This document shows positions 1 through 37,047 of a DNA stretch of 37,047 nucleotides, one piece after another. Numbering within the stretch: the first letter of the stretch is position 1; every line of letters starts with the position of its first letter. The notes under the pieces are model-generated. The model worked only from the letters and a program-made list of their open reading frames with translations, searched no databases and was not told where the DNA came from. Both the position numbers and the translations under genes were made by a program. The stretch is from Candidatus Stahliibacteriota bacterium (GTDB lineage: Bacteria; Hydrothermota; Tepidihabitantia; SM23-42), in contig JAUWCU010000008.1 in assembly GCA_030609135.1 (NCBI GenBank), positions 1-37,047 of the forward strand, given 5' to 3'.

Positions 1-33
1 TTATTACACAGGGTGAATCCTCTCCTCAGAGAG

Positions 34-141
34 GAGAGGAAAGTAACCAAATTAATACACCCTCTCCCTTTTTAAGGGAGAGGGATGGGTGAGGGTTTCC
101 TAAAATGTCTATTAAACAATGTGTCCAAGTTTCTGAGAATC
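34..141 (+). repeat. Repeat family C, copy 1
   Basis: Near-identical without indels to 15028..15135 (two mismatches seen). Confidence 0.95.
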
Positions 142-283
142 AATGAGAAAAAGAATGGGGTCAAATCTCGACCCCGATGAAATACTTGCAGATTTCACTA
201 CGATGTAATGCATTGAGTAAATTGTCGGCAAAATAATTAAAAAGGATATATTGACAACTATTAGTTAATTTATATACTGGTAT

Positions 284-520
284 ATGAGGAAAAATATGAG
301 AATATATAATTATACTGTGATTTTTGAAAAAGAAGAAGATGGTGGGTACCACGTATTTTGTCCAGCACTTCCTGGCTGTCACACACAAGGAGAGACGTTT
401 GACAAGGCAATAAAAAATATTGTAGATGCAATAAAACTTTATATTGAAAGTCTTAAGGCACACCGTGAACCAATACCTGAAGAAGACATAACTATCAAAC
501 CTCTAAGAATAACAGTTTGA
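284..520 (+). CDS. hicB: HicB-family antitoxin (start at 284 or 296)
   Basis: Translation YNYTVIFEKEEDGGYHVFCPALPGCHTQGETFDKAIKNIVDAI is typical of the HicB partial RNase H fold; overlaps HicA-like ORF. Confidence 0.92.
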   Translation: MRKNMRIYNYTVIFEKEEDGGYHVFCPALPGCHTQGETFDKAIKNIVDAIKLYIESLKAHREPIPEEDITIKPLRITV

Positions 521-747
521 GTCTTAAACTACCAAGAATAAAAGCAAGAAAGTTAGTAAAAGTTGCTAAGAAGCTAGGATTTGAATTAGACCGTCAGTCT
601 GGAAGTCATGCTATATATTACCGAGAATCTGACAAAAGACGGATCGTTGTTCCAATTCATGCTGGGAAAGACCTGAAACTGAAAACTCTATATGGAATAA
701 TTAAGGATATGGATTTAAATGTTGATGAGTTCAGAAAATTGTTGTGA
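517..747 (+). CDS. hicA: HicA-family mRNA interferase toxin, TTG start overlapping hicB stop
   Basis: LPRIKARKLVKVAKKLGFELDRQSGSHAIYYRES..VVPIHAGKDLKLKTLYGIIKD; conserved GSH histidine present. Confidence 0.92.
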   Translation: MSLKLPRIKARKLVKVAKKLGFELDRQSGSHAIYYRESDKRRIVVPIHAGKDLKLKTLYGIIKDMDLNVDEFRKLL

Positions 748-896
748 AATTTTGGGGAATAATTCTAAAGAGCGGAGAAATGAGGGAATGGGGTTAAACC
801 TTTCCTAATAATCCCCGTACGATTGATATCTTACGGGGCAGGCGGAGAATGAGTGAAACGGAGAAATGACTGCTTCGCAGATGAAAAAAGGTAGTC

Positions 897-924
897 TTGA
901 CATTTTTTATTGAGCTTGTATAAT
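897..924 (+). promoter_or_regulatory. Consensus promoter TTGACA-16-TATAAT upstream of beta-helix gene
   Basis: TTGACA 897-902, TATAAT 919-924. Confidence 0.75.
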
Positions 925-1003
925 ATTACATAGATTAAAAAACTGGCGGCAAATGGAGTTTTAAGGGTCGAGCGAAGTCTTTGAATTATCCCGGCAAATT
1001 GGG

Positions 1004-2905
1004 ATGAAAGGGGAAAAGATGCAGGGTATAAAAGATTGTACGTCTGGACAAAGTATAATGCTGAGAAGTAGTATCAAGGTTGTAGCTATTTTGATACTTT
1101 CTATATGCTCTGCCGTGTCTGTGAGAGCTGCAACCTATTATGTATCGTTATCTGGTAATGATAATTGGCCAGGGACTTCACCTGATTCTGCCTGGCGCCA
1201 TATAGCACATGCTGGGTCATTAGTAGTTGCTGGTGATTCTGCTCTTATTGATACAGGTACTTATGTTGACGAACATGTTACAGTGATTAATTCAGGAAAT
1301 AGTGCCAGTATTATTGTATTTGAAGGATATAATGGGAAACCTGTACTTGATGGTATAGATAGAACAGGTACCGGAATAGATATCGTTTCAAAGAATTATA
1401 TTGTATTAAAAGATCTAAGAATAGTTAATTATAGGAGAGGAATCAATTTCCACTATGCCGAACATGGAGTTGCGGAAAATCTCATTGTAGACGGCATGGG
1501 AGAAGACGATGGAAATTGTATAGCGTTAAGGGGAGCTCGTTTTTGCGAAGCCAGGAATTGTACCCTAACCGATGGAACCCACATGAATTTTTATCTTTGG
1601 TCAGCTAAGAATTGTCTAATTGAGAACTGCATATTAAACTCTATTGATACAGCACATGGAGCGGTAGATTATCATATCTATATGGAGGAGTCGGATAGCA
1701 ATACAATCAGAAACTGCATTGCAAGAAATTTTCATCCCCACATTGATATTCATGCTGGGCATGCCATCGCTTTGAAGTTTGATTGCGACCATAATTTAAT
1801 AATCGGATGCAAGGCATACGATGTGGGTGAGTTTTTTGTTGCTGCTCATTATAGCCACCATAATGAATTCAGAGAGTGTATTGGATTTGATGAAGGTGGA
1901 TATCACAGTCTACATTGGAATTTTGGATTAGTCGCAAGAGATGGGGCTTATGATAATAAGTTCATCAACTGCAGAATGTTCGGAGCCACAAACGGTATTC
2001 TTATTGTTAGGACTAGCGAGAGCCCCGAGACTACCATGACGGTAAATAATACTTTCGAGAATTGCATCATATGTAGTTACGAGTATGGACATCCTTTCGC
2101 TTGGAATGAGGCATACACGATACAGATACATAATGCCAAGTATAATACAATCAAAAACTGTGTTATTGGAGGATCCCACTACCTCATGATACTTGGATCA
2201 CCGACCGTCGACGAAGGTAACGTGATTAAGAATACTATTATTGTAGATCACCCACACTATTTCTACGGCCAATCGCCCAGTTTCACTTTTTCCTACTGTG
2301 ATTTCTGGAATGTCGGTTTTACTCCTCCATCAGGAACAGGAAATATAAATACGGATCCACTGTTTGCAAACCATGACACAACAACACCTGGTGATTATCA
2401 TCTGATGAGCGAATATGGGAGATGGAATGGTTCAGCTTGGGTGAATGATGATACAACGTCTCCGTGTATTGATGCGGGCGACCCAGCAGATGATTACTCA
2501 AATGAACCTGAACCCAATGGCGATAGAATCAACATGGGTGCATATGGAAATACTGAACAGGCATCAAAATCACCAGAGCCTGGCATTGCCGAAACAAATG
2601 AAAATTTATCAGGGGTTTGTGCCCTATATCAAAACATACCTAATCCATTCTCACAGATGACAACTATCAAATTCCAAATCCCAGAAGGAGTAGATAGTAA
2701 ACAGAAGTCAGTAGTCAGTATAAAAATTTATGATGCAAACGGAAGATTAGTACGACAATGGGACTATCCAACTATAAGACTATCTAAACGGATTTCCTGG
2801 GGCGGAAGGGATGATAAAGGCAGGATGCTTCCATCTGGTGCGTATTTTTGCAGGCTCGAGGCAGGTGACTTCAGGGACATAAAAAAGCTCTTAATTTTGA
2901 GGTAG
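1004..2905 (+). CDS. Secreted right-handed parallel beta-helix protein with C-terminal sorting/FlgD-Ig-like domain (alternative starts 1019, 1061)
   Basis: Signal peptide VVAILILSICSAVSVRA; repeated N-x-I-x-N-C beta-helix coils; C-term YQNIPNPFSQMTTIKFQIP...VSIKIYDANGRLVRQW...GRMLPSGAYFCRLEAGDFRDIKKLLILR. Confidence 0.85.
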   Translation: MKGEKMQGIKDCTSGQSIMLRSSIKVVAILILSICSAVSVRAATYYVSLSGNDNWPGTSPDSAWRHIAHAGSLVVAGDSALIDTGTYVDEHVTVINSGNSASIIVFEGYNGKPVLDGIDRTGTGIDIVSKNYIVLKDLRIVNYRRGINFHYAEHGVAENLIVDGMGEDDGNCIALRGARFCEARNCTLTDGTHMNFYLWSAKNCLIENCILNSIDTAHGAVDYHIYMEESDSNTIRNCIARNFHPHIDIHAGHAIALKFDCDHNLIIGCKAYDVGEFFVAAHYSHHNEFRECIGFDEGGYHSLHWNFGLVARDGAYDNKFINCRMFGATNGILIVRTSESPETTMTVNNTFENCIICSYEYGHPFAWNEAYTIQIHNAKYNTIKNCVIGGSHYLMILGSPTVDEGNVIKNTIIVDHPHYFYGQSPSFTFSYCDFWNVGFTPPSGTGNINTDPLFANHDTTTPGDYHLMSEYGRWNGSAWVNDDTTSPCIDAGDPADDYSNEPEPNGDRINMGAYGNTEQASKSPEPGIAETNENLSGVCALYQNIPNPFSQMTTIKFQIPEGVDSKQKSVVSIKIYDANGRLVRQWDYPTIRLSKRISWGGRDDKGRMLPSGAYFCRLEAGDFRDIKKLLILR

Positions 2906-3268
2906 GTCTTATGGAGGCTATATGATTCAAGTGTTTTTAATCGCAAATTGCACATTTCACCCCGTACGCTGACGCTATCCCGTCACCGAGGTAACGAGGA
3001 CAGGCGAGGGCATCTCGAAAACTCGATATCTTCGACAGGTGGAGAATCGGTTGCTTCGCAGGTGAAAAAATTGCAGCTAATACATACTAGGAACCAAAAA
3101 TGAAACTAACAAAAAGAAAATCCCGCTCGGTTTCTGACAGGAACGAGGATACTGAATTTTTCGACCACAGGTATAATCTTGGTTTTACCAAATGTATCTA
3201 GAAATTCAAGGTTGTTTGAGGTGAACACCGCAGAAGTAATCGGGCAAAAGCGAAAAGCTGGAGAGTGT

Positions 3269-4531
3269 TTATTTAGTAGGATCACTTACTCTTCCTAAGA
3301 ATAATACAATACCTGTATCTTTTTGTTGAATAATAAATATAAATGGATGATCTGCACGGAAAATAGGGGTTATTTGCACTGACTCGATTCCTACAATAAC
3401 AGCAGTTGCCGCAGCTGCTTCAGTTCCCTCTTCGTTCACTTCAACAAATGCCTGATGAATTACATTCTTAATCTCAAGAGCTTTTGTGCCATCCATTCCT
3501 GAAAAGTCAGCCGCATTAAATGCAGAAGGCATGCCCATTTTCTTTAAAGTATTAACCATGAAATATTTTGTTTCAAACTTGAACTTCGGAATGTAAATAT
3601 CTACTCTTCGCTTAGTAAGCATACTCTTCCATTCTGACAATTTTTCAGGAGTGATAGATTTCTCTAAATTATCCAACTCATCTTCTTTCGGAAGAATTAT
3701 TAACATGGATAAATCCTCACCCTCATAAGGCATATCAAGTATTTGAATTTCATCAGTCTCAGCATAATTAAATTCTGCATCGTCACCAGTTAATCTCATC
3801 ATAGGGACCTTTACAGTTTGTCCAGAACCTGTTGTAAAATCTTCATCTCGAGTATCCTTTTTATCAAATTGTTTAACCCACATTCCTTTGAAATAGATAG
3901 CATTCGTTAAAACTAATCTGGTATAGGCATCAAGAGCTCCTTTTGGAATCAAATCTTTGATTTTCTTATTGGTCTGTTCTTCTACCCAATTATTAATTAA
4001 TAACCTTGATTTTTCTCGCTCCTGAGAATCTATGAAATTAACATTAGTTACTTTCCCGCCGTAATATTTTTCAATAGTATTTTTATATTTTTCTAAAAAC
4101 TGATAGTCTCTTTGCGCCCATAAAGCATTTGCCGTCGAAAGTTTATATTTTTTGTCTTTTTTGTTTATTTCATTTATTATTTTTGCAAAATTTGGTCTTC
4201 GTAGATTTGCATAATCGGGGATATGGAGAACTGACTGCATCTCTTTTGCGGTTTGCCCTCTTGCACCCTCATAAGTCATGGTTAAGGCAACCGAGATGCT
4301 ATAAGGAGAAAAGAAAATATTTTCATCTTTATTGTCTTCTTTAAATTGTGAATAAAGATCAAAAGCGAATTGATTATTAGAATTTACAACTGCCTTAACT
4401 CCTTCTGAAGTTGATCCACTATCATCTACTCGAACTCCTTCGGCTCTCAAAGAATCAGTGCAGCCGAGAAGATTAAGGATAAGAAAGGACAAACCGACGA
4501 TGCTTAAAAGGTGGTGATTAAGAGTCTTCAT
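3269..4531 (-). CDS. Serpin (serine protease inhibitor) with lipoprotein signal peptide
   Basis: Start at 4531 (AGGAGG just upstream, MKTLNHH); lipobox LNLLGC; serpin motifs NAIYFKGMW, MLIILPKE; RCL hinge EEGTEAAAATAV. Confidence 0.93.
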   Translation of the reverse strand: MKTLNHHLLSIVGLSFLILNLLGCTDSLRAEGVRVDDSGSTSEGVKAVVNSNNQFAFDLYSQFKEDNKDENIFFSPYSISVALTMTYEGARGQTAKEMQSVLHIPDYANLRRPNFAKIINEINKKDKKYKLSTANALWAQRDYQFLEKYKNTIEKYYGGKVTNVNFIDSQEREKSRLLINNWVEEQTNKKIKDLIPKGALDAYTRLVLTNAIYFKGMWVKQFDKKDTRDEDFTTGSGQTVKVPMMRLTGDDAEFNYAETDEIQILDMPYEGEDLSMLIILPKEDELDNLEKSITPEKLSEWKSMLTKRRVDIYIPKFKFETKYFMVNTLKKMGMPSAFNAADFSGMDGTKALEIKNVIHQAFVEVNEEGTEAAAATAVIVGIESVQITPIFRADHPFIFIIQQKDTGIVLFLGRVSDPTK

Positions 4532-4625
4532 AACAACCTCCTTTACATAATTATACACACAATGATGAATTTTATTCCAAAAAGAAAGAGTCAAAAGTTC
4601 CACATACTATCGTTTAGTATTTCAT

Positions 4626-4653
4626 ATAATAATAAGTTATGTCTCTATGTCAA
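4626..4653 (-). promoter_or_regulatory. Putative serpin promoter TTGACA-16-TATTAT
   Basis: Minus strand TTGACA 4653-4648, TATTAT 4631-4626. Confidence 0.6.
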
Positions 4654-4860
4654 GAAGTATAATGAAAAGATCTATTGATCTGATCTATTGGGGTCAAATC
4701 TCTACATTCTACATATTTGCAGAGCATCACCGATGACCTGCCACCTATCATCATGATTATACAGTGTATAACTCGTTTATAAATCTTTCGTTCTTTTCAA
4801 ATCGACTCCCTCTTGATTAATTGATTTTTTCTCTTATAATATAGAAGAGGTATAGGTATC

Positions 4861-5592
4861 ATGATTCTCTTAATAGAGCCAGATAAAGCCATAAGAAAAA
4901 AACTTTGTGATCTTCTCAGCAGAGAAAGGATAATTGGAGTTGATTCTGCCCAGCAAACCCTTGAAATGATATTAAAGTTCAAGAATAACTTAAATGTAAT
5001 AATAGCAAATATTCGTCTGTTTCGTAAAGCCATTTCACGTGATATTATCTCCCAATTGTGCCAGAAACTAGCCATTGAAACACCATCGATAGTGGGATTT
5101 TATAAAAGGAATGATAGAAAGTTCAAGAAAGAATTTGAAAAAAGCCATAAACAATATAAACTCATTGAGTATAATGAGAAAGACCCTAGTTTTCCAGACC
5201 AATATATTCAGTTAATAAAAGAGGTATATCCTGAGTTGAATGCTGATATTGAAAAGGCAAGAGAGGTCTGGTCGAAACAAGAGCAGAATGAAGAGTTGGT
5301 TGATCTACACAAATGGATTGAAGAAGAAGGTCTTTACATAGAAGAAGAAAAGGAGATATTCATAGAAGATCTAAAAGAAAAAGCAAAGAAAGAAAGAAGA
5401 AAAAAGGAGGAGTTAGAAGAAAAGATAGCAGACATAGAGGAATTAGGATTATTAGTAGAAGAATCAGAAAAAGAATCGAAAACAGGACAAAGAAGAGATG
5501 AAGGGGAAGATTATAAAAAGATGTATTTTGAGCTTAAGAAAAAATACGATGAGCTTTTGAAATATATGAAAGAATTGACGGAATTTGTTTAA
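4861..5592 (+). CDS. Pseudo-receiver domain protein with charged C-terminal coiled coil
   Basis: N-term ILLIEPDKAIRKKLCDLL resembles receiver beta1/alpha1; beta3 NVIIANIRLF has N where the phosphoacceptor D is expected; Glu/Lys-rich tail. Confidence 0.6.
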   Translation: MILLIEPDKAIRKKLCDLLSRERIIGVDSAQQTLEMILKFKNNLNVIIANIRLFRKAISRDIISQLCQKLAIETPSIVGFYKRNDRKFKKEFEKSHKQYKLIEYNEKDPSFPDQYIQLIKEVYPELNADIEKAREVWSKQEQNEELVDLHKWIEEEGLYIEEEKEIFIEDLKEKAKKERRKKEELEEKIADIEELGLLVEESEKESKTGQRRDEGEDYKKMYFELKKKYDELLKYMKELTEFV

Positions 5593-5658
5593 ACCATAAT
5601 GAAAAGGCAAGATATGAGATGGAATGGGGTCAAATCTCAACAGGGTAACCGAGAATAA

Positions 5659-5754
5659 GGAGTAGGGCGTTTACGCCCGTCAAAAACTGCCGAAATTTCA
5701 TGAAATTTAACGAGCCTAAAGGCTCTACTCCCATAAATTTCGGCATTCTTGGTC
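5659..5754. repeat. Interlaced intergenic palindrome related to folC insertion 2
   Basis: GGAGTAGGGCGTTTACGCCCGT...ACGAGCCTAAAGGCTCTACTCCC and GCCGAAATTT...AAATTTCGGC. Confidence 0.8.
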
Positions 5755-5997
5755 AGCCTGTCAACATTCAACATATTTGCAGGGCGTTACCTTTTCTAAG
5801 AAATGGAGAATCGGTTGCTTCGTAGATGATTACAGTGATGAAAAAATCGCAGCGGTTTCTAATTAAAAAAACCAGCCGAGACTTTAGATTATGTTGAATG
5901 TCAAGCTGCAAGGAGATGACCTGCCACCTATCAGAATAAATATCAGGTGATTGAATGTTAAAGAAACACAGAATGGGGAAGGTATCAGGGAATAATT

Positions 5998-6378
5998 GTG
6001 GATATAATTGATATAATCGGCCTATTGCTTCTGCTGGCATCAATTGTTCTTTTATTTATATCCGTTATTCATTTATTCAAGAAGAGATTTAGAAACGCTG
6101 GCAAATATTTTTTATACTTCCTATTGTGCCTGATCTATAGGATGATGATATGTAGTGATATTCGTATACTGTTTATATTGAAATGGGCACTATTTGTTTT
6201 GAGTGTAGTATTAACTCTCGTTCTTGTGGTAATAGCTTTTAAAAAGAGAAATGAAAAAGTGTGTGGCGAGCTATTTATTTTTAAAATATGTTTGCCTTAT
6301 CCATTAATGATTGGGGTAGTTGTTGCAGGTATTATTTGTTTGATTATTTTTTTTATATTCTTTGAAGTGGTGGATTAG
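5998..6378 (+). CDS. Small integral membrane protein, GTG start
   Basis: Four hydrophobic segments in 126 aa; no recognised family. Confidence 0.55.
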   Translation: MDIIDIIGLLLLLASIVLLFISVIHLFKKRFRNAGKYFLYFLLCLIYRMMICSDIRILFILKWALFVLSVVLTLVLVVIAFKKRNEKVCGELFIFKICLPYPLMIGVVVAGIICLIIFFIFFEVVD

Positions 6379-6552
6379 AAACAAAGATTTGGGGTCAAAT
6401 CCCCATTATACATGATAACGGGGCAGGCGGAGACTTGGTGAAACGGAGATGGGGAGAAATGACTGCTTCGCAGGTGATTACGGAGCATCTGCCAAACAAG
6501 ATGAGGGGTACTCAATTTTACAGCCAAATCAAAGATTTAGATAATATTGGTA

Positions 6553-6580
6553 TTGACATCAGTACAAAATTCTGGATAAT
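6553..6580 (+). promoter_or_regulatory. Putative promoter TTGACA-16-GATAAT for propeller gene
   Basis: TTGACA 6553-6558, GATAAT 6575-6580, ATG 6599. Confidence 0.6.
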
Positions 6581-6598
6581 TAATACAAAGGCGGGAAT

Positions 6599-7918
6599 AT
6601 GACTAAGTTCATTCAAAAAATGATTTGCCACACTTTTCTTATAGGTACAATGCTACTTGCCAGTTTTCTCTGGGCGCAGGAGATACCCCTTACCAGTGAT
6701 TTCTATGATCATTATGATCCAGAGTGGTCACCTGATGGAGGTGAAATTGCTTATGACAAGCAGGATGGAACTGGCTTTCGGCAGATCTATAAAGTGGCAT
6801 CAGGTGGAGGAGCTGAAATACCCCTGACCAGTGATAGCTATCACCATGTCACTGCGGAGTGGGCATTTAGCGGCAGTGAAATTGCATATACAAAATGGAA
6901 TGCAACGGGATTTTCCCAGGTTTACAAAATTCAATCAAGTGGCGGAGCAGAGACACCTCTGACCAGTGATTCATATGATCACTTTGATCCCCAATGGTCA
7001 CCTGATGATGTTGAAATTGTATATATGAAATTGTTTGCTGGTTTCAGACAGATTTATACTGTGCCCTCGGCAGGAGGTTCTGAATTTGTTCTGACCAGTG
7101 ATAGTTATGATCATTGGTATCCAGAGTGGTCACCTGATGGAAGTGATATTGTTTATGACAAGCAGGATGGAACTGGCTTTCGACAAATCTATAAGATTTC
7201 ATCGAGCGGAGGAACTGAATTGCCACTCACCAATGATACATATGATCACCGGTATGCTCAGTGGTCACCTAATGGAAACGAAATCGCATATCAGAAAGAC
7301 ATAGCGGGTTTCTGGCAGATTTACAAAATTGCATCAACCGGAGGGACAGAGACACCTTTGACCAATGACACATATGATCATAGGTATGCTCAGTGGTCAC
7401 CTGACGGCAGTGAAATCGTTTATCAAAAGCAGGATATAACGGGTTTTGACCAGATTTACAAGGTGTCATCAGGAGGTGGAACAGAAATACCTCTAACAAG
7501 TGATTTCTATGATCACATATACCCTCAGTGGTCACCTGATGGTAGTGAAATTGTTTATATGAAATACGACGGTACAACATTCTGGCAGATTTACAAAGTT
7601 TCTTCCACCGGTATTACTGAAACATTATCCTCTTTACCTGAGTTCTTCAGATTTACTATTAAACCATCCATAAACCTATCAGGAAAAGTGAACATCAATT
7701 ACGTTGTAACCAGAAAAACGCGAATCTCTTTATATATCTACGACATTACTGGTAGTGTAGTAAGAGAACTGGTAAAGAACAAAGTAGAACCAGGTAGTTA
7801 TTGTATTACATGGAACGGCACAGATGCCTATGGTAGAAGAGCCCCCGAAGGAATCTATTTTTGTCGGCTGAATGGAGACAACTTTTCTGCTACAAAGAAG
7901 ATGGTATTGCTAAAATAG
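6599..7918 (+). CDS. Secreted TolB/PD40-type seven-repeat beta-propeller with C-terminal sorting/FlgD-Ig-like domain
   Basis: Seven ~43-45 aa repeats (IPLTSDxYDHxxPxWSPDGxEIxYxKQDGTGFxQIYKVxSGGG); C-term RISLYIYDITGSVVRELV...GTDAYGRRAPEGIYFCRL..KKMVLLK. Confidence 0.87.
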   Translation: MTKFIQKMICHTFLIGTMLLASFLWAQEIPLTSDFYDHYDPEWSPDGGEIAYDKQDGTGFRQIYKVASGGGAEIPLTSDSYHHVTAEWAFSGSEIAYTKWNATGFSQVYKIQSSGGAETPLTSDSYDHFDPQWSPDDVEIVYMKLFAGFRQIYTVPSAGGSEFVLTSDSYDHWYPEWSPDGSDIVYDKQDGTGFRQIYKISSSGGTELPLTNDTYDHRYAQWSPNGNEIAYQKDIAGFWQIYKIASTGGTETPLTNDTYDHRYAQWSPDGSEIVYQKQDITGFDQIYKVSSGGGTEIPLTSDFYDHIYPQWSPDGSEIVYMKYDGTTFWQIYKVSSTGITETLSSLPEFFRFTIKPSINLSGKVNINYVVTRKTRISLYIYDITGSVVRELVKNKVEPGSYCITWNGTDAYGRRAPEGIYFCRLNGDNFSATKKMVLLK

Positions 7919-8000
7919 AAATCTGTTATTATTGAAAGATATGGGGTCACCTTTCTAAGAAAGGGAGAAACGGAGACACGAGGATACAGAAAGAGGAAAG

Positions 8001-8459
8001 ATGGGTAGTCATATACTGAAATTGACAATCGATCTTATCCCTAAATCTTGTTGGAATGCTAATATTCGTGAGCACATGGCTAAGTCCAATTGGAATAAGC
8101 TACAGAAAGAAGTTCTAAAAAAAGCGAATAACACCTGCGAAATTTGTGGTAGCAATAAAAAAGTCGGTTGCCATGAAGTTTGGCAATACGATGATAAACA
8201 ACGTACTCAGAAACTTAAAGGATTTAAAGCAATTTGTCGTATGTGCCGCTATGTCGAGCACTTTGAAATGTCGCAGGTTCTTGCTCTGAAGGGATATCTT
8301 AATTTGAATGAAATAATAAAGCATTTTTGTGAGGTTAATAGTGTTTCGTGGGATGAATTTAATAAGCATAAAGAAAAAGTATTTGCTAAATGGAAAGAGC
8401 GATCTGGGGATAAATGGAAAACTGACTTCGGCAAGTGGAGTGAATTTATTACTGAATGA
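8001..8459 (+). CDS. HNH-like zinc-binding protein, variant motif
   Basis: CEICGSNKKVGCHEVWQYDDKQRTQKLKGFKAICRMCRYVEH: two CxxC pairs plus CHEVW; good SD (gaggaaag). Confidence 0.6.
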   Translation: MGSHILKLTIDLIPKSCWNANIREHMAKSNWNKLQKEVLKKANNTCEICGSNKKVGCHEVWQYDDKQRTQKLKGFKAICRMCRYVEHFEMSQVLALKGYLNLNEIIKHFCEVNSVSWDEFNKHKEKVFAKWKERSGDKWKTDFGKWSEFITE

Positions 8460-8465
8460 ACAAGT

Positions 8466-8575
8466 GGGGTCAAATCCCCATTATACACGATAACGAGGGC
8501 AGGCAATAACGACAGATGATAGTCCGTTATATCGTAAATAACGAGACCAGGGATACTGGATACTAGTGGAAAAAA
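8466..8575 (+). repeat. Repeat family A copy 1
   Basis: ATTATACACGATAACGAGGGCAGGCAATAACGACAGATGATAGTCCGTTATATCGTAAATAACGAGACCAGGGATACTGGATACTAGTGG. Confidence 0.95.
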
Positions 8576-8901
8576 TGGCATCACTTATGAAAAAATTATC
8601 TCACGATGTGAGATCGATGACAGTGATATAAGACCAGATTACGGTGATATATATCATTGACAGATGTTAGGCAAAAGATAAAACTATACCGTAGAAAAGA
8701 TAAAATTAGACTTGATTTTCGGTATAATTAGGCTCTAAAATGGACTATATTGATAACTTGAAAGATTCGGGTTAAATCTCGACCCTCCACAAATTATTGT
8801 AATGTCCTTAGGGATGTTTGTGAACACTTTCATACCTGCCACCGAAGTGTTCGGATTTGATACAATATCTTTCCCTGGACACAAGTATCTGGCATCTGTT
8901 C

Positions 8902-9174
8902 TTATGCTCTTAGCGGCATCTCTATTCGTAACAAATCGTTTCCATAAACTGCTATTGCCTTGTTTGCCACAACAGGAAAATGGAACGAAAGGTATTTTGC
9001 ATAATGAACGTCACCAGCTACTGCGAACAAAATTAAACACCTTGAACTAACCCGGAGTTTTATATTCTGCTGTGAAACACCTGGCAGAACAATTTCCACG
9101 GTTAAATTGTTCATCTGTTCATCAAAATAGGTGCACATATCAGGTTCTATTTTGTGCCTAATTCTTGTTTTTAT
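8902..9174 (-). CDS. Hsp20-like mini protein, paralogue of 18170..18442; expected start codon is ATA (possibly decayed)
   Basis: CTYFDEQMNNLTVEIVLPGVSQQNIKLRVSSRCLILFA resembles Hsp20 alpha-crystallin start; colinear with 18170..18442; SD GGAGGTG then TTTT then ATA. Confidence 0.55.
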   Translation of the reverse strand: MKTRIRHKIEPDMCTYFDEQMNNLTVEIVLPGVSQQNIKLRVSSRCLILFAVAGDVHYAKYLSFHFPVVANKAIAVYGNDLLRIEMPLRA

Positions 9175-9488
9175 AAAACACCTCCACGGATCTATTCTCC
9201 GTTCAAATACTAGCATCTAATATCTCGAACCTAGTATCTATTTTATTCTTACGCAAATTTCATACCAGTGCAAAAGTTACGATTTTTCAACATATTGATG
9301 TGATATCGTAACGACAATCGTATGACTGATGATACGCCCTTAATCACAATTGATACACCTATGCTATATAGTTTGACGCATTAAACGTTTAAACGGATTA
9401 CCCTTACTTTGGAAAATCTGGAGGAGCCGTCTATTCTCCGGTTCCCAGACCAATTGACAATCAATCATATATATAGATAATACATCCT

Positions 9489-11273
9489 ATGCATTGGCAT
9501 GACGATGAATTGATAAGCGAGGAAGAGACCAAGCCATCCAGGAAGAATTGGCGGATCATCAATAAGCTATTACCCTATTTTAGAAAATATAAAATAAAGA
9601 TCATTATTGCTTCAATCCTGCTTCTTTTCTCGACGCTATTGACCCTGGTCGGACCGATATTAATAAAGCGCGTTATTGATATCGAGATTCCTCAAAAAGA
9701 TATGCAAGGGTTATTGATAATTGCATCGATATACTTGGCAGTTCAGTTATTTATCATCCTGGTCAGATATTTCCAGGAGATCGAGATTCAAAAAGTCGGG
9801 GAAAAAGCAATCGCGGATCTTAAATCCGATCTTTTCGGACAATTACTTCATATTCCGGTTGCGCATTATGACCAGAACCCGGTCGGCAGGTTGATTTCCA
9901 GAGTCGATAGTGATACAGAAACGCTTAAGTACCTTTTTTCGCAGACTGCGGTCGTATTGATCCAGAACCTCGCGCTCATAATAGGGATGTCAATCGTGAT
10001 GATGATTGTAAATCTGCGGCTTTACCTATTGATCCTGATTATACTACCACCATTCTTATACATTTTCTGGTGGTTTGAACGGAGTGTCAGACCGGTTTAT
10101 CTGGCGGTGAGAAAGAAAGTCGCAGAAATAAACGGCTATATTATTGAGGTCCTGCACGGCTTGCCTATTGTGCAGGTATTCCAGCAAGAAGCGAATTTCA
10201 TCAAGAAAATCAATGAACTGGGCAAAGAAAAATATGAAGTAGAGCTTAAAGCGCTGTCTTACTGGTATCGGATCTGGTTCTTTGTTGATCTCGGTGAAGT
10301 CATCGGCGTCATCCTTGTTCTTGGTGTTGGCGGCATGTGGGCTTTAAAAGGAGTCATCACCATTGGCACGATATTTTTATTCGTCAGTTATATTACACGT
10401 CTTTTTAGCCCGCTGCGCCGATTATCTGATCAGATCAATGTTATTGAACGAGCTTTTGCATCAGCCGAGCGCGTATTTGAGATACTGGCCCAAAAACGTG
10501 AAGGAAAAAAACAGGAAAAAGAACTGGTTAAAACCTTAAAAACGCATATCGAGTTTAAAAACCTCAGTTTTTATTACGAAAACAAAAATTGGGTTCTCGA
10601 AGATCTGAATTTCAAGATAAGAAAGGGAGAGCGTATTGCCTTTGTCGGTGAAACTGGAGGTGGCAAGACTTCTATTGTTGCCCTTCTGCTAAAATTTTAT
10701 GATCCGCAGAAAGGAACGATTTTAATAGACAATACGTGCATTTCGAAGATTAACAGAAACTCGCTGCGTGCAATAATCGGATTCGTGCCCCAGGACGTAA
10801 TACTTTTCCCCGGTTCAATACTGGAAAACCTCCGCCTATTTGATGAGCAAATCCTGCCTCAAAGAGTAATCGACGCTGCAAACCGGGCGAATATACATGA
10901 TCGGATATGTCGCTTACCAAAAAGCTATGATACAAATATCATTGAGCAGGGCGTAAACCTGTCCTTTGGTGAAAGACAGCTATTATCCTATGCACGCGCA
11001 CTCGTATTTGATCCGGATATCCTCATCCTTGACGAAGCTACATCATCGGTCGATCCTGAAAGCGAGCGCTTAATACAGCAGGGGATGAAAGAACTTTTAA
11101 AAGGCCGGACCGCAATCATCATTGCGCATCGGCTCACAACTACAAGATTAGCTGATCGGGTTCTGGTAATCCACAAAGGTCAATTAATCGAGCAGGGAAC
11201 CCATGCAGATCTGCTTGGCAAAAAAGGTTATTACCACAAGCTTTACAAGTTACAGTACCTGAGTATAAAATGA
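9489..11273 (+). CDS. ABC exporter half-transporter A (TMD-NBD)
   Basis: Walker A GETGGGKT, Walker B ILILDEATS, variant signature LSFGERQ, H-loop AHRL. Confidence 0.95.
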   Translation: MHWHDDELISEEETKPSRKNWRIINKLLPYFRKYKIKIIIASILLLFSTLLTLVGPILIKRVIDIEIPQKDMQGLLIIASIYLAVQLFIILVRYFQEIEIQKVGEKAIADLKSDLFGQLLHIPVAHYDQNPVGRLISRVDSDTETLKYLFSQTAVVLIQNLALIIGMSIVMMIVNLRLYLLILIILPPFLYIFWWFERSVRPVYLAVRKKVAEINGYIIEVLHGLPIVQVFQQEANFIKKINELGKEKYEVELKALSYWYRIWFFVDLGEVIGVILVLGVGGMWALKGVITIGTIFLFVSYITRLFSPLRRLSDQINVIERAFASAERVFEILAQKREGKKQEKELVKTLKTHIEFKNLSFYYENKNWVLEDLNFKIRKGERIAFVGETGGGKTSIVALLLKFYDPQKGTILIDNTCISKINRNSLRAIIGFVPQDVILFPGSILENLRLFDEQILPQRVIDAANRANIHDRICRLPKSYDTNIIEQGVNLSFGERQLLSYARALVFDPDILILDEATSSVDPESERLIQQGMKELLKGRTAIIIAHRLTTTRLADRVLVIHKGQLIEQGTHADLLGKKGYYHKLYKLQYLSIK

Positions 11274-12991
11274 TGCAATCAATAAGTGACTATTGGAAAA
11301 AGAAAAAATCCTGGTTAGTATTTTTGATTTGCTTCACCCTGGTTAAAATTATTACTGTACTACTATTTCCTTATATCCTAAAAGACATAATCGACGGCAT
11401 AAAAACAGGTTTCAATGTACAGAACCTACTCCATTATGTATTGCTCCTTGGCGTGCTCGGTGTATTCCGCGCCCTTTTCAGTACCTTTCTTCCGTATTCG
11501 CGCGGCAGGATGAATGAAACATACCTGGTCGAAGAAAGAACCAGTCTTTTTTCAAGAATTCTCAAGAAAGGACATTCATTTACCAACCGCTTTCCAGGGG
11601 GCGATGTATTACAGCGGTTTGATCATGATTTGAGCGAATTATCCTGGTTTGCCTGTTCAGGGATCTTCCGTCCTATAGTAGCATCGATCACCGTGCTCGT
11701 GGCTCTTGTTTTTATGATACAGATAGATCTGTGGCTCACCATACTTGCGGCCATGCCGACAACCCTGGCGATCTTTGGCTGGCTGAAATTGAGCCCATAT
11801 GAATATAAATACTACCATATCTGGCGGGATAAAATGGCAAAGGTGAATAACCACCTCCAATCAAGTTTTTCCGGCATCAAACTGGTGAAATCCTATACAA
11901 TGGAAGAGAAAAACCATAAGCAATTCAAAACAATCCTGGCAAATAGAATCAAAGCCGCCGTCAAAGTAATAAGGATCGAGACCCTCATCCATACCCTGTT
12001 CACGGCAATTGAAGAAATCGGTATTATTTTTGTATTAATCTTTGGCGGCATCTTTATCATAAAAGGCAATATAACGATCGGTGAATTCATCGCCTTCAAT
12101 GCATATATCATTATTCTCCTTGACCCGATGATTACGATCGGCCATTTTTTTGTTTCAAAGAAAAGAGCCGAGGTCCAGAACGAACGCCTTGAGGAGGTGA
12201 AAAACTATCCGGTTGATGTAGTTGACAAGGGAGACTTAAAGAATATCACGTACGAAGAAATAAGTATGAAGGATGTTTCTTTCAAATACTCGAAGGATGC
12301 ATTAAAGACTCTCGATAAGATCAATTTAGCTATCCGGATCAGCAAGAAAATCGGTCTGGCCGGAACAGTTGGTTCAGGCAAAACCACGCTCATTAAATTG
12401 ATAATGAGAATAATAGATCCTACCGAAGGTAAAGTGAGCATGGGCAGGTTCGATATAAGAGATATCCCGCTTGCTGATTTGAGGTCTTTATATAGTTATG
12501 TTCCGCAAGAGCCGTCACTGTTTTCTGATACAATCGGGAATAATATAGGTTTTGGCAGAGAATGCAGTACAGATGAGTTGTCCCGTGCTATAAAACTTGC
12601 CCAGCTGACCAGTTTTGTTAAAAAACAAGCCGGAGGATTGGATGAATTGATCGGCGAAAAAGGACTGAAACTATCCGGCGGTGAAAAACAAAGGATGGCG
12701 ATTGCCCGGGCAATTCTAAAAAAACCAAAGATTCTTATCCTTGATGATGCTACTTCGAACCTTGATGCCGAGACCGAGCGAGAATTGGTTAATCAATTAT
12801 CCAGAGGCGCGGATACCACGCTGATCATTATCTCACACCGGCTTTCTATTCTTTCGGTCTGCGATTATATTTATACGATAGATCATGGTGTGATCATAGA
12901 ACAGGGCACACATGATGAGCTGCTTGGAAAAAAAGGGCTTTACTGCAAACTATATCAACATCAACTCATCGAAGAAGAACTCAGGAAATAA
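11270..12991 (+). CDS. ABC exporter half-transporter B (TMD-NBD), 4 bp ATGA overlap with A
   Basis: Walker A GTVGSGKTT, signature LSGGEKQ, Walker B ILILDDATS, H-loop SHRL. Confidence 0.95.
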   Translation: MMQSISDYWKKKKSWLVFLICFTLVKIITVLLFPYILKDIIDGIKTGFNVQNLLHYVLLLGVLGVFRALFSTFLPYSRGRMNETYLVEERTSLFSRILKKGHSFTNRFPGGDVLQRFDHDLSELSWFACSGIFRPIVASITVLVALVFMIQIDLWLTILAAMPTTLAIFGWLKLSPYEYKYYHIWRDKMAKVNNHLQSSFSGIKLVKSYTMEEKNHKQFKTILANRIKAAVKVIRIETLIHTLFTAIEEIGIIFVLIFGGIFIIKGNITIGEFIAFNAYIIILLDPMITIGHFFVSKKRAEVQNERLEEVKNYPVDVVDKGDLKNITYEEISMKDVSFKYSKDALKTLDKINLAIRISKKIGLAGTVGSGKTTLIKLIMRIIDPTEGKVSMGRFDIRDIPLADLRSLYSYVPQEPSLFSDTIGNNIGFGRECSTDELSRAIKLAQLTSFVKKQAGGLDELIGEKGLKLSGGEKQRMAIARAILKKPKILILDDATSNLDAETERELVNQLSRGADTTLIIISHRLSILSVCDYIYTIDHGVIIEQGTHDELLGKKGLYCKLYQHQLIEEELRK

Positions 12992-13129
12992 AGCACCCGA
13001 GCACCGAGGGGAAGATATGGGGTCAAACCTTTTTCCGAGTAACGGCGACAGAGAGTTTCGGAGTAATGGTGTCCAGCCAGTAGAAATCGCGGCGGGATAA
13101 ATAGTGTATAAGGCGCAAAATACAAAAAA

Positions 13130-13160
13130 CTGGATCGTCCGATCAAGTCGGACGATGACA
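13130..13160. repeat. Hairpin family H copy 1
   Basis: CTGG ATCGTCCGA TCAAG TCGGACGAT GACA. Confidence 0.9.
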
Positions 13161-13170
13161 GAGGGACAAT

Positions 13171-13277
13171 GGGGTCAAATCCACATTATACACGATAACG
13201 AGGGCAGGCAATAACGACAGATGATAGTCCGTTATATCGTAAATAACGAGACCAGGGATACTGGATACTAGTGGAAA
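13171..13277 (+). repeat. Repeat family A copy 2
   Basis: Near-identical to 8466..8575. Confidence 0.95.
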
Positions 13278-13299
13278 ATATGGCATTACCTTTTCTAAG

Positions 13300-13520
13300 A
13301 AATGGAGAAAGGGAGAAAGGGAGAAACGGAGAATGGGAGAAAGGGAGACACGGGGAAAGGGAGATACGGAGAAAGGGAGATACGGGGAAAGGGAGACACG
13401 GAGGAAAGGGAGAAACGGAGAATGGGAGATACGGAGAAAGGGAGATACGGGGAATGGGAGACACGGAGAATGGGAGACACGGAGATACGGGGAAAGGGAG
13501 ACACGGGGAAAGGGAGATAA
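13300..13520 (+). repeat. Degenerate purine-rich tandem repeat
   Basis: Repeats of GGGAGAtACGGaGAAA / GGGAGAcACGGgGAAA; open in all three + frames. Confidence 0.95.
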
Positions 13521-13635
13521 AAGCGTAAAGCGTAGGGCGTTGAGCGTAGGGCGTTTTTAATTATAAATTGCAGCAAATTCTAATTTACAAAACCATTCGA
13601 GATTTTAGATTTTGTAGAATGTCAAGTTGTAAATA

Positions 13636-13677
13636 TCGCTATAGTCTCGAGTCTAACGAAGTTAGAGAGAGGAAGTA
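13636..13677 (-). repeat. Repeat family B copy 1 (inverted)
   Basis: Reverse complement of TACTTCCTCTCTCTAACTTCGTTAGACTCGAGACTATAGCGA. Confidence 0.95.
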
Positions 13678-13835
13678 TTGAAATGCCGAAAGTCTCGTAG
13701 AGACCGAAGGTCTTGTAGAGGTCGTAGATCCTGTCGCAGATACCGAAGTACTGAGGGGAAGAATTGAAGGGACCTGCTATCTATTTTCTCATCCTATTTC
13801 ATTTCTCAGCTCTACACGAATATTCTTCTCAATGT

Positions 13836-14666
13836 CTAACGAATAATGATAAGTGATTTTGTGAATTGTTCTTTTTTTGTTTTAAGAACAATTTGATAGA
13901 CCCCAGAATCGAGTTCTTGCGGTGGGTGGTATGCAAAACCATGGATTGGTGTTATCTCTGAGTAGATAGTCTCAATATATCTTCCCAGATTGTCATAAAG
14001 AGAAAGTTCCACGTATTCATTTACTACATAACGATTTGAGAAAATCATCGTTGAATTCCTGCATGGATTTGGGGATGTTATTATCGCGTGAACTCTGTAG
14101 TTATTTGTATCGGATTGGGTTTCTTCGATATCTAATGTCCCCAAAGAAATTATCGTGAAATCAGTATCTGTACCCCACCCTACACTTGTACATGCAGCAT
14201 AGAGTGTAGTGGCATTATCATAAGTTAGATCACTAAGATGATCATTTGCATTAGATGGTCCATTATAATGATATACCCAATTAGTATCACCGTCAGCAGT
14301 TAGACTGATAATAATGCAATCATTCATAGAATTATAACTGCCATGACCAGCTGCGTATATATTGCCATCAGTAGCGACAATGATTGAGTTGGCAACATCG
14401 TTTAAATGATCGATAGCGTCATATGTGAAATCCCAGAGTAATACACCACTTTGACTGTATTTTAACACTGTGAAATCACGACCTGTTCCAATTCCTGTAC
14501 TATAACCGGCTGTATAAATATTTCCGTCTCCTCCATATGTGACCGAAATAGCCCCGTCTTCTGAATTTGCAGGTCCATTATATCTATAGATCCAATTTTC
14601 GGTTTGACATAACAGTATCACCGGCATAAATAAGAAAAGAATAGCGTAGAAATAGTTTGATCTCAT
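13836..14666 (-). CDS. Secreted SBBP-like repeat protein with C-terminal sorting-like domain
   Basis: Signal peptide; repeats DGNIYTAGYST.../DGNIYAAGHGSYNS...; C-term VELSLYDNLGRYIETIYS...LDSGVYQIVLKTKKEQFTKSLIIIR. Confidence 0.7.
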   Translation of the reverse strand: MRSNYFYAILFLFMPVILLCQTENWIYRYNGPANSEDGAISVTYGGDGNIYTAGYSTGIGTGRDFTVLKYSQSGVLLWDFTYDAIDHLNDVANSIIVATDGNIYAAGHGSYNSMNDCIIISLTADGDTNWVYHYNGPSNANDHLSDLTYDNATTLYAACTSVGWGTDTDFTIISLGTLDIEETQSDTNNYRVHAIITSPNPCRNSTMIFSNRYVVNEYVELSLYDNLGRYIETIYSEITPIHGFAYHPPQELDSGVYQIVLKTKKEQFTKSLIIIR

Positions 14667-14683
14667 GATCCTCCCCTAATTTC

Positions 14684-14712
14684 ATTATAGTATTGCTGAT
14701 GTCTTATGTCAA
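14684..14712 (-). promoter_or_regulatory. Consensus sigma70-type promoter TTGACA-17-TATAAT for 13836..14666
   Basis: Minus strand TTGACA(14712-14707), 17 nt, TATAAT(14689-14684), then SD GGGGAGG and ATG 14666. Confidence 0.8.
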
Positions 14713-14907
14713 GGTATAATCATCAGAAACTTGGACACATCTTTATCCCTTGATTTTGAATTTATCAAATGAACTCCTCACCTCTGAAACAATACTGAAA
14801 TGATATTCAGCACAAGGTTCAGGGTAGGCTCTTGTCCTCTCCTCAGAGAGGAGAGGGAAGTGATCAATTAATACGCCCTCTTCCTTTGTAGGAATGATTC
14901 AATCAAT

Positions 14908-15022
14908 TGTAGTTGCCCGATTTACCCCGTTAGATACATGGTGGTTTTAATAGTGCGGAGTTTCGACGAAGACAGTTATCTAACGGGGTGAATCGGGTAG
15001 TCCAATGAATTGGACAACTACA
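14908..15022. repeat. 115 bp palindrome
   Basis: TGTAGTTG CCCGATTTACCCCGTTAGATAC ... GTTATCTAACGGGGTGAATCGGG ... CAACTACA. Confidence 0.85.
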
Positions 15023-15027
15023 GTGCA

Positions 15028-15135
15028 GAGAGGAAAGTAACCAAATTAATACACCCTCTCCCTTTTCAAGGGAGAGGGATGGGTGAGGGTTTCCTAAAAT
15101 GTCTATTAAACAATGTGTCCAAGTTTCTGATAATC
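15028..15135 (+). repeat. Repeat family C, copy 2
   Basis: See 34..141. Confidence 0.95.
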
Positions 15136-15548
15136 ATACCTTGTATCGACGGCGAATTATTTGTGAAAAAGGTATAGATCTTGATATTCTACAAGATAAG
15201 TTTTGCACTGACGAACGAGGCGCAGAAATGAAACTAGGGGACGGGGTTGACTTTGTGGCAAAATTTTGGATAATGTACAAATGAGAAGGAAAATGAAGCG
15301 TAGAGAAATAATGAGCTGGGGTATAATTATTATTATCCTTGTAATAATTGCATGGATTGTTTGCGAAGTGGTTCGATAAAAGACAAGATGAAGTGTGGAA
15401 TATGGCATCACCTTTTCTGAGAAATGGAGAAACGGTTGTTTCGCAGATGAAAAAATTATTCCTTACGGAATTCGATTACATTGATAGACAAGAAGATTGC
15501 AGTGATAATACAGACACATGGGGTTACATATTGAAAATTGCCTCTCAT

Positions 15549-15590
15549 TACTTCCTCTCTCTAACTTCGTTAGACTCGAGACTATAGCGA
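15549..15590 (+). repeat. Repeat family B copy 2
   Basis: TACTTCCTCTCTCTAACTTCGTTAGACTCGAGACTATAGCGA. Confidence 0.95.
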
Positions 15591-15676
15591 GATCTACGAT
15601 GAGATCTTCGACAGGCAGTGATATTTCATATCGTCGATTACACAGATATTTGAATGGCGATGCCAAGGAGTATTAG

Positions 15677-16051
15677 GTGTTTTGTCCAAAATGTAAAGCT
15701 GAATATGTAGAAGGTATTAAGGTGTGTGCTGATTGTGATGTGCCGCTTGTTGATAAATTACCTGAAGAGAGAAAAGAAAAGACGAGATTAAAACAAACTC
15801 ATAAAGATGCGAAATTTGAAGAAGTTATTATTACATTCAATCAAGGTGAAATTGCGTTCATTAAATCTCTTCTGGATGATGCAGGTATTGAATATTATTT
15901 CAAAGGTGACTATTCTAATGTAGTACGTCCTTGGGCAGACCCGGTGAGATTGATGGTTAAAGATGACCAAGTGGAAGAGGCAATAAAGATTCTCAAAGAA
16001 TTAGATTTTGGTTCCGCTGGATGGCGCAGCGAACAAAACGAAGCAGAGTAA
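15677..16051 (+). CDS. Zinc-ribbon plus DUF2007-like (putative signal-transducing) protein, GTG start
   Basis: MFCPKCKAEYVEGIKVCADCDVPLV; C-term EIAFIKSLLDDAGIEYYFKGD...VRLMVKDDQVEEAIKILKEL; SD AAGGAG. Confidence 0.8.
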   Translation: MFCPKCKAEYVEGIKVCADCDVPLVDKLPEERKEKTRLKQTHKDAKFEEVIITFNQGEIAFIKSLLDDAGIEYYFKGDYSNVVRPWADPVRLMVKDDQVEEAIKILKELDFGSAGWRSEQNEAE

Positions 16052-16112
16052 CAAGACATGTGGAGATAATTCACGGGGGCAGGCGTTCAGGTGTTTATTG
16101 CGATGGGCATCC

Positions 16113-16361
16113 TTAACATGGTGTCTCTGTTCCGCACGGCATCGAAGATTTAGCAGCGAATAACTCTGATGCAGTCAGCAAACCTGCTCTGATTATCAGA
16201 GCAGCTGGAATTATTTCGTATACTGTGCCGTCGAGTTCGAGTGTGTTGTATTCCTTTGTTTCTCCGTCAGCACTCGGGTACGAAGCACACTGACGTTTAA
16301 CCAACTTACCGCCTAACAAATTTTCGAGAGCTTTGCCATTGATCAAAATATGGATAATCAA
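16113..16361 (-). CDS. Hypothetical ORF, possibly a decayed fragment
   Basis: Open 82 aa with plausible globular stretch NGKALENLLGGKLVKRQCASYPSADGETKEYNTLELDGTVYEIIP; no recognised family. Confidence 0.3.
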   Translation of the reverse strand: MIIHILINGKALENLLGGKLVKRQCASYPSADGETKEYNTLELDGTVYEIIPAALIIRAGLLTASELFAAKSSMPCGTETPC

Positions 16362-16487
16362 ATCATTAATGGCTGCGGAGAAAAAAATTCAGTTACTCAG
16401 GCAAGCTAAGTTTAAGGATGAAGAAGCTGTCAAAAAAATCGAAGCACTACTCAAGCTTCTAGATTAAATACCAGCGCACTGAAATAT

Positions 16488-17873
16488 CTACTTTTTCTTG
16501 CTTTGCTTATGCCGGTACATTGACTGGTCAGCAGTCAATAACAATTTATAAATAGTCTGAGGTTTATCAGGGTCATAGTATGCCCAGCCAATGCTCAGCT
16601 CAAGGATAAGCGGCAGTTTTGTTTTTTTATTGAATGAATCAAGGCTTTTTTGCAACCGAATATAAAGATCTTTGGCGCGGGTTGCGCCGGCTTCTGATGT
16701 CAATACCACAAATTCATCACCACCGATCCGGGCGATTATATCAGATCTGCGAAACGTAGTTTTAAGAATATTCGTTGTTTCGACCAGGGCCCGGTCACCG
16801 ATCGAATGACCGAATTCATCATTGATTTTTTTCAAATTATCGAGATCCGTAAATAGCAGGATGACGCCTTTTTTCTTACGACTGGCGATTTTTAGTTGAT
16901 GTTCAGCTAAGGTCATAAACCCACGCCGATTATATAATCCAGTAAGATCGTCAATCAGGGATAGGGCACGCAGCTGTTCTTCCTTATGCTTGCGTTCAGT
17001 GATATCTTCGATCACTCCGTCGATCCATTTCACCCTACCTTTGTCGTCACACTGGGCTTTTGCATAGATCGATACCCATATCGGCGTGCCGTCTTTTTTC
17101 TGCATTAATATTTCCCGGTTTCTAACGAAGTTTTTACGCCTTAATTCTTTGATAAGCCCGCGACGGTCTTTGCGATTATGATACAGGTCCAGGACCTGAA
17201 TTTTCAGTAATGATTTTACCGACCTGTATCCGAACATCTTCACCAATGCAGGGTTTACCTGAATGAAATGTCCTCCAGTATCGCCAGTTGTTCGAAATAC
17301 ACTGACATTTAGGTTCTCGACGATCGTTCGGAATCTGATATCGCTTTCACGCAGCGCTGTTTCCGCGGTTTTATGTTCGGTTATGTTCTGGGTAAGGATT
17401 ACTATTTGCTCAACCTTTTTATGTTTATCCTGGATCGCATAATAATATTGGGATATCCACATAGTGGCGCCGGTTTTTGGATGTTTTACCCTGAGCTCGG
17501 GGAGGAATAATTCACCGCCGTGGTCAAAAACCTTTTTGAATTTCGAGATGACATTTTTTAGATACGGATATCTTTTGACTAAAGGCCAATGCCTGGTTTT
17601 CTTATCATTTTCCTTGATCTGTCGGGTTGTGAGCCGCCAGATTTTTTTCCACGCTTTATTGACAAAAAACAGGTCACCTGCGCTATTTCGAATCGAAATA
17701 CCGACCGGTGAGTGTTCGAATAAAGCACGGTTCAAAACTTTACTGTGCCGCAGTTCTTCTTTGAGTTGTTCGTTCATGGTTTCAAGCTTGTCTATACGGC
17801 CGTCTAACCTATTAGATATTTTCTTGTGTCGCAATTTCGTACGGGATGATCGGTTACTGATTGTATTTTCCAT
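16488..17873 (-). CDS. PAS-PAS-GGDEF diguanylate cyclase
   Basis: Two PAS/PAC units (VKWIDGVIEDITERK), RRSDIIARIGGDEFVVL: GGDEF and RxxD I-site intact. Confidence 0.93.
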   Translation of the reverse strand: MENTISNRSSRTKLRHKKISNRLDGRIDKLETMNEQLKEELRHSKVLNRALFEHSPVGISIRNSAGDLFFVNKAWKKIWRLTTRQIKENDKKTRHWPLVKRYPYLKNVISKFKKVFDHGGELFLPELRVKHPKTGATMWISQYYYAIQDKHKKVEQIVILTQNITEHKTAETALRESDIRFRTIVENLNVSVFRTTGDTGGHFIQVNPALVKMFGYRSVKSLLKIQVLDLYHNRKDRRGLIKELRRKNFVRNREILMQKKDGTPIWVSIYAKAQCDDKGRVKWIDGVIEDITERKHKEEQLRALSLIDDLTGLYNRRGFMTLAEHQLKIASRKKKGVILLFTDLDNLKKINDEFGHSIGDRALVETTNILKTTFRRSDIIARIGGDEFVVLTSEAGATRAKDLYIRLQKSLDSFNKKTKLPLILELSIGWAYYDPDKPQTIYKLLLTADQSMYRHKQSKKK

Positions 17874-17940
17874 TCTACACTTTGGCTTTTGAATAATACA
17901 CCTTTTCTAATAAAAGTCAATACTTTCCGCCTCATTATAC

Positions 17941-17979
17941 TCCTCTCTCTAACTTCGTTAGACTCGAGACTATAGCGAT
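17941..17979 (+). repeat. Repeat family B copy 3
   Basis: TCCTCTCTCTAACTTCGTTAGACTCGAGACTATAGCGA. Confidence 0.95.
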
Positions 17980-18019
17980 ATTTTCGACAGGCGTAATGAC
18001 ATTTTAGGATTCCACATCT

Positions 18020-18050
18020 CTGGATTATCCAGTCAAGCTGGATAATGACA
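18020..18050. repeat. Hairpin family H copy 2
   Basis: CTGG ATTATCCAG TCAAG CTGGATAAT GACA. Confidence 0.9.
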
Positions 18051-18169
18051 CGTGAACTAATGATGCTCATTACACCCTACGCTTTATTCCTTACGTCTTT
18101 AAGCCTGCCCGTTTTGAAATAAATAAACGTTTAAACCCATTACAACTCAAGATCTAAAAAGTGATCACC

Positions 18170-18442
18170 CTACGTTCTTAATGGCATTTCTATTCGGAGC
18201 AAACCGTTTCCATATACTGCTATTGCCTGGTTGGCAACAACAGGAAAATGGAGTGAGAGGTACTTAGTATAGTGAACATCACCGGCTACTGCAAATAGAA
18301 TTAGACATCTTGAGTTTACCCTGAGTTTTATATTCTGCTGTGAAACACGTGGCAGAGCAATCTCCACGGTTAGATTGTTCATCTGCTTATCAAAATAGGT
18401 GCACACATCAGGTTCTATTTTGTGCCGGATTGTTGTCATCAT
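18170..18442 (-). CDS. Hsp20-like mini protein (90 aa)
   Basis: MMTTIRHKIEPDVCTYFDKQMNNLTVEIALPRVSQQNIKLRVNSRCLILFAVAGD...; SD GGAG; start overlaps preceding gene stop by 4 nt (ATGA). Confidence 0.65.
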   Translation of the reverse strand: MMTTIRHKIEPDVCTYFDKQMNNLTVEIALPRVSQQNIKLRVNSRCLILFAVAGDVHYTKYLSLHFPVVANQAIAVYGNGLLRIEMPLRT

Positions 18443-18843
18443 AAAAATGTGATCTCCTTTAATGCGTTTAAAACAGCAAAAATTCTTTCATTATTGCTTG
18501 CTTTATCAATCGGGCTGAAGAAAAAGCCCTGGCGCTGCACCGAGTACCCATTGGTGATTCCATATAGAATTTCACCGTCAAAAAATTCCACTTTTACTTT
18601 CTTACCATAAACCTTGATGCCTTTTAGATCATCGAATGATTTCTTCAATGCCGAATGACCATTACCATTCAGGTCTTTTACGAAAAAGACCGCCTTGAGT
18701 GTATTAGTTCGCACAATAACCGGTTTTTCTCCATCCCTGTTTTTAACCATAAGGTGAAACACCTCCTTATTCGGGTTAAAATCGGTTGTATAACCCCGGT
18801 CAATTGTTCCATCTAAATAGCGTACGACAACTTTGTTTAACAT
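18439..18843 (-). CDS. Conserved two-repeat beta-domain protein (DUF6982-like by recollection)
   Basis: VVVRYLDGTIDRGYTTDFNPNKEVFHLM and KKVKVEFFDGEILYGITNGYSVQRQGFFFSPID look like duplicated small beta domains. Confidence 0.6.
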   Translation of the reverse strand: MLNKVVVRYLDGTIDRGYTTDFNPNKEVFHLMVKNRDGEKPVIVRTNTLKAVFFVKDLNGNGHSALKKSFDDLKGIKVYGKKVKVEFFDGEILYGITNGYSVQRQGFFFSPIDKASNNERIFAVLNALKEITFL

Positions 18844-19024
18844 AATTCATTCCTTTCTTTCTTTATATACACTGAAAGACAGTTTTTATTCAACGCGATC
18901 CATGGACCAAAGACATACCATATATTTGTTATCATACTTTAGTTATATGCAAATCTTATGCCAGTATTTTCTGCTTAAATTTCAAGGGTTTTTATAAATA
19001 CTGCACAAAAATTGTGCAAAATGC

Positions 19025-19118
19025 CGCGAGGACAGGCAATAACGACAGATGATAGTCCGTTATATCTTAAATAACGAGACCAGGGATACTAGATGCTGGA
19101 TACTAGATGCTTGTGGAA
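19025..19118 (+). repeat. Repeat family A copy 3 (5' truncated)
   Basis: GCGAGGACAGGCAATAACGACAGATGATAGTCCGTTATATCTTAAATAACGAGACCAGGGATACTAGATGCTGG. Confidence 0.93.
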
Positions 19119-19198
19119 AAATTCGCAAAGGCGTAGGGCAACAGGCTATTGACTCCGGGCCTGTAAAACATATAATGATAGAAAAAGAGGAGGAAATT

Positions 19199-19744
19199 AT
19201 GGAGCAAAGATATATCAAAGTAGTCCTTATAGGACTACTAATAGCCATGTTTGTTGGTTGCGGTACTAAAGATACAAAGACAGAAGTAAAGCCCCCGGAG
19301 ACGCAGGTAAAAGGGGAAACCATTTCTTTACAATCATACAATTATCCTGACCATTTCATTCGGCACAGAGATTTTCTCGGCGAAATTACGATCATAAGTT
19401 CGGATTTAGATAAAAAGGACGCTACCTTTAAGATCGTACCAGGATTAGCTGACAGTAAACTTATTTCCTTTGAATCGGTTAATCATCCAGGGTATTATTT
19501 AAGGCATCAGAATTTCCGAATAAAGCTACACAAATATAGTGACGAACAATTATTCAAAGAGGACGTAACATTTAGAAAAGTACCGGGTCCAGCAGATAAG
19601 TCATGGTCATCATTTGAATCCTACAATTATCCAGGACACTATATAAGACACAGAGATTACCATCTATATATTGAGGAAGGCAGCGATGATCTGTTTAAAA
19701 AAGATGTGACCTTTAAAATAGCTGCTCCAAAATGGTCAAAGTAA
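19199..19744 (+). CDS. AbfB-type beta-trefoil lipoprotein
   Basis: Start 19199 with SD AGAGGAGG; lipobox AMFVGC; three repeats SYNYPDHFIRHRDF / SVNHPGYYLRHQNF / SYNYPGHYIRHRDY. Confidence 0.85.
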   Translation: MEQRYIKVVLIGLLIAMFVGCGTKDTKTEVKPPETQVKGETISLQSYNYPDHFIRHRDFLGEITIISSDLDKKDATFKIVPGLADSKLISFESVNHPGYYLRHQNFRIKLHKYSDEQLFKEDVTFRKVPGPADKSWSSFESYNYPGHYIRHRDYHLYIEEGSDDLFKKDVTFKIAAPKWSK

Positions 19745-19747
19745 TAA

Positions 19748-19945
19748 GATGATGCCGCCTGCGGCGCTATAGAAAAACGTCTGTTCTTCAAAATTGAAAA
19801 ATGCAAGGATTTCCGCTTTGGAGAGAAGTTCATTAAAGCTATTGAGAAAGATAATATTAAATACCACATTTATCCCAAAGATTTTCAATGGGAAGATGTG
19901 GATTCCCGGGATATAGAACACCACTTGACACTATACTATATTTGA
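19748..19945 (+). pseudogene. Start-less 65-codon open frame directly after AbfB stop (likely gene remnant)
   Basis: TAA TAA then DDAACGAIEKRLFFKIEKCKDFRFGEKFIKAIEKDNIKYHIYPKDFQWEDVDSRDIEHHLTLYYI*; no ATG/GTG/TTG near its 5' end. Confidence 0.4.
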
Positions 19946-19974
19946 ATATACTCATTTTAGATAAAGGAGGTTCT

Positions 19975-20274
19975 GTGAATATATACGTAGGTAATTTGTC
20001 GCATGATGCTAGTGATAGCGATTTACAAAAGGCTTTTGAAGCCTTTGGACAGGTTGCATCTGTAAATATTATAAAGGATAAGTTCAGTGGTCAGTCAAGG
20101 GGATTCGGATTTGTGGATATGCCCAGTAAAGATGAAGCCCAGGCTGCAATCACTGGAATGAGCGGCAAGGAGTTTATGGGACGAGAGCTTAGTGTTAACG
20201 AGGCGCGTCCCCGTACAGATCGTTCAGACCGTCGAGGTGGCGGAAAAGGAGGTGGTGGGCGTCGCTCCTGGTAG
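19975..20274 (+). CDS. RRM-type RNA-binding protein, GTG start
   Basis: NIYVGNLSHDASDSDLQKAFEAFGQV (RNP2), SRGFGFVDM (RNP1), Gly/Arg-rich tail; SD AAAGGAGG. Confidence 0.95.
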   Translation: MNIYVGNLSHDASDSDLQKAFEAFGQVASVNIIKDKFSGQSRGFGFVDMPSKDEAQAAITGMSGKEFMGRELSVNEARPRTDRSDRRGGGKGGGGRRSW

Positions 20275-20312
20275 AAAAAATACTCAAAAGTAGCACGTGG
20301 TATCAAGTGGAA

Positions 20313-20413
20313 GTGGGTTAAACCCCTATTATACACGATAACGAGGACAGGCAATAACGACAGACGATAGTCCGTTATATCGTAAATAACGAGACCAGGG
20401 ATACTAGATACTG
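20313..20413 (+). repeat. Repeat family A copy 4
   Basis: Same core preceded by GTGGGTTAAACCCCTATTATACACGATAACG. Confidence 0.93.
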
Positions 20414-20511
20414 GTGCAAAAGCTTCACCTATGAAAAAATTGCAGCCGATTTCGTAAAATAGATGCCTTAATTTCCATAAAATTTAGTTACAATTGTTCA
20501 AAGGAGGTATT

Positions 20512-20856
20512 ATGCATGGATTTTGCCATATTGAAATTCCAACAACCGATCCAAGCAAATCCAGTAAGTTTTACAGCAGTATTTTTGGTTGGAAGGTAAA
20601 CGAGAGCAACCCGGATTATTTTGAGTTCTCAACACCTGATGATGATGATGGTGGTTTTACGACCGCGGCGAAACCGGTTCAAGATGGCGTAGTTTTGTAC
20701 ATTAAGGTCGCGGATATTGAAACAAAACTCAAGGAAATTGAAGCGGCTGGAGGAAAAATAGTTAAGGGTAAGACAGGTATCTCTCCAGAATATGGGTTTT
20801 ATGGTTTGTTTACTGATCCCTGCGAAAATATAATGGGGTTGTGGGCGAAAGAATAA
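20512..20856 (+). CDS. VOC/glyoxalase-family protein
   Basis: HIEIPTTDPSKSSKFYSSIFGWKVNES...YGFYGLFTDPCENIMGLW. Confidence 0.9.
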   Translation: MHGFCHIEIPTTDPSKSSKFYSSIFGWKVNESNPDYFEFSTPDDDDGGFTTAAKPVQDGVVLYIKVADIETKLKEIEAAGGKIVKGKTGISPEYGFYGLFTDPCENIMGLWAKE

Positions 20857-20961
20857 CGAGGAGACAAGGAGAAGAAGAGCAGAGGAGAAAAGATAAATAC
20901 CTGAAATTCCCCGTAAAAGAGGATTCTCGCTACGCGGAACAAAATACCTAATTATAATGAT

Positions 20962-22323
20962 ATGAAATTTACCATGGGTAAGATGAAAGACAGGGAAACC
21001 AAAGATCTACAAGAGATTATTGATGGACTAGCCAGAGTAGCCAACAATGATTTCTCTACCAAGATCAAATTATCAGGTAGCAATGCTGATTTAGCTGCTA
21101 TTGCAAAAAGCTTCAATGAGATGATAAGTGAGATCAGGAATGCTGCAGATGACACAAGAGACTCGCTTAATGAACTGGAACGAGTGACAAAGAAACTGAA
21201 GAGGATATTCGAAGCCAGTAATGACATCATTCTCCAGGTTAATAAGTATGGTACGCTCGTCGATATCAATAAGAGTGTCGAGGATATCCTTGGGTTCAAA
21301 GCCGATGACCTCATAGGAAAACATTTTGCTAAGTCTGGTGCAATTCCAGCAAAGGAAATCCCCAAATTAACAAAGAGTTTTAGGGATGCAATTGCCACGG
21401 GTAAAGTGACCGATGTTACCGAACTTGAACTGAAGGCCAAGGACGGCAACATCGTATATAGCGAAGCAAGCACAAAGCTTATTAAGAATGATGATGAAAT
21501 AGAAGGTGCAGTCGTGGTGCTGCGAGATATCACCAGGCGCAGTCGAGCAGAAGAAGCCGTGCGGGAACAGGAGGCGAGGTTGCGTTCGATTATCACCTCG
21601 ATGGAAGATTTTATCTTTATCCTCGATATGGATTTACGTTTCGTGGAATACTATCAATCATCCGAACACCCGGATCCAGATATTTATGCAAAGACTGAGG
21701 AGTATATAGGCAAATCGCTCAGAGATGTCTTCCCGCGTCGGGTGGCTCAGGATTTTGAAAAAGTTATCCGTGCCTGTATAAAGACGAATAATAGTCAGCA
21801 GCTTGATTATCCATGGGAACTACCTGGTACAACACTCTGGTTTAGTGCCAGGATATCACCTCTTTTAGATATTAACGGAAACACTACCGGCGTGACCGTA
21901 GTAGCGCGTGACATTACACTTCGAATGAAAATGGGAAAAGCTCTGGAAGAGAGCGAGAAGAAATACAGAAAGATATTTGAAAACTCTCCGCAAGGTTTTA
22001 TACTTCTGGATACTGAAGGGCATATCATAGATGTGAATAAGAAAATATGTGATTGGCTCGGATATGAACCTGATGAAATGATTGGAAAAAATCATATTCT
22101 GTATCCGTTTCTTACAAAATCAGGTAAGGTTATGGCAATGAAGAAATTTTTTCAGAGACTGCTGGGAAAAGTTCTACCGGCATATGAGCTTGAGTTTGTT
22201 ACAAAAAATGGAGAAAAATTTCTTGGTGAAGTCCTGGCAATGCAGATATGGGATGAACAGGGTAAAATAGTACAAATTCTGGTAATGATATCTGATATCA
22301 CCAATCGTAAAAGCGGGAACTAA
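20962..22323 (+). CDS. HAMP-like plus three-PAS cytoplasmic sensor protein without output domain
   Basis: Three PAS units with PAC-like VVVLRDITRR, VTVVARDITLR, LVMISDITNRK; stops after the last PAC; no TM, kinase or GGDEF. Confidence 0.85.
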   Translation: MKFTMGKMKDRETKDLQEIIDGLARVANNDFSTKIKLSGSNADLAAIAKSFNEMISEIRNAADDTRDSLNELERVTKKLKRIFEASNDIILQVNKYGTLVDINKSVEDILGFKADDLIGKHFAKSGAIPAKEIPKLTKSFRDAIATGKVTDVTELELKAKDGNIVYSEASTKLIKNDDEIEGAVVVLRDITRRSRAEEAVREQEARLRSIITSMEDFIFILDMDLRFVEYYQSSEHPDPDIYAKTEEYIGKSLRDVFPRRVAQDFEKVIRACIKTNNSQQLDYPWELPGTTLWFSARISPLLDINGNTTGVTVVARDITLRMKMGKALEESEKKYRKIFENSPQGFILLDTEGHIIDVNKKICDWLGYEPDEMIGKNHILYPFLTKSGKVMAMKKFFQRLLGKVLPAYELEFVTKNGEKFLGEVLAMQIWDEQGKIVQILVMISDITNRKSGN

Positions 22324-22484
22324 GAACCAGGAAGGATGATGTGAAAGAAGTACAGGAAATCCTCCAGCAATTGACAAAATGACTGCTTCGTAGGTGATTA
22401 TACAGTTAATATGAAACCAAGAATAACATAACCACAACTTACATTTATTTCACATATTTTGTTGAAATTTATAATTGATATAGA

Positions 22485-24206
22485 TTAATCAGGTGTTTCA
22501 GACCACAAATAGAAAGAACCAGTGATAATGATAACGGAGTTATTGCCTGCCTTGGTTTTTAAATACTCGATTCCATTTTTCACTGATGATACAATTGTAA
22601 GGTTTTTTTGATATTTTTTCGCTCTTTTGTATAAATCGATTGGCTCCATTGCCCTTGGGTTATTTGCCTTAACAAGTAGAACTTCTTTTGCTTTTGGAAA
22701 AATGTATTTCAGGCAATATCTAATATCCTTATCTTTGTTAGTGCCAAATATTAAATAGAGATCTTTGGTATTTATAAGATTTAGATTTTTTTCCAGGGCT
22801 TCAAATGAATCCTGATTATGGGCACAGTCAAAGATTATCAAGGGTCTTTTTGTCCGTTCTCGAAGAGTCCCGCTTTGCGTGGATTCTCGGAAATACGGAA
22901 CGAGACTCTTCGGAGATATAATTTCAAATCTGCCGCGCAGGTCTATTTGTCTAATACCCTTTTGTATGGCTGGGATAGGAATTTTGAAGCCCATTTTTCC
23001 AAGTTCATTTATTACCGCAAGAGCTATGAGTAAGTTTTCAACCTGATGTTTTCCTGGCAAAGGTAAAAAGGTATCGTATTTACCGGTTTCTCCTTTAATT
23101 TTTAAATAACTGCCTTTGATTGTTTGTCTTACGATTTTAATATCATGTTGACTTTCGCCGAAAGTGATTTTATTGCGTTGTTTTTTGGCTACTCTTTTTA
23201 TTATTTGTTCTACACTCGATCGCTGGTGAATGGTAATCAATTGACTATACATAGTTTTATCCCTCTTTCTAGGTTGTCGATTTTCTGGAGTAGGGTCTGT
23301 CTGCGTGCGACGCACAGGCAGGCGTTTACGCCCGTATTTTGGGAGTGCAATGTCTTCTGACATTGCATGCAACGAGGGGACTCCCTGTATGTTTATAAAC
23401 TGACGGGGCAGGCGTTGCACTCCATATTTAACGAGCCCTGTTAAATAACAACACCAGGAATGCTTAAACTTTCTTCTACATATTGTATTTAACAGGGCGA
23501 GCCTAAAGGCTCTACTCCCAGGAAAATGGGAGTTTTTCAAAATGTCCACTTGTGGGGGAGGGAAGGGTGGGGGTTTAATAATCCCTGCTTTTTCTCGTGT
23601 GATCTGGGATAATTTATTACCTAATAGATTTGTATGGTCATAGCCGATTTTTGTTATTACTGATATTATCGGGTGTGTAACATTTGTTGAGTCGAGTCTG
23701 CCGCCCAGTCCAACTTCAAGAATTGTGAAATCGGTTTTTTCCTTTAAAAAATGCAAAAATGCAATTGTAGTAAGTACTTCAAAGTAAGTACGTGCCCCGT
23801 GAAATTCATGTTGTTTAATAGGGCTTGCCCCAGATGATTTTCTATATTTCACAGGGCGTGCGCCAACTGGTGTTTTCATATTTATGTAAGGTTTAATTTC
23901 TTTGATGTATTTATTTAATTGATGATTTGAAATTTCAATATTATTGATTTTTATTCTTTCATTTATTCTTTTAAGGTGGGGTGAGGTAAATAGTCCTACC
24001 CTGTACCCACTGGTTTCTAAACATGAACTAATCATTGCGGCAGTGGAACCTTTTCCCTTTGTTCCCGCGATATGTATGACATTATTCAGTCTTTTTTGCG
24101 GTGAGTCAAATTGTGTTAAAAATTCTATGAAGTCTTCAAGTTTGTAATCGTAACCAGGTATTTTTTCGTAATCAACCAGGGAGTTAAAAAATTCTTCAGG
24201 GTTCAC
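22485..24206 (-). CDS. folC: Bifunctional folylpolyglutamate/dihydrofolate synthase containing three in-frame palindromic insertions
   Basis: P-loop HIAGTKGKGSTAAM, LEVGLGGRLDSTNV, REKAGIIKP, LPGKHQVENLLIALAV, IIFDCAHNQDS; non-homologous insertions at about aa 112-139, 213-320 and 431-452. Confidence 0.93.
   Translation of the reverse strand: MNPEEFFNSLVDYEKIPGYDYKLEDFIEFLTQFDSPQKRLNNVIHIAGTKGKGSTAAMISSCLETSGYRVGLFTSPHLKRINERIKINNIEISNHQLNKYIKEIKPYINMKTPVGARPVKYRKSSGASPIKQHEFHGARTYFEVLTTIAFLHFLKEKTDFTILEVGLGGRLDSTNVTHPIISVITKIGYDHTNLLGNKLSQITREKAGIIKPPPFPPPQVDILKNSHFPGSRAFRLALLNTICRRKFKHSWCCYLTGLVKYGVQRLPRQFINIQGVPSLHAMSEDIALPKYGRKRLPVRRTQTDPTPENRQPRKRDKTMYSQLITIHQRSSVEQIIKRVAKKQRNKITFGESQHDIKIVRQTIKGSYLKIKGETGKYDTFLPLPGKHQVENLLIALAVINELGKMGFKIPIPAIQKGIRQIDLRGRFEIISPKSLVPYFRESTQSGTLRERTKRPLIIFDCAHNQDSFEALEKNLNLINTKDLYLIFGTNKDKDIRYCLKYIFPKAKEVLLVKANNPRAMEPIDLYKRAKKYQKNLTIVSSVKNGIEYLKTKAGNNSVIIITGSFYLWSETPD
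22857..22916. repeat. Palindromic insertion 3 inside folC (~60 bp, in frame)
   Basis: TCTCGAAGAGTCCCG ... CGAGACTCTTCGGAGA inverted arms; splits GRFEIIS from RPLIIFDCAHN. Confidence 0.72.
23247..23570. repeat. Nested palindromic mosaic insertion 2 inside folC (~324 bp, in frame)
   Basis: Contains GGAGTGCAA/TTGCACTCC (23342-23350/23415-23423) and GCCCTGTTAAATA/TATTTAACAGGGC (23435-23447/23486-23498); splits REKAGIIKP from SQLITIHQRSSVEQ. Confidence 0.78.
23790..23873. repeat. Palindromic insertion 1 inside folC (~84 bp, in frame)
   Basis: CGTGCCCCGTGAAAT ... ATTTCACAGGGCGTG inverted arms; splits KEIKPYINMK from TYFEVLTTIAF. Confidence 0.75.
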
Positions 24207-25032
24207 ATTGTCCTAACGGCTTTAATTTCATTGCAATGTCAATAGCCGGGGCTGAATGGGTGAGTGCACCGATGGAGATAAAGTCCACGCCACAGTCTTT
24301 ATAAGCAGCGATATTGTATAGGTCGATTCCGCCACTTGCCTCGATTTCTGTATCCCCTTCTGAGGCGCGTACAATTTCAACGGCTTTGCTTAATTGATCA
24401 GGGGTCATATTATCGAGCATGATCCGGTTAACCTTAACTGATAGGGCTTCGTTCAATTCTTCAAAGGTCTTGACCTCAACTTCCACAAAAGCTCTTTTTC
24501 TTTTCTTGCGTGCCGCGCGTACCGCATCAGTTATACTACCGGCAATCTCAATGTGATTGTCTTTGATCAACACCATATCGTATAGACCAAATCGGTGGTT
24601 ATGACCGCCACCGGTACGGACGGCATATTTCTCCATTACTCTCAAACCAGGGGAGGTTTTTCTCGTATCGAGAATTTTCAATCGTCCCTCAGTAACATCC
24701 ACGAAGTTCCTGGTGAACGTGGCAATGCCGCTTAGGTGTTGTAAGAAATTGAGTGCAGTCCGTTCACCTTTCAAACATAAGGCGGCTGAACCAATGAGCG
24801 TGGCAATGGTCATACCGGGTGAAAAACTAGCACCGTCAGGCATTTTGCATTGGAAATCAATACGTTCATCAAGTACCGCAAAAACCATCCGGGCAATCGT
24901 GACGCCGCATAAGATGCCGTCTTGTTTTGCGAATATTATACCGAGTGCTTGTTGTTGTTCATCAACTATCGGATCAGTTGTGATGTCACCCCTGCCGATA
25001 TCCTCTTTGAGCGCATTTTTGATGATCCTCAA
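24196..25032 (-). CDS. nadC: Nicotinate-nucleotide pyrophosphorylase (quinolinate phosphoribosyltransferase)
   Basis: EDIGRGDITTD, LNFLQHLSGIAT, LDTRKTSPGLRVMEKYAVRTGGGHNHRFGLYDMVLIKDNH, IEASGGI. Confidence 0.97.
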   Translation of the reverse strand: MRIIKNALKEDIGRGDITTDPIVDEQQQALGIIFAKQDGILCGVTIARMVFAVLDERIDFQCKMPDGASFSPGMTIATLIGSAALCLKGERTALNFLQHLSGIATFTRNFVDVTEGRLKILDTRKTSPGLRVMEKYAVRTGGGHNHRFGLYDMVLIKDNHIEIAGSITDAVRAARKKRKRAFVEVEVKTFEELNEALSVKVNRIMLDNMTPDQLSKAVEIVRASEGDTEIEASGGIDLYNIAAYKDCGVDFISIGALTHSAPAIDIAMKLKPLGQCEP

Positions 25033-25048
25033 GAATTGCTTATTGTCT

Positions 25049-27046
25049 TTATCGCTTTGAACCGACTTCCCTTTGATATCTCCTCCCTTCGTTGTTTTCC
25101 AATCGTTGCTTTATTAATTTTATCCGATCCCTTATTTCTGCGGCACGTTCAAATTCCATCAAGGCGACCGCTTCTTTCATTTCTTTGTACAGCTTTGCCA
25201 GTTCTTCAACCTTTATTTGTTCTTTGTTGCTTTTGTTTATGCGGTCAGCGACTGAGGTTGCCTTAATTATCTCTTCCTCGGTTTTGACAATGGACCGTGG
25301 TGTGATATTGTGTTTTCTATTATAGGTAAATTGCTTATTGCGCCTTCTTGCCATTTCGGCAATCGCTCTTTTCATTGAGTCTGTATTTTCATCAGCATAC
25401 ATGATGACTTCGCTGCGCACATTGCGTGCGGCACGACCGGCCGTTTGAATCAGGGAGCGTTCACTTCTTAAAAAGCCTTCACGGTCGGCGTCGAGGATTG
25501 CCACCAAGGTGACTTCGGGCAGGTCAAGACCTTCCCTCAGAAGGTTGATACCAACAAGCACGTCAAATTCGCCCAACCTCAATGCTCTTAGGATTTCTAT
25601 TCTCTGGATAGCATTTATTTCTGAGTGCATATACCTTACCCGTATGCCGATTTCATTGAGATACTGCGCAAGGTCTTCAGCCATTCTTTTTGTCAAGGTT
25701 GTAACCAATACCCGCTCTTTATGCTGTACCCTTTGCCGTATTTCCGCGATCAGGTCATCGACCTGATTTTTCGCTGGTTTTACTGTAACCTTGGGGTCAA
25801 CAATGCCGGTGGGGCGGACGATCTGCTCGACCATGCGGTGTCCTGATTTTTCAATTTCCCATTGTCCTGGTGTTGCGGAGATGCATATTGCCTGCTTAAT
25901 CAATTGTTCAATTTCATCGAACTTCAAAGGTCTGTTTTCCAGTGCCGAAGGTAACCTGAAACCGTGCTCAACGAGCATTGTTTTACGCGCACGGTCACCT
26001 TCGTACATGGCGTGCAGCTGAGGTATTGTTACATGTGATTCGTCGATGACCATGATGTAGTCATCACCAAAGTAGTCGATCAGGCAATATGGTCGCTGGC
26101 CGGGTTTACGCCCGGACAGATGCATAGAATAGTTTTCAATACCCGAACAATAACCTAACTCAAGAAGCATCTCGATATCAAATTTTGTGCGCTGCGCCAA
26201 GCGTTGGGCTTCGAGGAGCTTGCCTCTTGCCTCAAAATACTTTAGCCGGTCAGCCAATTCGTCCTTTATTGCCTCAACCGCTTGCTCAATCTTGGATTGG
26301 GTGGTAATGAAATGTTTTGCCGGGAAGATTGTGATATAATCGAGGTTCTTTACGGTATGTCCGGAGATCGGGTCAAACAATTGGATTCTTTCAACTGTAT
26401 CACCGAACAATTCGACACGGATGCCGTATTTTTCATCGGCTGGGTGGATATCGACTGTGTCACCGCGTACGCGGAATGTGCCGCGTGCAAATTCAAGGTC
26501 ATTCCTCGCATATTGAATGGCAACGAGTGACTTTAATAGGGTGTCTCGATCCCGGGTATCGCCTTTGTTCAGGTAAACAACAAGCTCCTGGACTTCTTCA
26601 GGTGACCCTATGTTAAAAATGCAGGATACTGAGGCGACGATTATTACATCACGGCGCGTGAGCAGCGCCGCGGTTGCTCGCAACCTGAGCCTTTCTATTT
26701 CTTCATTTATTGACGCATCTTTTTCAATATATAGATCGGTTGCTGGAAGATATGCTTCCGGCTGGTAATAATCATAGTATGAGATAAAGTACTCAACGGC
26801 ATTATCTGGAAAGAACTGTTTGAATTCACCGAATAACTGCGCGGCAAGTGTTTTATTGTGCGAAATGATGAGCATTGGCTTCTGGACGCGTTCGACAACA
26901 TTAGCAATTGTAAATGTCTTACCTGAGCCAGTGACGCCCAACAAGGTTTGAAACCGTTTACTCTGTTCAATACCTTTAACTAAGTTCTGTATGGCTTCAG
27001 GTTGGTCTCCTTTGGGGGTAAAAGGAGCGTGGAGTCTAAAGGTCAC
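25049..27046 (-). CDS. uvrB: Excinuclease ABC subunit B
   Basis: LLGVTGSGKTFTIANV, ISYYDYYQPEAYLP, INLLREGLDLPEV, C-terminal UVR motif. Confidence 0.98.
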   Translation of the reverse strand: MTFRLHAPFTPKGDQPEAIQNLVKGIEQSKRFQTLLGVTGSGKTFTIANVVERVQKPMLIISHNKTLAAQLFGEFKQFFPDNAVEYFISYYDYYQPEAYLPATDLYIEKDASINEEIERLRLRATAALLTRRDVIIVASVSCIFNIGSPEEVQELVVYLNKGDTRDRDTLLKSLVAIQYARNDLEFARGTFRVRGDTVDIHPADEKYGIRVELFGDTVERIQLFDPISGHTVKNLDYITIFPAKHFITTQSKIEQAVEAIKDELADRLKYFEARGKLLEAQRLAQRTKFDIEMLLELGYCSGIENYSMHLSGRKPGQRPYCLIDYFGDDYIMVIDESHVTIPQLHAMYEGDRARKTMLVEHGFRLPSALENRPLKFDEIEQLIKQAICISATPGQWEIEKSGHRMVEQIVRPTGIVDPKVTVKPAKNQVDDLIAEIRQRVQHKERVLVTTLTKRMAEDLAQYLNEIGIRVRYMHSEINAIQRIEILRALRLGEFDVLVGINLLREGLDLPEVTLVAILDADREGFLRSERSLIQTAGRAARNVRSEVIMYADENTDSMKRAIAEMARRRNKQFTYNRKHNITPRSIVKTEEEIIKATSVADRINKSNKEQIKVEELAKLYKEMKEAVALMEFERAAEIRDRIKLIKQRLENNEGRRYQREVGSKR

Positions 27047-28715
27047 GTTTCAGTATTCGATATGATTTAGAGTCAATAGAGAACCTCAGTTTCTGTGAGA
27101 AGGCAGTGAGTTGCTCGCCGTTCACCAGGTCAGTATAAGTACCATCCCATGCCGGCAAGGAAACAAATGACTGTTTATCTCCTGAATTGAGGACGACGAT
27201 AAGACCACCTCGGTCATATGCATAGATTCCTGTAATGTCATTGACATACAGAGTGAAAAATGTGTTGCTCGATAGAAGAGGATTTGATTTACGGATTCTG
27301 ATGAGTTTTTTTATTTCTGCAAGAAACATGCGATTCTGGTTCACAATATCCCAGGGAAAACTACCCATGTTAAGCGGTGCATAATCAGACATCGCTATTT
27401 CTTCGCCGTATAGAATGACTGGTGATCCTACACAGGTGAAAATAAATGCATAGAGATTCCTGACAGATTTCTTATCGGGGACAACTCGCATGTCATGACT
27501 TGAGAGGTTAATTAAGTTTACACTATTGCTCTGGGCAGGGCTAAAAAGGAGTATCTGCTGGAGTTTTCTATTAAATTCACTGGTCAGTATGTTATTTTTC
27601 ACAAAGTAGTTGACAAGCAAATCGGTCAGTGCTTTGTTCGAACTGCCATCAAAGGTTTCACCGGTAAGAAGGCGTATGTCACTGCCTAAGAGCAGAATAT
27701 TTGGATATCTCGATTTCAAATGGGTACGCAAGGTCCGTATAAACTTTGCATTAAGATGCTCGTCTTCACCAATATAAAAACCGTCAAAGCCAAAGCGCTT
27801 CCAGTATCCCAAATAACCGATTAGATAATTCATGACCTGGGGGTTGTTTAGATTGAACTTAGGAAAACGATAATCAGCGCGCCAACACTCATAGTTGGGC
27901 GGCGATTTTTTTATGGGTAGTGTATTGATCAGATACCAGTCAACGTATTTCGAACCTGCACCGTTCGTTTCAACGTCTGTGAAAGTTGGAAAATCAACCC
28001 CGGTGTGGCTGAAGGTAACCGAGAGAATTATCTTCATATTTTTTTCGTGCACTTGGTCGATAAGCTTTCTCAGAGCCATAGTATCCCCGAAACATGAATC
28101 GATCTTTGCGAAATCGCTTGCATTGAACTTGTGATTTGACGATGCTGAAAAAATCGGCTGCAGCAATATGATATCCGGTCCCAGTGAATCAATATATGCT
28201 AACTTATCAATAATACCTTTGAGGTCGCCACCATAAGGCTCCCAGTTTTTTGGTGCTTTACCCCAAGCCCTTTTTTCCTTGGGGTCATTGACACTGTCGG
28301 CATTGTAAAAACCATCCGTAAAAATCGAATAGTAGATTTTTCCAACGGCCCAGGATGGAGGTGTAAACAACGGCACCTTGGGAGTGAATTCATCAGTTTC
28401 CGGCAATAACAGAGAATCCTCGCCGTGTTTGACGACGAAATGGTAGGTTACTGTAGTATCAAATGCATTTAGGGTTGCTGCGAGATAGTCGTAGTTTGCA
28501 TCGCTATAAACTGATTTCATCGGGTGGCGTATGTCGTTCATAAGGACCAGAACTTCCGCGACCGCACCCCGTTTTGCCCTCAGTTTCACTTCACCCGCCG
28601 AAGGATTAACATAGAAGATACTGTTTGGGTTATGCGTTATATCACTTAGGCTGAGTGCATTGCTCAGTTGAGGTAGCAATAGCAATAATAAGGAACCCAG
28701 AAATAGTCCTCTCAT
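27036..28715 (-). CDS. Secreted GH13 (alpha-amylase-like) protein lacking canonical catalytic residues
   Basis: WEPYGGDLKGIIDKLAYIDSLG, MKIILSVTFSHTG, RFGFDGFYIGEDEH, LLLGSDI, NLSSHDMRV, GSPVILYGEEIAMSDY; signal peptide. Confidence 0.85.
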   Translation of the reverse strand: MRGLFLGSLLLLLLPQLSNALSLSDITHNPNSIFYVNPSAGEVKLRAKRGAVAEVLVLMNDIRHPMKSVYSDANYDYLAATLNAFDTTVTYHFVVKHGEDSLLLPETDEFTPKVPLFTPPSWAVGKIYYSIFTDGFYNADSVNDPKEKRAWGKAPKNWEPYGGDLKGIIDKLAYIDSLGPDIILLQPIFSASSNHKFNASDFAKIDSCFGDTMALRKLIDQVHEKNMKIILSVTFSHTGVDFPTFTDVETNGAGSKYVDWYLINTLPIKKSPPNYECWRADYRFPKFNLNNPQVMNYLIGYLGYWKRFGFDGFYIGEDEHLNAKFIRTLRTHLKSRYPNILLLGSDIRLLTGETFDGSSNKALTDLLVNYFVKNNILTSEFNRKLQQILLFSPAQSNSVNLINLSSHDMRVVPDKKSVRNLYAFIFTCVGSPVILYGEEIAMSDYAPLNMGSFPWDIVNQNRMFLAEIKKLIRIRKSNPLLSSNTFFTLYVNDITGIYAYDRGGLIVVLNSGDKQSFVSLPAWDGTYTDLVNGEQLTAFSQKLRFSIDSKSYRILKRDL

Positions 28716-28720
28716 ATAAA

Positions 28721-28748
28721 ATGATACTTAAATTAGATATGTTGTCAA
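28721..28748 (-). promoter_or_regulatory. Promoter TTGACA-16-TATCAT for GH13-like gene, predicted leaderless
   Basis: TTGACA 28748-28743, TATCAT 28726-28721, ATG 28715 only 5 nt past the -10; no SD. Confidence 0.65.
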
Positions 28749-28787
28749 GTTATTAATGCACCTTTACATAAGACTTAAGTATTTTAC

Positions 28788-28815
28788 TTGACAATTTCCA
28801 ATAACTTTGTATACT
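28788..28815 (+). promoter_or_regulatory. hslU promoter TTGACA-16-TATACT
   Basis: TTGACA 28788-28793, TATACT 28810-28815. Confidence 0.75.
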
Positions 28816-28851
28816 TTCATGATGGAGGACAAAGCGTTAAAAGGTGACGTG

Positions 28852-30204
28852 ATGTCTAATAGTTTTGCCACGCCCGGTGAGATCGTTGCCCAACTCGATA
28901 AATATGTCATTGGGCAGTCCGAAGCAAAAAAGGCCGTTGCCATAGCTTTGCGTAACCGGTGGCGTAGACAGCGCGTTACTGATAAAATCAAGGATGACAT
29001 ATATCCAAACAACATAATTTTAATCGGTCCTACTGGTGTTGGAAAGACCGAAATTGCACGTCGCCTAGCCAGCATAGCACGATCCCCGTTCATTAAAGTT
29101 GAGGCATCTCGGTTTACTGAAATCGGTTACGTAGGTAAGGATGTCGAATCAATGATCCGCGACCTCGTTGAGATTTCGGTCAATATGGTGCGCCACGAAA
29201 AGATGAAATTGGTGCAGGAAAAAGCACGCCAGTTCGCGGAGGAACGCATACTCGACATTCTCCTTCCGGTTCCTCCAACCGTCAAGAAAAGCGAATTGGT
29301 TACCAATGAAATAACCAGAACACCTGGCTCCACGCGTGAGAAAATGAGGGATTTATTGAATGAGGGGAAGTTTGATGATCGGGTAATCGAGTTGGAGATA
29401 TTCCACCAGCAGATGCCTTTTGTTGAAATCTTTAGCCATGCAGGCATCGGTGACCTCAGCGGAGTTTTGGAAGATGCTTTTGGTAGGAACTTACCCAAGA
29501 AGAAAAAAAAGAGGAAGATGCCGGTCAAGGAAGCACTCAAGTATATCCAGAATGAAGAAGCTGATAAGCTCATTGATATGGACGAAGTGATTAATGAGGC
29601 ACGGCAGCGTACTGAGAACTCAGGGATTGTTTTCATCGACGAGATCGACAAGATAGCCGGGGGTACTGCTACACACGGGCCTGATGTTTCCAGAGAAGGT
29701 GTGCAGCGGGACCTTTTGCCGGTTATTGAAGGTTCCAATGTTATGACTAAACACGGTATGATAAAGACAAACCACATTCTATTCATCGCAGCCGGTGCTT
29801 TCCATAATAAGAAACCATCAGATCTAATCCCCGAGATGCAAGGACGATTTCCAATCCGGGTGGAGCTTTCCGCTCTAACAACCGAGGATTTTCAGAGAAT
29901 ACTCGTCGAACCGGAGAATTGTTTGATTAAACAATACAGTTTGTTATTGGCGACTGAGGGCATTAGCCTTGAATTTACAGATAGTGCTATTAAAAAGATC
30001 GCCGTGATAGCATCAGAGGTCAATACATCGACTGAGAACATCGGCGCCCGCCGGTTGCATACGGTAATGACGAAAATCCTTGAAGAGATACTTTTCGCAG
30101 CGCCGCAGGTAAGTGAGAAGCAAATAAAGATAACCGACGAGTATGTGAACACAAAACTCAAGGATATTGTGAGTGATGTTGATATGTCGCGGTACATATT
30201 ATAA
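28852..30204 (+). CDS. hslU: ATP-dependent protease ATPase subunit HslU (start 28852)
   Basis: TPGEIVAQLDKYVIGQSEAKKAVAIALRNRWRR, GPTGVGKTEIARRLA, VFIDEIDKIA, C-term DMSRYIL. Confidence 0.97.
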   Translation: MSNSFATPGEIVAQLDKYVIGQSEAKKAVAIALRNRWRRQRVTDKIKDDIYPNNIILIGPTGVGKTEIARRLASIARSPFIKVEASRFTEIGYVGKDVESMIRDLVEISVNMVRHEKMKLVQEKARQFAEERILDILLPVPPTVKKSELVTNEITRTPGSTREKMRDLLNEGKFDDRVIELEIFHQQMPFVEIFSHAGIGDLSGVLEDAFGRNLPKKKKKRKMPVKEALKYIQNEEADKLIDMDEVINEARQRTENSGIVFIDEIDKIAGGTATHGPDVSREGVQRDLLPVIEGSNVMTKHGMIKTNHILFIAAGAFHNKKPSDLIPEMQGRFPIRVELSALTTEDFQRILVEPENCLIKQYSLLLATEGISLEFTDSAIKKIAVIASEVNTSTENIGARRLHTVMTKILEEILFAAPQVSEKQIKITDEYVNTKLKDIVSDVDMSRYIL

Positions 30205-30237
30205 GAGGGCTAAAAGAGGGCAGCAGCGTTTTTTAAG

Positions 30238-30633
30238 ATGAAATTAAAGAAAGCAATTTTTGTTTTAACTGACTCTAATGATCAGCATGTTGCTGAGTCA
30301 GTAATTCAGCTGTGCAAGAAATTCAAGAGCAAGCTTTTTGTGTTGTTTATTATCGAGACAGGTAGGATATCTCGGCTTGCGCGCTTGACTCAGAAGAAAA
30401 GCGACATGTTGCGCAAAAAGATTGAAGATGAAGGATGGCAGTTACTCTACCTAATCGAAGATGAGGCGGACAAAACAGGTGTTTCGACTTCACTTCATCT
30501 CGAGAACGGCATTGCGACGACCATTGTTAAGAAGTATGTTGACGCATACAATATCGATACTTTATTAGTAAAGCGAAAGAATGAAACCAAAAAGTTGTTT
30601 GTTTCATCGATGGTTCCAGTGGTAGGACTGTGA
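30238..30633 (+). CDS. Universal-stress-protein-like protein
   Basis: KKAIFVLTDSNDQHVAESVIQLCKKFKSKLFVLFIIE...STSLHLENGIATTIVKKYVDAYNIDTLLVKRK. Confidence 0.6.
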   Translation: MKLKKAIFVLTDSNDQHVAESVIQLCKKFKSKLFVLFIIETGRISRLARLTQKKSDMLRKKIEDEGWQLLYLIEDEADKTGVSTSLHLENGIATTIVKKYVDAYNIDTLLVKRKNETKKLFVSSMVPVVGL

Positions 30634-30862
30634 TTATAGTAATCGTAGAGCGGTTTGCGGTTTCGAGAGGCGATACGGTTGCGTATATGGGTTTTGTTAA
30701 ACGACAGACGACGTTCAATGACGAATCGCTTTTCGTTCCGTCCCCGAGAATCCTCGTTCCCGGCGGGACAACCGATAAACGTCAAACGAAACCTAATATA
30801 TTTAAACATTTAGGTATTTAGATATTTAGGCATTTAGATGTTTGTACTTACAAGGGGGTGTA

Positions 30863-31324
30863 ATGATATTGAAGATATCAGAGGTCCTTAAGCCTGAAGC
30901 GATTATCATGAAGATGAAATCCAAGGAGAAGATCGCGGTGCTAAAGGAACTGGTTGATCATATGGTTGATAATGAATTAGTCGAAGATGGTGAGGAATTT
31001 CAGAAAGCTCTGGCAAAGCGCGAGAACCTTGAATCTACGGGTATTGGTGATGGTATTGCTATACCGCATGCGCGTACTGATGCGGTCAAGGGTCTCATCC
31101 TTGCCTTTGCGCGGTCTGAACAAGGTGTCGATTTTTCGGCAATTGACGGCAAACCGTCCCATCTTATTTTTCTCATTGCTTCACCAGTGGATAAGAAAAG
31201 TGAGTATATCATGGCTTTGGCAAAAATCTCCAGGTTATTGCGCAAGCAGGAGGTGCGTCGCCTCTTAAAAGATGCCGATAACCCGAATGAAATACTAAAC
31301 ATTATTAAGAAAAACGAAGAGTGA
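30863..31324 (+). CDS. PTS EIIA-type (fructose/PtsN-like) protein
   Basis: KRENLESTGIGDGIAIPHARTDAVKGLILAFARS with active-site His; start 30863 preceded by AAGGGGGTG. Confidence 0.93.
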   Translation: MILKISEVLKPEAIIMKMKSKEKIAVLKELVDHMVDNELVEDGEEFQKALAKRENLESTGIGDGIAIPHARTDAVKGLILAFARSEQGVDFSAIDGKPSHLIFLIASPVDKKSEYIMALAKISRLLRKQEVRRLLKDADNPNEILNIIKKNEE

Positions 31325-32601
31325 AAAGCGTAGGGCGTAGAATGTATATCGTAGGGCGATTTTACGCAATGGGTATGCTCATTTTAATTCCTGTATTCAT
31401 CTTTGCTGACAAAATTCTTGTTCCAATGGACTTAACACAGATTGATCATCTTAAGGCATACGGCGTTGCTTTCCATGCTCTGGAAATGGGCGTAAACGTT
31501 GAATGGTTACTAAACTACCAAGGTGGTTCTTTTCTCACGGATTATGAGCCCAGGATCGAAAAAGACTGTGCCCTGAACAGTGTAGTGTGGGAAGTCATCC
31601 CTTCAGGGGATATACTTGAGATCTACCAGACGATCGAGGAGAATAATATGGATGTTATTCTCCTCGAAAAAGCGCCTAAAATAGCAGTTTATATCCCGGA
31701 TAATTTTGAGCCTTGGGATGATGCTGTAACACTCGCTCTCGAGTATGCAGATATCCCATATGATAATGTGTGGGACGAGGATGTGTTGCGTGGCAAGCTA
31801 ATGCAATATGACTGGCTTCATCTCCACCATGAAGATTTTACTGGTCAGTACGGCAAATTCTACGGCAGCTATGCAAATACTGATTGGTACAAGGAAGAAG
31901 TCAGGATAAATGAAGAGCTGGCAAAAAAACTCGGTTTTGCAAAAGTTTCCAAAATGAAACTTGCTGTTGCATTGGTCATAAAAGATTATGTTGAAAAGGG
32001 TGGCTTTTTGTTTTCCATGTGTTCAGCATGTGATACATACGATATAGGTTTGGCTGCTCAGAATATCGATATCTGCCACAATGTTTATGACCACGATCCT
32101 TTTGACCCGGCGGCAAACAGCAAATTGGATTTTTCTCAATGTCTGGCTTTTGAAAACTTCGAGTTGATTCTCAACCCGTATATCTATGAGCATTCCACGA
32201 TCGATGTTACCAACGAAGCTCATGCACGTGGTCCCAAGACATACATCTCATTGTTTGATTTCTCGGCAAAATTCGATCCAGTGCCATGCATGCTCGTCCA
32301 GAACCACACGGCATTGGTCAAGGAATTCCTTGGTCAGTGTTCAGGGTTTAGAAAGAGTACGATCATGACGTCGGTGTTGGTTTTGGCTGAGGTTAGCGGT
32401 ACTGAGGAGGTAAAATACCTGCACGGTAATTATGGCAAAGGCACTTTTACATATCTTGCCGGTCACGATCCAGAAGATTATAAACATTTTGTCAATGATC
32501 CGCCAACAGATTTGAGAAAACACAGAAATTCGCCCGGCTACCGATTGATCCTAAACAATATTCTGTTCCCCGCGGCTAAGAAAAAGGAGCAGAAGACATA
32601 G
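31321..32601 (+). CDS. Secreted protein of the family often annotated asparagine synthetase B (annotation doubtful); likely start 31369
   Basis: KILVPMDLTQIDHLKAYGVAFHALEMGVNVEWLLNYQGGSF, YDWLHLHHEDFTGQYGKFYGSY, FLFSMCSACDTYDIGLAA. Confidence 0.75.
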   Translation: MKSVGRRMYIVGRFYAMGMLILIPVFIFADKILVPMDLTQIDHLKAYGVAFHALEMGVNVEWLLNYQGGSFLTDYEPRIEKDCALNSVVWEVIPSGDILEIYQTIEENNMDVILLEKAPKIAVYIPDNFEPWDDAVTLALEYADIPYDNVWDEDVLRGKLMQYDWLHLHHEDFTGQYGKFYGSYANTDWYKEEVRINEELAKKLGFAKVSKMKLAVALVIKDYVEKGGFLFSMCSACDTYDIGLAAQNIDICHNVYDHDPFDPAANSKLDFSQCLAFENFELILNPYIYEHSTIDVTNEAHARGPKTYISLFDFSAKFDPVPCMLVQNHTALVKEFLGQCSGFRKSTIMTSVLVLAEVSGTEEVKYLHGNYGKGTFTYLAGHDPEDYKHFVNDPPTDLRKHRNSPGYRLILNNILFPAAKKKEQKT

Positions 32602-33155
32602 CGGCTTCGAAGTTTTTAATTGGGATCAACGAAATAAAGGAAGAGACTATTTTTACCTTTGATAGTCTCCGGGCAGGTGAGTTTGACCTTAAGATAAAAG
32701 CGGTTGAAAAATTCGGTTCGATCAGCGCGCGTATCAAACTCAATAATTCAGCAATAGGCATTATCGCGGATTTCAAAGTCGCTTTTAAAGTTTATTTAAT
32801 ATGCACACGTTGTTTGGACACCTTTACCAGGGACTTTCAAGCCAGCTTGTATCTAAATTATATTCAGGGTAAAGATCCGAATAAAGATATTGAGAAAGTT
32901 GATTTGAAAAACTCTGAGGTTGAGCGCGTATACGTTTCAGGGAACAACATTGATCTAAGTGTTGGTATAAGGGAAGCTATTGTTCTTTCGCTACCGATTA
33001 CTTTTCTTTGCCGTGAGCAATGCCGTGGATTATGTCCGGTTTGCGGGATTAACAGGAATAAAACAAAGTGCAAATGCAAAGTCGAAAAAGTCGGTCTTTT
33101 TGCACCGGTGTTTATGAAAAGGAAGACTGAGGGAAAAAAGAGTAAGAAAAAATGA
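32598..33155 (+). CDS. YceD/DUF177-family protein; no ATG/GTG/TTG at 5' end, ATA candidate start
   Basis: FLIGINEIKEETIFTFDS...YLICTRCLDTFTRDF...LSLPITFLCREQCRGLCPVCGINRNKTKCKC; SD AAGGAG 8 nt before ATA 32598. Confidence 0.78.
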   Translation: MAASKFLIGINEIKEETIFTFDSLRAGEFDLKIKAVEKFGSISARIKLNNSAIGIIADFKVAFKVYLICTRCLDTFTRDFQASLYLNYIQGKDPNKDIEKVDLKNSEVERVYVSGNNIDLSVGIREAIVLSLPITFLCREQCRGLCPVCGINRNKTKCKCKVEKVGLFAPVFMKRKTEGKKSKKK

Positions 33156-34573
33156 TATTACTCTTTATCATCCACATTTTATCCATAGATAGCTTTTTGA
33201 ATCAACCCGAGCTGAAGACTGCACAATACGGTCTCTATGTTTTGAACTTGACTAATGATAGCCTGGTTTATGCGCGCAACAGCCAGAAGCTTCTTATACC
33301 CGCTTCTAATATGAAGTTGATTACGACCGGTGCCAGCATGTGTTATCTGGGTACTGAGTACCGTTACACAACGCGCCTCGCCTTGCGTGGAAAAGTGAAA
33401 AATAACCGTCTGGTCGGTGATATTATTGTCCTTGGTGGTGGTGATCCTACATTCAGTTTTGCTGACCTGGAGCGCTTTGTGGCAAAAATTAAAAGCCAGG
33501 ATATTAGAGAAGTAACCGGTAATATCGTGGTCAACGAAAGTTATTTTAAGGACATGAGCCTCCACGGCAATACTTTCACGAGTGAGCGGTTGCCTACGGG
33601 CTGGGCATGGCACTATCTTGATGCACGGTACGCCGCCGAGATTTCTGCATTGTCCATGAACAAAAACTATATAAATGTTAATATCAAATCAACCAAGCTC
33701 GGGGAATATGCCGAGGTCATCCTCAAACCCAATACTCAGTACGTGACGCTGGTGAATCAAATGAAGACCAAAAAAGGTGAGGACAGTATTATTATTTATC
33801 GAAGACCAGAGGAAAATATTATCCACGTAGATGGTGGTATTGGTGAGGGGCATGAAAAAAATATTCCAGTTGCGGTAAGGGATCCGGCACTTTTCGTGGG
33901 CAGTTATTTCAAAGAAAGGTTGAATGCTGAGGGTATTAGTGTGCACGGTGGCGTTGTGAAGGAAAATAATACACTATTGTACAAAACAATGAACCCCCGT
34001 CCATTGACATTCGTCGATTCGGTGGCTTCGCCGTCCCTGAATGACATTTTGAGCGAAACCAATATCGAAAGCGTGAACCTTTATGCTGAGATTCTGCTGA
34101 AGACACTTGGTGCCCGGTTTTATGGCGAGGGGACATTTTACCATGGGATAATCATGCTCAAGAGATTCCTGAATTTATGTGGTGCTGATACGAATGCAGT
34201 ATCGCTCTGGGATGGTTCGGGTCTGTCCCGCCACAATTTGGTTTCACCTTACCAGATCGCACTTGTTTTGCGCTATATGCATTGGTCTCGATATGCACAA
34301 ACTTTTTATGAATTTCTGCCCCAGGTTGGTCAGGGTACCTTAGAGAACAGGTTTAAAGATTTCAAAGGCGAGATGCACGCCAAAACCGGGTCCCTGCATG
34401 CGGTTTCAAGTCTATCTGGTTATCTCAACATCGATGAGACTATTTATTGTTTTTCAATGATATTCAATAATTTTACCTGTTCCAGGAAAAAAATCAGGAA
34501 AATCGAAGAGGGTATTATCATGACGCTCCAGAAACAGCTGAGTAAACCCGGTAACAAACCCCTCGATGAATAG
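33152..34573 (+). CDS. dacB: D-alanyl-D-alanine carboxypeptidase/endopeptidase (PBP4, S13)
   Basis: SxxK LIPASNMKLITTGAS, SxN SVN, KTG MHAKTGSLHAVSSLSGYL. Confidence 0.95.
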   Translation: MILLFIIHILSIDSFLNQPELKTAQYGLYVLNLTNDSLVYARNSQKLLIPASNMKLITTGASMCYLGTEYRYTTRLALRGKVKNNRLVGDIIVLGGGDPTFSFADLERFVAKIKSQDIREVTGNIVVNESYFKDMSLHGNTFTSERLPTGWAWHYLDARYAAEISALSMNKNYINVNIKSTKLGEYAEVILKPNTQYVTLVNQMKTKKGEDSIIIYRRPEENIIHVDGGIGEGHEKNIPVAVRDPALFVGSYFKERLNAEGISVHGGVVKENNTLLYKTMNPRPLTFVDSVASPSLNDILSETNIESVNLYAEILLKTLGARFYGEGTFYHGIIMLKRFLNLCGADTNAVSLWDGSGLSRHNLVSPYQIALVLRYMHWSRYAQTFYEFLPQVGQGTLENRFKDFKGEMHAKTGSLHAVSSLSGYLNIDETIYCFSMIFNNFTCSRKKIRKIEEGIIMTLQKQLSKPGNKPLDE

Positions 34574-34591
34574 CAAATAGGGTAGCGTCTG

Positions 34592-34750
34592 ATGCCTATA
34601 AAGAAACGATTCTTTACGCGCGAATACCGTTTTATGAAGCGGAAAAAACAATGGAAGCCGTTTCGTTTTGTCGGCTTGGGGCTTATCTTGATGATCGTAA
34701 TAATCTTTTGTTTCTGCAAATTCATATTGGGGATAGATTTTGGTTTTTGA
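34592..34750 (+). CDS. 52 aa basic single-pass membrane protein
   Basis: MPIKKRFFTREYRFMKRKKQWKPFRFVGLGLILMIVIIFCFCKFILGIDFGF; fills the dacB-dipeptidase gap and overlaps the next start. Confidence 0.5.
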   Translation: MPIKKRFFTREYRFMKRKKQWKPFRFVGLGLILMIVIIFCFCKFILGIDFGF

Positions 34751-35609
34751 TCTGCACTGCGATACACCGCATAACATCATCAAAGGTAAGTTCAATCACG
34801 TAAAACCTGATACATTACACCGCGACAACTACCTTGGTGCAGTTTTTGCTCATTTCATAGAACCTAAGATAAAGCACCCGTTTGTTGACGCGGTTAAGCT
34901 GCTGTCATCGACTATCGCTTATACAGAGAAGAAAAAAGCGATTCAGATTATCCGTTCTTATAAGAATCTAAACACCAAAAAGCTCAACCTTTTGCTCGGG
35001 GTTGAGGGCGGTCATATTTTTGATAATACATTCAAGCAATTTGAGGTATTCTATGATACGGGCGTACGTGTCTTCACTTTGACCTGGAACAACTCAAATA
35101 AACTTGCCCATGCTGCCTTAGAAGCAGATAAGAAAGGTCTGACTAAGAAGGGTAAGCAGTTTATTAAAGAGATGGCTAATTATGATATAATAATTGATCT
35201 CTCGCACGCCTCAACCAAGACAGTACTTGATGTATGTGGGTTGTGCGAGAATCAGGTTATTGCCTCGCATTCATGTGTTCGGGCATTGAACAAAACTTTT
35301 TTTAGAAACATAGCGGATATGGCGATCAAAGCGATTATTGAAAAGAATGGTCTTGTCGGTATTAATTTTTCAAATTACCATCTTGGGAATCACAGCATTA
35401 TTGACCACATTGATTATTTGACTGAAAATTTCGGTATTGACTCAGTCGCGATTGGCAGTGATTTTGACGGCATAAACGATGCAGTGATCAAGAGCCCAGC
35501 AGGTTTACAAGATCTGGAAAAAGAACTTTTGGAAAAAGGCTATAAGAAGTCAGACGTAGAAAAAATATTCAGCGGGAATTTTTTGCGCCTCTTTAAAAAG
35601 ATGGAGTAG
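34740..35609 (+). CDS. Membrane dipeptidase (renal dipeptidase, M19), TTG start
   Basis: DLHCDT, LGVEGGH, IDLSHAS, IASHSCVRAL, AIGSDFDG metal-site motifs. Confidence 0.95.
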   Translation: MVFDLHCDTPHNIIKGKFNHVKPDTLHRDNYLGAVFAHFIEPKIKHPFVDAVKLLSSTIAYTEKKKAIQIIRSYKNLNTKKLNLLLGVEGGHIFDNTFKQFEVFYDTGVRVFTLTWNNSNKLAHAALEADKKGLTKKGKQFIKEMANYDIIIDLSHASTKTVLDVCGLCENQVIASHSCVRALNKTFFRNIADMAIKAIIEKNGLVGINFSNYHLGNHSIIDHIDYLTENFGIDSVAIGSDFDGINDAVIKSPAGLQDLEKELLEKGYKKSDVEKIFSGNFLRLFKKME

Positions 35610-35635
35610 TGGCTTGATTTATCAAGAGAGTAGAT

Positions 35636-35716
35636 GGAGTGCAACGGCTTGCCGTTGCATGCAGTAGCCCCGATAGAACGGGATTTTCGTTACACTCCAA
35701 CAAGCTACTGCACTCC
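35636..35716. repeat. Intergenic palindrome related to the inner part of folC insertion 2
   Basis: GGAGTGCAACGGCTTGCCGTTGCATGCA ... CTGCACTCC. Confidence 0.8.
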
Positions 35717-35767
35717 GTAGCCATAGGTCTGATCCTTCAACTGTGTTCCCCTCGATATACTCGGGAG

Positions 35768-35850
35768 AGGCAGGAAGTAAGAAGCAGGAAGCAGGAAGTA
35801 AGAAGCAAGAAGTAGGAAGTAGGAAGCAGGAAGTAAGAAGTAAGAAGCAA
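35768..35850 (+). repeat. ~7 bp tandem repeat GAAGYAG/GAAGTAA
   Basis: aggaagtaagaagcaggaagcaggaagtaagaagcaagaag... Confidence 0.9.
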
Positions 35851-35995
35851 AACCCAAGATTCAAGAAGCAGGTATTCTGTTTAGGATTTTGTATATTTGA
35901 TATTATTTTGGAATTTGGTGCTTGGAATTTGCAAATGGTCATATCCGTTTACATCTGCATTCATCTATCTTCATCTATTTCTCCGAAGGAGAAAA

Positions 35996-36068
35996 TGGAG
36001 GTGAGCGGACTCGAACCGCTGACCTGTGCGTTGCAAACGCACTGCTCTCCCGCCTGAGCTACACCCCC
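35996..36068 (-). tRNA. tRNA-Ala(TGC), CCA not encoded
   Basis: Minus: GGGGGTGTAGCTCAGGCGGGAGAGCAGTGCGTTTGCAACGCACAGGTCAGCGGTTCGAGTCCGCTCACCTCCA; acceptor stem GGGGGTG/CACCTCC. Confidence 0.95.
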
Positions 36069-36070
36069 GT

Positions 36071-36240
36071 ACAGATCGGTTGCGTTGATGGGTTACGAAA
36101 CCCGAAAAACCTTTAAGACAGAATTTTAATACCAAACAGATCGGTTGCGTTTGTCGGTTTCGCGTTGTAATCGATATTTTACAGAAATCGAAAAACGATT
36201 ATCGATAACGAATCGCTTTTCGCAACCGAGAACCACAAAC
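36071..36240. repeat. Direct repeats ACAGATCGGTTGCGTT plus AT-rich hairpins next to tRNA-Ala
   Basis: acagatcggttgcgttgatgggttacg (36071) and acagatcggttgcgtttgtcggtttcg (36136). Confidence 0.75.
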
Positions 36241-36246
36241 GTTCCG

Positions 36247-37041
36247 TCAAAATCTTCCGAAGTTCAGTTCAAGACCGAATGAATTAAGAATGGTTACGTC
36301 TTTGTCAAAGAGGCGTTCCTGGTTCAAATGGAAATCAAGTCTGAACTCCCTGATTCTTATACTTATACCAGGTTCCACAATCCACTCGGGTGATTCAAAC
36401 CCGTCGACAAAGTCCTCTTTAACACCGAAAACTAATGCTACCTTTCTACTTATCGGCAGATCTAATCCCGCATGGATATGGGTATAATCATTCGCAATAT
36501 CACCACGGCTAAAGTCGTATTCAGCAATAAGGAAAATAAATCCTTCATTGAAAATAAGACGCTGCAGCATTAACCCGATTCTATGCCGGTAATACTCATA
36601 AGGTTCGCTCCACGAGGCCACTGAATATTTGGGCGTGATGATATAGTCGCCTCTTCTTTTTGCCAAACGTGCGTTGAACGTGAACCATTCTTCATTGGTC
36701 GCATCGTGGATCAAAAAAGAGATGTCAAAGCGGCGGTTGAAAAAAAATCTACCCATACCGATTCCAAAGGTCGACTGGTCTTCTGCCGGTGAACCGCATA
36801 TGCCGATTTCGAATTTCTTCAGACTGATTGCGTAACCAAGGTTGAATCCACGGTTTCCTACAGGGTTCTGCCAGACACCGAATGTACCGAATTTGGGCAA
36901 TGGAGCCATTACCACTCCGTAATCATCAATTCCAGATCTGATATCGCCATAGATATTGTTTTGGTACATTACTAATTGGTGTGGATACACGCCGATGTTC
37001 ACTATATCATCAATATAGTCACCAGCCATTAATATATCCAT
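36247..37041 (-). CDS. Outer-membrane beta-barrel-like protein, probably truncated by window edge
   Basis: Alternating amphipathic strands, terminal aromatic SFGLELNFGRF; ORF open to the window edge. Confidence 0.6.
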   Translation of the reverse strand: MDILMAGDYIDDIVNIGVYPHQLVMYQNNIYGDIRSGIDDYGVVMAPLPKFGTFGVWQNPVGNRGFNLGYAISLKKFEIGICGSPAEDQSTFGIGMGRFFFNRRFDISFLIHDATNEEWFTFNARLAKRRGDYIITPKYSVASWSEPYEYYRHRIGLMLQRLIFNEGFIFLIAEYDFSRGDIANDYTHIHAGLDLPISRKVALVFGVKEDFVDGFESPEWIVEPGISIRIREFRLDFHLNQERLFDKDVTILNSFGLELNFGRF

Positions 37042-37047
37042 CCTGGT

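Follow-up and report, generated by a model that had tools for sequence, protein, structure and literature searches.

In-frame insertion in folC of a WOR-3 bacterium as a probable composite of two nested mobile hairpin repeats

The window analysed here, the whole stretch of 37,047 nucleotides, belongs to a 2.56-Mb genome of the WOR-3/Candidatus Stahlbacteria lineage (G000; the other G numbers denote genomes of relatives) and carries a folC gene that hosts three inserts, I1 to I3 (Table 1). Its product is 573 aa long, compared with mostly about 425–470 aa for the open FolC frames of relatives. I3 lies in frame between FEIIS and KRPLIIFD, as placed by an alignment of 30 folC copies, and is free of stop codons in all six reading frames. 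The solved structure of Thermotoga maritima FolC (PDB 1o5z) lacks the loop; the alignment puts RFEILEKNGKMYILDGAHN at the corresponding place, which, from knowledge of the fold, we take to be a turn between two strands.

Table 1. Coordinates of folC, its inserts and the repeat elements in the window
Feature	Position	Strand	Description
folC (dihydrofolate/folylpolyglutamate synthase)	22485..24206	-	573 aa; host of three inserts; TIGR01499 E=3.8e-95; PDB 1o5z relatives
I1, folC insert	23792..23857 (approximate bounds)	-	66-bp palindrome of a family other than that of I3
I2, folC insert	23262..23545 (approximate bounds)	-	hairpin mosaic including GCCTAAAGGCTC and GGCGTTTACGCC
I3, full folC insert	22853..22915	-	63 nt = 21 codons; added residues PKSLVPYFRESTQSGTLRERT; D with core in its loop
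I3 target			ATAT^CAAAAAG; bounds from filled/empty alignment against G012, G016, G003 and G001
D left arm in I3	22901..22915	-	CTCCGAAGAGTCTCG; pattern family with 35 matches family-wide, 0 in control
D right arm in I3	22853..22867	-	CTCTTCGAGAACGGA; aligned with the D-only folC of G009 and intergenic D copies
Core in I3 (33 nt)	22868..22900	-	TTCCG-TATTTC-CG(A)GAA / TCC(A)CG-CAAAG-CGGGA; motif and model R1 match
Intergenic core (33 nt)	30736..30768	+	context CGAATCGCTTTTCG[core]CAACCGATAAACG
Intergenic core copy	20908..20939	-	second hairpin degenerate

An earlier note on this DNA had read I3 as an in-frame insertion, expected an empty site in close relatives and named a conserved FolC loop as the observation that would speak against it. 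Comparison with empty sites confirmed the insertion and set its bounds: the loop is absent from 27 of the 30 aligned genes, including the closest I3-less relatives with 83–84% DNA identity. Only the window gene and that of G002, a genome of the same genus, have the full 21 residues, and G009 carries at the same site a related insert of 10 residues, a shorter form that consists of the outer element D alone. At the DNA level, target bases are neither duplicated nor lost at the I3 junctions. In the folC gene tree, the I3-less G012 and G016 are sister to G000 and G002, and the I3-less G001 and G003 come next, so the insertion is recent. The folC genes of G012 and G016, which are listed in another genus, are nearer to that of the window than those of the same-genus G001 and G003; gene transfer or a taxonomy issue are possible reasons.

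That I3 is an ordinary FolC loop, conserved or adaptive, is highly improbable. Such a loop would agree with its being open in two species and with two of the three differences between G000 and G002 along the 68-nt stretch being synonymous (judged by eye), but its absence from the nearest relatives and from most aligned genes refutes a conserved loop, identical element DNA lies between genes, and the frame varies from gene to gene. We give even less credence to an assembly or annotation artefact or a folC pseudogene. These are MAG data, and folC of G002 (L010; C21, JAUVZL010000012.1) is broken by a one-base shift inside I2 into frames of 270 and 302 aa, which could be true decay or a sequencing error; however, G002 is an independent MAG that shares I3, which makes an assembly error unlikely, and folC of G000 has an uninterrupted frame and a strong match to the FolC family.

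The two other inserts are of different make. I1, bordered by GGSGCA(C/A)G, is present once in the window gene and as three tandem in-frame copies in G016 (L012), and is missing from G002. Because the I2 hairpins GCCTAAAGGCTC and GGCGTTTACGCC also flank the RAYT genes L100 of G000 and L167 of G001, REP-type traffic into folC is real.

I3 shares a motif with two intergenic loci, and all three copies reported in the earlier note were recovered (22881–22901 and 20921–20940 on the minus strand, 30735–30753 on the plus strand), with none expected from shuffled sequence; at 20908–20939 the motif is present, while the second half of the element is degenerate. The motif proves to be the middle part of a core of about 32–36 nt, with longer-loop variants, whose aligned copies read TTCCG-N-CG(A)GAA, T, CC(T/A)CG-N-CGGGA. 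The core thus consists of a pair of short hairpins with one bulged base apiece, the second being an inverted copy of the first. A feature not seen in the earlier note is that the motif forms a double hairpin which itself lies within another hairpin element. No Rfam family matched positions 20400–31000 at the gathering score.

The two hairpins are supported by compensatory change. Inner stem bases vary yet remain paired in 75% of cases in hairpin 1 (P=0.007) and 83% in hairpin 2 (P<5e-5), P values that are optimistic since some of the 24 core copies used are close relatives. In 89 distinct model-aligned core rows, 98.5% of cells pair, both sides change in 7 of 13 pairs, and 158 cells are changed on both sides, a score reached in none of 500 shuffles; this alignment leans towards structure, being fitted to the model and including both strands of some copies. 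The pairs of an alternative single long hairpin, into which one copy folds as DNA, do not covary (46%, P=0.79), and this fold was rejected. Within the overall explanation developed below, and with the same degree of confidence, the core would be an inverted REP pair in miniature, its two bulged mini-hairpins being inverted relative to each other.

The genome-wide motif search proposed in the earlier note returned 8 exact copies in the window genome and none of the reversed pattern. The bare word CGAGAATCC occurs 34 times versus 7 times for the reversed word, and by inspection about 13 of the 34 are members of the family. With a covariance model we obtained at least 36 matches at E<=0.5 in the same genome, some of them both strands of one place, and counted no fewer than 19 separate places at E<1e-3; the copy number is low, although all these counts are lower bounds. 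Core matches at E<=0.5 are found in 20 of 23 family genomes, and a search of 147 phylum genomes at E<=1e-4 placed the core in 15 of the 23 family members versus 1 of 124 genomes outside.

As the earlier note had held, the same class of element occurs both inside and between genes, and insertion outside folC is equally seamless. Filled (L065/L066) and empty (L311/L318) versions of one intergenic site have identical flanks and differ by 32 nt, with zero duplication. The sorting-domain gene L215 has 36 extra nucleotides (12 codons) of core, again with zero duplication, and at least 12 paralogues without core read straight through (L263, L266 and L270 among them; e.g. IKFQVPSSKNQVTM). The core is likewise in frame in L212, L226, L230, L231 and L191, and probably in L206; the sorting domains with core belong to secreted proteins. 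A conserved reading frame or peptide (RES[ST]QSGT, read in folC and in one group of the sorting-domain genes) was considered and rejected, as L212 and L191 use other frames. Since frames differ between genes, the core copies keep no particular peptide. The target is loosely defined, with ^CAA in 3 of 5 contexts. Landing sites of the core are repeats of the form TCATTGCGAG...GCGTGG CAATCTC with variable inner hairpins (L311, L318 and others), the 3′ part of which has 19 matches in the window genome.

The second element, D, is a hairpin of 30 nt (CTCCGnAGAGYCTCG...CGG) that holds the core in its loop in folC. Its exact pattern matches 35 times in the family and never in the reversed control, and AT precedes D in 28 of 30 copies examined, giving a fixed target AT^C. 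D also enters other hairpins. In G003, D alone sits inside one of the GTAG-type REPs that flank the RAYT gene L176, and the RAYT gene of the window genome is flanked by that same REP type without D; L103 provides the empty form and L176 and L063 the filled forms. At C8 this REP context holds D together with core, and D lies at the centre of cores in G009, G014 and G005 (filled/empty set L122/L232, L131/L247 and L233). L248 is an internal deletion derivative, shortened between CTCG repeats. Altogether there are about four independent D contexts, namely REP, core centre, folC and L239. Many REP-borne copies may stem from a single event, and many D copies may have spread within REP subfamilies rather than by independent insertion.

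Concerning D in folC, the copies of G009 and G000 are identical at 25 of 30 positions versus 63% for the gene (P=0.015), and the G000 copy is closer to an intergenic D of G003 than to that of G009. One ancestral insertion common to both genomes was judged less likely, two gains fitting the gene tree better; these sequence comparisons hint, weakly, that D may have been gained twice.

Two explanations without independently moving elements bear on these filled and empty sites. In the first, D and core would ride along in larger units (REPs, CATTGCGAG..CAATCTC repeats, copies of sorting-domain genes), and recombination or gene conversion alone would have spread them, which we regard as unlikely. 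A single REP context does hold many D copies, and the sorting-domain genes L215, L226, L230 and L231 have the same insert in common, but D occurs in about four unrelated contexts and the core in five, the majority of them with an empty form, and folC is single copy among strong matches. Hairpins provoke replication slippage. The palindromes could accordingly have been made locally, by slippage or template switching with no dispersed element moving, as the deletion in L248 and the tandem I1 copies of G016 might suggest; one consensus with exact ends at unrelated sites, for which exact empty counterparts exist, makes such an origin quite improbable.

We therefore favour, with a probability of roughly 65%, the reading that I3 is a composite of two non-coding mobile hairpin repeats that inserted seamlessly and were moved in trans by an enzyme of the Y1/RAYT type. 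On this composite reading, the 30-nt D would have entered folC at AT^C, and the 33-nt core would have entered the loop of D or come along with it, both without duplication or deletion of target bases. The 21 added codons would fall where a turn joins two beta strands and presumably be translated, and FolC would tolerate them because length and frame fit. D and core would be non-autonomous and travel as folded single strands, mobilised by an HUH (Y1) transposase of the RAYT or IS200-IS605 kind. This mode of movement is suggested by seamless insertion, the fixed short target of D, stems that are kept paired by covariation and whose bulges are conserved, and the presence of ten genes for Y1 transposases in the window genome.

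Candidate partners were sought among these genes. The core was not found as a flanking repeat of RAYT genes in the own-genome RAYT loci and a large sample from relatives, and no transposase recurs next to core copies, whose recurrent neighbours are sorting-domain proteins and conserved gene neighbourhoods. None of the Y1 genes scanned belongs to an autonomous TnpA element that shares ends with D or core, and the flanks of D and core carry no GTAG tag of their own, while the REPs hosting D do. Separately, five Y1 transposases of ~340 aa (L095–L099) have common inverted ends TGGGGTCAAATCT, and similar strings recur between window genes, e.g. at 150, 5619, 6390, 8465 and 13170. The window also contains a long intergenic tract of purine-rich repeats with an 8-bp period (13251–13556).

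Several known systems resemble D and core in part. Rickettsia palindromic elements (RPEs) are palindromic repeats that lie between genes and in frame in unrelated genes, adding short extra peptides (PMC10969869). D and core likewise occur between genes and in frame in unrelated genes (folC, sorting-domain genes), but belong to another lineage, show no single preferred frame in contrast to the conserved RPE peptide, and form in I3 two nested seamless elements of 63 nt, compared with an RPE length of about 100–150 bp, the RPEs reported first having about 150 bp. Intragenic REPs, often dimers, code for 20–30 aa, and the CGTC REP has an unpaired CGTC tag, a stem of 8–9 bp, a loop of 4–5 nt and a CCA tail (PMC3733652); CGTCCCG or a terminal CCA is seen in some core copies but is absent from most, and the bulged core stems have about 6 bp. 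A stem bulge is needed by TnpAREP of one group (PMC8266576), and excision of REPIN doublets is possible (PMC3116915). The core resembles GTAG/CGTC REPs, BIMEs and REPINs as an inverted pair of short imperfect hairpins with bulged stems; unlike the GTAG REP/RAYT system, D and core are without GTAG tag or core-flanked RAYT, have few copies, and take each other as well as GTAG-type REPs as insertion sites.

Insertion sequences that target REPs enter at a fixed point in the REP hairpin, at least one (ISPa11) without the usual direct repeats (PMC1525189). D shares the fixed point, but these insertion sequences have transposase genes aboard, whereas D and core are non-coding and of 22–63 nt. Filled/empty pairs with zero target duplication set both apart from classical MITEs and recall non-autonomous elements of the IS200/IS605 type, D by its AT^C target without duplication, the core with a looser one. 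The double-hairpin elements of mitochondrial genomes also come as tandem pairs of hairpins dispersed over the genome, but are organellar. Among the papers searched, none dealt with WOR-3 repeats.

D and core thus work like intragenic REPs and RPEs, and what they add is seamless hairpin-in-hairpin nesting; they bear no GTAG tag, and no core-flanked RAYT was found in the loci scanned. More tentatively, and in our view rather doubtfully, they might form a separate class of minimal hairpins (about 22–40 nt) that enter hairpins seamlessly and site-specifically, build nested stacks, are moved by a non-RAYT enzyme and occasionally miss into genes, adding in-frame peptides.

The best-known examples of protein-coding palindromes come from Rickettsia and from a small number of REP-rich genomes, and their mode of movement has remained unclear. 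In folC of living relatives, the empty site, D alone and D with core all exist with exact junctions, and this series allows a direct test of how the elements insert (seamlessly, and at AT^C in the case of D). The locus presents an essential biosynthetic gene that has been enlarged by three different repeat insertions.
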